Of a stretch of DNA of 64,000 nucleotides, positions 1 to 64,000 are shown piece by piece. Source of the stretch: Sulfitobacter sp. SK012 (GTDB taxonomy: Bacteria; Pseudomonadota; Alphaproteobacteria; Rhodobacterales; Rhodobacteraceae); the NCBI RefSeq assembly GCF_003352085.1, contig NZ_CP025804.1, positions 2,356,001 to 2,420,000 on the forward strand, read 5' to 3'. The notes under the pieces are model-generated. The model did not search any database. It was not told the DNA's origin and saw only the letters and a list, made by a program, of their open reading frames with translations. Every line of letters begins with the position of its first letter. Positions within the stretch are counted from its first letter, which is position 1. The position numbers and the translations under genes are program-made.

Positions 1-79
1 GGTATTCCGCTTGTGCGGCCCCTGTGACGGCTGCCATGGCAAGTGCCATGGCTGTCACTGACGTCATAAATTTAGTCAT
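1..79 (-). CDS. Exported protein, N-terminal part only (signal peptide)
   Basis: The minus strand reads a start codon at 77-79 preceded by a purine-rich ribosome site (GGGAGAGAGAA). It continues open off the left edge of the window. The 26 residues present form a signal peptide: a short charged start (MTKF), a hydrophobic Ala/Met/Val stretch, then an AQA-type signal peptidase I cleavage motif. The mature protein lies outside the window, so its function cannot be read. Its divergent position next to an IclR regulator and amine-metabolism enzymes suggests a periplasmic solute-binding protein of an uptake system, which is inference only. Confidence 0.7.
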   Translation of the reverse strand, partial: MTKFMTSVTAMALAMAAVTGAAQAEY

Positions 80-97
80 TTCTCTCTCCCTGGTGTT

Positions 98-114
98 GGT
101 TCATATACTGAACC
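98..114. promoter_or_regulatory. Palindromic operator candidate between divergent genes
   Basis: GGTTCA-TATAC-TGAACC is a perfect inverted repeat with 6-base arms and a 5-base spacer. It lies between the exported-protein start at 79 and the IclR-family gene. IclR regulators usually bind short palindromes in such divergent intergenic regions, so this is the best candidate operator here. Binding is inferred from position only. Confidence 0.45.
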
Positions 115-192
115 GCTGTTATGTAAAAAAGGTTGCCTTGTTAAATTGCATGTGTCAAACTTTTTCTGAATTGGATGGAAAGCGAAGCCTGC

Positions 193-1002
193 ATGTCATC
201 AGCCGCAAAAACCCTTGAGTTATTGGCGCATTTTTCGTCGGCCCGGCCCGAGATTGGGTTATCGACGTTGTGCCGTCTGGCGCGCCGTGACAAGGCAACC
301 ACCTACCGCCACCTCCAAGCCCTTGAGGATGCGGGGTTTGTGGAGCAAAATCCGGCAACCAAACACTACCGCCTAGGCCCAATTGTGCTGCAGCTCGCGC
401 AGACCCGTGAGGAAACCGTCCCGCGAAAAGCAGGAGCCGAAGCTGCGTTGTCACGCTTGGCTGACGCTACCGGTGAGACGTCTCATGTATCAGTATTATC
501 AGGCACGACTGTCTATCCACTCGCATCTTGCGAATCGCCGAAACACGGCACGCGGGCGATCATCGACATTCAGACCTTCCCTTTGCATGCGACAGCATCA
601 GGCCTGTGCGCGCTGGCATTTGGTCCTTCCAAATTGATGGATGTGGCTACCGAAAACCTTCAAGCCTACACAGCAAAGACCGTACAAACCGCTGCAGACC
701 TCGAACAAGCTGTCCAATCTGCGCGCGACACCGGCTTTGGGCGTTCTGATCGCAGTTATGAAAATGAAATCCACAGCTTATCTGTTCCGGTTTTCGATCA
801 AACCGGCCTCTTTGCAGGTGCTGTATCTGTTGCGAGCGTCGCCACGCGGTTTTCGCAGGATCTTGAGCGCATTATTAAGAGTAATCTGGTTAGCGCCAGT
901 CGTGAAATTTCCCACAATTGGGGTGGAACGCCCCCTGCCGACATCGAGGCCGCCTGGGCCAAATCCCTTTCACCATCGCACGCATCGGAAACCGCATCAT
1001 GA
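193..1002 (+). CDS. IclR-family transcriptional regulator
   Basis: This 269-residue protein has the IclR layout. An N-terminal winged helix-turn-helix covers about residues 1-65, including the recognition segment RRDKATTYRHLQALEDAGFV. A C-terminal effector-binding domain follows (HATASGLCALAF, then RDTGFGRSDRSYENEIHSLSVPVFD). I chose the ATG at 193 because GGAAAGCGAAG precedes it at a usable distance and the helix-turn-helix begins just after it, as in the family. An in-frame ATG at 175 would add six residues. The stop overlaps the start of the next aminotransferase gene (ATGA), so the regulator is probably co-transcribed with the enzymes it is likely to control. The effector is unknown. Confidence 0.88.
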   Translation: MSSAAKTLELLAHFSSARPEIGLSTLCRLARRDKATTYRHLQALEDAGFVEQNPATKHYRLGPIVLQLAQTREETVPRKAGAEAALSRLADATGETSHVSVLSGTTVYPLASCESPKHGTRAIIDIQTFPLHATASGLCALAFGPSKLMDVATENLQAYTAKTVQTAADLEQAVQSARDTGFGRSDRSYENEIHSLSVPVFDQTGLFAGAVSVASVATRFSQDLERIIKSNLVSASREISHNWGGTPPADIEAAWAKSLSPSHASETAS

Positions 1003-2345
1003 AAGACTCAAACTTCCTGAAAGAACACAACGGTCGACTGATGTGGCACCCAATGACGTCGCCCCAAGACACCATTGATCATCCGCCGACCATCATTTCC
1101 GAAGCCAGCGGCGTTAACATTACCGACATTGACGGGCACACGGTCGTGGATGCCGTCGGTGGCATGTGGAACGTTAACCTTGGATATTCTTGCCAACCTG
1201 TAAAAGACGCAATGGCAGCTCAGCTTGAAAAACTCCCGTATTATTCGACCTTCCGAGGCACTTCGAACGAAGCCGCGATTGAGTTGTCGTACGAATTGAG
1301 TGAGTTTTTTGCGCCTGACGGCCTTAGCCGCGCGTTCTTTACTTCGGGCGGCTCAGATTCTGTGGAAACGGCGCTGCGTCTTGCGCGGCAATACCACAAG
1401 CTGCGCGGCGATGCGGGAAGGGTCAAATTCCTTAGCCTTAAAAAGGGTTACCATGGCACCCATATTGGCGGCGCGAGCGTCAACGGAAATGCGAATTTCC
1501 GCAATGCGTATGAACCGCTGCTGCCGGGCTGCTATCACATCCCTGCGCCCTATACGTACCGCAACCCTTTCAATGAAACTGACCCCGAAAAGCTGGCGCA
1601 ACTATGCGCCGCAGCGTTGGAGGATGAAATTGCCTTCCAAGGTGCCAACACCATTGCCGCGATGATCATCGAGCCGATCTTGGGTGCTGGTGGCGTGATC
1701 GTGCCGCATAAGTCCTTTGCGCCAATGGTCCGCGATATTTGTGAACGAAATGGTATTTTGTTGATCACGGATGAAGTTGTGACCGCGTATGGCCGCACCG
1801 GTGCGTGGTCCGGTGCCCGGCTTTGGGGCATTAAGCCTGATATGATGTGCACCGCCAAAGCCATCACCAACGGGTATTTCCCATTTGGGGCCGTGATGCT
1901 GGGTGACAAGATGATCGAGGCGTTCGAAAACAACCCCAATGCCAAAATTGGTCATGGCTACACATACTCTGGGCACCCTGTGGGCGCTGCCGCTGCACTG
2001 GCATGCCTGGCGGAAACCAAACGATTGAACGTCGTGGAAAACGCAGCCGCGCGGGGCGATCAGCTGTTCGCGGGCTGCAAAGCACTGATGGAAAAGCACG
2101 ATATCATTGGCGACGTCCGTGGCGGGCAAGGCTTGATGACTGCCATCGAAATGGTCAGCGACTGCGCAACAAAAAAACCGATCGACGCAGTCAGGGCCAC
2201 AACAGTGCAAAATGTCACTTATAAATCGGGTGCGATGATCCGCGTCTCTGGTCCCAACATCATCTTGTCACCGCCGTTGGTGTTGACCGAAACGGATGTT
2301 GCGACGATTTTATCGGCGCTCGATGCGGGTTTCACAGCAGCATGA
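999..2345 (+). CDS. Class III PLP-dependent aminotransferase (omega-amino acid or amine:pyruvate type)
   Basis: This 448-residue fold-type I PLP enzyme resembles omega-amino acid:pyruvate and amine aminotransferases. The phosphate-binding region SGGSDSVETALRLARQYH lies near residues 116-133. The cofactor Asp sits in TDEVVTAYGRTG (about Asp258) and the Schiff-base Lys in CTAKAITNGYFPFG (about Lys287). The start at 999 overlaps the regulator stop as ATGA. A longer reading from 918 lies wholly inside the regulator gene and is unlikely. Such enzymes move an amino group from a terminal amine or omega-amino acid to pyruvate or a similar acceptor. The substrate cannot be fixed from sequence, though the neighbours point to amine or amino alcohol breakdown. 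Confidence 0.88.
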   Translation: MKDSNFLKEHNGRLMWHPMTSPQDTIDHPPTIISEASGVNITDIDGHTVVDAVGGMWNVNLGYSCQPVKDAMAAQLEKLPYYSTFRGTSNEAAIELSYELSEFFAPDGLSRAFFTSGGSDSVETALRLARQYHKLRGDAGRVKFLSLKKGYHGTHIGGASVNGNANFRNAYEPLLPGCYHIPAPYTYRNPFNETDPEKLAQLCAAALEDEIAFQGANTIAAMIIEPILGAGGVIVPHKSFAPMVRDICERNGILLITDEVVTAYGRTGAWSGARLWGIKPDMMCTAKAITNGYFPFGAVMLGDKMIEAFENNPNAKIGHGYTYSGHPVGAAAALACLAETKRLNVVENAAARGDQLFAGCKALMEKHDIIGDVRGGQGLMTAIEMVSDCATKKPIDAVRATTVQNVTYKSGAMIRVSGPNIILSPPLVLTETDVATILSALDAGFTAA

Positions 2346-2354
2346 GGCACCGAC

Positions 2355-2435
2355 ATGACTGACAACCACGGTATCTTTATTAGGCCCAAATTAGAAAAGT
2401 CTGCGCTGGCTAAGACGCTGGCGGGGCTAATTTAA
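2355..2435 (+). CDS. Possible 26-residue leader-like ORF
   Basis: A short frame starts with ATG at 2355 and ends with TAA at 2433-2435. The next gene's ATG begins at the very next base (2436). The predicted peptide starts MTDNHGIFIRPKLEK and has no recognised similarity. The exact stop/start contact would allow translational coupling, and the GGCGGGG that serves the downstream start lies inside this frame. It may equally be chance, because the ribosome site in front of 2355 is weak. Confidence 0.25.
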   Translation: MTDNHGIFIRPKLEKSALAKTLAGLI

Positions 2436-3725
2436 ATGACACGCACCACAGCACAATTACTGGCAGACCGCGCGCGACTTCTGGGGCCGAATGTGTCGAC
2501 GTTCTATGACGATCCGGTCCATTTCGTGAAAGCTCAAGGTGTGTGGTTATGGGATGCGGAGGGCCGTAAATACCTCGATTGTTATAACAACGTGCCTCAC
2601 GTCGGGCACTGTAACCCGCGTGTTGTCGATGCGATCTGCCGGCAAGCCAGTACGCTGAACATACACACGCGCTATCTGCATGACGGCATCCTAGATTACA
2701 TCGAAAAGCTGACCTCGACGATGGATGCAACGTTGGACACCGCGATCCTGACCTGCACGGGTTCAGAGGCCAACGACATCGCCCTGCGCATGGCCAAAGC
2801 GGTGACCGGCAAGCGCGGCATCATTGCAACCGACGCGACCTATCACGGCAACACAGCGCTGGTCAGCCAGCTGAGCAAATCCAACGTCCCCAAGGTGGGC
2901 TTTGGGCTAGATCAGTATTTCCGTTTCGTCGATGCGCCAGACAGCTACCGAAACCACGACCCTGATGGCTTGATGTTCGCGGCCTCTGTCGCTGACCAAA
3001 TCGCAGCACTTGAGGAAGATGGTACTGGCTTTGCGGCCTTGGTCGTGTGTCCGTATTTTCTGAATGAAGGCTTTCCCGACAATCCTGCTGGCTGGCTGAA
3101 ACCTACTGCTGAAGTGGTGCGCAAGGCTGGTGGAGTGCTGATTTGCGACGAAGTGCAATCAGGCTTTGGGCGCACTGGTACTCACCTTTGGGCCCACGAG
3201 AAGATGGGCGTGGTCCCCGATGTCGTTGTGTTGGGTAAACCTATGGCCAATGGGCATCCTGTTGGCGGCGTGGTCGCCAACCGCGATATCGTCAAAGCTT
3301 TCAGGTCTGGCTATCGCTATTTCAATACTTTCGGTGGTAATCCAGTATCCTGCGCTGCTGCGATGGCTGTGCTGGAAGAGATGGAAGACCAGAACTTGAT
3401 GGCAAACGCCAAGACCGTGGGCGAACATGCCCGCAAGCGTCTGAATGCCCTCGCCCAGAAATACGACGTGATCGGTGATGTGCGTGGCTCAGGCCTTGTT
3501 TTTGGGGCCGAACTGGTGACAGATCCCGACACTAAATCCCCCGCTAGCGATTTCACCGACCGCATCATCAATGCCATGCGCCACCGTGGGATCATCCATT
3601 CCAAGCTAGGTCGGCACAAAAACACCCTCAAGATCCGCCCACCGATGCCGTTTTCAATTGAGAATGCGGACCTGTTGTTCGACACATTGGACGACGTTCT
3701 TGGGCAAACTCCGATGATCAAATGA
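2436..3725 (+). CDS. Class III PLP enzyme of the AGXT2L (amino-alcohol phosphate phospho-lyase) type
   Basis: This 429-residue PLP enzyme has the class III core: TCTGSEANDIALRMAKA at about 106-122, the cofactor Asp in CDEVQSGFGRTG (Asp238) and the Schiff-base Lys in VLGKPMANGHPVGG (Lys268). The segment YLDCYNNVPHVGHCNP (about 46-61) closely matches my memory of the ethanolamine-phosphate and 5-phosphohydroxylysine phospho-lyases (AGXT2L1 and AGXT2L2), which eliminate phosphate and ammonia instead of transaminating. The adjoining gene encodes a small-molecule kinase that overlaps its stop by four bases, and a kinase is the partner expected for a phospho-lyase. A plain aminotransferase activity remains possible. 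Confidence 0.82.
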   Translation: MTRTTAQLLADRARLLGPNVSTFYDDPVHFVKAQGVWLWDAEGRKYLDCYNNVPHVGHCNPRVVDAICRQASTLNIHTRYLHDGILDYIEKLTSTMDATLDTAILTCTGSEANDIALRMAKAVTGKRGIIATDATYHGNTALVSQLSKSNVPKVGFGLDQYFRFVDAPDSYRNHDPDGLMFAASVADQIAALEEDGTGFAALVVCPYFLNEGFPDNPAGWLKPTAEVVRKAGGVLICDEVQSGFGRTGTHLWAHEKMGVVPDVVVLGKPMANGHPVGGVVANRDIVKAFRSGYRYFNTFGGNPVSCAAAMAVLEEMEDQNLMANAKTVGEHARKRLNALAQKYDVIGDVRGSGLVFGAELVTDPDTKSPASDFTDRIINAMRHRGIIHSKLGRHKNTLKIRPPMPFSIENADLLFDTLDDVLGQTPMIK

Positions 3726-4666
3726 ACGCCATTGTAGAGCAAGCACTGGTATTGTGGGGGTTGGAGGGGGCTGAATATATCCTTGTCGCCACTCGCGAAA
3801 ACGCGGTCTACAAAATCACCACCGAGCACCACATGTTTGCCCTTAGGCTGCACCGTCAAGGCTACCGTACAGACATCGAGTTGCAGTCTGAATTACAATG
3901 GATGGAAGCCGCTGCATCGGGCGGAATTCGGGTGCCGGCCCCCCTTCCATCTTTGTCTGGCGACATGTTGCATGTGCTCGATGATGTTCAGGTCGATGTT
4001 TTGACTTGGCTTTCCGGCGTGACATTGGACGCAGCCCTTGAGGGGCTGCTACCCACTGCGCGCGCGGTATTATTTTACCGCGTCGGGCAGGAAATGGCAT
4101 GCCTGCATGACGTATCAGATGCATGGGAACAGCCAGCCCGGTTTGCACGCTGTGCATGGGACCGCGATGGGCTGCTCGGCGAGGCACCGCTTTGGGGTCG
4201 GTTTTGGGACAACCCTGCCCTCACGTCTCATGACCGCGACCTCTTTCTAGCGATGCGCGACAAGGCGTATGCCGAGTTGGCCAAACTGGAAGCTAAACTA
4301 GATTATGGACTGATCCATGCAGATTTGGTCAGCGCGAATGTCATGGTCGACGGCGATCAGATACAGCTTATCGACTTTGACGATGGTGGATTTGGTTTCA
4401 GGCTCTTTGACATCGCCACCGCCTTGTTGAAACACCTCGACGCGCCCGATTTTTCAACTCTGCGAACGGGCCTGATCGAGGGCTATACCTCTGTGCGGCC
4501 GATCGACCTCGCAGTGCTCGACCTGTTTATCTTACTCAGATCCGCCACCTATGTCGGATGGAACATCACGAGGATGACTGAGGATGGGACGTCCGGACGA
4601 AACGCGCGCTTCATCAGCACAACGAAACAGCTCGCCACGGCCTACATGGAACCCGACGGTATCTAG
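3722..4666 (+). CDS. APH-fold small-molecule kinase (hydroxylysine/homoserine kinase-like)
   Basis: This 314-residue aminoglycoside-phosphotransferase-fold protein has the catalytic loop HADLVSAN (His199, Asp201, Asn206) and the metal-binding DFDD (218-221). The N-lobe has ENAVYKI and a conserved FALRLHR with the ATP-binding Lys/Arg region. The ATG overlaps the preceding stop as ATGA, so the two products are likely made in fixed proportion. Members of this group phosphorylate choline, homoserine or hydroxylysine. Next to an AGXT2L-type enzyme, phosphorylation of a hydroxylated amine followed by phosphate elimination is the most economical reading. A true antibiotic-resistance role is unlikely. 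The substrate is unknown. Confidence 0.82.
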   Translation: MNAIVEQALVLWGLEGAEYILVATRENAVYKITTEHHMFALRLHRQGYRTDIELQSELQWMEAAASGGIRVPAPLPSLSGDMLHVLDDVQVDVLTWLSGVTLDAALEGLLPTARAVLFYRVGQEMACLHDVSDAWEQPARFARCAWDRDGLLGEAPLWGRFWDNPALTSHDRDLFLAMRDKAYAELAKLEAKLDYGLIHADLVSANVMVDGDQIQLIDFDDGGFGFRLFDIATALLKHLDAPDFSTLRTGLIEGYTSVRPIDLAVLDLFILLRSATYVGWNITRMTEDGTSGRNARFISTTKQLATAYMEPDGI

Positions 4667-4856
4667 CGAAACAGTTAGATGCTGCGCCTGCCCAAGAGTT
4701 GCCAAGATCATTCAAGACGAATCTCTTTGGCCGTAACCCCAATGATACCAGGATGGAAAAGCTGGAAAACAGGGCAAGCCCCAGCAGTAAGCGATCATGG
4801 ACCCTCTTTGAGTCACATCCACTGCGGCAGATAAGGCCATGGCTTGTAAGGAAAAA

Positions 4857-4933
4857 TGGTGAACCCAGTAGGATTCGAACCTACGACCTTCGCCTTCGGA
4901 GGGCGACACTCTATCCAGCTGAGCTATGGGTCC
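4857..4933 (-). tRNA. tRNA-Arg (anticodon CCG)
   Basis: The minus strand folds into a full cloverleaf. The acceptor stem GGACCCA pairs with TGGGTTC, and a TCGCC/GGCGA anticodon stem encloses the loop CTCCGAA with anticodon CCG. The T-loop is TTCGAAT. The CCA end is encoded at 4857-4859. It lies 59 bp beyond the sufS stop on the same strand with no clear terminator between, so read-through from the suf operon is possible. Confidence 0.95.
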
Positions 4934-4992
4934 AACACCGCTTGGTATAGCCAGCCTCCTAGGCCCCTGCAATTGGAAAATCGGTTCAGCGA

Positions 4993-6213
4993 TTAGGCAA
5001 AAAGGTCATGTGCCAACTCAAGGGCGTCGATCAGCGTGTCGACTTCGCTTTCAGTATTATAAAGGCCAAAGGACGCCCGGCAGGTAGCGCTGAGGCCCAA
5101 ATGCGCCATCAAAGGTCCTGCGCAATGTTGCCCTGCACGCACAGCAACGCCCTTTTTGTCGAGGATCGTGGAGATGTCATGGGCATGTGCGGCACCATCT
5201 AGCGTAAAGCTAAAAATTGCAGCCTTATCCGGCGTCGTGCCTTGAACCTGTAGCCAATTCAGCCCCCCAAGCTTTGCGGTCGCGTAATCGCGTAGCTTTG
5301 CTTCGTGGGCGGCGATGTTGTCCATGCCGAGCCCCATCATATACTCAAGCGCCACGCCCAATCCGATGGTCTGGACGATACCGGGCGTGCCTGCTTCAAA
5401 TTTCATGGGGGGATCGTTGTATGTGACACCTTCTTTGGTCACTTCGCGGATCATATCACCGCCGCCAATAAACGGGCGCATCTCATCCATCCGTACGCGT
5501 TTGATATAGGTCGCGCCAGATCCCGAAGGACCGTAAAGCTTGTGGCCTGTCACGGCATAAAAATCGCACCCGATGTCGGCGACATCGACGGGCAAATGCA
5601 CTGCCGCTTGTGAGCCATCAACCAACACCGGAACGCCATGCGCATGTGCAGCAGTTGTGATGGATTTCACATCAACAAGCGTTCCTAAGACATTGGAAAG
5701 ATGCGTAATTGCGATCAGCTTCGTTCGTGGCGTTATCGCATCGATCACCGCTTGCGGATCAAGAGCACCCGTCGCATCCACATCGACCCACTTAAGGACA
5801 ACACCTTGGCGTTCGCGTAAAAAGTTCCAAGGTACGATGTTGGCATGATGCTCCATCACACTGAGGATGATCTCATCCCCGGCTTCCATGCGCGGCATTG
5901 CCCACCCATAAGCGACCAGATTGATCCCTTCGGTTGTTCCGGAATTGATGACGATCTCATCCTCGGAGGGTGCGCCCAAGAAACGCGCAATCGTGCCACG
6001 TACGGCCTCATACTTGTCAGTTGCAAGATTAGAAAGGTAGTGCAAGCCTCTGTGAACATTGGCATATTCCATCGAATAGGCTTGCGTGATGGCATCGATA
6101 ACCACCTGCGGTTTTTGCGCCGAAGCCCCGTTATCGAGATAGACCAACGGCTTGCCGTTTACCTCCCGCGCGAGAATTGGAAAGTCGCGGCGCACTGCTG
6201 TTACATCAAACAT
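4993..6213 (-). CDS. sufS: SufS-type cysteine desulfurase
   Basis: This 406-residue group II cysteine desulfurase takes sulfur from cysteine as a persulfide for Fe-S cluster assembly. The PLP Lys is in [11 protein letters not shown] (Lys225). The catalytic Cys is in [10 protein letters not shown] (Cys364), in the short, ordered active-site loop typical of SufS rather than IscS. The motif EHHANIVPW near residue 121 is also characteristic. It is the last protein gene of the suf operon and overlaps the upstream membrane gene by eight bases. The operon also has an IscS-type desulfurase at its front, so two cysteine desulfurases are made from one transcript. No SufE or SufU partner gene is present in the window. 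Confidence 0.95.
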
Positions 6214-6799
6214 TTGTAGGCACTCCCATTGCGGTCAGTCCGACCACCATCGCCAAAATCAACAAACCGATCACCATGCCAATTGCGGCTAAGACCAACA
6301 CAACAACCCCTTGCAGCATCGAAGAAAGTTGCAACGCCGTGGCGATGAAATTGATCAGTATCCAAAGGCCTAAAAACCCAACTAGGACCGAGAACGCCAA
6401 ACCCAACAGCGGCGACAACGGGAGTAAGACCAACAAAACGATCTGTGCGGCGGCACGCAGCGCCTGCAGCCAGACCATCAGGACCAACAAATCTCCCAAG
6501 TCGCCTTTTCCGCCAATCGCGAGCCCGGTCCAATAAAACGCATGGACACTTAGCACTAACACACCAGAAAGGATGACGAAGAATGCCAAGGGATTCAGGA
6601 AAAGTTGAGGAATTTCAGCGGTATCACCAGCGACTCTGAGCTGTATCGTGAAGATGAATGTGTTCGCCACAGCAACCAGCGCCAGGCCCGACCACAGCGT
6701 ATTGCGGTCAAACCCGAACGAGATGATATGACGCGCCGCAGCTTGCGGGTCGCGCAAGGTCAGGACAGCAAGGTCCATGAGAGATTGTTTGAGGCTCAT
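6206..6799 (-). CDS. Yip1-like multi-pass membrane protein in the suf operon
   Basis: This 197-residue protein consists mostly of hydrophobic segments, about five to six membrane helices. It includes PLAFFVILSGVLVLSVHAFYW and LVLMVWLQALRAAAQIVLLVLLPL, after an N-terminal amphipathic stretch with RDPQAAARHI. The pattern matches the Yip1 domain family. It overlaps its upstream neighbour by four bases and sufS by eight, so it is translationally coupled into the suf operon. No catalytic motif is visible. The role in iron-sulfur metabolism, if any, is unknown; a membrane-anchoring or iron/sulfur-access role is speculation. Confidence 0.75.
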   Translation of the reverse strand: MSLKQSLMDLAVLTLRDPQAAARHIISFGFDRNTLWSGLALVAVANTFIFTIQLRVAGDTAEIPQLFLNPLAFFVILSGVLVLSVHAFYWTGLAIGGKGDLGDLLVLMVWLQALRAAAQIVLLVLLPLSPLLGLAFSVLVGFLGLWILINFIATALQLSSMLQGVVVLVLAAIGMVIGLLILAMVVGLTAMGVPTNV

Positions 6800-7281
6800 A
6801 CGTTACCCTCTGCGGCCAAAAGGCCACTTGCCCAGAACCAACCAAAAACGCAAAGCCATACAATACCAACGGCTTGCAGTTGAATGCTTGGACCAATAAA
6901 TCCGGCAACAATACCAAGGAGTAAGAGCACCGGCGTCGATGCCAAAAGCGACCAGAACAATGTCATGCGGATTTCATACCCGGTGATCTGGCGGCGTGCG
7001 ATTTTTGACAACGCCCAGATCATCGCTGCGAAGGCATAAAGTATCAACGGCATCAAAAAAATCCACAAGAACGCACTCCAATACAGACGCACGGCAAGTG
7101 GACCTTCGGGGTCCAGCTGTGCCTCACGGGCTTGATATGGCGCAGAGGCGATAAAGATCAACAATCCAGCCAATAGCAGGAAAATTAAGGCGCGGACCTC
7201 GTTGCGCCCTTGCGAAATAAAACGCGCCATGACGCGGCCCGGGCCACGGTACGTCGCCAGAATGTCGCTTGTGAGCGCCAT
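6796..7281 (-). CDS. Second Yip1-like membrane protein in the suf operon
   Basis: This 161-residue protein has about four predicted membrane helices (LIFLLLAGLLIFIAS, AFLWIFLMPLILYAFAAMIW, LLLLGIVAGFIG and AVGIVWLCVFGWFWASGLL). Like the next gene it looks Yip1-like, starting with a conserved soluble region MALTSDILATYRGPGRVM. Its ATG overlaps the sufD stop (TGATG), and its own end overlaps the next start. The two proteins may form a heteromeric membrane complex. I know similar membrane genes between sufD and sufS in other Rhodobacterales, which argues against chance insertion. Function unknown. Confidence 0.72.
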   Translation of the reverse strand: MALTSDILATYRGPGRVMARFISQGRNEVRALIFLLLAGLLIFIASAPYQAREAQLDPEGPLAVRLYWSAFLWIFLMPLILYAFAAMIWALSKIARRQITGYEIRMTLFWSLLASTPVLLLLGIVAGFIGPSIQLQAVGIVWLCVFGWFWASGLLAAEGNV

Positions 7282-8558
7282 CAGCTTTTGTGCCGTTCCA
7301 GCCAGCCTGCCAGGCGTGCATTGATCTGATCACGCAGGTCTTCGGCCTCGATTTCCTCGACGGCCTCAGCGAGGAACGCGAGGGTCAGCAGATTTGTGGC
7401 TTCAGTTGCTGGAACCCCACGCGAACGCATGTAGAACATCGCATCCTCATCAATCGCACCTGAAGTTGATCCGTGCGAACAGGCAACATCATCTGCGTAG
7501 ATTTCAAGCTCTGGCTTGGCGAGAAACTGACTATCCTCGTCCAACAGCAGCGACTGGCTGATCTGATAACCATCGGTTTTTTGCGCGCCGGCCTTAACCA
7601 AAATCTTACCCTGGAAAACACCTGTGGCACCGTTGCGCAGGACCTTCTTGAAAACCTGCCGGCTTTGACAATTCAGTGAATCGTGGGTCACGAAAACGGT
7701 GTCGTCATGCACAAAATCACCATCGCCAACGCATGCCCCAGCGACAGTTGCGTGGGAATCGTCGCCGACCATCTCAATCACGCATTCATTGCGCGTCAGC
7801 ATGCCGTTGACCGTGACGGTGAAGGATTTGAAATTAGCCTCGGCACCAATGCGGGCAAAGACATGGGTTGCAGCGCGGCGTTCTGGGTCGCGCCCTTGGG
7901 CACGGACATGATGAAAAGAAGCACCATCAGCCACTTCTACTTCCATGACAGTATTTAGACGCGCAGCGCCGGGGCCGTTTTCTAGCAACGTCATGGAAGC
8001 TTTGGCATCCAACTTAATGCAATGGTGTAAGATCGCATCAGAACTATCTGATTTATGTTTATAAATTAAGTTCACAGGTTTGCTTGGCTTGCCTGTGACA
8101 TGGATCAGAATACCGTCGGCTGCCATCGCGGTGTTGAGTGCGGCAAGCGGGCGCGGAACAGGCGTTTGGCCGCGCGTTTCGAGCACTCCGTAAAGCGCTG
8201 TCGCCCAATGCAAATCACTGCGCGCCTGAGCGAGCCTTTCAATGCGAATGCCCTCCAGGGCCAAGTCATCAGAGGCATCAACGTCAAATTCACCGTCTAC
8301 AAACACCAGCTTAATGCTGTCGAATTCGCCAAAAATTGGCGCTTCGTCTGTAGGGTACACAGCAGCTTTGGGCGCGGTTTCTTGGGTCAGTGTATCAGGG
8401 CGGGTGAATTTCCAATACTCATCGCGCCGTGTTGGCAGGCCCATCGTGTGCAGGCGTGACAATGCTTCTTCGCGTGCGGGTTGGTCCCACGTCGCGTCAG
8501 GCAAGCTGAGCGAGGCGATCCAGCCCTCTGCCGTTTTTTCAAGTACAGCGTCGGCCAT
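7281..8558 (-). CDS. sufD: SufD, scaffold subunit of the SufBC2D complex
   Basis: This 425-residue protein is the usual length for SufD. It carries the SufB/SufD beta-helix core and the conserved C-terminal region: KILVKAGAQKTDGYQISQSLLLDEDSQFLAKPELEI, then DDVACSHGSTSGAIDEDAMFYMRSRG. The N-terminal part contains RRDEYWKFTRPD, typical of SufD. It partners SufB and the SufC ATPase to build Fe-S clusters in the cytoplasm. The start overlaps the sufC stop, showing tight coupling, and the downstream Yip1-like gene overlaps its own stop. Nothing appears truncated. Confidence 0.95.
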   Translation of the reverse strand: MADAVLEKTAEGWIASLSLPDATWDQPAREEALSRLHTMGLPTRRDEYWKFTRPDTLTQETAPKAAVYPTDEAPIFGEFDSIKLVFVDGEFDVDASDDLALEGIRIERLAQARSDLHWATALYGVLETRGQTPVPRPLAALNTAMAADGILIHVTGKPSKPVNLIYKHKSDSSDAILHHCIKLDAKASMTLLENGPGAARLNTVMEVEVADGASFHHVRAQGRDPERRAATHVFARIGAEANFKSFTVTVNGMLTRNECVIEMVGDDSHATVAGACVGDGDFVHDDTVFVTHDSLNCQSRQVFKKVLRNGATGVFQGKILVKAGAQKTDGYQISQSLLLDEDSQFLAKPELEIYADDVACSHGSTSGAIDEDAMFYMRSRGVPATEATNLLTLAFLAEAVEEIEAEDLRDQINARLAGWLERHKS

Positions 8559-9313
8559 TACGCCACCTCTGCCAGAATATCGGCATAGCCGTTGTTTTCG
8601 ACTTCAAGCGCCAGCTCAGGTCCGCCGGTTTTGATAATCCGACCGTCTGCCATGATGTGAACCACATCCGGTTTGATGTGATCGAGCAAACGCTGGTAAT
8701 GCGTGATCACCAAAAACCCGCGGCCTTCGTTACGCAGCGCGTTCACGCCTTCGGCCACCAGTTTCATCGCATCAACATCAAGGCCGGAATCCGTCTCGTC
8801 CAAAATGCACATTTTTGGCTCAAGCATTGCCATTTGCAGGATTTCATTGCGCTTTTTCTCACCACCCGAGAAGCCAACGTTGACAGGGCGTTTCAACATA
8901 TCCGCGTCAATCTTGAGCTCTTTGGCACGAGCGCGCACGATTTTGAGAAATTCTGCCGCCGACATCTCATCTTCGCCGCGCGCTTTGCGTTGGGCGTTCA
9001 CGGCGGTGCGCAAGAATGTCATGTTGCCCACACCGGGGATTTCAACAGGATACTGAAATGCCAAAAACAGGCCCGAAGCGGCGCGTTCTTCTGGATCCAT
9101 ATCAAGCAAGTCGACGCCTTCGAGAGTTGCGGATCCGTCCGTAACCTCATAGCCGCCCTTACCCGAAAGGACGTAGGACAATGTCGATTTACCAGAGCCG
9201 TTTGGCCCCATAATCGCGTGAACGCTGCCAGCTTTGATCTCCAGGTCGACACCTTTGAGGATCTGCTTGTCTTCTTCTTCAAGTTGGACCTTTAGGCCTT
9301 TGATGCTCAGCAT
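8558..9313 (-). CDS. sufC: SufC, ATPase subunit of the SUF system
   Basis: This 251-residue ABC-type ATPase has Walker A GPNGSGKST (36-44), the signature FSGGEKKR and Walker B MCILDETDSGLDVDA with the SufC-specific continuation, then the H-loop ITHYQRLLDHI. SufC drives conformational change of the SufB-SufD scaffold. It begins after a 73 bp gap from the pyruvyl-transferase-like gene, the only gap in this half of the operon long enough to hold a secondary promoter. The ribosome site reads CAGGAGCATTCC before the ATG. Confidence 0.97.
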   Translation of the reverse strand: MLSIKGLKVQLEEEDKQILKGVDLEIKAGSVHAIMGPNGSGKSTLSYVLSGKGGYEVTDGSATLEGVDLLDMDPEERAASGLFLAFQYPVEIPGVGNMTFLRTAVNAQRKARGEDEMSAAEFLKIVRARAKELKIDADMLKRPVNVGFSGGEKKRNEILQMAMLEPKMCILDETDSGLDVDAMKLVAEGVNALRNEGRGFLVITHYQRLLDHIKPDVVHIMADGRIIKTGGPELALEVENNGYADILAEVA

Positions 9314-9386
9314 GGAATGCTCCTGGATTTGACGGTTGCGCCGCAGTGGCAGAATTTAAGTTGGATGAACAGAGGGATACATTTGG

Positions 9387-10172
9387 TCATGCGGCCCTCA
9401 GATGAGATGGGAAACTTGCGCAAAGAGCTGCGCGGCAACGGGCGATCCCGTCGGCATAGGTGATGGCGGATGATTTCGGGGCCTTGGGGACGTCAGGCAG
9501 CCCCATAGGTGCCGCCATATCACTGCGCCCAACGGATGCAGCGTAGTCATGATATTTGAGCCGAGACTGGCCCTTTGGTGTAATCCAGGTGTTCGCCACG
9601 CCGTAGGCATCCGCAACGATCAGACCATGCAACGAAGACGCAAAGACATGCGCACAGCCCGCGATCTGTTGACAGACCGATGCGGCGTCTCCTTGAGGGT
9701 CGATCAGCGCATAAGCTGGATCAGAGGCGACGAATGCCAGCAGTTCTGGATCATCCACCAGCGTATGATGCGGCACAATGCCGATGCGATCCGTGCGGGT
9801 TCCGTCAAAGGGCAATGCTTGGTCGATCAACAGCCCCGCGTCGCCGAATTGCGTGTGTTCCAACCCCAAGAGCGCGGCTGTAATCGGACCGCGCACAAGT
9901 GCGATATCGATGTGATCCAGAAATCCGCGAGAATTCACGGCATGCAACAAACCAGTACCCCAAACAGACAGGCGCGCACCCTCACGTGGCTCCACAAAGG
10001 CACGTCGGACAACTTGCAAGAGCGACCCGATGGCAAACAGCTCTGCGCGCTTGGGGCCGGCGTGCTTTACGGCACGGCCAGACATATGGCTCACGATCAA
10101 CGGATTGATCGCGTCCCCGAAATTCGGGACAGCCTTCCACCAATGGAGGCGCAGAGGTGCCGTATCAGCCAT
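9387..10172 (-). CDS. Polysaccharide pyruvyl transferase-like protein embedded in the suf operon
   Basis: This 261-residue protein has the polysaccharide pyruvyl transferase pattern. The N-terminus contains LHWWKAVPNFGDAINPLIV, a glycan-modifying enzyme hallmark with NFGD. The middle has LVRGPITAALLG and a C-terminal HVFASSLHGLIVADAYGVAN donor-site-like motif. Such enzymes add pyruvate ketals to surface sugars. It sits between sufB plus a small membrane gene and sufC, in the same direction, separated by 70 and 73 bp. It has no evident link to cluster assembly, so it looks like an insertion into the operon or a gene sharing its control. Acceptor unknown. Confidence 0.75.
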   Translation of the reverse strand: MADTAPLRLHWWKAVPNFGDAINPLIVSHMSGRAVKHAGPKRAELFAIGSLLQVVRRAFVEPREGARLSVWGTGLLHAVNSRGFLDHIDIALVRGPITAALLGLEHTQFGDAGLLIDQALPFDGTRTDRIGIVPHHTLVDDPELLAFVASDPAYALIDPQGDAASVCQQIAGCAHVFASSLHGLIVADAYGVANTWITPKGQSRLKYHDYAASVGRSDMAAPMGLPDVPKAPKSSAITYADGIARCRAALCASFPSHLRAA

Positions 10173-10242
10173 CAGCCCAACACCGCTCCGATTTGAACGC
10201 TCGAGCAGGTGCGAGAGGTGACCGCAAAGGCAACAGGCCGGG

Positions 10243-10428
10243 TCATTCCGATTTCCTTCGTATCAATTTGAACAGCAAGCCCACGACCAGATAGATCGCG
10301 CCGAAAACGAGGGACCCCATGATCACTTCGGGTATCCCGTCGCCCTCTTCCAATGAAAAGCGGAAGACATAGCTCAGGATGCCGTAGACCGTGGTGGCTA
10401 TTGCGACTTCCTTTGCCAGTTTCAACAT
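10243..10428 (-). CDS. Small membrane protein (61 aa) after sufB
   Basis: The frame starts at an ATG overlapping the sufB stop (TAATG at 10426-10430) and encodes 61 residues. Two hydrophobic segments are visible, VAIATTVYGILSYVFRF and VIMGSLVFGAIYLVVGLLF, and the end is basic (KLIRRKSE). A longer reading upstream would run antiparallel through sufB coding sequence and is rejected. The overlap with sufB implies coupled translation. No family is recognised. Confidence 0.6.
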   Translation of the reverse strand: MLKLAKEVAIATTVYGILSYVFRFSLEEGDGIPEVIMGSLVFGAIYLVVGLLFKLIRRKSE

Positions 10429-11948
10429 TAGCCCACAGATCCTTCGAGCGAGATCGCCACCAAAGCCTGTGCCTCCATCGCGAATTCCATCGGCAGTGCT
10501 TGCAGCACGTCCTTGCAGAACCCGTTTACAACAAGGGCAACGGCCTCTTCTTCGTCCATGCCGCGCGACCGGCAATAGAACAGCTGATCATCGTCGACCT
10601 TGGATGTGGTCGCTTCATGCTCAACCCGGCTCGAGTTATTTTTAACCTCGATATAGGGCACCGTGTGCGCCCCGCATTTATCGCCGATCAACAGACTGTC
10701 GCATTGCGTATAGTTGCGCGATTCCTTGGCCTTAGGGTGCATAGACACAAGGCCGCGGTAGGTGTTCTGAGCCTTGCCCGCCGAAATACCCTTTGAGACG
10801 ATGCGCGACTTGGTACGCTTTCCCAGATGGATCATTTTGGTGCCGGTGTCGGCCTGCTGCATGTTGTTGGCGATAGCGATGGAGTAAAATTCGCCTTGGC
10901 TGTCGTCGCCGCGCAGGATGCAGCTTGGGTATTTCCACGTAACAGCCGAGCCCGTTTCAACTTGGGTCCACATCACTTTGGCCCGGTCACCGCGGCAATC
11001 GGCGCGTTTGGTGACGAAGTTATAGATGCCACCCTTGCCGTTTTCATCGCCCGGATACCAGTTTTGTACGGTGGAGTATTTCACTTCCGCGTCTTCTTCG
11101 ATGATGATTTCGACCACGGCGGCGTGCAGCTGGCTTTCATCACGCTGAGGGGCTGTACAGCCCTCAAGGTAGCTCACGTAGCTGCCTTTGTCGGCGATGA
11201 TCAATGTGCGCTCGAACTGGCCGGTATTCTCCGCGTTAATGCGAAAATACGTCGACAATTCCATCGGGCAACGCACGCCTGGCGGCACGTAAACAAATGA
11301 TCCGTCCGAAAAGACAGCCGAGTTCAACGTTGCATAAAAATTATCCGACACAGGCACGACTGAGCCCAGGTATTTGCGGACCAATTCAGGATGTTCGCGG
11401 ATCGCCTCAGAGATCGAGCAAAAAATCACGCCAGCGGCCAAAAGCTCTTTTTGGAACGTCGTGCCCAAGGACACACTGTCAAAGACAGCATCTACAGCCA
11501 CTTTGCGCGGCGCATCGCTCATCTCTTCAGCACCTTCGACGCCAGCCAAAATGGCCTGCTCTTTCAAAGGGATACCCAGTTTGGCATAGGTGGCCAGCAG
11601 CTTGGGATCGACCTCATCCAGTGATTTCGGCTTGATGGCCATGCTTTTGGGGCGCGCATAGTAATACTGGTCCTGAAAATCGATCTCAGGGTAGTCAACC
11701 ATGGCCCAATCTGGCTCTTTCTTGGTCAACCAGCGGTCATACGCCTCAAGCCGCCAGTCGGTCATCCACTGCGGTTCTTCGTTTTTCTCAGAGATCAGGC
11801 GCACGATATCAGGGGTCAGGCCCTTGGGCGCATATTCCATCTCGATATCGGTGGACCAACCATGCTTGTAGGCACCGCCGACTTCGCGCACAGCATCCAC
11901 GGTTTCCTGGTCGACGCCGTCTTTTACAATCGTGTTGTCCAAGCTCAT
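10428..11948 (-). CDS. sufB: SufB, scaffold subunit of the SufBC2D complex
   Basis: This 506-residue protein is full length for SufB, the subunit on which clusters form. Conserved blocks are [61 protein letters not shown], and the C-terminal [43 protein letters not shown]. The conserved Cys of TQCDSLLIG is proposed to accept sulfur from SufC/SufE-type donors. It follows the IscS-type desulfurase by 22 bp with an AGGAC-like ribosome site. It belongs to the operon that starts with the Rrf2-family regulator. Confidence 0.97.
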
Positions 11949-11970
11949 TGTCCTTCTCCCGGAACGCCCA

Positions 11971-13101
11971 TCAGGCCGCTCTCTTCTCGTGTTTCTTCAG
12001 TTGCGCGGTCCAAGTCTCGGTAAAGCGCATCACATCCTCAGGCGTCGTCTCAAGTCCCAATGAAACGCGGATCGCACTTGCGGCCTCATTCGCGTCATAT
12101 CCCATGGCAGTCAGTACCGAACTCGCCCGCAGTTTGCCCGACGAACAGGCCGACCCCGCGGAAATCGCAATTCCGGCAAGATCCATCTGCATCACTTGCG
12201 TCTCGCCCTTCCAGCCTGGTGTCATCAGGCAACTGGTGTTGGGCAGGCGGTCCGCATCTTTCCCTACCAAAATAGTCGTCTTTGCTGCATCCTCAAGGAC
12301 CTCTTCCAGTAAATCACGCAGGCGTGCAACCTCTTCCCAACGGCCATTCGCAACGTCACGCGCCGCTGCCTCAGCGGCTGCGCCAAAACCGGCGATCCCG
12401 ACGATGTTTTCAGTCCCAGATCGGCGGCCCATTTCCTGCCCGCCGCCCAGCAAGCGCGGCTTTACGTCGGTGCCGCCTTTGACGATCAGCGCCCCAATGC
12501 CCTTGGGCCCGCCCAACTTATGCGCAGAGGACAGAATGAAATCAGCGCCAGACTTGGCCATAGAAAATTGCGTTTTCCCAAGCGCCTGCACCGCATCGAC
12601 CAAGATCAAGACCGACCGTTTGAGCGCCCAAAGGGCTTGGGCATGCTTCATCGTGTCTTGCATCACACCCGTTTCGCTGTTGGCAGCTTGGATCGCGACG
12701 ACGTCATCGAAAATTCCGTCAGCGAAATCAGCACCGTGCGCGGTTCCCGTCAGCACACCATTGCCGTCAACATCCAACAGCCGTGTCAGATCAACGCCTT
12801 TTTTCTGGACCCAAGACAAGACCGCGTCATGTTCAATGCCAGCTGAAGACACAGTGGCAAACTCAGGGATTGCTAGGCTGGCTGCTTCGGTTGCACCGGA
12901 CGTAAACACTACGTCACCCGGATCGCACCCAACAAGCTCCGCCACTTGCATCCGCGCACGTTCCACCAACGCCTTGGCCGCGCGGCCCTCTGCATGGACG
13001 CTTGACGGGTTGCCCGCGACATCCATCGCCGACACCATCGCCGCGCGGGCTTCGGCACGCAGCGGTGTGGTCGCATTATGATCCAAATAGATGCGGCTCA
13101 T
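11971..13101 (-). CDS. IscS/NifS-type cysteine desulfurase
   Basis: This 376-residue class V PLP enzyme is of the IscS/NifS group. It starts [11 protein letters not shown] and carries [13 protein letters not shown] and the PLP Lys in [11 protein letters not shown] (Lys195). The catalytic Cys is in [10 protein letters not shown] (Cys319), on the longer mobile loop typical of IscS. The start overlaps the regulator stop by four bases. It probably feeds sulfur to SUF together with the SufS at the other end of the operon. Presence of both types in one transcript is common in alphaproteobacterial suf loci. Confidence 0.93.
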
Positions 13102-13556
13102 TCGTCCACCAAATCAAAAAGATGCGGCACAGCGGGACATGGCACCAACTCATTGTCGATGACGTCAGACAGTCGGGTTTGGTGCAAAAATACGTAAACG
13201 TTTGCACTCAAGCCTTCCCAAAGACGGTTGGTCAAAGACTGGGCACGACTACCCGATTGCCCGCCAGAGACCCCTGCCCCTTTGTGCATCGCATCTACGG
13301 TTTCATCGACGGCCGCCAAAATATCAACGACGCGGATCTGAGAGGTTGTGCGCGCCAACCGGTAACCGCCGCCGGGGCCACGTACGGACGACACCAATTC
13401 AGCGCGGCGTAGTTTGACAAAAAGTTGCTCGAGATACGGCAAGGAGATCGATTGACGCTCGGCTATTTCACCAAGCGAGACAAGATTACCTTTCGGTTGC
13501 AGCGCAATATCGGCCAAGGCAACCATCGCATAGCGTCCTTTTGTCGATAGCTTCAT
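13098..13556 (-). CDS. iscR: IscR-like Rrf2-family regulator with a single cysteine
   Basis: This 152-residue Rrf2 protein has the winged helix MKLSTKGRYAMVALADIA and SISLPYLEQLFVKLRRAELVSSVRGPGGGY. Classic IscR uses three clustered cysteines to hold a [2Fe-2S] cluster. Here only one cysteine exists (Cys140, in LVPCPAVPHL), as I recall from Rhodobacter IscR, which binds its cluster with other ligands. It is the first gene of the suf operon and is likely autoregulated through the palindrome upstream. The start has the expected MKLSTKGRY beginning. Confidence 0.9.
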   Translation of the reverse strand: MKLSTKGRYAMVALADIALQPKGNLVSLGEIAERQSISLPYLEQLFVKLRRAELVSSVRGPGGGYRLARTTSQIRVVDILAAVDETVDAMHKGAGVSGGQSGSRAQSLTNRLWEGLSANVYVFLHQTRLSDVIDNELVPCPAVPHLFDLVDE

Positions 13557-13666
13557 TGTGCTTATCCCCTATTACAGCCTGTCAGATGCCCGCATACGAT
13601 TGACGTGAGCGCATGAAATGCCTAAGTGCGGAGCCTGACTGTCGTGGCACAGCCGCGACTCCATTA

Positions 13667-13683
13667 ATTAGAACCGTTCTAAA
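13667..13683. promoter_or_regulatory. Iron-response palindrome (ICE / Iron-Rhodo-box-like)
   Basis: ATTAGAA-CCG-TTCTAAA lies between the divergent suf operon and the hydrolase gene. The inner TTAGAAC-C-GTTCTAA is perfectly symmetric. It matches the TTTAGAA-N3-TTCTAAA consensus of the Irr-type ICE motif except for the first base, and resembles the Iron-Rhodo-box assigned to IscR in Rhodobacter. It is about 110 bp from the iscR start, so it probably ties suf expression to iron status. Which protein binds is not shown by sequence. Confidence 0.75.
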
Positions 13684-13744
13684 GTGACTGAGCTAATTCG
13701 TCAAGAATAGCCCGGCCCTTAAGAGCCCACAGTAAGGGACGCCC

Positions 13745-14398
13745 ATGCCCGAGGTCATTTTTCCTGGACCCGAAGGCCGCCTCGAAGGCCGCTACCACCC
13801 TCAAAAAGAACGTGACGCACCCATTGCGATCATCCTACATCCGCACCCTCAGTTCGGCGGAACGATGAACCACAAGGTCGTCTACAACATGCACTACGCC
13901 TTTTATAATATGGGCTTTACTGTGCTGCGGTTTAACTTCCGCGGCGTGGGGCGCAGCCAAGGCGAATATGATCAAGGCATTGGTGAGCTGTCAGATGCAG
14001 CCTCCGCGCTGGATTATTTGCAGTCGATGAACAACAATTCCAAGCATTGCTGGGTTGCTGGTTTTTCCTTTGGTGCTTGGATTGGCATGCAACTTTTGAT
14101 GCGCCGGCCAGAGATCACGGGCTTTATCTCCGTATCACCGCCCGCGAATATGTATGACTTTTCGTTCCTCGCACCCTGCCCTGCGTCGGGTTTGATGATC
14201 AACGGGACTGCTGACCGTGTTGCACCACCTGCAGACACCGTGTCGTTGGTGAATAAATTGCACGAGCAAAAGGGTATTACGATCACCCACCAAGAGGTCG
14301 AAGGTGCCGGTCACTTCTTTGAAGGGCCGCACATGGATACGCTGATCGGTTCCACCACCGACTATGTGAAGCGCCGCCTGACCGAGACAACGCGCTAA
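13745..14398 (+). CDS. Alpha/beta hydrolase
   Basis: This 217-residue alpha/beta hydrolase starts with the family-typical MPEVIFPGPEGRLEGRY and carries HPHPQFGGTMNHKVV, the oxyanion region. The nucleophile elbow is GFSFGAW (Ser), the acid is in NGTADRV and the base in GAGHFFEG. Secreted signals are absent, so it is cytoplasmic. Its stop overlaps the next ATG (TAATG), placing it in an operon with a small protein and an HD hydrolase. It is divergent from the suf operon across the iron-type palindrome. Substrate unknown. Confidence 0.85.
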   Translation: MPEVIFPGPEGRLEGRYHPQKERDAPIAIILHPHPQFGGTMNHKVVYNMHYAFYNMGFTVLRFNFRGVGRSQGEYDQGIGELSDAASALDYLQSMNNNSKHCWVAGFSFGAWIGMQLLMRRPEITGFISVSPPANMYDFSFLAPCPASGLMINGTADRVAPPADTVSLVNKLHEQKGITITHQEVEGAGHFFEGPHMDTLIGSTTDYVKRRLTETTR

Positions 14399-14634
14399 TG
14401 GCTGATGATGCAGTCATTTCAATGGCCAACAAGCTGGCCGAGGAATGCTTAGCCGTGCAAGCGGAAACTGGCGAAGACCGCTTGTTTATGGAAGTGGGCG
14501 ATGTGCTTGGCACGTCGTCCCAGACCCTCGAAGAAGCATTCCTGACAGCGATCCGGACACGTATGGCTGAGCTAAAAGGCCGTGCGTTTTTGTCCCAAAA
14601 GCTCAAGGCGCACCGCGCGACCAAGGGCGTATGA
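14398..14634 (+). CDS. Small conserved-looking hypothetical protein (78 aa)
   Basis: The 78-residue protein is helix-rich and soluble, with MANKLAEECLAVQAETG and LEEAFLTAIRTRMAELKGRAFLSQKLKAH. It overlaps the hydrolase stop by one base (TAATG) and the next HD gene by four bases (ATGA), which strongly supports it being a real gene. No domain is recognised. The operon position suggests it acts with the HD-domain hydrolase. Confidence 0.72.
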   Translation: MADDAVISMANKLAEECLAVQAETGEDRLFMEVGDVLGTSSQTLEEAFLTAIRTRMAELKGRAFLSQKLKAHRATKGV

Positions 14635-15218
14635 GAGAACGGCTTGACCGTCAGATCGCGTTTCTAAACGAGGCCGACAAGCTAAAATCTGTCACCCGTG
14701 CTACGGAGCTTTGCGATAACTCCCGGTATGAAAATTCCGCTGAACACAGCTGGCACTTAACGCTTTATGCGTTGGTGCTTGCTGATCAGGCCGGTCCTGG
14801 TGTTGAGATTGACCGCGTAATCAAAATGCTGATCTTGCATGATCTGGTCGAGATCGACGCCGGTGATAATCCAATCTTTGGCGACGTTGATGTGGCCGCG
14901 GTGCAAGCCCAAGAGAAAGTTGCCGCAGATCGAATTTTTGGAATTCTCCCCAACGACTTGCGAGACGATCTTCGTGTAATTTGGGAAGAGTTTGAGGCGG
15001 CCGCGACCCCCACTGCCCAGTTCGCAAAATCGCTCGACCGTTTTCAACCGCCAATGCAGAACCTGCAATCAGGGGGCGGCAGTTGGGTCGACTATGACGT
15101 CACAGAAAAGATGATCGCGGACCGTGTGGGCAGCAAGATCGCCATCGGCGCACCAACCCTTTGGGACTACGCCAAAGGCAAGATTACCGCGTTCTTTGAA
15201 GCGCGGGCGAAAACCTAA
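14631..15218 (+). CDS. HD-domain phosphohydrolase (YfbR/5'-nucleotidase-like)
   Basis: This 195-residue HD-superfamily protein has conserved metal-binding residues: RYENSAEHSWHLTLYA supplies the first His, and ILHDLVEIDAGDNPIFGD supplies the HD pair and following acidic residues. KSLDRFQPPMQNLQS follows, with the last Asp. The layout matches HD_3 proteins related to the YfbR 5'-deoxynucleotidase. It likely removes phosphate from a nucleotide in the cytoplasm, which is inference from the family. It ends the three-gene hydrolase operon. Confidence 0.82.
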   Translation: MRERLDRQIAFLNEADKLKSVTRATELCDNSRYENSAEHSWHLTLYALVLADQAGPGVEIDRVIKMLILHDLVEIDAGDNPIFGDVDVAAVQAQEKVAADRIFGILPNDLRDDLRVIWEEFEAAATPTAQFAKSLDRFQPPMQNLQSGGGSWVDYDVTEKMIADRVGSKIAIGAPTLWDYAKGKITAFFEARAKT

Positions 15219-15349
15219 AACGCAGCGTTGAAAATTTGTTTCCCTTGGACACGCAGGGTTCAATTTCAGACCGAACGGCGAGAGCAATGAAATAAATTTG
15301 CGTTCACGCCAGCCTCTCTGTGCCCCCAAAACCAAAGAAATGAAAATGA

Positions 15350-15371
15350 ACGGTATGCTATTGTATACCGT
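15350..15371. promoter_or_regulatory. Inverted repeat upstream of icd
   Basis: ACGGTAT-N8-ATACCGT is a perfect 7-base inverted repeat about 65 bp upstream of the icd start. It could be an operator or part of the promoter region. A pyrimidine stretch (TCTTTCCC) follows it, so a weak terminator for the upstream operon is the alternative. Confidence 0.35.
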
Positions 15372-15436
15372 CTTTCCCTTTGTGTTCGAATGGGGTAAAT
15401 GCGCTCGCAATGCCAATCCACGCAAAGGAATGCCTC

Positions 15437-16651
15437 ATGTCAAAGATTAAGGTAGAAAACCCCATCGTCGAGCTCGACGGTGATGAAATGACCCGCATCA
15501 TCTGGGAGTTCATCAAGAAAAAGCTGATCCTGCCGTATCTCGACGTCGATTTGAAGTACTACGATCTGGGCATTCAAGCGCGTGATGACACGGATGACCA
15601 AATCACCATTGATTCCGCGCATGCCATCAAGAAATACGGCGTTGGTGTCAAATGCGCGACCATCACACCTGATGAAGCACGCGTTGAAGAATTTGGCCTC
15701 AAGAAAATGTGGCGGTCCCCCAACGGGACAATCCGCAACATTCTGGGCGGCGTTATCTTCCGCCAACCGATCATTTGTAAGAACGTACCGCGCCTTGTGC
15801 CTGGCTGGACCAAGCCAATTGTTGTGGGACGTCACGCTTTTGGCGACCAATACCGCGCCACCGATTTCAAATTCCCCGGTGCGGGCAAGTTGACGATCAA
15901 ATTTGTTGGTGAAGACGGCACCGAGATCGAACATGAAGTGTTTGACGCGCCTGATTCCGGTGTGGTTATGGCCATGTACAACCTCGACAAATCGATCATC
16001 GATTTTGCACGCGCGTCCATGAACTATGGCCTTAACAAAGGTTGGCCGGTATATCTGTCGACCAAGAACACGATCCTCAAGCAATATGACGGCCGTTTCC
16101 TTGAACTATTCCAGCACATCTACGAGACTGAATTTGCAGACAAATTCAAAGAAGCTGGTATTACATATGAGCACCGCCTGATCGACGACATGGTCGCTTG
16201 TGCGATGAAATGGAACGGCGGGTACGTTTGGGCTTGTAAGAACTACGATGGCGATGTGCAGTCCGATACCGTTGCGCAGGGCTTTGGGTCGCTTGGCCTG
16301 ATGACATCCGTTCTGATGACGCCTGATGGGCAAACAGTTGAAGCCGAAGCGGCGCACGGCACAGTGACGCGTCACTACCGCCAGCACCAAAAGGGCGAAG
16401 AAACATCGACGAACTCCATCGCATCGATCTATGCGTGGACCGGTGGTCTTAAGCACCGTGGCAAGCTCGATGACAACACGGCGTTGATCAACTTTGCTGA
16501 AACCTTGGAGAAGGTTGTTGTTGATACGGTTGAAGCCGGCGACATGACCAAGGATCTAGCACTGTTGGTAGGCCCCGATCAAAAATGGCTGACCACGATG
16601 GGTTTCCTCGAAAAGGTCGACCAGAACCTTGGCAATGCGCTCAAGGGCTGA
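15437..16651 (+). CDS. icd: NADP-dependent isocitrate dehydrogenase
   Basis: This 404-residue protein is of the eukaryote-like NADP-IDH type common in alphaproteobacteria, starting [23 protein letters not shown]. Substrate and metal residues lie in [25 protein letters not shown] and [17 protein letters not shown], with the coenzyme region [11 protein letters not shown]. The ATG at 15437 is preceded by AAAGGAATGCCTC. An in-frame start at 15380 adds 19 atypical residues and is rejected. It catalyses isocitrate to 2-oxoglutarate in the TCA cycle. The gene is monocistronic, with a strong terminator just after it. Confidence 0.97.
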
Positions 16652-16672
16652 TCCCGTTGCAACAGACAAACG

Positions 16673-16701
16673 AAAGGCCGCCCCATGAGGCGGCCTTTTT
16701 T
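16673..16701 (+). terminator. Rho-independent terminator of icd
   Basis: AAAGGCCGCC pairs fully with GGCGGCCTTT (10 bp) around the 6-base loop CCATGA, followed by a run of T. It lies 22 bp after the icd stop. Confidence 0.93.
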
Positions 16702-16705
16702 ATGT

Positions 16706-16728
16706 GCGGCGCGTTAGTAACGCACCGC
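16706..16728. repeat. Second near-perfect palindrome behind icd
   Basis: GCGG-C-GCGTTA-G-TAACGC-A-CCGC has 10 paired bases per side and one mismatched pair, with a single central base. It lies between the icd terminator and the 3' end of the convergent amidotransferase gene. It lacks a T-run in either direction, so it is not a canonical terminator. It may be a REP-like element or cruciform. Confidence 0.5.
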
Positions 16729-16767
16729 GTTGCCGGCTAAACTTAAATTAGCCAATAGGATGCACCC

Positions 16768-17562
16768 TTAGGCGGCTAGTTTTGATTGCATGGGCAGAAA
16801 CGGCTCCACCCGGCAGGTGTCTTTGGTAAACGTGCAAAAGCTCCCCTTCGGCACTTCGGTCCAATTTCCAAGTGCTGTGTCGTAGGGCTCAGACACCACC
16901 GCCCATCCCTGCCAATCCTCGTTCCACTGATAAAACAACGACGGCGCGAGGGCATCGGAGGCATAACGTACAGCATAGAGCGTTTCGCCCCGGGTAAAGG
17001 CCGCTGCGATGCGCATATGCGGTCCGGTGCCGTTCTCGCGCGACAGCGTTTCAAGCGCAGCCACGGCGGCGGTCATTGCGCTTTGTGGGTCGTCATCCAA
17101 CCCCAACCCAGCTGCGATCAAAAACAAGACCTCGCTGTCTGTGGCACCTTTTCGATGTGGATAAAGCGCGTCGGAAATCAACGCTTCGGCCTTGCGCCTG
17201 ATCTGATCAAAGCCGCCAATCTGCCCGTTATGCATGAAAGACCAACGCCCTTGTACAAACGGATGGCAGTTGTTGCGGCTGGTCGCTGTCCCGGTGGAGG
17301 CGCGCACATGCGCCAAGAACAAACCTGCGCTCACCTGGTCGGCCAGCGCCTGTAAATTCGGGTCTGACCACGCAGGATGCACATCGCGGTATTGCCCCGG
17401 CTCAGGCTTTTGGTCGTACCATGCCAGCCCAAAGCCGTCGGCGTTGATGGCCGTTTTGCACTTGGATGCTTCGCGAGACTGGTGGATCAAAGAATGCGCA
17501 GGATCAGTCAGTATTTGGCTCAAAAACAGCGGCTTACCATGCCACGCGGCCCAGCGGCACAT
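16768..17562 (-). CDS. Class II glutamine amidotransferase (YafJ-like)
   Basis: This 264-residue Ntn-type glutamine amidotransferase has its nucleophile at Cys2 (MCRWAAWHGKP). Glutaminase-site residues are in HVRASTGTATSRNNCHPF and the conserved MHNGQIGGF. It is a stand-alone glutaminase domain related to YafJ and EgtC, with no synthase domain attached. No histidine-betaine partner gene is nearby, so an ergothioneine role cannot be supported. It is transcribed together with the small DUF6356 gene upstream (3 bp gap). Confidence 0.87.
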   Translation of the reverse strand: MCRWAAWHGKPLFLSQILTDPAHSLIHQSREASKCKTAINADGFGLAWYDQKPEPGQYRDVHPAWSDPNLQALADQVSAGLFLAHVRASTGTATSRNNCHPFVQGRWSFMHNGQIGGFDQIRRKAEALISDALYPHRKGATDSEVLFLIAAGLGLDDDPQSAMTAAVAALETLSRENGTGPHMRIAAAFTRGETLYAVRYASDALAPSLFYQWNEDWQGWAVVSEPYDTALGNWTEVPKGSFCTFTKDTCRVEPFLPMQSKLAA

Positions 17563-17565
17563 AGG

Positions 17566-17772
17566 TCAGTGGCCACGGTTATGGGTGCGCTCATAGAGCC
17601 GTGCGATGATGCCACTGGCGGTTTTCTCAAACAGGCACGGGATCACAGCATGGATCAGTGCTGCGAATGCGGCTGCAAACAGCAGGCCTGCAAATTTCAG
17701 CGCAAAGGCCATATGCTCCAGAAAAGTTTCTTCAACTTGTGCGGGGTGGTCAAGAAAGATGCGCGAGATCAT
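17566..17772 (-). CDS. DUF6356 small membrane protein
   Basis: The 68-residue protein starts MISRIFLDHPAQVEETFLEHMAFALKF and has one long hydrophobic segment (AGLLFAAAFAALIHAVIPCLF). This matches the DUF6356 family of small alphaproteobacterial membrane proteins as I recall them. It is just upstream of the amidotransferase gene on the same strand. The function is not known. Confidence 0.75.
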   Translation of the reverse strand: MISRIFLDHPAQVEETFLEHMAFALKFAGLLFAAAFAALIHAVIPCLFEKTASGIIARLYERTHNRGH

Positions 17773-17888
17773 GGGGACTGCTCCTGTTCTAAGTCTTAAT
17801 CAAGATACCAGCACCACGACGGGATCACTTCCCAAATTCACCGAAGTTACGCTTGATTTTGGGATGGATGCACGGCAATATCATATTT

Positions 17889-18347
17889 ATGGTGACATTT
17901 GATGAATTAGATAGACGAATACTGAGTGCTTTGCAACGTGACGCATCACAATCACTCGAATCAATGGGCGAACAGGTTGGCCTTTCGCGCAATGCTTGCT
18001 GGCGTCGAATTCGCGCGCTTGAGACGGCTGGTGTGATCAAAAAACGGGTCACACTACTGGACGCGACTAAGTTGGGCTTGAACCTGACCGTATTTATGAT
18101 GGTGCGAACCAATGCCCATGCACCTGATTGGCTGCAAAATTTCTCAAAGGCGACCAAGAATATGCCCGAAATCATGGGCGTTTACCGCATGACTGGCGAT
18201 TTGGATTACCTCATTCGGGCGCGGGTTGCTGATATGGCTGGATATGATGCGCTCTATCAACGCCTGATCCGCAAGGTGGAATTGTCGGATGTCTCTGCGA
18301 GCTTTGTGATGGAAGAAATTAAAGAAACGACCGCCCTGCCCCTTTAG
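17889..18347 (+). CDS. Lrp/AsnC-family transcriptional regulator
   Basis: This 152-residue regulator has the AsnC-type helix-turn-helix (DELDRRILSALQRDASQSLESMGEQVGLSRNACWRRIRALETAGVI) and a C-terminal RAM ligand domain ending VSASFVMEEIKETTALPL. It contains GDLDYLIRARVADMAGYDALYQRLI, the usual oligomer and effector region. Starts at 17853 or 17868 are also possible; I chose 17889 because family members start just before DELDRRIL. It is divergent from the DUF6356 gene and precedes the SMR pump, which it may control. Confidence 0.87.
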   Translation: MVTFDELDRRILSALQRDASQSLESMGEQVGLSRNACWRRIRALETAGVIKKRVTLLDATKLGLNLTVFMMVRTNAHAPDWLQNFSKATKNMPEIMGVYRMTGDLDYLIRARVADMAGYDALYQRLIRKVELSDVSASFVMEEIKETTALPL

Positions 18348-18419
18348 CTTGGTCTTTCGTGACAACGTGTTTGAATGTGCCTATCGATAATCTACGCGCG
18401 TACGATGAAAGGACTGCCC

Positions 18420-18752
18420 ATGCCCGTTTACCTGATCCTTGCCTTGGCCGTGCTGGCCGAAACCATTGGCACCACAGCGCTGCAAGCCAGCCAGCAGTTT
18501 ACCAAACCTTGGCCGTCGGTTTTGGTGGTCGTGGCCTACGCGGTATCGTTCTATCTGTTGTCCATAACCCTCAAAGCTATGCCCGTTGGTGTGGTTTATG
18601 CACTCTGGTCCGGCTTGGGGATTATCTTGATCGCGGGTATCGGGTTCGTGGTCTTCAATCAAAAATTGGACCTACCTGCCGTTCTTGGTCTTGGCTTGAT
18701 CATTTCGGGCATCGCAGTGATCCACCTTTTCTCGTCCGCCACTCCGCATTGA
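18420..18752 (+). CDS. SMR-family multidrug efflux transporter (EmrE-like)
   Basis: This 110-residue protein has four membrane helices and the essential Glu14 in the first helix (MPVYLILALAVLAETIGTT). It also has the conserved YAVSFYLLSITLKAMPVGVVYALWSGLG. It exports cationic compounds in exchange for protons as an antiparallel dimer. The ATG at 18420 has AAAGGA eight bases ahead. The in-frame start at 18375 is rejected. It stands 72 bp after the Lrp-type regulator. Confidence 0.92.
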   Translation: MPVYLILALAVLAETIGTTALQASQQFTKPWPSVLVVVAYAVSFYLLSITLKAMPVGVVYALWSGLGIILIAGIGFVVFNQKLDLPAVLGLGLIISGIAVIHLFSSATPH

Positions 18753-19015
18753 TGAGTTTAGGTCATGTTAGCGCGTAGTGAAATCTAGGCATATTAGGGT
18801 GCCAGGCACGCGGTCAACTACTTTGCAAATGCGCAAATAGTTTCACGGCCAATCAAAACCTTGGCCCTTTGGGGCTTGGTGGCCACCATCGAACCGTTGA
18901 AACATGCCCAGTTTGGGCCTGAAAACGCCACGTCAGCAGGTTAGGTCCGTTTTCTGCTGGCCTTTGGGCGCGCACGACGGTATGGCGCGGCAACTCCCTG
19001 ACAAAGGCTGACCCC

Positions 19016-20833
19016 ATGGAACTGCGCAATATCGCAATCATCGCACACGTTGACCACGGCAAAACGACGCTCGTGGACGAACTACTGAAGCAATCTGGCA
19101 CCTACCGCGAAAATCAGGCTACGACTGAACGCGCGATGGACAGCAACGATCTGGAACGCGAGCGCGGCATCACGATTTTTGCCAAGCCCACGTCAGTCGA
19201 ATGGAAAGGCACGCGGCTCAACATCGTTGACACGCCGGGCCACGCAGATTTCGGTGGCGAAGTTGAGCGGATCTTGTCCATGGTTGATGGCGTTGTTCTG
19301 CTGGTTGATGCCGCAGAAGGCCCAATGCCGCAAACCAAGTTTGTGACGTCTAAGGCGCTGAAGCTTGGTCTGCGCCCTATCGTTGTGATCAACAAAGTCG
19401 ACAAGACTGACGGCGAACCTGATCGTGCGCTGGACGAAGTTTTCGACCTATTTGCCAACCTTGATGCGACCGATGATCAGCTGGATTTCCCAGCGATGTA
19501 CGCCTCTGGTCGTGCTGGTTGGGCGGATCACTCATTGGATGGCCCACGTAAAGGTCTTGATGCGTTGTTCGACCTGATCCTTGAGCATGTACCGGCGCCT
19601 AAGCAGGTTGCCGATATCGACAAGCCATTCACCATGCTGGCCACGACCTTGGGCGGCGATCCCTTCTTGGGCCGGTTGCTGACAGGTCGCGTTGAATCCG
19701 GGACATTGAAAGCTGGCCAGACGATCAAAGCGATGTCACGAGATGGCACGTTGATCGAAAACTTCCGCTGCACAAAAATCCTCGCCTACCGCGGCTTGGA
19801 CCAAACGGGCATTGATCTGGCCGAAGCTGGCGACATCGTGTCCATTGCAGGCATGTCAAAAGCTACTGTGGCCGATACGTTGGCTGAACAATCCGTTGTG
19901 GACGCGATCCCGGCCCAGCCAATCGATCCGCCCACAATCACAGTGACATTCGGCATTAACGATTCACCTCTTGCAGGTCGGGACGGCAAAAAAGTGCAGT
20001 CTCGTGTGATCCGTGAGCGCTTGATGAAAGAAGCCGAAAGCAACGTTGCGATCAAGATTTCGGATTCGCCCGGTGGCGAAGCCTTCGAAGTTGCGGGACG
20101 TGGCGAATTGCAGATGGGTGTTTTGATCGAAAACATGCGCCGCGAAGGTTTTGAGCTAAGCATTTCGCGCCCACAGGTTTTGTTCCAAGACATCGACGGT
20201 GTGCGCCACGAGCCCATCGAAGAAGCGACAATTGACGTAGACGACGAATACTCCGGTGCCGTGATCGAAAAGATCACCGGCGTGCGTAAAGGCGAGCTGG
20301 TCGAGATGAAGCCTGCCGGTGCTGGTAAAACCCGCATCATCGCGCATATCCCGTCACGCGGCCTGATTGGGTATCACGGCGAATTCTTGACAGACACCCG
20401 CGGCACAGGCGTGTTGAACCGCGTGTTTCACGGTTGGGCACCGCACAAAGGTTCGATCCCTGGACGCCGTGCTGGTGTTTTGATCTCCATGGAAAACGGC
20501 ACTGCTGTGTCTTATGCACTGTGGAAGCTGGAAGATCGCGGCAAGTTCTTTATTGGCGCACAGACGGATGTCTATACCGGTATGATCATCGGTGAGCACA
20601 GCCGTGACAATGATCTCGAAGTGAACCCTTTGAAGGGCAAGCAGCTAACCAACGTTCGGGCCTCGGGTACGGACGAAGCGGTACGTCTAACAACGCCAAT
20701 CACGTTGTCGCTCGAGCAGGCGATTGCCTATATCGACGATGATGAATTGGTTGAAGTGACGCCCAATTCAATCCGGCTGCGCAAGCGCTTCTTGGACCCG
20801 CATGAGCGTAAGCGGATGTCCAAAGCCAGTTAA
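19016..20833 (+). CDS. typA: Ribosome-associated GTPase TypA/BipA
   Basis: This 605-residue translational GTPase is full length. G1 is AHVDHGKTT (10-18), switch I has RERGITIF, G3 is DTPGHADF and G4 is NKVDK. These are followed by the EF-G-like domains II, III and V and the C-terminal domain specific to TypA ([24 protein letters not shown]). It acts on the ribosome in stress and cold adaptation. It has no operon partners, with a 263 bp region in front in which I recognise nothing, and a terminator after it. Confidence 0.97.
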
Positions 20834-20839
20834 GAAATT

Positions 20840-20870
20840 GGCTTGAGGGGGATTATTCCCTCAAGCCTTT
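20840..20870 (+). terminator. Terminator of typA
   Basis: GGCTTGAGGG and CCCTCAAGCC form a perfect 10-bp stem six bases after the typA stop, followed by TTT. The T-run is short, so strength is uncertain. Confidence 0.75.
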
Positions 20871-20894
20871 CCGCAAAATATTCGAACTAATGAG

Positions 20895-20924
20895 GCCCCG
20901 GTGCAGTGACTGCGCTGGGGCTTT
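20895..20924. terminator. Hairpin at the typA / DUF1330 convergent boundary
   Basis: GCCCCGGTGCAG and CTGCGCTGGGGC pair over 12 bases (two of them G-T) with a three-base loop. The plus strand continues TTTATT. It overlaps the last base pairs of the convergent minus-strand gene and probably ends transcripts from both sides. Confidence 0.6.
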
Positions 20925-21210
20925 ATTCTGTTATTTCGACAATAAGCAATTCACGCTCAGATGCGCCTTTGGCATATGCCAACGCCGCCTGATAAGTATC
21001 TGAATGGTAACATTTTTCTGCCGTTTCGACATCTGGAAAACGGGCCACGACGTTACGGGGGCGATCTGTGCCTTCGAGCTGAACGTAGCGGCCACCACGT
21101 GCGATAAAGACACCTCCATGATCAGCAATGGCCACGGTCGCACCTGCTGCATATTTCTTATACGCGTCCTCGTCGGTGACGGTGACATGGGCAATCCAAA
21201 GTGCGGGCAT
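20923..21210 (-). CDS. DUF1330 family protein
   Basis: This 95-residue dimeric alpha-beta barrel-type protein matches DUF1330 (WIAHVTVTDEDAYKKYAAG, FIARGGRYVQLEG, NVVARFPDVETAEKCYHSDTYQAAL). It lies three bases after alaS on the same strand and is presumably co-transcribed with it. The family has no fixed activity; some members resemble small monooxygenases. Its end coincides with a strong hairpin. Confidence 0.85.
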   Translation of the reverse strand: MPALWIAHVTVTDEDAYKKYAAGATVAIADHGGVFIARGGRYVQLEGTDRPRNVVARFPDVETAEKCYHSDTYQAALAYAKGASERELLIVEITE

Positions 21211-21213
21211 GTG

Positions 21214-23871
21214 TTATCCTTTCAAGATAGCTGTGGCAGCGGCGATGGCTGCGTCTGCATTGTCTGCGCTGGGTCCACCGCCCTGCGCCATATCGGGTCG
21301 GCCACCTCCGCCCTTGCCGCCAAGTTCGGCGACAGCCGCGCGCAAGATGTCTACAGCGGAGAGTTTGCCTTTTAGGTCGTCAGTAACGCCGGCTGCAATC
21401 GCAGCCTTACCGCCTGTGTCTGCGATCAGCAGGACGGCACCTGAGCCAAGGCGCGACTTATGTTCATCAACCAAACCAGGAAGATCTTTGCCTGTGATCC
21501 CGGTCAGAACCTGAGCGAGAAATTTGATGCCGTTGACCTCGATCGCTTCGGAGGCATCGCCGCCGCCGCCAGACATGGCAAGATCGCGGCGCAGCTGCGC
21601 GACTTCATTGGCAAGGCTGCGGCGCTCATCCATCAGCGCGCGCACACGGTCAGGCACGTCGGCCGCCGACGTCTTGAGCACATCAGCCACCCCGGCAAGT
21701 GCAGATTGCTGCCCGCGCAGCCAGCTTAAGGCTTCATCACCGGTGAGAGCTTCGATGCGGCGCACGCCTGCGCTGCTCGCGCTGTCACCAAGCAAAGCGA
21801 AAGCGCCAATGTCACCGGTTTGGCGCACATGCGTACCGCCACAAAGCTCCAATGAATAAGTAGTCTTGTCGCTGCCTTTGCCCGAGCCTTCTTGATGGCC
21901 CATTGAAACCACGCGAACTTCGTCGCCGTATTTTTCGCCAAAGAGCGCCTGTGCACCAATCGCACGGGCATCATCAGGTGTCATGATCCGGGTTTCGACG
22001 GCGGCGTTCTGACGGATATAGGTGTTCACCTCGCGCTCAACCTGAGACAGCTCTTCGGGGCTAAGTGCCTTGCCATGGCTAAAGTCAAAGCGCAGACGAT
22101 CGGCAGCATTCAGCGAACCACGCTGTGCAACATGATCACCAAGCGCGGCGCGCAAAGCCTCGTGCAACAGATGCGTGGCGGAGTGGTTGGCGCGAATAGA
22201 TGTGCGTCGGTTGTGGTCCACCTCCAGCACAGCAGCCTGCCCTTCGGTGATCTCACCTTCGGTCACTTTGCCGAAGTGAATGAACACGCCTGCCGTCTTG
22301 CGCGTATCAGAAATGCGGGCCACGCCGGTATCCGTGCGGATAATCCCAGTATCGCCCACCTGCCCGCCGCTTTCAGCGTAAAACGGGCTTTGGTTGAGGG
22401 CGATCTGAACATCATTGCCGTCTTTGGAGCTTGGCACCATTGCACCGCCTTCGATCAAGGCAACAATCTGACCTTCGGCCGTTTCAGTTTCGTACCCGAG
22501 AAAATCAGTGGTGCCATGCTTATCGGCCACGTCGAACCAAATCGTAGCATCCGCAGCCTCGCCGGAGCCAGACCACGCAGCGCGCGCCTTGGCTTTTTGT
22601 TCGGCCATCGCGGCGTCAAAGCCGTCGGTATCCACGGCTAGGCCCTTTTCACGCAGAGCATCTTGGGTCAAATCAAGCGGAAACCCGAACGTGTCATAGA
22701 GCTTGAAGGCTGCTTCGCCAGGCAGGTTAGCACCCGCACTCAAATTGCCAACTTCGTCGTCGAGCAGCTTGAGCCCGCGTTCCAGCGTCTGTTTGAACCG
22801 GGTTTCTTCTTGATGCAGCGTTTCTGTGATCAAGGATTGGGCTTGCCCCAACTCGGGATAAGCAGCGCCCATTTGGCTGACAAGCGCAGGCACCAATTGG
22901 TACATCAGGGGATCCTTGGCTCCCAGCAAATGCGCGTGACGCATCGCACGGCGCATGATCCGCCGCAGCACATAGCCACGGCCGTCATTGCTTGGCATCA
23001 CGCCATCGGCAATCAGAAATGAGGTCGAGCGCAAGTGGTCTGCGATCACCCGGTGATGGGTCTTGCCCGGCCCGTCTGGATCCGTGCTTGAGGCATGCGC
23101 GGATGCTTCGATCAAGTTGCGCATAAGGTCGGTTGCATAGTTATCGTTGGTGCCTTGCAAAAGCGCGGCCACACGTTCGATTCCCATACCGGTGTCAATC
23201 GACTGCGCAGCCAATTCGCGGCGTGTACCGTCCTCAAATTGCTCGTATTGCATAAATACGAGGTTCCATATCTCCACAAAACGGTCGCCATCTTCGTCCG
23301 GTGATCCCGGAGGGCCGCCCCAGATGTGATCACCGTGGTCATAGAAAATCTCGGAACATGGGCCGCAAGGGCCTGTTGCGCCCATCATCCAGAAATTATC
23401 ATCTGTCGCGATACGAATGATGCGTTCTTCGGGCAGCCCTGCGACCTTTTTCCAGATCTCGGCGGCCTCGTCATCTGTGTGATAAACCGTCACGTATAGA
23501 CGCTCAGCGGGAATTCCGAGTTCCTTGGTGATCAGCTCCCAAGCAAAGGCGATCGCATCGGCCTTGAAGTAGTCACCAAAGCTAAAATTACCCATCATTT
23601 CAAAGAAAGTATGGTGCCGCGCAGTATAGCCGACATTGTCGAGGTCATTGTGTTTGCCGCCCGCGCGCACACATTTTTGCGCAGTTGTCGCGCGACTGTA
23701 AGGGCGCGTCTCAAGGCCGGTAAAGAGGTTCTTGAACTGAACCATGCCCGAATTGGCGAACATCAAAGTGGGGTCATTGCGCGGTACCAGCGGGCTAGAC
23801 GGCTGAACCGAATGGCCCTGCTTGTCGAAGTAGGACAAAAAGGTCGAGCGAATATCATTAAGCGTTTGCAT
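21214..23871 (-). CDS. alaS: Alanyl-tRNA synthetase
   Basis: This 885-residue class II synthetase is complete. The catalytic domain starts [47 protein letters not shown], with ATVRKC-region equivalent [22 protein letters not shown]. The editing domain has [13 protein letters not shown] and [14 protein letters not shown] for Zn binding. The C-terminal C-Ala domain is Gly-rich, as expected. It charges tRNA-Ala and removes mischarged Ser and Gly. It runs after recA on the same strand, but a terminator separates them. Confidence 0.97.
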
Positions 23872-23948
23872 GGTGCGGCCTTCCGGGCGGGAAATCTGTT
23901 ACATTTCAAATACCGCTCGTCAGGTGGTCTTGTCCACAGGCCGCAATG

Positions 23949-23977
23949 AAAAAGGGCGCGGCCTGCTGGCTGCGCCC
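23949..23977 (-). terminator. Rho-independent terminator of recA
   Basis: On the minus strand GGGCGCAGCC pairs with GGCCGCGCCC (nine pairs and one mismatch) around the loop AGCA, followed by TTTTT. It lies 27 bp after the recA stop. Confidence 0.9.
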
Positions 23978-24003
23978 CATTTCTTTACAAAATAGGTTGT
24001 AGA

Positions 24004-25080
24004 TCAGGCTTCAAAAACCTCTGGATCGTCTGATCCAAGCGGAGCCCCATCAAAATCAAGCCCGTGCGCTGCACGAATTTTATCTTCGATCTCCAACGCC
24101 ATGGCTTCGTTGTCGCGCAGGAACTGTTTGGCGTTCTCACGTCCCTGTCCAATGCGTTCATCGCCGTAGCTGAACCATGCACCAGATTTATCAACAACAC
24201 CGGCCTTCACGCCGAGGTCGAGGACTTCACCCATCTTGGAAATGCCTTCGCCATACATGATATCGAATTCGACTTGCTTGAACGGGGCTGCAACCTTATT
24301 TTTAACGACCTTAACCTTGGTGGCGTTCCCAACAACCTCGTCGCGGTCCTTGATCGCGCCGATACGGCGGATGTCGAGGCGCACAGAAGAATAGAACTTG
24401 AGAGCATTACCGCCCGTCGTCGTTTCGGGTGAGCCGAACATAACGCCGATTTTCATCCGAATCTGGTTGATGAAGATGACCATGCAGTTGGACTTACTGA
24501 TTGAACCGGTGAGCTTGCGCATCGCCTTGCTCATCAAACGGGCCTGAACACCAACTGAGCTGTCGCCCATTTCGCCCTCAAGTTCCGATTTCGGCGTCAG
24601 TGCGGCCACAGAATCGACCACAACCATGTTCACAGCGCCTGAACGAACCAGCGTATCAACAATCTCAAGCGCCTGTTCGCCAGTGTCGGGCTGCGAAATC
24701 AGCAGCTCGTTGATATCAACGCCAACCTTCTTTGCATATTGAGGATCAAGCGCATGTTCTGCGTCGACAAAGGCGCAGACCCCACCCATTTTTTGCTGTT
24801 CCGCAACACAATGCAGCGTCAGCGTGGTCTTGCCCGAGCTTTCAGGTCCGTAAATCTCTACGATCCGGCCCATTGGCAAGCCGCCAATACCTAGCGCAAT
24901 GTCCAGCCCAAGTGAGCCGGTGGAGCTTGATTTGATGTCTTGGATAGCCCCTTCGGCCCCCAACTTCATGATCGAGCCTTTGCCGAATTGCCGCTCAATC
25001 TGAGCCAGAGCACTATCGAGCGCTTTTTGCTTGTTAGCTTGTTTTTTGCTGTCCATTGTCAAAAGATCTGCCGTTGCCAT
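24004..25080 (-). CDS. recA: Recombinase RecA
   Basis: This 358-residue protein has Walker [13 protein letters not shown]-type DNA-binding loops ([63 protein letters not shown]) and an acidic C-terminus. The start at 25080 is supported by GGGAAGAACCCAA ahead of the ATG. A 14-residue upstream extension has no family match. RecA promotes strand exchange and LexA self-cleavage. An SOS box lies 67 bp upstream, and a terminator closes the gene. Confidence 0.98.
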
Positions 25081-25146
25081 TTGGGTTCTTCCCTTACTGT
25101 CACAGGGATCGGGCGGCGGCAATCGCGGCCTGACCTGTTGTTGTTT

Positions 25147-25161
25147 GTTCTGCTAACGTTC
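25147..25161. promoter_or_regulatory. LexA (SOS) box of recA
   Basis: GTTC-TGCTAAC-GTTC matches the alphaproteobacterial LexA direct-repeat consensus GTTC-N7-GTTC exactly. It lies 67 bp upstream of the recA start, as expected for LexA repression. Confidence 0.85.
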
Positions 25162-25283
25162 CTTATGGGACCAAAAAGAGAACACTTCAATATAAATCTG
25201 TAGGACCTATCTTCTATCCCCATTGGTTAAAAAGTGGTTTAGAAGGATGGAAGAGTGTAAAATTGCGAAGGAATAACTTCTAG

Positions 25284-25877
25284 ATGCTTGTTTTCTTTAA
25301 GGAACGTCTTGCATTTCTGTCAGTTCCAAAAACAGGAACGACCGCTTATGAAGCCGCCTTGGCACCGCGTGCGGACGTGGTGATCTCCGATCCGCCCTTG
25401 CTCAAGCATGCGCCCGTTTACCGCTACAATCGTTTCATTCGCCCAATGTTTCTCAAAGTTTGCGATGCCGAGCTTGAGTTAATGGCGGTCATGCGTGAGC
25501 CTGTCAGTTGGCTGAGCAGTTGGTATCGCTACCGCCGACGCCCATTCATTGAGGGCAAGGCCAACAGCACCCACGGCGTTAGTTTCGATGAATTTGTGCT
25601 GGCCTATATGAAAGGTCAACGTCCAAGCTTTGCGGACGTTGGAAGTCAGTTCAAATTCCTCGAAAGCCAACCGAACGGAACCGGTGTTACGCATCTGTTT
25701 CGCTATGAAGATCAGCCCCGGTTGCAGAAGTTTCTGACCGACCGGTTGGGTGTTAAACTGGATTTGGCGCGCGAAAATGTTTCACCCAAAATGGAGACGC
25801 CCCTGTCTGAGGATGTGCTCACGCGGTTTCAGCGTAAGTTTGCAGATGAATTCGAACTTTATGATTCGATTGGCTGA
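25284..25877 (+). CDS. Sulfotransferase-family protein
   Basis: This 197-residue protein has a PAPS-binding 5' phosphosulfate loop PKTGTT (15-20) and a 3' phosphate-binding segment AVMREPVSWLSSWYRYRR. It is short compared with many sulfotransferases (about 250-300 residues) but contains both cofactor motifs and ends naturally. The likely role is sulfation of a surface glycan or lipid; the acceptor is unknown. It faces the convergent cckA gene with a 3-bp gap between stops, and is divergent from recA. Confidence 0.78.
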   Translation: MLVFFKERLAFLSVPKTGTTAYEAALAPRADVVISDPPLLKHAPVYRYNRFIRPMFLKVCDAELELMAVMREPVSWLSSWYRYRRRPFIEGKANSTHGVSFDEFVLAYMKGQRPSFADVGSQFKFLESQPNGTGVTHLFRYEDQPRLQKFLTDRLGVKLDLARENVSPKMETPLSEDVLTRFQRKFADEFELYDSIG

Positions 25878-25880
25878 AAA

Positions 25881-28214
25881 TCAATTTAGTTGGTTGTGGA
25901 CCGTTTCCGTCAAATCGCTAAGCGAGAACGGCTTTGGCAAAAACACGGAATTCGGGATTTTCATCTGAGCTTCACCGAAACTGTCTTCGGCATAGCCCGA
26001 GACAAATACAACCCGCACACCTGGCCTCTCTTTTAAGGCTTCGCGCACCCAACTGGGGCCGTCCATGCCGGGCATCACAACATCAGTAACAAAGACGTCG
26101 ATATTCAGATCGCCGTCCTCAAGTGTGCGCAACGCGGCTTCTGCAGAATCCGCCTCGAGTACTGTATAGCCACGCATGCGCAAGGCGCGGCTGGCAAAAG
26201 CACGCACTGGTGCTTCGTCCTCGACCAAAAGGATCACACCGTCACCGTGCTTGGCTGCGGGACGTGGTGCCGCAACAGCAGGTTTCGGTATCGCTTCCAT
26301 GGGAATTTCTAAAACCGGGAAATATAGCGTAAAGCAGGTACCCTGCCCCACGGTGCTATCGACAAAAATATAGCCACCGGTCTGCTTGATGATCCCGTAT
26401 GCCGTGGAAAGGCCAAGACCTGTTCCTTCGCCAGTTCGTTTGGTTGTAAAGAAAGGCTCAAACACTTTTTGCAACTTATCTTGCTGGATACCGGTGCCGT
26501 CATCACTGACCTGGACCGTCACATATTGGCCTACAGGTACTGTGACTTGATCGCGCATCAACGGGTCGGCCAATGACATGCATTCGGTCACAATCCTGAT
26601 TTCACCGCCTGCAGGCATTGCATCGCGCGCGTTCACAACCAGGTTCATCAGCACTTGTTCAAGTTGCCGTTTATCAGCGCGGATCGGCTGCAAAACCGGA
26701 TCATGGCTGAGCGTGAGAGTGATCTTTTCTCCGACCAGGCGATTCAGCAGATGGGTTAGGTCCGCTAATGTGTCGCGCATGTCGATGGTTTCTGGCCGCA
26801 AGGTTTGTTTGCGCGAAAACGCCAAAAGCTGCCCAACAAGGGCTGCCGCGCGGTTTGCATTCTGGTTAATTTGAACCAAATCGCTGTAATCCGGATCACC
26901 TTGATCATGGCGCAATAGCAGCAGATCGCAGTGGCCAGAGATTGCGGTGAGCAAATTATTGAAATCATGCGCTACACCGCCTGCGAGTTGCCCAATCGCC
27001 TGCATTTTTTGACTTTGGACAAACTGTGCCTCCAGCGATTTGAGCTCAGTTGCATCATTCAATACAGCAATAAGCGCCGGTTCTCCGTTTTCCGTGACCC
27101 GGTTAAGCGTAACCTGGACAAAAACTTCGCGGTCACCGCGTGTAAGCCGCAGAAATTCAGATTTTTGCACCATACGCCCGGCAAGCGTGTCGCGCAGCCA
27201 ATCGTTGATGGACCGACCTAACCCCTCCATTAGCGCAGAAAGGTGCGCTCCTTCTTTCAGCGAAACCCCAAAGAGTTCAGCTGCCATTCGGTTGAACGAT
27301 TGTACGTCGCCAGAGGGGGCGACTTTGATCATTGGCACAGGCAGATCTTGGAACATCTGCCATTTCTGCGACTTGCCATGCTGTTCAGTGCCATGAGCTT
27401 CAGGGGCGGGGAGAAAATAGAGCGCTTGACGCCCAGCACCTGCAGCGACCTGGGCCACCAAAACCTTGGCCACGCCATTTGTTGTGGACAGATCCATCAC
27501 GGTGCCTGGCAAAATCGGCAATTGCGTAAACAGATGGTCCAATGCTTTGACCCGCGCGCCGGTCAAACTGCGCGCGGCGTCGTTCATGAAAAGGATAGCA
27601 CCCGTGCGCCCGATCATGACCATTGGTAAATTACCGCCTTCGTGGCTGCCTTTTGGTGCGGGGCGTTCTGCGACCTGCTCAACACGCCAGACAAACCCGC
27701 TGGGCCACATGTCATGGACTGAAAGTCGGACATGACCGGTGCGCGTGACGATGTCTTCACGTGCAGACCCTGTGACCTCAGCGCGAGACTGCAGGCGAAA
27801 GACAATGCCGCCGGGATTCGCAAAACTGTCTGCCAATGTGCCGACCAACGTATCGCTTGGCGTGTTCTTGAACTGTCTTTCGGCCGCGGGGTTACGGACG
27901 TGTATGTGGCCATCAGACGATGTTACAAAACTTGGGCTGCCGTCTCTTTCGATAAAAATGGCAACAGCTGCATAGCCACTTTTTTCCACTGCATTCTTGC
28001 GCCGGACCAACAAAATGAGGGTTCCCGAGATCGCCAACAATGTCGCGCAAGCCGCTGATAGCGCCAGTTGCGCCGTCCCGCTTGGAGCCACCAACGCCAA
28101 CACACCAAAGACGACCGCTGCTAGAACGACCCCCCTTAACCGCGATAGGACGTCTTTGGAAAATCGGGGTTTTGCTGTTTCGCGGACCGCTAGCTCTACC
28201 ACATTTTCCCCCAT
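25881..28214 (-). CDS. cckA: Hybrid sensor histidine kinase CckA
   Basis: This 777-residue hybrid kinase has two N-terminal membrane helices (about residues 28-70) and PAS-like regions. The phosphoacceptor block is MQAIGQLAGGVAHDFNNLLTAISGHCDLL, followed by an HATPase domain (LMNLVVNARDAM, GTGLGLSTAYGIIKQTGGYIFV). The C-terminal receiver domain contains ILLVEDEAPVRAF and FVTDVVMPGMDGPSW with the phospho-acceptor Asp. The layout and the GVAHDFNNLL motif identify CckA, which phosphorylates ChpT and thereby CtrA. In roseobacters this pathway controls motility and gene-transfer agents rather than being essential. Confidence 0.93.
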   Translation of the reverse strand: MGENVVELAVRETAKPRFSKDVLSRLRGVVLAAVVFGVLALVAPSGTAQLALSAACATLLAISGTLILLVRRKNAVEKSGYAAVAIFIERDGSPSFVTSSDGHIHVRNPAAERQFKNTPSDTLVGTLADSFANPGGIVFRLQSRAEVTGSAREDIVTRTGHVRLSVHDMWPSGFVWRVEQVAERPAPKGSHEGGNLPMVMIGRTGAILFMNDAARSLTGARVKALDHLFTQLPILPGTVMDLSTTNGVAKVLVAQVAAGAGRQALYFLPAPEAHGTEQHGKSQKWQMFQDLPVPMIKVAPSGDVQSFNRMAAELFGVSLKEGAHLSALMEGLGRSINDWLRDTLAGRMVQKSEFLRLTRGDREVFVQVTLNRVTENGEPALIAVLNDATELKSLEAQFVQSQKMQAIGQLAGGVAHDFNNLLTAISGHCDLLLLRHDQGDPDYSDLVQINQNANRAAALVGQLLAFSRKQTLRPETIDMRDTLADLTHLLNRLVGEKITLTLSHDPVLQPIRADKRQLEQVLMNLVVNARDAMPAGGEIRIVTECMSLADPLMRDQVTVPVGQYVTVQVSDDGTGIQQDKLQKVFEPFFTTKRTGEGTGLGLSTAYGIIKQTGGYIFVDSTVGQGTCFTLYFPVLEIPMEAIPKPAVAAPRPAAKHGDGVILLVEDEAPVRAFASRALRMRGYTVLEADSAEAALRTLEDGDLNIDVFVTDVVMPGMDGPSWVREALKERPGVRVVFVSGYAEDSFGEAQMKIPNSVFLPKPFSLSDLTETVHNQLN

Positions 28215-28307
28215 ATTGCGCGAATCTGAATTCTAACTATGCGCGCGAAATGTTAACCGCCGCTTAACCACGGAAGTAGCACTCGTTATGGTTGTGTATT
28301 GTGTAGC

Positions 28308-29468
28308 TTATGATCGCGTCAAGTGTGCCGCAAAGAACCCATCGCCATTTTCATCAATGGTATAACGGCGTTGGTAGGTGCAAACCCATTCCGGATGCCG
28401 CGCCAAAAATGCATCGATCCGGGCCTCGTTCTCCACTTGAAAGACTGAGCACGTCACGTAAGCGAGGATGCCATCAGCGCTCACAAGTGCGGACGCAGCC
28501 TCAAGAATAGTGTCCTGAATACCTTGTATCTCGGTCAAGCGCGCAGGCGTTAGCGTCCATTTCGCTTCGGCAGCACGGCGCCATGATCCGCTGCCTGAAC
28601 AAGGTGCATCACACAGCACCAGATCAAAAGGGGCGTGATCTGCAAGGGACTGCGTAGCCAGTTGCGTGATGTTCGCGCCTGCCCTTTCCGCACGCGTATC
28701 CAAATCCGACATCCGGCGCGGATCGATATCATGCGCAAAAACGGTACGATTTGGTGCCATTGCCAAAGCCAGCGATTTGCCGCCACCTCCTGCGCAATAA
28801 TCCAGCACGCGGGCACCTGGGGGCAGTTCGGCCACAACTGATTGGCTCGCGGCGTCTTGTAATTCAACCTCTCCAGCAAGGTATGCGCGGCTGGCGCGCA
28901 GGCGGCGTGGGCCGCCCGTGATACTAAGAGCATGTGGCGCGGTTGGGTTGGGAACCGTTTCTACACCGTCTTCGATCAACGAGAGCTGTGCCGCAGAAGA
29001 ATCTGTTTTCGCTGTATTTATCCGCAAACAAATGGGGGCACGATGCTGAAGTGCCAGCGCCGTATCTCTGGCCTGTGGACCAAGAGAGGCTTCGAAATCT
29101 GGGATCAACCAATCCTGCAAGTCCCACGCAACGTCGGGCGCTGCAGTCTCAGGAAGATACGCGCGTTCATAATCAGCCAAAGGCGCAGGTGCGTGGGCAA
29201 TCCCGGTGAAGAACTCATCTGGGTCAACATTTTGGGTACGCAGCAACCCCAACATCAAGCCACGCCCGGTTTCCGCTCCGCCAAAATGGGCCACAGAGCG
29301 ACGTTGCCTCAGAACATCAAATACGTGGTCCCGCACCGCGGCACGGTCTTTTGATCCCGCAAACCGGCTGTTGCGAGACCACCGAGTCAAGGCTTGTTCA
29401 GCGGCCAGTCCGTCGTTCATCTGGTCAAGGATTTCAATGGCGGCGGAAATTCTGGCTGCCGGTGTCAT
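28308..29468 (-). CDS. rsmB: RsmB-type 16S rRNA (cytosine-5) methyltransferase
   Basis: This 386-residue methyltransferase has an N-terminal NusB-like helical domain and a SAM-binding domain with VLDYCAGGGGKSLALA (motif I), DIDPRRMSDL, the PCSG motif in CDAPCSGSGSWRR and the catalytic Cys in VTCSVFQVENEARIDAF. These two cysteines are the hallmark of RNA m5C enzymes. The N-terminal domain and length favour RsmB, modifying 16S rRNA C967, though other m5C methyltransferases share the motifs. It lies between guaB and cckA on the same strand, separated by 50 and 93 bp. Confidence 0.88.
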   Translation of the reverse strand: MTPAARISAAIEILDQMNDGLAAEQALTRWSRNSRFAGSKDRAAVRDHVFDVLRQRRSVAHFGGAETGRGLMLGLLRTQNVDPDEFFTGIAHAPAPLADYERAYLPETAAPDVAWDLQDWLIPDFEASLGPQARDTALALQHRAPICLRINTAKTDSSAAQLSLIEDGVETVPNPTAPHALSITGGPRRLRASRAYLAGEVELQDAASQSVVAELPPGARVLDYCAGGGGKSLALAMAPNRTVFAHDIDPRRMSDLDTRAERAGANITQLATQSLADHAPFDLVLCDAPCSGSGSWRRAAEAKWTLTPARLTEIQGIQDTILEAASALVSADGILAYVTCSVFQVENEARIDAFLARHPEWVCTYQRRYTIDENGDGFFAAHLTRS

Positions 29469-29518
29469 AGTGCAAATTCCACTTCAATATTTATCCGTAA
29501 GACGCTGATTTTAAAAAC

Positions 29519-31021
<1,503 letters not shown>

Positions 31022-31219
31022 TCATGGAAAGGTGAGAAAGAAAAGAGGGAATGAGGCCAAATCAAAGGTCGCGCTCAGGTGCAGCCGTGGTTCAGCATGG
31101 ACCTCAACGAAAACGCGGACGCTCTAAATGACGCAAGCGATGTGTTTATTGACGCTTGTCGGCTTTTCCCTGCGGGCCTTATCGCTATGGTGCCTTTGAA
31201 TTGAGAGGGAATGTCCTGA

Positions 31220-33256
31220 ATGAGTAACGATCCGCTGGTCATCTTCACGCCGTCTGGCAAACGGGGTCATTTCCCCACTGGCACGCCAATCCTAACAGCT
31301 GCGCGGCAATTGGGTGTGGACCTCGATTCCGTATGTGGCGGTCGGGGGATTTGCTCGAAGTGCCAGATTTCACCAGGATTTGGTGAGTTTTCCAAGCATG
31401 GGGTCACGGTTGCCAGCGATGCCCTGTCTGAATGGAACAGCGTCGAGCAGCGCTATAAAGACAAGCGGGGGCTGATTGATGGTCGCCGCCTTGGATGCCA
31501 AGCAACGGTGCAGCGCGATGTAGTCATTGACGTGCCGCCCGAAAGCCAGGTGCATAAACAAGTCGTGCGCAAACGTGCCGAAGCACGCGACATTATTTTG
31601 AACCCATCGACCAAACTTTATTACGTCGAGGTGGTCGAGCCGGACATGCATGACCCGTCGGGCGATTTGGAACGGCTACGGGCTGCCCTTCTCGAGCAGT
31701 GGGAACTTGATGACGTCGTCGCCGATTTGCACATACTGCAGACAATGCAGCCGGTCCTGCGCAAGGGCGGCTGGAAGGTGACGGTTGCTGTGCACTTGGG
31801 CGACCACGAAAATTCGCCGCGGATCATGCACATCTGGCCCGGTTTCTATGACGGGACCATTTATGGGCTCGCCGTTGATCTCGGCTCTACCACGATTGCG
31901 GCGCATCTGTGCGATCTGCAAACGGGCGAAGTGATTGCGTCTTCGGGGGTGATGAACCCGCAGATCCGCTTTGGCGAGGACCTCATGAGCCGGGTGAGTT
32001 ATTCGATGATGAACGCCCGTGGCGCCGAAGAGATGACAGTTGCGGTACGCGAAGGGATGAATGCTCTGTTCACCCAGATCGCGACCGAAGGCCAAATCGA
32101 CAAGAACCTGATCGTCGATACGGTGTTTGTCTGCAATCCGGTCATGCACCATCTGTTTCTTGGGATTGATCCGTTTGAGCTGGGTCAGGCCCCTTTTGCG
32201 CTGACAACGTCGAATGCGCTGCGCCTGCGGGCTGATGATCTGGATTTGAACATCCACCCTTCTGCACGGGTCTACATTTTGCCGTGCATTGCAGGGCACG
32301 TCGGCGCAGATGCTGCAGCTGTTGCCTTGGCTGAAGCGCCAGATAAATCGGACGATCTCGTTTTGGTTGTCGATGTGGGAACCAACGCTGAGATATTGCT
32401 GGGTAACCGCGAAAAAGTGCTGGCGTGCTCTTCGCCCACTGGCCCGGCTTTTGAAGGCGCGCAGATCTCCTCCGGGCAGCGCGCTGCCCCCGGTGCGATT
32501 GAGCGGGTTGAGATTGATGCCGTCACCAAAATCGCGCGCTTTAAGGTGATTGGCTGCGATCTGTGGTCCAACGAAGACGGGTTTGACGACGCCATTGCAA
32601 CAACGGGCGTCACGGGCATTTGCGGCTCTGGGATCATCGAGATGGTCGCCGAAATGCGCATTCATGGCATCGTCGACGCGCCGGGATTGATCGGAACCGC
32701 GGAACAAACCGGATCGGCAGCAGTTTTTGCCGATGGGCGTACCAACTCCTACCGGGTCTATGATGGCACCGCGTCGGGGGGGCCGGACATCACGGTAACC
32801 AACCGCGACATTCGCGAAATTCAGATGGCAAAGGCGGCCCTGTATTCTGGGGCGCGATTGCTGATGGATAAATTTGGTGTGGATAATGTCGACCGCGTCG
32901 TGCTGGCCGGTGCCTTTGGAGCCCATATCAGCCCTAAACACGCCATGGTCATTGGGATGATCCCTGATGCGCCGTTGGACAAGGTTACTTCAGCGGGCAA
33001 TGCGGCGGGAACTGGCGCGCGGATTGCATTGCTGAACACTGAGTCTCGCGCCGAAATCGAGCAAACCGTGCGTGAAATTCACAAGATTGAGACCGCAATT
33101 GAGCCACGCTTTCAGGAGCATTTTGTGAATGCCTCTGCCATGCCAAATGCGGTGGAGCCGTTTCCGATCCTGCGTGCGTTAGTTGATTTGCCAACCGCTA
33201 CGTTCAATACTGGCGGTGGCGACAAAGGTGGCGGACGTCGGAGGAGGCGCAGTTGA
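31220..33256 (+). CDS. Ferredoxin-ASKHA protein, RACE/RamA-like corrinoid activation factor (DUF4445)
   Basis: This 678-residue protein fuses an N-terminal [2Fe-2S] ferredoxin domain to an ASKHA-fold ATPase. The cluster ligands are Cys39, Cys45, Cys48 (VCGGRGICSKC) and Cys93. The ATPase nucleotide motifs are AVDLGSTTIAAHLCD and VVDVGTNAEILLG, with the DUF4445 tail (NRDIREIQMAKAALYSGARLL; LAGAFGAHI). Relatives reduce inactive Co(II) corrinoid proteins to Co(I) using ATP. The tail is unusual in ending with a Gly/Arg-rich run (GGGDKGGGRRRRR). No corrinoid protein or corrinoid methyltransferase is in the window, so its client is elsewhere. Confidence 0.85.
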   Translation: MSNDPLVIFTPSGKRGHFPTGTPILTAARQLGVDLDSVCGGRGICSKCQISPGFGEFSKHGVTVASDALSEWNSVEQRYKDKRGLIDGRRLGCQATVQRDVVIDVPPESQVHKQVVRKRAEARDIILNPSTKLYYVEVVEPDMHDPSGDLERLRAALLEQWELDDVVADLHILQTMQPVLRKGGWKVTVAVHLGDHENSPRIMHIWPGFYDGTIYGLAVDLGSTTIAAHLCDLQTGEVIASSGVMNPQIRFGEDLMSRVSYSMMNARGAEEMTVAVREGMNALFTQIATEGQIDKNLIVDTVFVCNPVMHHLFLGIDPFELGQAPFALTTSNALRLRADDLDLNIHPSARVYILPCIAGHVGADAAAVALAEAPDKSDDLVLVVDVGTNAEILLGNREKVLACSSPTGPAFEGAQISSGQRAAPGAIERVEIDAVTKIARFKVIGCDLWSNEDGFDDAIATTGVTGICGSGIIEMVAEMRIHGIVDAPGLIGTAEQTGSAAVFADGRTNSYRVYDGTASGGPDITVTNRDIREIQMAKAALYSGARLLMDKFGVDNVDRVVLAGAFGAHISPKHAMVIGMIPDAPLDKVTSAGNAAGTGARIALLNTESRAEIEQTVREIHKIETAIEPRFQEHFVNASAMPNAVEPFPILRALVDLPTATFNTGGGDKGGGRRRRRS

Positions 33257-34086
33257 ACGATAACGCAGATCAGGCGGAGTTTTGGGGCGATGTGGCTGGG
33301 CGCGAATGGGTGCAGCATGCAGATGTGATGGACACCTTACTTGCCCCTGTGTTGGATGCCGTGTTGACCCGCGCGGACCTAGAAGAGGGCCATCAGGTCC
33401 TGGATATCGGCTGTGGCACTGGGATCAGCGCCCTTGCGGCCGCTGATCTGGTAGGCAAAACGGGACATGTATTGGGCGCTGATATTTCACCCAGAATGTT
33501 GGAATTGGCACGAACTCGAGCCGCAGGGAAATCGCAGATCGATTTCATTGCCGCAGATGTGTCAACCCACAACTTTAACGCCGGACAGTTCGACCGCGTG
33601 ATTTCGCGGTTCGGCGTGATGTTTTTTGACGATTCCTCAGCAGCGTTTTCCAACGTTGCAAAGGCGATGAAACCCGGCGCACAGCTTTCTATGGGATGCT
33701 GGGGGCAAATCTGGGGTAATCCATATTTCACCATGCCCGCAGGAATTGCAAAAGACGTGCTCGGACCGGTGCCCAAGACAGACCCCGACGCCCCCGGCCC
33801 CTTTGCGTTTCGCGATCCAGAGCGGGTTGAGAGCATCTTGCACGCAGCCAGTCTGACGAATATCCGAACGGATACTCAGTCGCTGCATTTGCCGATGCCG
33901 GGAGATGCGCAGACCATGGCGCACCTGTATTGCTCGATTGGCCCTGCGGAACGGGCGTTAGTGCATCACGGAGCGGATGCGGCTGCCCGCGCAGAATTGG
34001 AAAAGGCCCTGACAGAGGCGTTACTGCCCTTTGAGGCAAGTGGATTTCCGGCTGAGATTCACTTTTACACGGCAGACGCGCGTTAG
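33253..34086 (+). CDS. Class I SAM-dependent methyltransferase (TTG start)
   Basis: This 277-residue methyltransferase has motif I VLDIGCGTGISALA, acidic motif II LGADISPRMLEL and FIAADVS, and a motif IV-like FDRVISRFGVMFFDD. The frame opens with TTG at 33253, overlapping the previous stop (TTGA), and GGAGGAGGCGCAG sits just ahead as a strong ribosome site. It resembles UbiE/COQ5-type enzymes but the substrate cannot be fixed. Overlap with the RACE-like gene indicates an operon. Confidence 0.85.
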   Translation: MNDNADQAEFWGDVAGREWVQHADVMDTLLAPVLDAVLTRADLEEGHQVLDIGCGTGISALAAADLVGKTGHVLGADISPRMLELARTRAAGKSQIDFIAADVSTHNFNAGQFDRVISRFGVMFFDDSSAAFSNVAKAMKPGAQLSMGCWGQIWGNPYFTMPAGIAKDVLGPVPKTDPDAPGPFAFRDPERVESILHAASLTNIRTDTQSLHLPMPGDAQTMAHLYCSIGPAERALVHHGADAAARAELEKALTEALLPFEASGFPAEIHFYTADAR

Positions 34087-34454
34087 CCGGCCTCTTTGGC
34101 GATCCACCACACGGTGCCAAAGCTGTCACGCAAGCCGCCGCGCAGGTCATCTTCGGTTTGACCGTCGAGGGGTTGTACCACCGTGGCACCAGCCTCAATA
34201 GCGCGGCTAAAACAGGCTTTGGGGTCCGAGACATACACATGCAAATGGGTTTGAGGGCCGTCTGGCATTTCACCGACCATCAAAACGGTGTCATCGATGC
34301 GCGCTTCTGCATGCATGATGCCGCCGTCAGGCCGGTGAATGATCCGCAATAGCTTGGCGTTGAAAACAGCTTCGACAAAGTTCAAAACTGCTTCGGCATT
34401 TGGCACGATCAGATAAGGTGCGAGGCTGGTATACCCTTCAGGCTTATAGCGCAT
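34083..34454 (-). CDS. VOC (glyoxalase/bleomycin resistance-like) family protein, PhnB-type
   Basis: This 123-residue protein has the VOC fold of the PhnB group: YLIVPNAEAVLNFVEAVFNAKLLRI, HAEARIDDTVLMVGEMPDG and DPKACFSRAIEAGATVVQPLDGQ. It ends with a RGGLRDSFGTVWWIAKE motif. It converges with the methyltransferase gene and overlaps its last four bases. Substrate and activity are unknown; homologs include 3-demethylubiquinone-like and metal-dependent enzymes. Confidence 0.86.
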   Translation of the reverse strand: MRYKPEGYTSLAPYLIVPNAEAVLNFVEAVFNAKLLRIIHRPDGGIMHAEARIDDTVLMVGEMPDGPQTHLHVYVSDPKACFSRAIEAGATVVQPLDGQTEDDLRGGLRDSFGTVWWIAKEAG

Positions 34455-34522
34455 GTCTCGCTCCTTTTTGCCAAATCGACTTGACGCTGGCCAGCGCCCC
34501 GACTACCCCAGAACCCGAGTGC

Positions 34523-34596
34523 GCGGGTATGGTGAAAAGGTATCACGGCAGCTTCCCAAGCTTTAGTTACGAGTTCGATTCTCGTTACCCGCTCCA
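34523..34596 (+). tRNA. tRNA-Gly (anticodon CCC)
   Basis: The acceptor GCGGGTA pairs fully with TACCCGC and the T arm ACGAG/CTCGT is perfect, with a TTCGATT loop. The anticodon loop TTCCCAA carries CCC and the CCA end is encoded. The anticodon stem GCAGC/GCTTT contains one C-T mismatch and one G-T pair, but I recall the same sequence from related roseobacters, so it is likely functional. Confidence 0.93.
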
Positions 34597-34649
34597 TTTC
34601 ACAAAGACAGATAGGGGATGCAATTTCATGGAATTGCAGGATTAATTCC

Positions 34650-34859
34650 CTAGTCTTTTTTGAGATTACCGTAACCTGATCCATAAATCCAGTTTGAACG
34701 GTTACGGTCTTTGCAGCGAGCAAGTTCCAGAATTGTGCCCTGACCGGATTCGAAACTGGCATGCGCCATCTCCGTGACTTGTCTGTTCGAAAAGGTAATC
34801 AAATGCATTTGGCCGCTTAGGGGCGGATCAGGATGGGCAAAACGATAGACACTGTTCAT
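34650..34859 (-). CDS. Hypothetical protein (69 aa)
   Basis: A 69-residue frame starts MNSVYRFAHPDPPLSGQMHLITFSN, with AAGGAT nine bases before the ATG at 34859. It has no signal peptide or membrane helix, and no recognised domain. Residues are mixed polar with several Arg and Asn (RCKDRNRSNW). The good ribosome site is the main support. It may be a small secreted or stress protein; the function is not readable. Confidence 0.45.
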   Translation of the reverse strand: MNSVYRFAHPDPPLSGQMHLITFSNRQVTEMAHASFESGQGTILELARCKDRNRSNWIYGSGYGNLKKD

Positions 34860-35249
34860 CAAGGGCATATCCTTCAGGGTGCTAGCGACTAACAAGGCGT
34901 ATGCAATTCAATTGGTTAACTATTGCGTTGTGCCGACGCAGCGCAGGCACCCTTCACCCCAATTGAACCTGATCTTGTATCGTGAGCACGACAAGAACGT
35001 TTCTTGTTGATGGTTCACAATTTGGAGTGGTCCTTCCAGAACAAGGTTCAGGCTTAGATATCAAATTCTTGAATCGCATCTACATTTATTTCGCACAGAA
35101 TTGATGATCCTTGCAGTTTCAAAAACGGGTTTTTTCAACGCTACCTTGACCCAATCTCCGATTGTGTGAGAGTTTCTGATAATCATTACGCAAGCAATCC
35201 GTCAGGTTGCAGCTTCGATAAACAGAACTGCAATGAAGGAGATGAAGCC
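34860..35249. other. Intergenic region in front of the DUF3604 cluster
   Basis: The stretch holds the palindrome ACAAGAA-CGT-TTCTTGT (34991-35007) and, just ahead, a related imperfect repeat CTTGT-at-CGTG-ag-CACGACAAG. I see no protein frame of conviction. It likely carries the promoter and control site of the downstream genes. Confidence 0.55.
34991..35007. promoter_or_regulatory. 17-bp palindrome, operator candidate
   Basis: ACAAGAA-CGT-TTCTTGT is a perfect inverted repeat with a three-base spacer, about 240 bp before the DUF3604 gene. The CTTGT/ACAAG unit recurs just upstream (around 34973-34995), suggesting a tandem protein-binding site. No factor is known. Confidence 0.4.
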
Positions 35250-37184
35250 ATGCGGCTATTAAATGTGTTTGCCTGTACCCTCACATGGGCTTCGTTTGCG
35301 AGCGCAGGCGTTTCTGCACAGAATACGCCTTCACTTGACGGCCTGAAAAATCCATTTCAGGAACGGCCATATTCTCCTTATGCTGATCGCAGTTTTCCCA
35401 CGAATGTCTATTTTGGCGATACCCACGTCCACACCGCCCTTTCAGCGGACGCAGGTGGGGGCGGCACGCGTCTTTTGCCGCGCGACGCTTACCGCTTTGC
35501 ACGAGGCGAGCAAGTCACATCCAATACCGGCCAGCCAGTGCGCCTGTCTCGGCCGTTTGATTTCTACATGATCACTGATCATTCAGACGGCATGGGAGCG
35601 ATTACTGACATTATCGGCGGCGCGCCTAACATTCTGGCCGACCCTCAGGGAAGAAAGTTCAATGAAGCTTTCAACAAGGGCGGAGATGAAGCACTCAAAG
35701 CGGCGCAAGAGCTGGTTGGCCTCTTTGGTCAAGGCACCCTATCGCCGGCGTTGAATTACCAACCGGGCAACCCCGCCTACAAACGCGTCTGGGATGATAT
35801 CGTCGCTGCTGCGGAAGAGTTTAACGATCCCGGTAAATTCACGACATTCATTGCATACGAATGGACGTCGTTGGTGAGGGGCAACAACTTGCACCGCAAC
35901 GTGATCTATCGCGACGGGCCAGAACGGGCCGGCCAAATTGTTCCCTATACAACCACACCGCCTATTGGTTCACCAAATCCGCGAGATCTTTGGACGTGGC
36001 TGCAGAATTATGAAGACGTAACCGGGGGTGACGTGTTGGCCATTCCACACAATGGAAATGTGTCCAACGGGATGATGTTTGCCCTGCAGGACGATTTTGC
36101 AGACGGTGCACCTTTTGATGCAGCTTATGCGGAGGCCCGAGAAAAGTGGGAACGTCTTTACGAATCCAACCAAATGAAGGGCGATGGCGAAGCGCATCCT
36201 TTGTTGTCCCCAGAGGATGAATTCGCGGATTTCGAAACGTGGGACTATGGTAACCTCGACGCAAGCGAGAGAAAGACCGTTGACATGCTGCCGGGCGAAT
36301 ACGTGCGTTCCGGACTGCAACGCGGTTTGATGCTGCAAGAAGCGCTGGGGACTAACCCGTTCAAATTCGGGCTGGTGGGCGCTGCAGATACGCATACCGG
36401 TCTTTCGACGCCCGATAACGACAATTTCTTCAACAAATTTACCGCCTATGAGCCCAGCCCGGAGCGCGCAACGCACATCAGCAGAAAATTCGCGGATGGA
36501 ACGGTCGCTTTGAACACCTATCAGTACATCACATCCGGTCTGACAGCTGTTTGGTCGACTGAAAACACACGCGGTGCACTCTTTGATGCGATGGAGCGGC
36601 GCGAAGTTTATGCAACGACGGGCGCCAGAATGCGCGTGCGCCTGTTCGGCGGTTGGGAATTTGATACAGCAGATTCGCATCGCCGCGATCTGGCCCTGGT
36701 TGGGTATTCAAAGGGCGTGCCAATGGGCGCTGACTTGATGCCAGACACCGGCAATGTCGGATCCCCGAGTTTTTTGATGTATGCGTTGCGTGATCCGATG
36801 GGGGCAAACCTTGACCGGGTTCAAATTGTTAAGGGCTGGGTCAATAATGATGGAACACCGGGTGAACGGGTCTATGACGTGGCGTGGTCTGATGGGCGAA
36901 CGCCCGGTGCGGATGGCAAATTGCCCCATGTCGGCGATACCGTGGACCTATCGGTTCCGGCTTGGACGAACACCATAGGCGCGTCCGAACTTGGAGGCGT
37001 TTGGACTGATCCTGATTTCAATCCTGATCACCGGGCGTTCTATTATGCCCGTGTGATTGAAATTCCGACACCGCGTTGGACGGCGTATGACCGGGTCAAA
37101 TACAACTTGGACCTGCCGGACACTATCCCCCTCAAAGGTCAAGAACGGGCCTATACTTCGCCAATCTGGTACACACCTGAATGA
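35250..37184 (+). CDS. DUF3604 exported protein (first copy)
   Basis: This 644-residue protein starts with a signal peptide (MRLLNVFACTLTWASFASAGVSAQ). The DUF3604 body starts YFGDTHVHTALSADA, with His residues resembling a PHP-type metal site, then DFYMITDHSDGMG, LAIPHNGNVSNG and GLVGAADTHTG. The end is AFYYARVIEIPTPRW and SPIWYTPE. The ATG has GAAGGAGATGAAGCC ahead. A longer start at 35166 is rejected. It looks like a periplasmic metal-binding hydrolase. A paralog lies 1.07 kb downstream and both flank an outer-membrane protein. The substrate is unknown. Confidence 0.85.
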   Translation: MRLLNVFACTLTWASFASAGVSAQNTPSLDGLKNPFQERPYSPYADRSFPTNVYFGDTHVHTALSADAGGGGTRLLPRDAYRFARGEQVTSNTGQPVRLSRPFDFYMITDHSDGMGAITDIIGGAPNILADPQGRKFNEAFNKGGDEALKAAQELVGLFGQGTLSPALNYQPGNPAYKRVWDDIVAAAEEFNDPGKFTTFIAYEWTSLVRGNNLHRNVIYRDGPERAGQIVPYTTTPPIGSPNPRDLWTWLQNYEDVTGGDVLAIPHNGNVSNGMMFALQDDFADGAPFDAAYAEAREKWERLYESNQMKGDGEAHPLLSPEDEFADFETWDYGNLDASERKTVDMLPGEYVRSGLQRGLMLQEALGTNPFKFGLVGAADTHTGLSTPDNDNFFNKFTAYEPSPERATHISRKFADGTVALNTYQYITSGLTAVWSTENTRGALFDAMERREVYATTGARMRVRLFGGWEFDTADSHRRDLALVGYSKGVPMGADLMPDTGNVGSPSFLMYALRDPMGANLDRVQIVKGWVNNDGTPGERVYDVAWSDGRTPGADGKLPHVGDTVDLSVPAWTNTIGASELGGVWTDPDFNPDHRAFYYARVIEIPTPRWTAYDRVKYNLDLPDTIPLKGQERAYTSPIWYTPE

Positions 37185-37245
37185 CTGGCGCAGTCGGGTA
37201 ATATTCGTATTATTATTATTTATTAGATTCAGTAGGCGGCTTAAG

Positions 37246-38235
37246 ATGCAACAATCGACAAACTACAAATTGGGCGCATTCTGTATGGCAGCATGCCTTT
37301 CAATCTCAGCTCCTCAGGCGCACGCCTTAGAGGGTGGTACGTCGGCCTATCTGCTTGGCTCGCGTGATAGCTTTGCCGGGATTGTGCCGGGAGCTGGGAC
37401 CTATGTGGGTATGGATTTTATTACCTTTTCGGGCAGTATTGCTGGGTTGTCCCTCGGTGGTTTGCCAATTGCTGCAGACACGGACGTCGATGTGAACCTC
37501 ATCAAACTGAGTTTCACCCATGTTTTTGGATCCACCCTCTGGGGTGGTACGCCAGCGCTTAACCTCAATATTCCGATTTTGGACGCCGACATTGGCTTTC
37601 AGGCCATCTCAGGTCCTTTGGCAGGCGATGATATTTCCGATGAAACAAGCGGGATCGGCGACATCACGATAACACCGATGGTGGGGTGGCACAGTGGCAT
37701 GCTGCACTACAGCGCCGGGCTGTCTATTTTTGTCCCAACCGGAAGCTACAGCACGGCGTCTGTCGACATACCAGGGCGGAGTATTGATGCGCTCAGCAAC
37801 GGCAAAAACATCTGGAGCATACAGCCCGTTCTATCGATGACCCATTTCAATCCAAAAACTGGGCGAGAATTCTCGGGGGCGACTTCTTTCCTGTTCAGTG
37901 AAAATAATGAAGCGACCGACTACCAGACAGCACCGGCTTTTACCCTCGAAGCCACAGCGATGCAGCATTTGCCATCAGGGTGGGCCTTTGGCGGCTCGGG
38001 ATATTGGTATGAGCAGTTGAAAGACGACAGTGGCACCGGTGCCGACAATACCCGCGCAGCATTGGGTGTCGACAGCCTGCGTTCACGTGCATTTGGGCTG
38101 GGCCCAATCATCACATACAGTGATGAAATGTTTGGCCGCCCAGTTTCCTTCAAGCTAAAATACTACAAAGAGTTTGGCGTAAAACGCCGTTTTGAGAGCG
38201 ACGTCTTGTGGTTCAACGCCACAATGACATTTTAA
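37246..38235 (+). CDS. MetA-type (phenol degradation pathway) outer-membrane beta-barrel protein
   Basis: This 329-residue protein has a signal peptide (YKLGAFCMAACLSISAPQAHA) and then repeated amphipathic strands with Gly/aromatic ends (GIGDITITPMVGWHSG, FGLGPIITYSDEMFG). It ends KRRFESDVLWFNATMTF, the aromatic C-terminus typical of beta-barrels. It resembles the COG4313-type MetA/SphA family associated with hydrophobic compound uptake. I start it at 37246, after AGGCGGCTTAAG. It sits between two DUF3604 genes with gaps of 61 and 20 bp, so all three form an operon. The cargo is inferred only. Confidence 0.8.
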   Translation: MQQSTNYKLGAFCMAACLSISAPQAHALEGGTSAYLLGSRDSFAGIVPGAGTYVGMDFITFSGSIAGLSLGGLPIAADTDVDVNLIKLSFTHVFGSTLWGGTPALNLNIPILDADIGFQAISGPLAGDDISDETSGIGDITITPMVGWHSGMLHYSAGLSIFVPTGSYSTASVDIPGRSIDALSNGKNIWSIQPVLSMTHFNPKTGREFSGATSFLFSENNEATDYQTAPAFTLEATAMQHLPSGWAFGGSGYWYEQLKDDSGTGADNTRAALGVDSLRSRAFGLGPIITYSDEMFGRPVSFKLKYYKEFGVKRRFESDVLWFNATMTF

Positions 38236-38255
38236 CCTGACCGACGGGGATAACG

Positions 38256-40058
38256 ATGATGAAAATTGCATTCTTGACAGCTTCAGCACTCGTGGCGGCC
38301 ACCTTTGCCGCCCACGCGCAGGAAGGATCCAATCCGCTTCGAAATGCATATTTCGGCGAGACACACATGCACACAGCCTTGTCGCTTGATGCCTATATCG
38401 GCGGAGCCCGGTTAATGCCTTCCGACAGTCTGCGTTTCGCCAAGGGCGAGTCGGTTCTGGTAAACGGCCAGCACAAGCAATTGCGCCGGCCTTTGGATTT
38501 TGCCGCCGTGACCGATCACGTCGAATATCTCGGCGAGATGTATTCAACGATCTTTCCCGATGCGCCCGGACACCAGCAGGATGACCTCATAAAGCTGCGC
38601 GGCCTGCAAAGCCTTGAGGAAAAACAGCAGTGGTTTTTCAAATACGTCGTTTCCAACAATCGCGGTGATAACCCAAGCCATCCGCCGTTCTACATGGGCC
38701 CTGAAACCACTGCGTCAGGATGGCAGATCATTATTGATGCCGCCGAGGAACATAACGATCCCGGAGCCTTTACCGCGTTGATCGGTTTTGAATGGTCCGC
38801 AGCCCCCGGTGGCGGGAATATGCACCGCAATGTCATTTTCCGCGACAACAAGGTCCCTGCCCTCCCGCTGTCCAGCTACGACACTAACAAAGTCGAAGAG
38901 CTTTGGCAGTGGATGCAAAAAACCACTGATGAAGATGGCGCGACACTTTTGGCGATCCCTCATAACTCAAATGCGTCAAAGGGACAGATGTTCCCCGAAG
39001 TAGACAGCTACGGGAACGCGATTGACCTGGAATACGCGACCGCCCGCAATACCTGGGAACCGCTGATCGAGATGATGCAGATCAAGGCGAATTCCGAAGT
39101 TCATCGCAGCTTTTGGACAGCGGATGAATTTGCCGATTTTGAGAATGGAGACACCATTCAGAAAAACTCCGACCGTTGGTTCTCAAAGCGTGATTTTGTT
39201 CGCGAAGGGTTGAAGATTGGCCTAGCCTACGAGCAAGAACTGGGCACCAATCCATTTCAGTTGGGCTTTATCGGTGGAACAGACAATCACAACGGTCTGA
39301 CGTCTGATGTTGCCGAGGATGACTTCATCGGCGGCCACGGGCCCGAAGACGGAAGCGTTGAGCGTCGCCGCAAAGCTGGTGTTGGTGGTTGGATTGATGG
39401 GGTGGACCTTTCCATCGGGTCAATCGCCGGCGTCTGGGCAACCGAAAATACCCGCGCGGCGATCTGGGATGCGATGAAACGGCGCGAGACTTTTGCAACG
39501 TCCGGCCCTCGGCTCAAAGTGCGTATGTTTGGCGGCGCTGACCTGAACCCAACGGTAGATGATCCGGTGGCGATGGTCGAAGACGGGTATTCAAAGGGCG
39601 TGCCTATGGGCGGCATGCTCGAGAAAAGCGATAACGCACCGACCTTTACCCTCTACGCCGAGAAAGACGCTGATGGCGCGAACCTTGATCGCATTCAGGT
39701 CATTAAAGGCTGGGTAACAGCCTCGGGTGAAACACAAGAAAAGATCATTGATGTCGTCTGGGCAGGTGATCGTGCGCGAAACGACAACGGTGCGCTCCCA
39801 CCGATCGGCAACACGGTCGATCTGACAACGGCGCTCTATACCAACGACATCGGCTCAGCCACTCTTGTCGGAAGCTGGTCAGATCCTGATTTCGACCCTG
39901 ATCAACATGCGTTTTACTACGCCAGAGCGTTGGAAATTCCGACGCCGCGCTGGACAACCTACGATGCTGTCAGGAATGGCTTGCCGCTCTTGCCCGAAGT
40001 TCCCGCGACGATTCAAGAGCGCGCTTGGACTTCTCCAATCTGGTATTCACCCAACTAG
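38256..40058 (+). CDS. DUF3604 exported protein (second copy)
   Basis: This 600-residue protein with signal peptide (MMKIAFLTASALVAATFAAHAQ) starts the DUF3604 domain with YFGETHMHTALSLDAYIGG, then DFAAVTDHVEYLG, LAIPHNSNASKG and IGGTDNHNGLTS. The C-terminal block RALEIPTPRWTTYDA and RAWTSPIWYSP parallels the first copy, indicating an ancient duplication. GGGGATAAC precedes the start; the second ATG (38259) is an alternative. An unprocessed or truncated feature is not seen. The PPIase and HupE-like gene remains behind it suggest the operon once ran longer. Confidence 0.86.
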   Translation: MMKIAFLTASALVAATFAAHAQEGSNPLRNAYFGETHMHTALSLDAYIGGARLMPSDSLRFAKGESVLVNGQHKQLRRPLDFAAVTDHVEYLGEMYSTIFPDAPGHQQDDLIKLRGLQSLEEKQQWFFKYVVSNNRGDNPSHPPFYMGPETTASGWQIIIDAAEEHNDPGAFTALIGFEWSAAPGGGNMHRNVIFRDNKVPALPLSSYDTNKVEELWQWMQKTTDEDGATLLAIPHNSNASKGQMFPEVDSYGNAIDLEYATARNTWEPLIEMMQIKANSEVHRSFWTADEFADFENGDTIQKNSDRWFSKRDFVREGLKIGLAYEQELGTNPFQLGFIGGTDNHNGLTSDVAEDDFIGGHGPEDGSVERRRKAGVGGWIDGVDLSIGSIAGVWATENTRAAIWDAMKRRETFATSGPRLKVRMFGGADLNPTVDDPVAMVEDGYSKGVPMGGMLEKSDNAPTFTLYAEKDADGANLDRIQVIKGWVTASGETQEKIIDVVWAGDRARNDNGALPPIGNTVDLTTALYTNDIGSATLVGSWSDPDFDPDQHAFYYARALEIPTPRWTTYDAVRNGLPLLPEVPATIQERAWTSPIWYSPN

Positions 40059-40537
40059 CTGATTTGGAGTCAAATAGCACTATTTTGGAAAGAGCCTTTG
40101 GCTCAATTCCCCTTTTTGGGTGGTTTGTTGTTTGCGATCTAAACAGGGTTTGTACCACAGACAGAATCCCAAAAGGAACGCATTGTCGTGGATGCGCCAA
40201 GGGTCGACAGGCTTGTTTAGAGATTTGAGACGGTGTGAAAACGCCCGCCCACTGCATCTGAACAACAAGGGTTGATCGACGACTTTTTAATTGAAGAGGT
40301 GTCTTACCGGGAGGCATGAAAACGCGACCTTGGAGAGGATGGCGTTGTGATCCGGCGACGCAAACGCCAGGAAATAGAGTTTCTTCCTCAGGATTGACTT
40401 GCACAGACACCACCCGAAGAAGGTGACCTCGTGGCGTTTTTGAAAATGATCTGACGCAAAACAGCTGATCTGACCGTGTGTCCCGGCGCCCGTTTTATCT
40501 TGTCTAAGGGGCCACCACCGCCGGAAATGCCGATGCA
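40059..40537. other. Intergenic stretch without recognised genes
   Basis: I read both strands for remains of the missing N-terminal part of the peptidyl-prolyl isomerase that follows, and found none recognisable. Short frames on the minus strand (for example 40287-40550) have no similarity I know. The sequence may be debris of a deletion or of an unrecognised mobile element. Confidence 0.5.
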
Positions 40538-40900
40538 TTGCTGCCCACATTGAACGCCAAGCCGGAACCAGACACGCAAAGCCTCGGCAAACGCTCGATG
40601 CTACCTCAGCGTGTTTTAACGGCCTTGGCGGTTGGAATTGAGGGACTGTTCGGCAGCGGTTTTGACCAACTATTGTTGGACCTTCCCATCAATAGTTGGG
40701 TTGGGCCCGTGCCGTCGGGTTTTGGCCTGCATTTGGTAACTAGGGATGAAATCCAGCATGCACCGCGGGTAACATTTGAAATGGCGCGCGACGCGGTTAC
40801 CCGAAACTACCGATATGATCAGCAGCGCAAGGCAACTGAGGCCTTGGTCGAGAGATTAGAGCAGCACTATGTGATTGAGCTTGATGATCCAACCCAATGA
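40538..40900 (+). pseudogene. C-terminal remnant of a periplasmic peptidyl-prolyl isomerase
   Basis: The 120 codons read as the C-terminal end of a parvulin-type PPIase: SLGKRSMLPQRVLTALAVGI, then DLPINSWVGPVPSGFGLHLVTRDEIQ, the WxGPVxSGxGxHLV block, and VERLEQHYVIEL at the end. The signal peptide and most of the domain are missing, and the first codons (MLPTLNAK) look fortuitous. Such PPIases commonly precede HupE/UreJ-type genes, and a HupE-like relic overlaps its stop by four bases. I treat it as a 5'-truncated pseudogene. Confidence 0.72.
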
Positions 40901-41313
40901 TCAGGCGGATCCCGGGTGCAATTTTTTGGTTTGGTTTGTCTGGTGTTTTTGCCGCTATTGGCTGAGGCTCATGAGGTACGGCTCGGCCTCTTGCATCTTC
41001 ATGAGAAGCCACCCGACCGATTTGAGACAATGTGGCGCGTGCCTGCGCGGGGCGAATAGGCTTGCGCCTCAATACACACCGGTTTCCCGATACCTGCGAG
41101 GCTGTTGGGCTTCCTGACAGGGTCCACGACAGCATTCGGCGCGAAGAACGACACGAGATCGTCTGTACAGGTGGGCTGGCGAATGCGCAGATCAGTATTG
41201 AAGGTCTGGAAAGGGTTCAAACCGATGTATGGATGAGTGTCATCTACCTCCGTGGCGGGACCGAAACACGCCGTGTAATGCCGCAGAACCGCTCCGCAAT
41301 CCTTCAGTGCTAA
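40897..41313 (+). pseudogene. Frameshifted N-terminal remnant of a HupE/UreJ-like protein
   Basis: Three frames together give the exported N-terminal domain of a HupE/UreJ-family protein. Frame one is MIRRIPGAIFWFGL. A shift near a T-run at about 40920 gives VCLVFLPLLAEAHEVRLGLLH and ETMWRVPARGE. A second shift near 41045 gives RIGLRLNTHRFPDTCEAVG and CTGGLANAQISIEGLERVQTDVW. The multi-pass membrane half that normally follows is absent. Two frameshifts and a missing 3' half make this a decayed gene. It overlaps the PPIase stop as ATGA, as an intact operon would. Confidence 0.72.
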
Positions 41314-41896
41314 CGTAGCTTTCTATAGGTTGCTGCAACCTACTTCACCTTGGGTCTTGAACACATCCTTCTTTGCATTACTGCGGATTCTTTGAACCGT
41401 AGAGCGAACACAGGCCATTTGAGAGTAATAAGATGATAGTTTTCCCTTTGGCGGCAAGTCATCTAAAAGCTCTCTGCCGAAACTATCGAGACTTGTCAGC
41501 TGGCTGTGAATGAAATTTGCGGATCTTAAATTTCGTTCCGGTTTTCCCGGCGGTGCCTAAGGACATCTAATGATTTCAAGTATTGAGCTGAATGGTGACG
41601 ACTAGACTGAGCCAAAATCCGACCTAATGCAGCACGATGAACAAACTGCAGCAGTGCGGAAACGGCAATGACACGACGGATCGTCTTGTCAATGTTCGGT
41701 TTAAGGTGGCAGTGCAGTTCGAAACTGTAGCCGGAAAGCAAAGCGGCCTCGAACTCTGACATTTATAGCGGATTGGCAGGAACCGGCTTTGTCCACATTG
41801 CTGCAATTGATGCAACTAACAGCTACCGTCGGCAAAAGCAGTCTAGGCTTTGCCTCGATGTCGATCTATTCATAGGAAAATTAACGAGGTCAAATC
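41314..41896. other. Intergenic stretch after the HupE-like relic
   Basis: I see no convincing gene. A 78-codon minus-strand frame (41526-41762) has no recognised family, no good ribosome site and a composition unlike neighbouring genes. The stretch likely reflects loss of the membrane part of the HupE-like gene. Confidence 0.5.
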
Positions 41897-42184
41897 ATGC
41901 ACCGCAGCGCGCTTACCGTCATCTTAATGCTTATGCTCGTCGCGAGCTGCAGCGACTTGGTTGCTGATCGTACAGTGGTCGAGCGGACTGGTCCGGACGA
42001 ATTGCTGAAACTGAGGGCCGGTCCTGGGCTTGATTATAGCGTAGTCTTGGGCTTGCCTGACGGGACTAGGCTCAATCGTCGCAACTGCGTAACAGAGGAG
42101 GGTCAGCTCTGGTGCGAAGTCTCGCTCGCGGACGCACCAGCGATCAAGGGTTATGTCTCCGCCGATTACCTTTCGGAACGCTAG
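41897..42184 (+). CDS. SH3-domain lipoprotein
   Basis: This 95-residue lipoprotein has a signal sequence MHRSALTVILMLMLVASC with a lipobox (LVASC, acylated Cys18). The rest is a bacterial SH3 domain (LLKLRAGPGLDYSVVLGLPDGTRL, WCEVSLADAPAIKGYVSADYLSER). TTAACGAGGTCAAATC precedes the start. It is anchored in the envelope and may bind peptidoglycan. It stands alone between a decayed region and the minus-strand AIM24 gene. Confidence 0.84.
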   Translation: MHRSALTVILMLMLVASCSDLVADRTVVERTGPDELLKLRAGPGLDYSVVLGLPDGTRLNRRNCVTEEGQLWCEVSLADAPAIKGYVSADYLSER

Positions 42185-42351
42185 CTTTAGTCTGCTACCG
42201 CTGAATGCCGCGTTGAGCATTGTCGGCGCAAACCCGTTTGAACGGAACTTGGTGCACCCAGAGAGAGCTTTTGACTTTTATGGCCGAGTTGCAGAACAAA
42301 GCTGAACTCAATGGAATACACGCTCGAGATAGCTACCCGTTTGAACATGTT

Positions 42352-43035
42352 CTACTGAAACAATGACCCGTCCACGTCATCGGCGTCGGTCATTCTTTGG
42401 TATAAATGTTGGTTCCAATACGGCGTCCACGATACCAGTACTTTGCCAGTGCCTTGATAAATTCTTAGCCGGTCCTGCCCTGAAATAATGCTACGTGGAA
42501 AAGGCGCAGCTCGTTTGGATTTGAACGCCAAATCGCCTGAGCGTCCCAGTACCAGACGACCCTGAACCTTGATCTCACCATCTTTGACGTCAATAACTTC
42601 CACTGGCCCCGGCGCGTTTACCGCAGTTTGCCCCTGTCCAGCCATGGTTGTTTTCCAAGCAAACAAGCCGTCTCCTGCCCAAAAGCTTGACCAAAATGGT
42701 TCCTTTGTCAGCCCTAAATTCACGCCACCCTCACTTGCCCAATAAACGCCCGGCTCAAGTATCCAGCGTTCACCAGGCTGCACATCAAAAACGTGGTAAC
42801 CGCGCAGCGACGGCTGAAGGTTAATCGTACCCGTACCATTGTAATACGGTCGAATACGGGACTCTCGTGTGAAGATAGAGCGGAACAAATCTCCAAAGTT
42901 GGGGAGCTTTGGTGTAAAGGAAATGTTTCCGTTCATATTGGACAAAGCGCCATGCGCGGCACGGACAGTTTCATTTTTGACGTCTATGCAGACCTGCCGC
43001 ATGCCTTCGACTTCTCGTATGCGAAATGTCGCCAT
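42352..43035 (-). CDS. AIM24-family (DUF124) protein
   Basis: This 227-residue protein matches the AIM24/TIGR00266 family: MATFRIREVEGMRQVCID, a beta-helix-like body with GERWILEPGVYWASEGGVNLGLT and a conserved W-rich C-terminal LVSWTPYWNQHL. The ATG at 43035 overlaps the stop of the membrane gene upstream (TAATG). A frame extending to 43278 is antisense to that gene and rejected. Family function is unclear; mitochondrial AIM24 affects cristae, and bacterial ones are uncharacterised. Confidence 0.8.
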   Translation of the reverse strand: MATFRIREVEGMRQVCIDVKNETVRAAHGALSNMNGNISFTPKLPNFGDLFRSIFTRESRIRPYYNGTGTINLQPSLRGYHVFDVQPGERWILEPGVYWASEGGVNLGLTKEPFWSSFWAGDGLFAWKTTMAGQGQTAVNAPGPVEVIDVKDGEIKVQGRLVLGRSGDLAFKSKRAAPFPRSIISGQDRLRIYQGTGKVLVSWTPYWNQHLYQRMTDADDVDGSLFQ

Positions 43036-43847
43036 TATTCGCCCCTCTGAACTAGGGGTTCGTCCCAGACCATAAGCCGATCCCAAACCAGTTGATAAGC
43101 AACAGGTGCAAGGCCGGCCTCCCCTCGCAAGGGTCGGTCGAGCGTCACGATGACAAAAAGGATCACACCCAGAAAAGATGCCGTTATCGTACCGAGTACA
43201 AAATGAGCGAGCTGGCGCATTTTCAAAAGAACCAAAAGCAGGATATTGATCACGGCCCCCACAAGCACCGCGTACCAAAGTACATCTGGGATTTCTGTAG
43301 TGACCCCCGTTAACCGCTTTTGGCGTTCTGTTGCGAATTCCTGAAAAGCGGACATGGCTTGCTGGTGGTTAATGCGTTGGCCGTCTGATCCCGGCTCAAA
43401 TTGCGACAATGAACGCCGGATTGCATCGGCCCTATTGAATCCGCCGTTTAGGACTTCGCCTTTGCGGTGCGCGGGAAATTCCTTGTGGATTGTAAAAAGT
43501 GTGTAGTCGCGCATGAGCCATTTAACGTCTGACCGCGTTGGCTCTGGATAGGCACCCATTTGGGCATAAAGGCCAGCAAGAGACGTCGCCTCGTTGTTGA
43601 TGCTTTCGCGCACATGTTCGGAGTTTTGGTAAGCTGCAACGGTCAAAAGTCCGAGCAGAAGGCCGTAAAAGAGGCTGAAGGTTGAGGTCGCGTGATTAAC
43701 GGAGTTGTTAAAGTCAGGCCCCGTCCCGATCAACAGCCGAAAGAGAGGCTTCACGATCAACAATCCGAAGACCATTGCGCAAATAGCTATAACCGAGCAC
43801 CAGATCGCAAGTGTCTTGAGCGGAACATCAAATATAAAATCGGGCAT
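43035..43847 (-). CDS. DUF4239 membrane protein (bestrophin-like)
   Basis: This 270-residue protein has four predicted membrane helices: two near the N-terminus (LAIWCSVIAICAMVFGLLIV and TSTFSLFYGLLLGLLTVAAYQ) and two after a long soluble domain (VLWYAVLVGAVINILLLVLLKM and LAHFVLGTITASFLGVILFVIV). This matches DUF4239. It is the first gene of a two-gene operon with the AIM24-like protein. It may be an ion channel or signalling module; no direct evidence. Confidence 0.8.
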   Translation of the reverse strand: MPDFIFDVPLKTLAIWCSVIAICAMVFGLLIVKPLFRLLIGTGPDFNNSVNHATSTFSLFYGLLLGLLTVAAYQNSEHVRESINNEATSLAGLYAQMGAYPEPTRSDVKWLMRDYTLFTIHKEFPAHRKGEVLNGGFNRADAIRRSLSQFEPGSDGQRINHQQAMSAFQEFATERQKRLTGVTTEIPDVLWYAVLVGAVINILLLVLLKMRQLAHFVLGTITASFLGVILFVIVTLDRPLRGEAGLAPVAYQLVWDRLMVWDEPLVQRGE

Positions 43848-44011
43848 GTTTCCGTCAATCCGCCTTGTGGCAACTCTTTGACACTAATTTGTCCATGGTA
43901 GTTTGAAACAATTTCAATTTGTCGGAAAGGGGTTTTTTGACCGTGGACGAGGTGTCATTTCCAAACTAACCTCTCCCAGTCCGAATTGGAATTCTAAGGT
44001 TAGTATTGGGA

Positions 44012-44974
44012 ATGAAATTCTTCTTATCAGCTCTTGTTGTGGCTTCATGGGCGACTTCGGCCAATGCCGAGAATTTGACCTTCATAAACATAGGTTCAGG
44101 TAGCCTTGATGGTGGTTATTATCAAACGGCCAAAGCATTGTGCTCTTCAATAAACAGCGAAAACAGTGGAAGTGTCAGGTGCAGCCCGGAACCCACAAGT
44201 GGGTCCGTCTATAATTTGCGGATGCTACAAGCACGAGAGCTTGATTTCGCTTTTGTCCAGTCTGACTGGCAACTTGCGGCATACAAAGGCACTGGGTTGT
44301 TTGAAGGCGAGAAAATGTCGAATTTGCGCAGTGTGATGTCGCTCTATCCAGAGGCCGTTACAATGCTTGCAGGTCGAGACAGTGAAATTTTTCGATCGCA
44401 GGACATTCCGGGCAAGAAAATTGACATTGGCTTGGCATCCTCCGGGCGACATGCGACCGCCAAAGAGGTACTGCGTCGAGCAGGAATGAATGTAGCTGGC
44501 TATCGCGGATTTTACGAGCTGACAGTAGAGCAATCAATTCGAGGACTTTGCGACGGCACAATCGATGCTTCATTCCTTGTTTTGGGACATCCGTCAGAAC
44601 TTGTTGAGCGGGCGCTGTCAGAATGTGGCGCCAGAATAATTGCGCCATCTGGCCCTGTTTTGACCCGCGTATTTTCAGAATCTAAAGGCTTCGTCCCAAT
44701 AACGATCCCAGCAGATACATACACAAACCAACTTGGTGAAATTGATACCTACGCGGTCTATGCAACGTTGGTCACCCGGGCCGATATGGCGTCTTCCGAA
44801 GTTGCGATCGTCATCGAGAGCACATTGGAAAACCTCGATAGCCTAAAGGCCCAAATATCACAGCTTTCCGGACTAAGCTGGAAAAACATGGCGACGCAGG
44901 GCCTTAGTGCACCGCTCCATCCCGCATCGTCGGTTGTTCTGGAAAATATCCAGAAAAAAGCCGCTGGAAATTAG
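44012..44974 (+). CDS. TAXI-family TRAP transporter solute-binding protein, orphan
   Basis: This 320-residue protein has a signal peptide (MKFFLSALVVASWATSANAEN) and the TAXI binding-protein body: INIGSGSLDGGYYQTAKALC at the N-terminus, CSPEPTSGSVYNLRMLQARELDFAFVQSDW and VMSLYPEAVTMLAG. No TRAP permease subunit is adjacent, so it may serve a distant permease or act as an extracytoplasmic sensor. The ATG at 44012 is preferred to the TTG two codons earlier. The 5' region contains the inverted repeat CTAACCT...AGGTTAG (43967-44004), which may be a leader hairpin. Confidence 0.88.
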   Translation: MKFFLSALVVASWATSANAENLTFINIGSGSLDGGYYQTAKALCSSINSENSGSVRCSPEPTSGSVYNLRMLQARELDFAFVQSDWQLAAYKGTGLFEGEKMSNLRSVMSLYPEAVTMLAGRDSEIFRSQDIPGKKIDIGLASSGRHATAKEVLRRAGMNVAGYRGFYELTVEQSIRGLCDGTIDASFLVLGHPSELVERALSECGARIIAPSGPVLTRVFSESKGFVPITIPADTYTNQLGEIDTYAVYATLVTRADMASSEVAIVIESTLENLDSLKAQISQLSGLSWKNMATQGLSAPLHPASSVVLENIQKKAAGN

Positions 44975-45147
44975 GCTGTTCAGGTTCGCTGTTGATAAGG
45001 CTCTGAAGGTTGAGAAATGGGATCGGTAACGCGAACTTTGCACGTTTGATGCTAAGCTGATGTACCGGGCCGCCAATCAAGGTGAATGCCCCTGCCCGCT
45101 TAAGCAAAGATTTTGCTAGGGAGACCTAAACGGCTCACCAGCCGATG

Positions 45148-45879
45148 TTACTTTAACGCGCGTGACAGGAACGCCTTGGTTGCATCCATCTGGGGCGTGT
45201 CAAATAGCGCAGCCGGTGGCCCCTCTTCGATGACCCGCCCATCCTTAAGAAAGCACACTTTGTCTGCGGCTTGTCGCGCGAAACCCATCTCATGTGTTGC
45301 CAATACCATGGTCATACCCTCCTGTTTCAATAACAAGAGAACATCTAAAACCTCTCCCACCAATTGTGGATCCAGCGCAGAGGTGATTTCGTCAAACAGC
45401 ATCACTTCAGGCCGCATCGCCAGCGCACGTACGATTGCAACGCGTTGCTGTTGGCCGCCTGACAATTGATCGGGGTAGTTCTGCATACGGTCTGCCAAAT
45501 CGAACCGTTCGAACAAGGCCTCAACCTCTGGCTGTATCTGGGCGCGCGACAAGCCTCGTACGCGCCGTGGTGCTAGCATTGCATTTTCCAGCGCTGTCAT
45601 GTGCGGAAACAGGTTAAAGTTCTGAAATACCATACCAATCCGCGATCGAACTGTTTGCGGATCAAGTCCAGGGATCGCAATGTCACTCCCATCCAGGAAA
45701 ATCTCACCTTCCTCGATAGATTCCAGCAGGTTGATACAGCGCAAGAGCGTTGATTTTCCGGCACCCGATGCGCCGATCAGGCAAACCATCTGTCCCTCTT
45801 CAACATCCAAGTCGATGCCATTGCAAACGGTGACATCGCCGAAACGTTTGACGACAGAACGCAATTCTAGTTTTGCCAT
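45148..45879 (-). CDS. Polar amino acid ABC transporter, ATP-binding subunit
   Basis: This 243-residue ATPase has Walker A IGASGAGKST, Q-loop FQNFNLFPHM, signature LSGGQQQRVAI and Walker B MLFDEITSALDPQL, the last typical of the polar amino acid uptake group (GlnQ/HisP type). Its start overlaps the permease stop (TGATG). It is the last gene of a three-gene operon. The amino acid carried is not known. Confidence 0.94.
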   Translation of the reverse strand: MAKLELRSVVKRFGDVTVCNGIDLDVEEGQMVCLIGASGAGKSTLLRCINLLESIEEGEIFLDGSDIAIPGLDPQTVRSRIGMVFQNFNLFPHMTALENAMLAPRRVRGLSRAQIQPEVEALFERFDLADRMQNYPDQLSGGQQQRVAIVRALAMRPEVMLFDEITSALDPQLVGEVLDVLLLLKQEGMTMVLATHEMGFARQAADKVCFLKDGRVIEEGPPAALFDTPQMDATKAFLSRALK

Positions 45880-46712
45880 CAGCGCCGCTTTCGTGTTTGG
45901 CGCGCCATCAAATAGTCGGCGTAGCGAGTGGCGGGGATTGTGACGATCAGAAAAATGATTGCGGCCCCCACGTAAGGTGTGAAATTGGCCAGCAGGGATT
46001 TGAACACCCCCGCCTGTCGGAAGATTTCAACTGGACCGATGAAGCTCAGAAGCGATACGTCCTTTTGCAGGGCAATAAGCATGTTCATCTGGCTTGGCAC
46101 CACGTTGCGGATCGCTTGCGGCAAGATCACGTCTCGCATCGCTTGGCGTTCCGACAGGCCAAGCGACAAGGCCGCGGAGCGTTGACTGTGATGCACGCTG
46201 TCAATGCCAGCGCGAAAGATCTCAGCCACGTACGCCGAATAGGTCAGGATCAGAGCCAGCGAGCCCCAGATATAGGGAGAGTTCCACGGACGTGGCAGCC
46301 CCAGCCCCGGGATGCCAAACCCAATCAGGTAGACGGTCAAAATCACCGGAACACCGCGAAACACGTCGGTAAATGCGGCCCCGAAGATGCGCAGTGGAAA
46401 CAACGCAGGAGATTTCACATCGCGAGCCAAGGCGATCAACAACCCAAGGACTGCGATGGTGGGGGCTGACCACGCAAAAATCATAATGTTTATCCGAAAC
46501 GCGTCCAGCAACTTAGGAAAGGACTTGGCCAAGACCGCTCCGTTGAAAAAGCTCTTTTGAACTTTCTCCCAACCGGGTGCCATGGGCACAAGTACCACCA
46601 AAGCCACCACGACAATTGTCGAACTTGCGGCAGCAATCAGCGACGCGCGTCGCCGCTGCTGCTGCTCGTAGCGTTCGCGGCGGGTCATGCCCGCCACATC
46701 CCGATTTGCCAT
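45879..46712 (-). CDS. Polar amino acid ABC transporter, permease subunit
   Basis: This 277-residue permease has an N-terminal tail (RRERYEQQQRRRASLIAA), a helix and then the six-helix BPD domain. The EAA-type loop is YVAEIFRAGIDSVHHSQRSAALSLGLSERQAMRDVILPQAIRNVVPSQMN. Only one permease gene is present, so it probably works as a homodimer. It is one base downstream of the binding-protein gene. Confidence 0.93.
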   Translation of the reverse strand: MANRDVAGMTRRERYEQQQRRRASLIAAASSTIVVVALVVLVPMAPGWEKVQKSFFNGAVLAKSFPKLLDAFRINIMIFAWSAPTIAVLGLLIALARDVKSPALFPLRIFGAAFTDVFRGVPVILTVYLIGFGIPGLGLPRPWNSPYIWGSLALILTYSAYVAEIFRAGIDSVHHSQRSAALSLGLSERQAMRDVILPQAIRNVVPSQMNMLIALQKDVSLLSFIGPVEIFRQAGVFKSLLANFTPYVGAAIIFLIVTIPATRYADYLMARQTRKRR

Positions 46713-46713
46713 G

Positions 46714-47529
46714 TTATTTGATCAGGGGAACACCGGTGGTGTCCTGCATCCACTCAGCTTCAAGTGCGGCAAGCGTGCCGTTTTCTGTCATCGCAGCAAG
46801 TGCCTCATCAACACAGGCTTTCAGCGGGTTCCCGTCTTCTAGCAACATGCCAAACTGGTCGAGGCTATCGCCCGCATCAGCAGGGAACTGACCAATGACC
46901 TTTGATCCCTCGATCATGACAGCGCTCAGGAACAGTGCGGTTGGTAGGTCAAATAGGGCGGCATCAATTTGGTTTGCTGTCATCGCAGCGTTGACGTCTG
47001 CGTTGTCGCCATAAAGTAAAAGATCGCCATCTGGCTTCACCACCTCGGCCAATTTGGACACAGCAGTAGTTGAACCGACCGCACCCCATTTCAACGCCTT
47101 CAAGGCGGCCATTGTTGGTGCGGTATCTATTGCACCAGGGCTGACCAACACAGCCATTGGCGCGCTGTAATAAGGAGCAGAAAAGTCTACGATTTCATCA
47201 CGCTCCGGCGTGATCGAGTATTGCTGCATGTTAACATCGAAGTTTTTCGCGCCAGGCTGAATGGCCTCATCAAAGGACGACCGTACCCAGACGACATCGT
47301 CCGCGGCAAACCCCATTTCAGCAGCAACCGAGTAGGCAACGGCTGCCTCAAAACCTTTGCCGCTTTCAGGCGCATTGTCCATGACCCAAGGATAATAAGC
47401 TGGGTTACCGGTGGCGATGGTGAACTTGCCCTCGTCTAGCGTTTTGCCCGCGGCGCAGTGCCCATCGGCCATAGCCGTTGTTGTCATCAGCGCGCATGCG
47501 GCGACTGTTAAAGCAAAAATTCTTGTCAT
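46714..47529 (-). CDS. Polar amino acid ABC transporter, substrate-binding protein
   Basis: This 271-residue family 3 periplasmic binding protein has a signal peptide (MTRIFALTVAACALMTTTAMA) and conserved segments including FTIATGNPAYYPWVMDNAPESGKGFEAAVAYSVAAEMG, FDVNMQQYSITPERDEIVDFSAPYYS and WGAVGSTTAV. It is the first gene of the operon. The ligand is not identified, though the ligand pocket Arg/Asp pattern is that of amino acid binders. The cytoplasmic subunits follow with 1-bp gaps or overlaps. Confidence 0.93.
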   Translation of the reverse strand: MTRIFALTVAACALMTTTAMADGHCAAGKTLDEGKFTIATGNPAYYPWVMDNAPESGKGFEAAVAYSVAAEMGFAADDVVWVRSSFDEAIQPGAKNFDVNMQQYSITPERDEIVDFSAPYYSAPMAVLVSPGAIDTAPTMAALKALKWGAVGSTTAVSKLAEVVKPDGDLLLYGDNADVNAAMTANQIDAALFDLPTALFLSAVMIEGSKVIGQFPADAGDSLDQFGMLLEDGNPLKACVDEALAAMTENGTLAALEAEWMQDTTGVPLIK

Positions 47530-47977
47530 GTTCTCACACCCCTATTGTCGGAAATTCTGAGTGGAAGCGTAAGTTGCTGTTGCGGGCGTGTCTAGCTCGA
47601 TAAGCTCAGTGGGTAGGTGCTTTTCAAGGGCGTCAACATGATGCCTAGAAGAGATACATCCGCACTGATCACTATCGCCATGCGACCTGATTTATAAGAG
47701 GATCGCATACACCCGCTGCATCGTCGCTACATTCCCCTCACCTCTAGATGACTACTATCCTCAGATGGCGAACGCTCGCGCACAGGGTCATATTTTTAGG
47801 GCACGTCTATAGCTCTGCAGCAAATAATGCGCCGATCGATCTAGATCAGTACACCAAAAGAACCACCACGCTCATTTTTGACCAAGAAAGCCCGATTGAT
47901 TGATCTGGAACAAAGAGAGATGCGCAAATTCCGCGCAAAGTTGGCTGGCAAATCAATTTCACATTAAGAGGTGAGCC
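47530..47977. other. Divergent intergenic region between the ABC operon and the flavodoxin-like gene
   Basis: About 450 bp without a protein frame. It carries the promoter of the minus-strand ABC operon and a candidate FNR-type box (47836-47849), described separately. Nothing else is recognised. Confidence 0.6.
47836..47849. promoter_or_regulatory. FNR/FnrL-like box
   Basis: TCGAT-CTAG-ATCAG fits the FNR consensus TTGAT-N4-ATCAA with one mismatch in each half-site. It lies 129 bp upstream of the flavodoxin-like gene. A second half-site TTGAT occurs at about 47896. Oxygen-responsive control of the downstream genes is inferred. Confidence 0.35.
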
Positions 47978-48502
47978 ATGAATATTGTTGTTCTTTTTGA
48001 AACTGGTGAAGGCCAGACCCGCAAGATAGCTGAATTCATCACATCTCGAATTCGTGCGGCGGGTCACGATGTCACCACTGTCGATACGTCAGATAGAATG
48101 GTCGATCTATCATTAGAAAGCGCAGGTAAGGTTATCCTTGCCGCACCTGTACACGAGCGCCGGCATCCGAAAGCGTTTGAAGTTGCGGTCGGGGCCGCCA
48201 AGCACGAACTGGCTAAGCTATCGACCCTCATGGTCTCCGTCAGTCTCAAGGCGGCGTTCCCAGAAAGCATGGACGAAGCGCAAGACTATCTGACCGAGAT
48301 GGAAATGCGCACAGGTTTCGAGCCAACACAGGAAGCACTTGTCGCAGGGGCCGTGCGAACCGGCAGTTACGATTATTACCAAAGTCAAATTGTGCGCCAC
48401 GTTGCACTCGAGGGCCATGACGTTGAACTGATAGATGGTGTGAGAGAATTCACCGATTGGGACGCACTAGCTGAAACTGTTGATTCATTTTTAAGCACAT
48501 GA
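47978..48502 (+). CDS. Flavodoxin-domain protein (HemG-like)
   Basis: This 174-residue protein has the flavodoxin FMN loop in an altered form (FETGEGQTRKIAEFI) and the alternating alpha/beta pattern. The segment SAGKVILAAPVHERRHPKAFEVAV and the YYQSQIVRHVALEGHD tail resemble HemG-type protoporphyrinogen oxidases. AAGAGGTGAGCC lies before the ATG. A role in haem synthesis or as a redox carrier under stress is inferred. The gene stands in a stress-gene neighbourhood. Confidence 0.72.
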   Translation: MNIVVLFETGEGQTRKIAEFITSRIRAAGHDVTTVDTSDRMVDLSLESAGKVILAAPVHERRHPKAFEVAVGAAKHELAKLSTLMVSVSLKAAFPESMDEAQDYLTEMEMRTGFEPTQEALVAGAVRTGSYDYYQSQIVRHVALEGHDVELIDGVREFTDWDALAETVDSFLST

Positions 48503-49018
48503 ATCAACCAGCAAGGATGACCAGTTCCAGTTTGATGCTAAACCCACGGCTTGAAAGACGAAAAGGGACAGGCTGCGGCTGTGGCACAAAATTCAGTTAT
48601 GCGCCGCATAATTGGCCCCGGAGCTAGAAGTGTTAAGAACCGGATCGGTCCTGAAGCAGCCAAGGCGCATATTGCTGCCAATGCACCGGCTTACTCAAAG
48701 CCACCCTTGGCTGTTTTTGACTTCGGCTCAGGTCGATTGAGCGTCTGTATTAGCGAATGGTGGGTCACTGCACGGGTGTTTGTCTAGAAGCGAAAATCGG
48801 ATGCATGCCTTCCGTCGCACCTGCTTAGAGGGACGAAAGGCTTTTTGCGTATCAACAGCCTAGGCCAGCACGTAACTTCAACCTTGTGCAATCGACAAAA
48901 AAAGGCAGTGCCAAATTAGCACGGCTTGAAATACAATATCTGCTCGAAGTAATAAACCTGCTGAAACTAAAGCAACTAATACGCTTTGATATGAGAAAAA
49001 ATCTGGGGAGTTACAGAA
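48503..49018. other. Intergenic stretch, no gene recognised
   Basis: A 78-codon plus-strand frame (48551-48787) exists but lacks a convincing start, ribosome site or family match, so I do not call it. The right part contains the promoter region of the DUF308 gene. Confidence 0.5.
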
Positions 49019-49546
49019 ATGACTAACAAAGTTTTGTGGATATTTACGGCAGTCATGTCGATTGTCGCGGGCGTTGTCGCCTTGATGAATCCAGTGTTTG
49101 CCAGCGGTGTAGCGACGATTTTCGTAGCTTGGATGTTTATCATTTTTGGCGTTTTGCAAGTGGTGGCCGGATTGCGCGTTGAAGGCGCAAGCTCAAAAAT
49201 TTGGACAGTATTGCTAGGCGCTTTGGCTGTATATCTCGGGGTAACGATACTCGGGCATCCGCTGAAGGGTATGATGACGCTGACCACGATGATTGCTATT
49301 CTTTGTCTTGGCGGTGGCGCGGCGAAAGTCGTGTTAGCATTTGCTTTGGAAGATCGCCGGTTTTTCTGGCTTGTCCTGTTGTCAGGCATCGCGTCGCTAG
49401 CCGTTGGTATAATCATCTTCATGAATTGGCCGGTATCTGCAGTTTCGGCACTTGGTATACTTTTGGGGGTGCAGCTTTTGTCCGATGGGGCATCGTCGCT
49501 AGCTATGGCGCTCAGCATTGATGGTGACGAGGCTGCTTCGGCCTAA
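49019..49546 (+). CDS. HdeD-type (DUF308) membrane protein
   Basis: This 175-residue protein has six predicted membrane helices in the DUF308 arrangement (VLWIFTAVMSIVAGVVALMNPVFASG, IFVAWMFIIFGVLQVVAGL, ILLGVQLLSDGASSLAMAL). HdeD proteins have been linked to acid and other stress. GGGGAGTTACAGAA precedes the ATG. It stands alone and is followed by a strong terminator. A paralog lies on the other strand at 55.5 kb. Confidence 0.88.
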   Translation: MTNKVLWIFTAVMSIVAGVVALMNPVFASGVATIFVAWMFIIFGVLQVVAGLRVEGASSKIWTVLLGALAVYLGVTILGHPLKGMMTLTTMIAILCLGGGAAKVVLAFALEDRRFFWLVLLSGIASLAVGIIIFMNWPVSAVSALGILLGVQLLSDGASSLAMALSIDGDEAASA

Positions 49547-49572
49547 AAATTCAGACTACCCGTGCCATGTTC

Positions 49573-49608
49573 TAAGCCCGCAATTGAAACTGCGGGCTTA
49601 GTTTTTTT
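49573..49608 (+). terminator. Rho-independent terminator of the HdeD-like gene
   Basis: TAAGCCCGCA and TGCGGGCTTA form a perfect 10-bp stem with an 8-base loop, followed by seven T. It is 26 bp after the stop codon. Confidence 0.95.
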
Positions 49609-49929
49609 GAAAAGGTTATTTGTAACTAAGCGCAGAGCCCAAACACCCCTTACCTAACAGACCAAGTAGACCTCGCGGATAGGGGGTAGAGATTACGTAT
49701 CAGCGGTATGAACATGCGCTATTTCGCGAGCTTGAGGTTCAAAGCAAAACCTCATTGAGACAATTGTCCCTGGGATGCCAAAAGGACTAGTTTTTCTCTT
49801 CAGTTTCTACCCTTTCATGTAGTCGCCGATGTCTCTGACGCATTGAAAACCCGCATAGATGAATTGATTTTCCATTAATGGAACGTAGGCGGTGAAGTTC
49901 GAGGTCGAGAATTCAGTAGAGCCACGATC
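49609..49929. other. Intergenic stretch flanking a PLP-enzyme relic
   Basis: No promoter or gene is clear. The minus-strand frame through here continues the relic described at 49930-50025 but no longer resembles its parent family. Confidence 0.5.
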
Positions 49930-50025
49930 ATGGTGCTTTAGGCTTCTCGTCGGATGCGTGCTTTCATCCTTTAGGTAAATATTGCCTCCCTTAAGCCACG
50001 AGATTGGGAGTTTGATCAAAGGCAC
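49930..50025 (-). pseudogene. Relic of a Cds1-like PLP-dependent cysteine synthase/desulfhydrase
   Basis: A minus-strand frame reads VPLIKLPISWLKGGNIYLKD and then ESTHPTRSLKHH. This fits the family block LIxLPLP...IDLYLKDESTHPTGSLKHR, in which the Lys before HR binds PLP. Flanking codons in both directions do not align. The surrounding 120-codon frame (49807-50169) has no family start and stops soon after. It is probably a leftover of a larger gene. The match is short, so confidence is moderate. Confidence 0.5.
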
Positions 50026-50209
50026 TTTTCGCGCAGCTACAACTGAATTGGTGCTTGGCGAGGGCCTGCTCGAATCTGAGCAAAAATTGACTTTTGCATT
50101 GTGTTGATCTTCGATTTGCGACGTATCGAAACGCCCTATTTCGCAGCTTGCCAGATTTCTTACATGCACTATATCTTGATTGATATTTTTCAGTCATGAG
50201 GCCCAAAAA

Positions 50210-51622
50210 ATGCTCCGACCTGAATCGAAACGCTTTTCGCCGAGCAGCATTCGCCTCCTCATTTCATTGGTTGCGGCTTTTGCCTTGCTCCTTTCGGGAC
50301 AGTTTGCGACTGCCCAGCAAACTGCCGAAGAACGGTCCGCGGTACGGATTGCAGACGCAGTCACATCTGCGGCGGTGGATCAGTCGACGCGTGATCCTGA
50401 AACCGGTTTGACCCACGAAGTCCTGAACAGTGAGATCGACCCTACCGAACTCGAATTGCGCCTCATCCCAATGACTAAGGCCGAACTCGAACTCCTCGCC
50501 GAGAAGTGGCTTGAGATTGTCCGTGAAAAAACCGAAGAGGTTATGTCCGGCCAGATCGCGATCCATCGCACCGAAGGCGCCGTAGAGGATGCAGCCCGTG
50601 ACAGCCTGGCGGAACTTGCCCTCGAAAGAGGCCTTTTGTTCAGCAAGTTTTCGAAAGTAATCTCGGCTCTTGAAAAAAAGGGTGGTGATCCAGCTCTCGT
50701 GTCGGAATACCGCGCGTATCGTTCATCGGTCATTGTAGAAGAGAAACGCACATCTGACGTCAAAACGTTGGTCGCGGAGGCGCTTCGCTGGTCAACCGAT
50801 CGCGATGGTGGCGTTCATATAGCAATCCAATTCGGAGTTATCGTCAGCTCGCTGATTGGACTGCTTCTTGCTGCCAAGATCGTGCGGGCATTTACCCGCC
50901 GATGGATAGACCGTGTTCCAAATCTCTCTAAGCTGTTGCAGGCTTTTTTGGTCGCGCTCATTTATTGGCTCGTTTTGGCCATTGGCCTAATGGTCGTGTT
51001 GTCTGGACTAGGCATCGACATCTCGCCCGTGTTTGCGCTGATTGGTGGGGCGTCATTCATCATGGCATTTGCCTTCCAGGAGACATTGGGAAATCTGGCC
51101 AGTGGTCTGATGATCATGATCAACCGGCCCTTCGATGAAGGTCATTATGTGGATGTCGGGGGCGTCGCGGGAACCGTGGACTCGGTTAGTATCGTTGCAA
51201 CAACTGTCGTGACCCCAGATAATCAGGTCATCGTTATCCCGAATAAGAACGTCTGGGGAAATGTAATCACCAACGTGACTGCGAGCCGGACGCGCCGTGT
51301 CGATTTGGTATTCGGTATCTCGTATGAGGACTCGATCGCCGATGCGCTGCGTGTAATTGAGCAGACCACGAAAGCGCACCCTTTGGTTTTGGATGACCCT
51401 AAACCAATGATCCGTGTGAATGAGTTAGCTGACAGCTCAGTTAACTTCATTTGCCGCCCTTGGACAAACACTCCCGACTACTGGGATGTCTACTGGGATC
51501 TCACGCAGCAGATAAAGGAAAATTTCGACGCTGCGGGACTATCGATCCCCTATCCGCAGCAGGATCTGCATATCAAACGGACGTCCCTAAAGGCGCCTGT
51601 GGAGAGCATTGAGTCTGAGTGA
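50210..51622 (+). CDS. MscS-family mechanosensitive ion channel
   Basis: This 470-residue protein has a signal peptide or N-terminal membrane segment (LRPESKRFSPSSIRLLISLVAAFALLLSGQFATAQ), an extended periplasmic domain to about residue 200, then membrane helices and the MscS pore region AFAFQETLGNLASGLMIMINRPFDEGHYVDVGG. The C-terminal beta domain includes VSIVATTVVTPDNQVIVIPNKNVWGNVITN. The ATG at 50210 has GAGG nine bases ahead. It releases solutes on hypo-osmotic shock. Confidence 0.9.
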   Translation: MLRPESKRFSPSSIRLLISLVAAFALLLSGQFATAQQTAEERSAVRIADAVTSAAVDQSTRDPETGLTHEVLNSEIDPTELELRLIPMTKAELELLAEKWLEIVREKTEEVMSGQIAIHRTEGAVEDAARDSLAELALERGLLFSKFSKVISALEKKGGDPALVSEYRAYRSSVIVEEKRTSDVKTLVAEALRWSTDRDGGVHIAIQFGVIVSSLIGLLLAAKIVRAFTRRWIDRVPNLSKLLQAFLVALIYWLVLAIGLMVVLSGLGIDISPVFALIGGASFIMAFAFQETLGNLASGLMIMINRPFDEGHYVDVGGVAGTVDSVSIVATTVVTPDNQVIVIPNKNVWGNVITNVTASRTRRVDLVFGISYEDSIADALRVIEQTTKAHPLVLDDPKPMIRVNELADSSVNFICRPWTNTPDYWDVYWDLTQQIKENFDAAGLSIPYPQQDLHIKRTSLKAPVESIESE

Positions 51623-52026
51623 GTGAAAAATACTCAGCGTCAAACCTTGCCAACATCGCGTCGCGGCCTAAGCAATTCAGTTCTGAACCTAGCGGCCAAT
51701 CGATGAATTAGCGGCACACACAAGAAGAATCACTGACAGATTGTGGCAGAAATTTGTCCTGAACGTGACGGTACCGTGCGAGGTTGACTGATGCCGAACA
51801 GTGGTCTCAAAAAAGGTGAGATCGTTCAGAGATTTGACCCTAAACAAATCATACATAGACGGTAGGTATTTGTTTTAAATAAATAAATATTCAAGTAATT
51901 GGCCGCTTGAGCGGTACAGGGCATACATATCTCACGGCACATTTGGGATTATCCAGTGTGCCATAGAGCCTACTCGACTGTTCTTCGTCCCTTCAGTTGA
52001 GAACTTGGCTCGAGAGTAACTAGTTC
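51623..52026. other. Intergenic stretch in front of an orphan terminator; small RNA candidate
   Basis: Roughly 400 bp without a protein frame, ending at a strong terminator (52027-52059). It includes a short hairpin CCGC-TTGA-GCGG near 51902-51917 and AT-rich sequence upstream (about 51870-51900). Either a small RNA or a long 3' region of the MscS transcript would explain the terminator. Confidence 0.45.
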
Positions 52027-52059
52027 GGGTTGCGCAGCACTGTCTGCGTGACCCTTTTT
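52027..52059 (+). terminator. Orphan rho-independent terminator
   Basis: GGGTTGCGCAG and CTGCGTGACCC pair over 11 positions (two G-T pairs) around the loop CACTGT, followed by TTTTT. No gene end is near: the MscS stop is 405 bp upstream. Confidence 0.85.
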
Positions 52060-52101
52060 AAACCAAAAGCGATTTTACCGTCGCAGTGAAAGAATGAGTG
52101 A

Positions 52102-52260
52102 ATGTTGACCCAATTTACCGCCGAAAAAAGCAATAAAAACTTCGACCCGATCGAACTTGCACCAATGCAAAATGACGAACTAACAGCGCGAAAGTTTCAA
52201 CTAAGTGCGACCCTTCTTCTCATGGTAACTACCGCTTGTTTGGGACTGCTCGCATCATAG
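52102..52260 (+). CDS. Possible small membrane protein (52 aa)
   Basis: The frame starts MLTQFTAEKSNKNFDPIELA and ends with a hydrophobic helix (FQLSATLLLMVTTACLGLLAS), a polar N-terminus and single C-terminal membrane anchor. It starts 43 bp after the terminator and stops at TAG (52258-52260). The ribosome site is weak (GAAAGAATGAGTGA). It is too short for most gene callers. A single-pass envelope microprotein is plausible but unproven. Confidence 0.4.
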   Translation: MLTQFTAEKSNKNFDPIELAPMQNDELTARKFQLSATLLLMVTTACLGLLAS

Positions 52261-52439
52261 GCAGCGGTACAATGGTGAAGTCAGAGATCGTGCCCACCTG
52301 ATTGAAAGTACCCGCGATAGTGGGTTTGATCGAGCTGCGGAAGAAACCTGTGGCTCTCAGCAAACTCCAAAGAACTGGTGAATTGGCTCCGAATGGTTCG
52401 GCCTTCTTATGTTGGCTTCGCAGAGTGGCACGCGCTTGC

Positions 52440-52766
52440 TCAGCGAAAGGGAATGCTGAAGAAAGTGAAGCTGTTTGTCTGGGTGATGATTGCGGCCCCA
52501 GTTTCTGCCATAAGGCTTTCCATAGCGACGCTTCCAGTCGGACAGGCTACCAAATTGGCGGCGTCATCCAGAAAGTCGGCGGCGAACGCACTTTCGCCGA
52601 CAAGCTGGCAGTCATCCGCAGGGCCACGGTAGCCGCCCACAAAGACAAGGTCGGGGTCTGGTTCGCTGATCGCAACATCGGGCGTCGTCTCAGCACACCC
52701 CAATAAGATAAGTGCCGTGGACAGTGCGCACAGCCCAAAAGTGACTTGCTTGAACCCGCTGTTCAT
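52440..52766 (-). CDS. Hypothetical lipoprotein (108 aa)
   Basis: A 108-residue protein starts MNSGFKQVTFGLCALSTALILLGCAE, a lipoprotein signal with lipobox (LLGC). The mature part includes PDLVFVGGYRGPADDCQLVGES and ends in a hydrophobic/aromatic tail. No domain is recognised. The start at 52766 is used because an upstream extension (to 52799) lacks a signal. It lies after another exported-protein gene on the same strand. Confidence 0.68.
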   Translation of the reverse strand: MNSGFKQVTFGLCALSTALILLGCAETTPDVAISEPDPDLVFVGGYRGPADDCQLVGESAFAADFLDDAANLVACPTGSVAMESLMAETGAAIITQTNSFTFFSIPFR

Positions 52767-52768
52767 TC

Positions 52769-53293
52769 CTACTCCCACTCCGCGCCTGCACTGCGCCAAA
52801 CGCTTTCATCGGCGTCCCATACGCTGGCTGTAAAACAGGGCGTAGGGTTAATACCGCCACATTGCGTTCCATGGACGTCAGCCAAAAGAACCCGATAAGG
52901 ACCGATGGTTGCCATTTCCCATCCCTGATTTAGTTGCGTTGCAACATGATCTTCGATGAGAAAATGGGACATACATCCACCTGTACCGCAATAAAGCGAA
53001 GCAGCGGTTGAACATTCGAACCCGAAATCATTCAGAACCCAGTCGTGGCGCTGGTCTCCGTTTAGATCGATCCTCTGAACACTTCCCCATCCCAGATCAA
53101 ATTCACCATTGTCGAATTCGGCGCATTCCGTCCTTGCTTCTTCGACTATGCGTTGAAGGATGGGAGGCAACTGAGTGCTGTCTTGTGACCAAGCGGGCGT
53201 CGAAACAACAAGAGCGCTTATCAATAGAGCATTTGCCCAAGTGAACGACCAATCTCGCGGCCTGGAACCTGCTGCGGAAATCCATGGAACCAT
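52769..53293 (-). CDS. Exported hypothetical protein (174 aa)
   Basis: This 174-residue protein has an N-terminal membrane segment after a short polar lead (SFTWANALLISALVVSTPAWSQ), then a soluble domain with GSVQRIDLNGDQRHDWVLNDF and a Cys-rich region (CSTAASLYCGTGGCMSH). The pattern is of a secreted protein with disulfides, and I recall related unknown proteins in Rhodobacterales. The first Met could be 53293 or 53317. Its stop is 2 bp from the lipoprotein start. Function unknown. Confidence 0.66.
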   Translation of the reverse strand: MVPWISAAGSRPRDWSFTWANALLISALVVSTPAWSQDSTQLPPILQRIVEEARTECAEFDNGEFDLGWGSVQRIDLNGDQRHDWVLNDFGFECSTAASLYCGTGGCMSHFLIEDHVATQLNQGWEMATIGPYRVLLADVHGTQCGGINPTPCFTASVWDADESVWRSAGAEWE

Positions 53294-53434
53294 TGCATTC
53301 ACCGTACCTTTGTCCACAGACGCATCTGAGTTTTCCTAATAGTTTGTCAGTTTTTGGGTCGAAGAAGCGAGATCCGAAAAAATATAGCGCTTCAAACCAA
53401 AGCGGGTCACGCTCAACGGCGTGACCCGATCCGT

Positions 53435-53731
53435 TTACAGGCTGCCTTCGTCCGTCAACGACGTGATGCCATCGGTGGTACCGTCCGCGTAGGCAATACA
53501 CTGCCAAGGTGCTGCATCGGGTCCAACGCCAACTTTAACCAATGTCCCTGCCTCGGAAAACTCGGATGACATGAGCTGGACTTCGGTGTTGCCAGTGGTT
53601 TCAGCAACCGCTGCTAGACATGCTTGGTCGGCCGGGCTTGGCGTTGAGGCCACGGTGGCAGTATCTTCCACGCAGGCCGTCAGCAGAGTTCCCAAGATCA
53701 CGCCCGAAGCCAGTTTAAGAGTAATATTCAT
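53435..53731 (-). CDS. Hypothetical lipoprotein (98 aa)
   Basis: A 98-residue protein starts MNITLKLASGVILGTLLTAC, with a lipobox (LLTAC). The rest is small and acidic (ADQACLAAVAETTGNTEVQLMSSEFSEAGTLVKVGVGPDAAPWQC). Two further cysteines could form a disulfide. AGGAAAACCATCAAC lies before the ATG. No family is recognised. It belongs to a run of four exported proteins. Confidence 0.68.
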   Translation of the reverse strand: MNITLKLASGVILGTLLTACVEDTATVASTPSPADQACLAAVAETTGNTEVQLMSSEFSEAGTLVKVGVGPDAAPWQCIAYADGTTDGITSLTDEGSL

Positions 53732-53831
53732 GTTGATGGTTTTCCTTTTCTCATGTTGGTGGTTTTACAAACTGGTTACTAAAACATCTGAATCGGGCAC
53801 TAACCTGAAATCGACGGTCCCGACGAATAAA

Positions 53832-54611
53832 TCAGTTGCACTGGTCATACTGGTAATCGCCAAGTTCGATATAATTCCTGCTACCATCCTTGAAAACTAA
53901 GAATTCGGATTGGTCTTCTCCCAGGAGTGCGACCACAAAACCTTGCGGTGGCAGCGCATTCCCAAAATAACTATAGGCCGTCAACGCACGTGTGGCCTCG
54001 CCGTTAACAGTCACAATCGCATCCCACTCGTCCTTGGGATTATCAAGGATCAGGTACTCGATCTGGCGCTGAACTTGGCCGCCACCACAAAAGACCACCC
54101 CCTCCGGTGCCTCCATTGTGCTGCTGGCCGTTTGAGGAGCAGAACCGCATGAGGATCGCAGCGATTTGATTGCCTTGCTCGACCCTTTAAGGTCAAAAAC
54201 GCCATAGCTTACATCCTGATCCGTCATCGACAGATTGATGGCGGCGTTGGCCGCAATCTGATCCAACACGAACTGGTAGTCAGCTGCGTCTTGGAACACA
54301 ACTTCGACAGGATAGTTGTCGACAATCTGCAGCGTGGCATTCCCCTGCCCCGCCTGAAACGACCCTGCTTCCGTCGCACCATCTTCCATAAACCGAATTG
54401 AAAGACCTTGTTCTTGGATCATGGTTTCACTGTCTTGATACCCAGCAGGGGCAAACCGAATACGATCGCACTGTAACTCAAGCGTCATGTTATTCGTTTG
54501 AATAAATGCATTTGGGGACGGGCTGTCGCTGAAGCCCCATTCGGCAAATGCAGGTGCCGCCGATATGCAAAACATCAGGCATGCAGACAGGAACGTGCTT
54601 TTCATTCTCAA
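53832..54611 (-). CDS. Exported hypothetical protein (259 aa)
   Basis: This 259-residue protein has a signal peptide (MRMKSTFLSACLMFCISAAPAFAEW) and then a soluble body with few helices. GGGAG lies six bases before the ATG. Visible features are a Gly/Ala rich pattern (NATLQIVDNYPVEVVFQDAADYQF) and paired cysteines (CGSAP...VVFCGGG, YQYDQCN). No domain is recognised. It is probably periplasmic and stabilised by disulfides. Confidence 0.7.
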   Translation of the reverse strand: MRMKSTFLSACLMFCISAAPAFAEWGFSDSPSPNAFIQTNNMTLELQCDRIRFAPAGYQDSETMIQEQGLSIRFMEDGATEAGSFQAGQGNATLQIVDNYPVEVVFQDAADYQFVLDQIAANAAINLSMTDQDVSYGVFDLKGSSKAIKSLRSSCGSAPQTASSTMEAPEGVVFCGGGQVQRQIEYLILDNPKDEWDAIVTVNGEATRALTAYSYFGNALPPQGFVVALLGEDQSEFLVFKDGSRNYIELGDYQYDQCN

Positions 54612-54676
54612 CTCCCTAAGCCCCCAAATGCGGGAACAATTAGTGTTCTTTGGCGATGACGATGCAAAGTGCGACC

Positions 54677-55189
54677 CTAAGATGGTGCGCCATATTCATT
54701 TGTTCCTTCTTGTGAAGGTCGTGAAAGCCACCAGATCATCAAAACTGAAAGGACAAGCTGGATCACGGACATGATCATCAGTCCTGAAGCGCCAAGAAAC
54801 GCTGCCGGCCCTCTCAACACCTCTGGGTCCTCAACGCCTGTCTCCAGCGCTGAAAAAACGACTACCCCTGTCAGCAGCATGACCATCGTTGCGATGCTGA
54901 ATGCCACTGGAAGCAAAAGATACCATCCGGGTCGACCTGTATCATGTAACCGGCGCCAGCCTGCGGCGAGCATAGGTAGCAATACCGCTAACTGGAAAAG
55001 TGAATTCAGAAGGTTTGATCCCTGCCCCGTTTCAGGATCAACGCCAAACAGGGTTGTATCCAGTACCGCAAGACCGATGCTGACCAGGATTACGAACAGA
55101 ACAAACCACCAATACTCTGATCTCCGTGCGCGACCTGAAAAGACGACATACTTGGATAGGCAGATCTTGACCGATTGCGTGAAACCCAT
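54677..55189 (-). CDS. DUF805 membrane protein
   Basis: This 170-residue protein has the DUF805 opening (MGFTQSVKICLSKYVVFSGRARRSEYWWFVLFVIL), with four membrane helices and RRLHDTGRPGWYLLL, a conserved loop. I set the start at 55189, preceded by an AAAAGGAATTTGAAA-type ribosome site. The extended start at 55267 has an atypical lead. Function unknown; relatives occur in stress and envelope regions. Confidence 0.85.
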   Translation of the reverse strand: MGFTQSVKICLSKYVVFSGRARRSEYWWFVLFVILVSIGLAVLDTTLFGVDPETGQGSNLLNSLFQLAVLLPMLAAGWRRLHDTGRPGWYLLLPVAFSIATMVMLLTGVVVFSALETGVEDPEVLRGPAAFLGASGLMIMSVIQLVLSVLMIWWLSRPSQEGTNEYGAPS

Positions 55190-55527
55190 TTTCAAATTCC
55201 TTTTTTGGCGTTGGCAGTCGAGTTGTGTGTTCTGAAAAGTTTGCCAAGGAATGCAGAAGAAGCGCAAGTTCTATTTGCATCCTGCAATTTCCAGATTAGG
55301 AATTCGCGGGCAAAATAGTTCTTAAAGAGGCGCGGTCTTAAGCTGTGGGGTGTCCCCGGCAAGCCAAATCGTGTCCAGAAGTTAAAGTTAATCGTGCTCA
55401 TAGCCCAAACATTTTCATCAGGCTGGTTTGTCCGAAGAGTAGACCGCAGTTCTGGTGCAACAAATGTCCAGTCAGGACCCAATGCGGAGACAAATGGCGC
55501 GGCCGGGCTGATGGTTCGGGTCAGCTG

Positions 55528-56130
55528 TCACCGAGCCAATCGGTCTTTCACTTTTTTGAAACGGGATGCGAGGAAAAACATTATTGCTGAGACTACAAAG
55601 GCCAATATTGCGAGCGTCCATCCAAGAGCAACAGATCCTGTACCGGGCCATAAAACCAAGATCGCGCCGGCAACAAGCGCGATGATACCGATATTACGAG
55701 AGGTGTCTCGTTCTGGATCAACCTCGGACATCTTCCACCATGTCATCAGGTACCCGACGCCTGTAACCAGTGCCCAAAGACCCAACAGCATGAATGCCAG
55801 CCCGACCGAAGCACCCGGTAAGAACAACAAAACGAGCCCGAGCGCAGCAGATGCAAGCCAAGGGGCGGTGTCTGTAAATTGCCCTTCAGACCTCCTCGCG
55901 CTCATAAAACTCAGAGCGCCGTCAACGATCAAAAAGAGCCCAAATATTCTGAGCAACAAGGAAATACTGTTCGAGGGCCAGAAGAGTGCAACCAACCCCA
56001 GAATAAGGAAAGCTATGCCTCTGATGAGGAACGTCCACCAGAGATCACCCATTTTTTCGCTGGCAACTTCTGCCGCTTTACGGGCCATCTCGCGGCGCCG
56101 TTCATTTGGTTCCATATCTTGGTCCATCAT
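55528..56130 (-). CDS. HdeD-type (DUF308) membrane protein, second copy
   Basis: This 200-residue protein has a polar N-terminus (MMDQDMEPNERRREMARKAAEVASEKMG) and then about six membrane helices in DUF308 arrangement (FLIRGIAFLILGLVALFW, LRIFGLFLIVDGALSFM, ALGLVLLFLPGASVGLAFMLLGLWALVTG). The start at 56130 has AAAGGG nine bases ahead; 56148 is the alternative. It is a paralog of the 49.0 kb protein but has this extra N-terminal region. Confidence 0.84.
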   Translation of the reverse strand: MMDQDMEPNERRREMARKAAEVASEKMGDLWWTFLIRGIAFLILGLVALFWPSNSISLLLRIFGLFLIVDGALSFMSARRSEGQFTDTAPWLASAALGLVLLFLPGASVGLAFMLLGLWALVTGVGYLMTWWKMSEVDPERDTSRNIGIIALVAGAILVLWPGTGSVALGWTLAILAFVVSAIMFFLASRFKKVKDRLAR

Positions 56131-56148
56131 ATTGCACGACCCTTTCAT

Positions 56149-56829
56149 AATTTACTGGCTTGAAACTCTGATCGTAGTGGTAAGTCACAATCAGGTCCAT
56201 TCCAGAAAGACAGGCCATTGTATATGCCTTGGGCGGCTCGCCTAATCCACTATTTGTAACACCAAAGCTATGGAGCATTGCGATGCGGATGGGGGCAAAA
56301 GCTGTGGGCCCAATAAACAGGCATTCGGTCGACCATAATGAGGCGCACTGCAGCGAGCTGAAACTTTCTCCACACAGCAGCCATTGCGCCGTCCTGCAAC
56401 GATGATCCGCATTGTGACAATTGACTCGTTGGAATTCAGTTGCCCTAATAAACCCAATGTCAGCCATGGTGCTTTGCTGATGCTTGTCGAATGATTTTCT
56501 CGGTTGCAGCCCTGTTAATCAAACGCCAGGTAAACAAGCGACGGGGCGTAGATTAAATATTCTATTGAGTGCAATACGCGTCGATGATCGGCGCGAATTC
56601 CCAAGGCTAAAACGAGTTTGTGTTACGCTGAAACCCAACTGATGTCGGGGCAACGCCTGAGCCGGATCAGTTTGCTGACCCGAAAAAGGCGAGCTCAGGC
56701 CGATCTCATCTTACGTTCTGTCAACCGCCCGCGGAATATTCGTTTTGCGATCAAAGGTTTCGCCGCTACAGTCAAAGGATCTTTTGCCTGACTTACTTCA
56801 ACGCGCGTTTTTCCATTTTAGAAAAATGA
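56149..56829. other. Long intergenic stretch, possible dispersed repeat
   Basis: About 680 bp without a supported gene. A minus-strand frame (56102-56467) has a composition I associate with repeated intergenic sequences in related genomes rather than with a protein, so I suspect a dispersed repeat at about 56245-56470. The right part holds the promoter side of the GAF/cyclase relic. Confidence 0.4.
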
Positions 56830-58139
56830 ATGATTTCAATGCCGCCACGTCCTACTCAGCGCCATTCTGACAGTGCTCTTGCTAAAGAAGTGCAGGAGCT
56901 TGCGGACCAGCTAGCGCAGTCGAAGGCGACTGCAAATGTGCTCAAAGCCATTGAGAATTCATCGAGTAATATCCAACCCGTTTTTGATGCAATCGCAAAA
57001 GCCGCTACCGAACTTTGTGGAGCTCAATTCTGCGAGCTGACACGATACGATGGCGTGCTGTTTCATTATTGTGCCAGCTTTGGGTTCACTCCGAAATGGG
57101 TTTCAGACCACAAATCGCTCTACCCAAGGGTTCTGCAGGAGAATTCTGTTTCGGGAGAGGTAATCAAGACCGGCGACGTCGTAAGGTTAAAAGACGCTCA
57201 GGCCGAAACATTCAGTGAATACTTGACGGCAAGAGAATTTGGATTTCGGCGCATGGTCGGTGTCCCAATTTTTAACGAGGATAAAGTTTGGGGCGCCATT
57301 GTTTTGGCTTGGTCAGGAGATGATATCCCCAAGGAACCTCATATTGCACTGGTCCAAAAGTTTGCTGCGCAGGCAAGTATTGCTATCGAAAACGCGCGGC
57401 TGATCAATGAAACGCAAGAAGCGCTTGAGTATCAAACAGCGACATCTGAAATCCTCGGCGTCATCTCTCGCTCGCCGAACGAACTTCAACCAGTGTTGGA
57501 TGCTATTTTAGAGGTGGCTTCGCGTATCTGCGGCCTTCAGGATGCTTATGTGGCACTCTTGAATCCTGAAGATGGACGCTATCATGTGCTGTCCTTGCTC
57601 AGCGAAGGGTCGGAATCCACCGAGTACATGTTAGTGAACCCAATTACCCCAGATTTCGGCAGCTGCACTGGCCGCACAGCGCTGTTGGGAAAAACCACAT
57701 ATATCGAAGATGCAGTTAACGATCCCACCTACGATTGGCAGAAGAAGGCAGGCCTCAGTGGCTACCAGTCAATGCTTGGTGTGCCGTTGGTTTAGGATGG
57801 GGTCACGGTTGGTGTGATTTCCATAGGAAACGAACAATCATCCGCCTTCCCTCCAACGCAGATCACCAATGGAAAACCGGTAGTCAAATCGGCATTGGCA
57901 TCGCGACTGGAGAAGTCGTCGCGGGATATGCGGGGACCCATCAGCGTGCGACATACACCTGCATTGGTGATAAGGTGAATCTTACTGCCCGACTTGAGGC
58001 GCACACCAAAGTCGCTGGGTATAAGGTTTTGATTGACCAAACGACAAATGACGCATTGGGCGAAGGGTCACAGGGCGAAACGATCCTCCAGGTGCAATTC
58101 AAAGGCTTTACTGATCCAGTCGACATTTATTCGATCTAG
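56830..58139 (+). pseudogene. Broken GAF-domain adenylate/guanylate cyclase gene
   Basis: The first frame encodes about 321 residues with a first GAF domain (from about residue 49, ending ASIAIENARLI) and a second one (from LQPVLDAILEVASRICGL to MLGVPLV). It meets TAG at 57793, but the same frame continues as GAF sequence (DGVTVGVISIGNEQSSAF) to about 57870. Then a different frame gives the C-terminal end of a class III cyclase domain (IGIATGEVVAGYAGTHQRATYTCIGDKVN, LTARLEAH, GFTDPVDIYSI). The rest of the GAF region and the catalytic N-terminal half are missing. An internal deletion plus stop codon make it nonfunctional. Confidence 0.8.
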
Positions 58140-58595
58140 GCAAATGAGTTCTGGCAATTCCCATGTCTGTTCCAATGCAGACGACAGCCGTAACGTGCGG
58201 ATGCAAAAAATGCCCGGTTTGGCAATGGCCATGGCGCGTGAAAAACATCGACTTAAGGCCGGATTTGGGCCGAAAGCGACAGCAGGCATGATCCAAGAGC
58301 GGAGCTGTGCCCTTCCAAATAGGGCACAAGCCTGCCATTAGCTGCGCTATCCCAGAAAAGACCGCCTGTGGTCAACAATCTCTAAACCAAACCCGCCTGC
58401 CAAAAACGATCATATTAAGATGCTTTCAGGTGCCCAGTACTCGCACGAGTATTTTGTGACCAGCATAGACCCGAAGTTTCAAGCGTTTCGCCCATCGAGC
58501 AGGACACCACGGCGGTTCAATAAGTTTCCCCCGGCCTGTTACTTGATTGAAAACGTTCGGCAACCTAGCGCTCTAGATGAGTTGCCGACGATCGC
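58140..58595. other. Intergenic stretch after the cyclase relic
   Basis: No gene is supported. The segment at about 58200-58330 contains text such as GGATTTGGGCCGAAAGCGACAG, which looks like short dispersed repeats of this group, but I cannot confirm copies elsewhere. Confidence 0.4.
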
Positions 58596-59606
58596 TTAGA
58601 AGCCTTCAACCACAATCTTTCCCTTGGCATTGCCCGTTTCAACGAGCCGATGCGCTTCACGCATATTGTTAGCGTTTATCGGCGTCAGAACTTGCGACAC
58701 AGTCGTTCGAATGCGCCCTGCATCGATTTCTTTGGCAACATGAGTCAGCAGCTTGTGTTGCTCGGCCATATCAGGGGTCTTGTGCATGGATCGTGCAAAC
58801 ATAAACTCCCAGTGGAGGCTGGCTGCCTTCATCTTCATCCCGCCCATTGGCATTGGAAGATCTGTGTCATCAATGGAAACGATGCCGCCCTGTGGTCGGA
58901 TTAACTCAACAGCCGTTTCCCAATGGCGCATGTCGTTGAAGATCGCGATATGATCGACGTGTTGCATTCCTAACGCGCGCACCTGTGCCACCATATCATC
59001 GCGGTGGTTGATCACGTGATCCGCACCCAGCTCTTTGACCCACGAACGCGTTTCTGGCCGCGATGCCGTCGCGATGACGGTCAAGCCTGACTGTTTCGCA
59101 AGTTGTATGCCGATAGAACCAACACCGCCGCCGGCACCAATGATTAGGATCGTTTGGCCCTTATCGGCACCATCACGGTCAATACCCAAGCGATCAAAAA
59201 ACGACTCGTAGGCGGTGATTGTTGTCAGCGGAAGTGCTGCCGCTTCGGCGTGGGACAGCAAGGTAGGTTTGTGCCCGACAATGCGTTCGTCCACCAAATG
59301 AAACTCTTGGTTGGTCCCCGGACGCGTTATGTCGCCAGCATAATATACCTCGTCACCGACTTTAAACACCGTCACATCAGGCCCTACGGCTTCTACGATA
59401 CCTGACGCATCATAGCCGATTACACGCGGGCTTGGTTCAATTTTATCCTTTGGGGAACGCACCTTAGTGTCGACAGGATTTACGGCAACTGCTTTGACTG
59501 CAACCAATATGTCGTGGTTCGCTGGGATCGGTTTTTCGAGTTCCACATCAAGAAATGCATTTGGATTTTCGACGGGTAAGTAATGTGTAAAGGCCACGGC
59601 TTTCAT
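58596..59606 (-). CDS. Zinc-binding-type quinone oxidoreductase (MDR superfamily)
   Basis: This 336-residue protein is an MDR-family NADPH quinone reductase or enal reductase. It has the N-terminal GroES-like domain (VKAVAVNPVDTKVRSP, VGDEVYYAGD) and the Rossmann motif ILIIGAGGGVGSIGIQLAKQ. No catalytic zinc cysteines are seen, as usual in this subgroup. The start at 59606 has TTGAGGAAAAATTGT ahead. It is downstream of the ABM gene and divergent from an HxlR regulator. The pair is a common response to reactive quinones and aldehydes. Confidence 0.87.
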   Translation of the reverse strand: MKAVAFTHYLPVENPNAFLDVELEKPIPANHDILVAVKAVAVNPVDTKVRSPKDKIEPSPRVIGYDASGIVEAVGPDVTVFKVGDEVYYAGDITRPGTNQEFHLVDERIVGHKPTLLSHAEAAALPLTTITAYESFFDRLGIDRDGADKGQTILIIGAGGGVGSIGIQLAKQSGLTVIATASRPETRSWVKELGADHVINHRDDMVAQVRALGMQHVDHIAIFNDMRHWETAVELIRPQGGIVSIDDTDLPMPMGGMKMKAASLHWEFMFARSMHKTPDMAEQHKLLTHVAKEIDAGRIRTTVSQVLTPINANNMREAHRLVETGNAKGKIVVEGF

Positions 59607-59706
59607 ACAATTTTTCCTCAAATGTTGTGTCTAACTTACAGGTGGTAACGTTGGCAGATTGGATCACACCAGAAACGGCCGGTCGTGCTGGACTGGATCA
59701 GATGGC

Positions 59707-59997
59707 TTAACCAATCTTGCTCATTTCGTTGAGAACAAAGCTGCTGACGGCACCATCAGTTGCTGCCATGTATTCGGCAAGGTGAGGAGCGCCCATATGT
59801 TCTTGCCACAGTTCCCGATTTTCCCATGTCTCGTAAAAGACAAAAAAACCAAGCTGGTCGTTATCTTTGTGCAGGTCGTACTGGATACAGCCTGTTTCGG
59901 CGCGAGTGGTGTCGACAAGTTTTTCAAGTTCCGCACGAACTAGGTCTTCTTTGCCAACAACGGCGGTTATTTGTGCGAGGATGGTAAGTGACATCAT
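59707..59997 (-). CDS. Antibiotic biosynthesis monooxygenase (ABM) domain protein, putative quinol monooxygenase
   Basis: This 96-residue dimeric alpha-beta barrel has the ABM pattern (LTILAQITAVVGKEDLVRAELEKLV, ETGCIQYDLHKDNDQLGFFVFYETWENRELWQEHMGAPHLA). It resembles YgiN-type quinol monooxygenases. Its 3' neighbour on the same strand is the quinone oxidoreductase, and the divergent neighbour is the HxlR regulator. Together they suggest a quinone-stress operon. Confidence 0.85.
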   Translation of the reverse strand: MMSLTILAQITAVVGKEDLVRAELEKLVDTTRAETGCIQYDLHKDNDQLGFFVFYETWENRELWQEHMGAPHLAEYMAATDGAVSSFVLNEMSKIG

Positions 59998-60090
59998 CTA
60001 TTTCCTAGTTGTTTGTGTTTCACTTGATGGCTAGATTTCACCTAACGGCAGGTATCGCAAGTACGCACATAAAATGCCTATAGGTACCAA

Positions 60091-60459
60091 ATGGATACTA
60101 TGAAGACAGATCTCGATTCAAAAGCGACGCGGTTTGATGACTACGACTGCAACGAAGGTTGTCCCGTCGAGGCGGCTCTTGAGCAAATTTCAGGGAAATG
60201 GAAAGGGTTGGTGATTTATCACCTGCTCAGTGGCACCCATCGGTTTTCGGAGTTGAAACGAAAAGTAGGCACTGTCACACAGCGTAGCCTGACCAAACAA
60301 TTACGTGAACTGGAGAACGACGGGATCATTGATCGTACTGTCTACGCGGTGGTTCCGCCAAAAGTAGAATATCGCCTCACGGAAAAGGGCAAGCGCTTGT
60401 TGCCTGTTATCGAAACACTGCGCGCCTGGGGGGATCAAGACGCTCTGAAACGACGCTAA
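60091..60459 (+). CDS. HxlR-family transcriptional regulator
   Basis: This 122-residue winged helix regulator starts with a Cys-containing N-terminal segment (DYDCNEGCPVEAALEQISGKWKGLVIYHLL) and has the HxlR core (RFSELKRKVGTVTQRSLTKQLRELENDGII, KVEYRLTEKG). Cys20 and Cys24 could sense electrophiles or oxidants. It is divergent from the ABM/quinone reductase genes across a 93-bp gap, and likely regulates them. Confidence 0.88.
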   Translation: MDTMKTDLDSKATRFDDYDCNEGCPVEAALEQISGKWKGLVIYHLLSGTHRFSELKRKVGTVTQRSLTKQLRELENDGIIDRTVYAVVPPKVEYRLTEKGKRLLPVIETLRAWGDQDALKRR

Positions 60460-60720
60460 CGTTTGCGTTCTATCCTTGATCGACCGGTGCGCTTCGGGCG
60501 CGGAGCCGATATTGATTGATCACGATTTCAAAACACTTGGGCTGTAGAAAGTTCGAATACGCGGTCCCAAAACGGATATTTGCGACCTCCAACGTGTACA
60601 CAGCACAGGCCGAAGGTCTGCCCCCCTTGGCTTACTGCGACACCAACACTGCCGAAACCTGCTTTGCGGACAAAACACTATTGATCAGTATAAGTGAGAC
60701 ATCAAAATAGGAGCTGCAAT
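60460..60720. other. Intergenic region between HxlR and ProC-like genes
   Basis: A 64-codon plus-strand frame (60516-60710) has no ribosome site or family match. Its text (FEYAVPKRIFATSNVYTAQAE) recalls dispersed repeats, so I do not call it a gene. Confidence 0.45.
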
Positions 60721-61443
60721 ATGCGAATTGGAGTCATTGGATGTGGAACGATTGCGAGCGCTGCGATTCATGGGATAGCGCAAGATGGGCATCAGATCAC
60801 AGTTTCTGAACGAAGTTCTCGCAACGCCAGCATGCTCGCCGACACCTATGACAATGTCAGAATTGCGGACAATCAGGGCGTTGTAGATGCAAGTGATGTG
60901 ATTTTTCTGGGACTTATGGCCGAAGTCGCCCAAGAGATATTAGGTGCGCTTAAGTTTCGTGATGACCAAAGATTGATTACTTTCATGGCTGCCGCTACGC
61001 TCGAGGAGGCGGATGCCATGGTGCGGCCCGCGCGCGTCGTTGCGATAATGATGCCGTTTCCTGGGATTTCGAAGGGCGGAACACCAATAATGATGCAAGG
61101 TGATGCCGCGCTTGTTCACGAGATTTTTGGAAACCGAAACAGCATATTCCCTCTGAAGGACGCGCACGAAATTGCCGCCTATTTATGCGCGCAAGCCGTT
61201 CTTTCACCAGTAGCAAAGATGGTTAACGATGCGGCGGAATGGCTCGGAGAACGGGTTTCGGACAAAGCAAAGGGTGAGGCTTTTCTGAGGGCGCTCGTTG
61301 CCTCAAATCTGTCTGATACCGCGAGCGCCGACTTGATAGAGGCTCTGAACACACCCGGTGGGTATAACCAACGTTTGCGGATACATATGGAGGCGAGCGG
61401 TATGGGCGACGCATTGGTGCGCGGGTTAAACGAGTTGGAATAG
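60721..61443 (+). CDS. NAD(P)-binding protein, pyrroline-5-carboxylate reductase-like
   Basis: This 240-residue protein starts with a dinucleotide-binding motif (MRIGVIGCGTIASAAIHGIAQDG) and continues with the F420-NADP/ProC-type Rossmann domain. It has VDASDVIFLGLMAEVAQEIL, ARVVAIMMPFPGISKGGTPIM and VNDAAEWLGERVSDKAK. It lacks the full ProC C-terminal signature, so P5C reductase activity is uncertain and a related imine reductase is possible. GGAGCTGCAAT precedes the ATG. Confidence 0.78.
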   Translation: MRIGVIGCGTIASAAIHGIAQDGHQITVSERSSRNASMLADTYDNVRIADNQGVVDASDVIFLGLMAEVAQEILGALKFRDDQRLITFMAAATLEEADAMVRPARVVAIMMPFPGISKGGTPIMMQGDAALVHEIFGNRNSIFPLKDAHEIAAYLCAQAVLSPVAKMVNDAAEWLGERVSDKAKGEAFLRALVASNLSDTASADLIEALNTPGGYNQRLRIHMEASGMGDALVRGLNELE

Positions 61444-61648
61444 AAACAGGTTCGCGCACACTGAATTCAAATATTGTCTACGGACCTATGCTAAAGTCGA
61501 AAAGTGCTGCGCAAGCACCAACGATATCAATTGACCGGAAGCGGCCGCCGGGGCCATTGTGACTACCCATTCTGGCTTGCAAGTCAGGACGCTTGGCGAA
61601 GTTCAACGGGTAGGATATGAACGGCAGGCAAGAATTGGAGACGACCGA

Positions 61649-61906
61649 ATGAACCTTGAGAAACTATCCAAACGCGTGACCAAAGAGCTGGACATCGCTC
61701 TTTCCGACCTCCCTCTCGGCGAGAAGGAAGCGATTTTAGATATCGTCCAACGGGCGATGTCCGACGCGTCGAGCCGTACGCACCGCGAGTTGAAGGAAAC
61801 TGCTGTCATCTGTTGCGGTCCAGAGGCTGACCTCGCGCATAAGATCCAGGAACAAATGGATAAAAAACGCGACATGCTCATCGCAAACCTAAGTTCTATG
61901 TGTTGA
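61649..61906 (+). CDS. Hypothetical protein (85 aa)
   Basis: An 85-residue helical protein starts MNLEKLSKRVTKELDIALSDLPLGEKEAILDIVQRAM, with GGAGACGACCGA just ahead of the ATG. It ends with Cys and contains a CC pair (TAVICCGPEADLAHKIQ). No family is recognised. Helical, charged character suggests a small soluble protein. Confidence 0.55.
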   Translation: MNLEKLSKRVTKELDIALSDLPLGEKEAILDIVQRAMSDASSRTHRELKETAVICCGPEADLAHKIQEQMDKKRDMLIANLSSMC

Positions 61907-61987
61907 TCTGACAAAGAAACGGAAGTTTCGGTACAGTCAGGCTCCAACCCAGCTTTCATCATTTGCCGGGCCACAATCTGAACCGTC

Positions 61988-62203
61988 TTACTTTTTGGAG
62001 CGCCGGTAGCGTGCCGGCGTTTTGCCCGTCCAACGTTTGAACGCGACGGAGAATGCTGCCTGGTCGGAAAAGTCGAGCATGAAGGCTGTCTGGGCTATGC
62101 TCTCGCCGTCTCGCAGAAAGCGCTTGGAAAGATCACATAGAACACCTTCAAGAAGTGCTTTGAAATCTGCGCGTACTGCTGTTGCTGTACCGCCATACGC
62201 CAA
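61988..62203 (-). pseudogene. C-terminal remnant of an AraC-family regulator
   Basis: The frame reads the end of an AraC-type DNA-binding domain: a DFKALLEGVLCDLSKRFL helix, RDGESIAQTAFMLDFSDQAAFSVAFKRWTGKTPARYRRSKK. The first helix-turn-helix start and the whole ligand-binding domain of the arabinose-binding type are missing. Upstream sequence does not continue the family. It is likely a truncated relic beside a tRNA gene. Confidence 0.72.
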
Positions 62204-62382
62204 AATTCAGTGTCAGCTTGCCAGGTAGGTCCAATCGAAACATCACATTCCATACCACCCAAGGCACGAATATCGGAACTATTGAAAGAAACTCAAGACA
62301 AACAACAACGATTTCCAAGCCGACCTATGCAAACAAAAATGTCCCTCAAAACGATCTTAGGAAATCTATGAGAATTGTGGTC

Positions 62383-62472
62383 TGGCGGAGGCTCAGGGAT
62401 TCGAACCCTGGGAGGACTTTCACCCTCGTCGGTTTTCAAGACCGGTGCATTCGACCACTCTGCCAAGCCTCC
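62383..62472 (-). tRNA. tRNA-Ser (anticodon TGA)
   Basis: The minus strand folds as a long-variable-arm tRNA: acceptor GGAGGCT with AGCCTCC, anticodon loop CTTGAAA (TGA) between ACCGGT-type stems, and variable arm and T-loop TTCGAAT. The CCA end is encoded (62383-62385). The length of 90 bases fits Ser class II. Confidence 0.95.
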
Positions 62473-62731
62473 GCAGAACGCTTTCCTAATCCGGCTCGGA
62501 CGATTCGGCAAATGGACAAATGGGCATAAGTAAAAAAACTTTTCCTGTTGCCTTTCAAATTGCTGGAAATGGGGAAATTTGCCGATGTTCCTTGCTGTGT
62601 CTTGTCGGCGCGGGTCCGCACAGGCTAGGGTATTCATCAAGACCCCCTTTCAGGGGGCGAACAGGCATGTCGGGGGGACCTCGACGCATCTGATCGGCAG
62701 ACAGCCGGTCCGCAGGCAAGGACATAGTACC

Positions 62732-63625
62732 ATGAGCAGTGCAATCATTCTGGGCGAAGCGGCAACCACAAAGCGGCGCCGCGGCATCATCGGCGGCACG
62801 CTCGCGTTGGCTTTGTTGGCGGGCTGTGACGACACGGGCAATTTCGCAATGCCATCCTTTGGCCAGGACGCCACAACGCCAGAGACGACCACGCAAGCAT
62901 CGGGCGGCAAAACCGTTGAGCGCGATGTCGAAGCACCGGAGGTTTTTGCGGTGACTGATGAGGGGCTTTGGGACGGGCGGCCAAGCCTGGGCGGTGTGTG
63001 GGTCGCGCATCCTGACGTAGGCGATCCTGAACGCGTCATCATTCGCAACGAAGCCAATGGCAAGTTCGTGGTTGGGGCTTTGTTTCGGCGCGAGCGTGAA
63101 ATCCCTGGTCCCAAACTACAGATATCTTCTGACGCGGCCGCATCGCTGGGTATCTTGGCCGGTTCCCCTGCCCCGTTAAACGTCACGGCCCTGCGCCGTG
63201 AAGAAACTCAGGTGCCATCTGAGGCCGAGCCCGCAGATGAAGCTAGCGTTGAAACTGCAGCAATTGCGGCGCCCGCAGATGTTACAGCGGCACCGCTCGA
63301 TCCGATCGAGAGCGCCTCGGCTGCGATTGATGCGGCAGAACCAGCGGCCGTTGCGGCAGCAGCGCCTCAACCCGCGCCCAAGGCATCGTCATTGGCCAAG
63401 CCATTTGTGCAAATCGGCATCTTTAGCGTCGAAGCCAACGCCACACGTGCGGCGAAACAAATCCGCAGTGCAGGACTTTCCCCTACGGTCAAACGTCAAG
63501 AAACCAATGGCAAGCCGTTTTGGCGTGTGCTGGTTGGCCCTGCGGCCAATTCGGGTGAGCTTAAATCGAACCTGTCTGCCATCAAAGCCGAAGGCTTTAC
63601 AGATGCTTACGCCGTTACTAATTGA
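62732..63625 (+). CDS. SPOR-domain lipoprotein
   Basis: This 297-residue protein has a Tat-like/lipoprotein start (KRRRGIIGGTLALALLAGC, lipobox LLAGC), an RlpA-like region (GGVWVAHPDVGDPERVIIRNEANGKFVVGALF), an Ala/Pro-rich linker and a C-terminal SPOR domain that binds denuded peptidoglycan (PFVQIGIFSVEANATRAAKQI, PFWRVLVGPAANSGELKSNL). AAGGACATAGTACC precedes the start at 62732. It is followed 25 bp later by a D,D-carboxypeptidase gene, fitting septal wall processing. Confidence 0.85.
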   Translation: MSSAIILGEAATTKRRRGIIGGTLALALLAGCDDTGNFAMPSFGQDATTPETTTQASGGKTVERDVEAPEVFAVTDEGLWDGRPSLGGVWVAHPDVGDPERVIIRNEANGKFVVGALFRREREIPGPKLQISSDAAASLGILAGSPAPLNVTALRREETQVPSEAEPADEASVETAAIAAPADVTAAPLDPIESASAAIDAAEPAAVAAAAPQPAPKASSLAKPFVQIGIFSVEANATRAAKQIRSAGLSPTVKRQETNGKPFWRVLVGPAANSGELKSNLSAIKAEGFTDAYAVTN

Positions 63626-63649
63626 TCTCAACTCAAGGGAGCTTGCCCT

Positions 63650-64000
63650 ATGATCCGGATAGTCCTTGCCACTTTGGCGCTGGTCGCCTCGACCCTGTCG
63701 GCCGTTGCATTTGAAACGAGCGCTACGGCGGCCTACGTTGTAGACCAGACTACAGGCACCGTGCTTTTGGCCAAAAATGCCGATACGCCGCTGCCGCCTG
63801 CGTCGATGTCCAAACTGATGACGCTTTACATGGCGTTCGAGGCCCTAGAGCGCGGCAAATCAAACGGCGGGCTTGAGTTGGATGAATTGCTGCCGGTATC
63901 GGCCCAAGCTATGAGCTATGGGGGTTCCACGCTATTTTTGAGGACTGGCGAGCGCGTTAGTGTTGAGAACCTACTCCGCGGCATCATCGTGCTGTCGGGC
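63650..64000 (+). CDS. D-alanyl-D-alanine carboxypeptidase (N-terminal part)
   Basis: The frame runs off the right edge. It has a signal peptide (MIRIVLATLALVASTLSAVAFE) and the penicillin-binding-protein active site SMSK (in PPASMSKLMTLYM), preceded by AAYVVDQTTGTVLLAKNADTPL, typical of class C low-molecular-weight PBPs (DacA/DacC/DacF). AAGGGAGCTTGCCCT precedes the ATG. It trims the terminal D-Ala from peptidoglycan stems. It is probably co-transcribed with the SPOR protein. Confidence 0.92.
   Translation, partial: MIRIVLATLALVASTLSAVAFETSATAAYVVDQTTGTVLLAKNADTPLPPASMSKLMTLYMAFEALERGKSNGGLELDELLPVSAQAMSYGGSTLFLRTGERVSVENLLRGIIVLSG

Follow-up and report, generated by a model that had tools for sequence, protein, structure and literature searches.

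Results

Gene content of the locus

The window analysed here comprises 64,000 nucleotides (C1:2356001-2420000) of the 5.18-Mb genome of Sulfitobacter sp. SK012. Two of its genes, here named Da and Db, encode exported proteins of the DUF3604 family and flank a gene for an outer-membrane channel (Table 1), an arrangement put forward in a previous sequence-only reading of this DNA and confirmed by the PF12228 and PF13557 scores. The three reading frames, whose start codons were picked by eye, are all open on the same strand, and because gaps of 61 and 20 bases separate these codirectional genes, they probably form one transcription unit. The N-termini were read by eye as Sec-type signal peptides. 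The channel scores above the curated PF13557 cut-off of 22 bits, and its sequence match to 4rl8 is weak (E 0.4); the hallmark of the family is a 12-stranded barrel with a proposed lateral opening. Just upstream of the cluster lies a tRNA gene (34523-34593), where a mobile island could have inserted, and downstream there is a gene for an NMT1_3 (TAXI-type) solute-binding protein (44006-44974), relatives of which occur near another DUF3604 copy (L037).

Table 1. Genes and gene relics of the cluster, in positions of the window.
Feature	Position	Strand	Evidence
Da, exported DUF3604 protein, 644 aa	35250..37184	+	PF12228, 770.8 bits
COG4313/PF13557 outer-membrane channel ("MetA"), 329 aa	37246..38235	+	PF13557, 139 bits; relatives 45-66% identical near Db orthologs
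Db, second exported DUF3604 protein, 600 aa	38256..40058	+	PF12228, 710.5 bits
Relic of a membrane-anchored parvulin-type PPIase gene, with frameshifts and in-frame stops	~40068-40897	+	tblastn, up to 78.2 bits
Relic of a HupE/UreJ_2 N-terminal (metal-binding type) domain	~40931-41370	+	tblastn, up to 50.1 bits

The stretch behind Db (40056-42300) was searched with the PPIase and HupE proteins of related loci, together with 20 triplet-shuffled controls, the best of which reached 25.4 bits, below the scores of both relics. The remains of the PPIase gene are spread over several frames, and the profile match falls into two pieces, with five stops in the first and one in the second, while the HupE relic breaks off after the first few residues of the membrane domain, nearly all of which is missing. 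PF13795 has no match anywhere in the 64-kb window, the open reading frame at 40538-40900 reaches Rotamase_2 with 23.0 bits, under the curated cut-off of 27, and the one at 41032-41313 has no match in Pfam or NCBIfam. The relics follow the order of intact sets, PPIase and then HupE. The decayed PPIase and HupE-like genes that the earlier reading had placed after Db are thus real, and what they match are the PPIase and HupE of DUF3604-related loci, not unrelated families. The cluster that it had drawn from 35250 to 41313 holds in its content, but the HupE relic extends slightly beyond that end, to about 41370.

Predicted fold and candidate metal site of DUF3604

Among 5.39 million papers, mostly without subscription titles, DUF3604 is named in a single one, where it labels a Chlamydia gene in a table, and the accession PF12228 was not found. 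The prediction for these proteins is an exported metallohydrolase of the PHP fold with a C-terminal Ig-like sandwich, which in Da would span residues 460-644 approximately. Nine candidate metal ligands of the four PHP motifs, assigned by motif order rather than from superposed coordinates, are invariant in all 45 aligned DUF3604 proteins and follow the same residue order as in the phosphodiesterases No-PDE and Sb-PDE. These results fit the histidine motifs that had been likened to a metal site. No PHP family of Pfam is among the matches of the DUF3604 proteins; their best structural match is 3E38, and the closest folds carry a phosphoesterase annotation.

A different chemistry would follow if DUF3604 were a PHP amidohydrolase like CehA and McbA, its targets being the carbamate, amide or carboxylic ester bonds in compounds of aromatic or xenobiotic-like type and not phosphoesters. 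CehA_McbA_metalo is indeed the NCBIfam model that the largest number of members match (12 of 45), hhalign relates DUF3604 to CehA-like proteins with 90% probability over 59 columns, and COG4313 relatives have been found near aromatic-degradation genes (PMC4493636). Nevertheless, the model matches are weak (best E 4.7e-4), the closest folds are those annotated as phosphoesterases, and the sulfatase-family partners described below favour phosphate or sulfate esters, so that we consider this alternative unlikely.

Conserved neighbours and the Db-channel module

Gene order was compared in 80 named DUF3604 loci, the best of 581 confirmed ones and several of them with an organism in common, with gene calls that are longest-ORF guesses and Pfam assignments made on representatives only. 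Both helper genes, PPIase and HupE, are present in 38 of these 80 loci; they are adjacent and codirectional in 37 of the 38, and in 31 the PPIase has a DUF3604 gene no more than 1.5 kb away. The loci with both helpers include Pseudomonadota, Thermodesulfobacteriota, Verrucomicrobiota, Bacteroidota, Campylobacterota and one cyanobacterium. In Desulfosediminicola (L139), two DUF3604 genes, a sulfatase, the channel, the PPIase and the HupE follow each other on a single strand, a complete example of the conserved set that the earlier reading had described, with PPIase and HupE as true common neighbours.

Further genes found near DUF3604 in the best 80 of the 581 loci are type-I sulfatases (15), DUF1254/DUF1214 (6) and AraC regulators (12). 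Of the 100 family genomes, 13 carry DUF1254 (PF06863), and since these comprise all 11 DUF3604 genomes and just 2 of the 89 others, this little-studied family probably belongs to the same metabolism; the sole match in one of the 11 (G036) is partial, with an E value of 2e-8. Another protein found repeatedly, about 260 aa long and unmatched in Pfam, aligns to COG4313 in hhalign with a probability of 91% and is likely a second barrel, distantly related to this family.

The channel is present in just 5 of the 80 named loci, the best of 581 confirmed. Orthologs of Db with at least 60% identity were found at 10 loci in 9 genomes among the 394 family genomes searched, a count that may be too low, as at most three candidates per genome were scored. 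At nine of these ten loci the channel lies within three genes of Db, and at nine there is another DUF3604 gene within the same distance (at L259, a 229-aa fragment only). DUF3604 and MetA-like genes do therefore co-occur elsewhere. In the DUF3604 tree, which left out three repeats of EL53 (L101, L131, L154) as well as proteins outside 560-800 aa and shows long branches for L122, L065_7231 and L153_7970, Db falls in a separate starred clade of four, all of them channel-linked; the channel-near label, carried by 15 rows, is dispersed across the full tree, with 12 changes. The channel goes with the Db subfamily and not with DUF3604 in general, and Db with its channel forms a sub-module of its own. 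At L259, in genome G604, a DUF3604 fragment, a sulfatase, Db, the second barrel, the channel, the PPIase and the HupE are codirectional, a layout that resembles that of the window but ends in an undecayed tail; none of the nine other Db loci has intact helper genes beside it.

Co-inheritance of DUF3604 with the PPIase-HupE pair

A sample of 100 family genomes contains 16 with a DUF3604 match at E 0.001, 11 of them full-length and the other five weak and partial, whereas none of 14 control genomes matches. The PPIase was followed with a profile (A2) built from DUF3604 neighbours, namely 35 of the 38 linked PPIases, whose rows come from six of the 11 family genomes (G000, G013, G036, G038, G043 and G092), the other five having supplied none. 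This profile finds a PPIase of at least 288 bits in exactly the 11 genomes with full-length DUF3604, about 182 bits in two further ones (G008 and G083) and, at E 1e-20, nothing in the remaining 87. All 14 strong PPIase matches adjoin a HupE. The presence of HupE alone is not diagnostic, as PF13795 occurs in 60 of the 100 genomes. The pair lies near a DUF3604 gene in seven of the 11 family genomes and is distant from any detected one in four (G005, G031, G057 and G073).

The phylum sample of 299 genomes has 17 with DUF3604 (E 1e-50) and 17 with the PPIase (at least 190 bits); 16, spanning ten families, have both. The two exceptions are G395, with a partial DUF3604 match (two pieces of 190-219 bits) and no PPIase, and G433, with the PPIase-HupE pair and no full DUF3604, where a C-terminal stump of DUF3604 stands just ahead of the pair. 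Fisher values, which ignore shared ancestry, are 7e-15 for the family and 2e-24 for the phylum sample.

Several candidates were set aside. PPIase matches of 76-79 bits in G364 and G508 were treated as background. The pairs of G008 and G083 were taken for a diverged paralog group; the stretches retrieved around them hold no trace of DUF3604, and they show that the two helper genes can occur on their own. The idea of a fused PPIase-HupE gene in G083 was rejected, since HupE is the only Pfam match of the 747-aa reading frame. In G008 the diverged pair (L217, G008:C290) is preceded by LutABC-like genes and followed by two other HupE_UreJ genes, and no DUF3604 gene is present there.

Such associations might also arise with no functional dependence, if DUF3604, the pair, DUF1254 and the sulfatases simply travelled together on transferable catabolic islands. 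The patchiness of DUF3604 (11 of 100 family genomes), the lack of a match in G055, the sole further member of this genus in the family sample, and the tRNA gene just upstream of the cluster would agree with this. However, the pair is kept in four of 11 genomes where it is unlinked, helper-gene adjacency persists over several phyla (37 of 38 loci, among the best 80 of 581), and the PPIase-only genome G433 still has its DUF3604 stump, which makes mere co-travel quite improbable.

The HupE-like partner and other copies in the host genome

The HupE of locus L036 matches PF13795 with 170.5 bits, and six of its residues (His155, Asp161, His162, His190, His250 and Glu280) are invariant in 42 of 42 DUF3604-linked HupE proteins; two rows poorly aligned in A3 (18-20% identity) were left out of A4. 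The predicted fold of the N-domain appears to match ZrgA and Ang-1, the Ig-like sandwich of the latter being represented by 9gce. With the cleavage site read by eye, the expected N-terminal position holds His in 33 of the 42 proteins and Asp in nine, whereas the N-terminal His exposed in Ang-1 after signal cleavage is reported as 100% conserved (PMC12537917). Because of this replacement the domain is labelled Ang-1-like, not Ang-1.

The name nickel permeases has been given to HupE-type proteins, and for Ang-1 domains a role in catching metal that is to be taken up has been proposed (PMC12537917), which together with the apparent match to ZrgA and Ang-1 suggests another role for the pair: rather than maturing DUF3604, HupE would import the metal freed as an organic metal-binding compound is degraded by DUF3604 and its partners. 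This scavenging gives no role to the PPIase in spite of the tight co-occurrence of pair and enzyme, and the one or two pairs that accompany 1 to 11 DUF3604 matches per genome are a better fit to a helper; we regard it, too, as improbable.

The host genome contains nine DUF3604 matches by profile search, that is, seven besides Da and Db, and four PF13795 matches. One intact DUF3604-PPIase-HupE set is located at 1.15 Mb (C1:1147958-1151644). Genes for DUF4198, PfkB and Indigoidine_A surround a PF13795 copy at 2.54 Mb; the DUF3604-linked HupE is 40% identical to it in the membrane domain, and their N-domains share no significant BLAST similarity. Two more host HupE genes (L045 and L046) each follow a reading frame of 490-599 aa without Pfam match. 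The second COG4313 gene of the host (L043, G000:C1:728000-745000) lies in a sister envelope cluster devoid of DUF3604, together with five genes for DUF1254, one each of AraC and sulfatase type, and that for the likely 260-aa barrel.

Discussion

The sequence data show which genes are present, the decay of two of them, the fold prediction, the invariant ligands, and the co-inheritance and linkage of the partners. We slightly favour the view that the locus encodes part of an envelope hydrolase system with a dedicated folding and metal helper pair. Da and Db would be Sec-exported hydrolases of the PHP superfamily in need of several metal ions, probably zinc, and together with the COG4313 channel they may deal with an amphipathic compound, both in the periplasm and at the outer membrane. 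Their reaction would most likely be phosphoester hydrolysis, and the S1-family sulfatases of sister loci hint at mixed phospho- or sulfo-ester substrates; it is the channel family role, the precedent of PHP diesterases and the sulfatase partners that suggest an amphiphile of this kind. The lipid-like or aromatic substrate proposed earlier agrees in part, as the proposed role of the channel family points to hydrophobic or amphipathic molecules (PMC4493636), although nothing specifically supports an aromatic one.

The membrane-anchored parvulin-type PPIase would help the DUF3604 enzymes to fold, and the HupE-like membrane protein, with its putative metal-binding sandwich domain, would supply or handle the metal. 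This pair probably works in trans, because it is unlinked from any detected DUF3604 in four genomes and an intact pair persists here at 1.15 Mb, so that one or two pairs may serve many paralogs. At the window, a second, local pair would have decayed and the 1.15-Mb pair taken over, its presence making the local loss harmless. The sequence-only reading had supposed instead that the remaining parts act alone, which the intact set and the four genomes with an unlinked pair do not support. Its gene content and metal-site reading stand, and it had noted the two paralogs, although it missed the seven other DUF3604 copies of the host, the PHP fold, the sulfatase and DUF1254 partners and the Db-channel sub-module.

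How Sec-exported multi-metal enzymes acquire their metals outside the cytoplasm is poorly understood. A broader and more tentative proposal, which in our estimation falls somewhat short of an even chance, is that DUF3604, the parvulin PPIase and the HupE-like protein constitute an undescribed maturation system for such enzymes across several phyla, in which a membrane-bound folding-plus-metalation pair acts in trans for a whole family of paralogs (1 to 11 DUF3604 matches per genome). If true, a dedicated PPIase and metal-handling pair would offer a clean model for extracytoplasmic metalation, and the decay at this locus, while another pair of the genome survives, amounts to a natural experiment on in-trans action. 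The predicted fold, the complete candidate metal site and the near-perfectly co-inherited pair provide a first testable function for DUF3604.

Comparison with known systems

The HupE described here differs from the HupE/UreJ-2 proteins with Ang-1 domains in its linkage to a PPIase and DUF3604, whereas the published setting of Ang-1 is DUF4198, PfkB and Indigoidine_A (PMC12537917). The available part of that source lists these other neighbours, and the paper has no word beginning with "peptidyl". The N-domain likewise shows no BLAST similarity to the host copy bearing the published Ang-1 neighbours, and has Asp instead of the Ang-1 His in nine of 42 proteins.

The channel resembles the COG4313 members SphA, TcpY and Pput2725, proposed carriers of hydrophobic or amphipathic molecules (PMC4493636), in its match to PF13557. 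It departs from them in its partnership with a DUF3604 subfamily, which is absent from the available part of their description.

The closest parallels for the enzymes are Sb-PDE and No-PDE, zinc phosphodiesterases that share with DUF3604 the PHP family, predicted for the latter, and the same order of nine ligand residue types (PMC5460133, PMC11656708). Sec-type export is reported for Sb-PDE and read by eye for DUF3604, and 3E38, the sole solved homologue named for Sb-PDE in the available text, is also the top structural match of DUF3604. Nevertheless, DUF3604 proteins are longer (600-644 aa against 441 for Sb-PDE), lie below the cut-off of every named PHP family, and are set apart from both enzymes by their C-terminal Ig-like domain and their dedicated partners.
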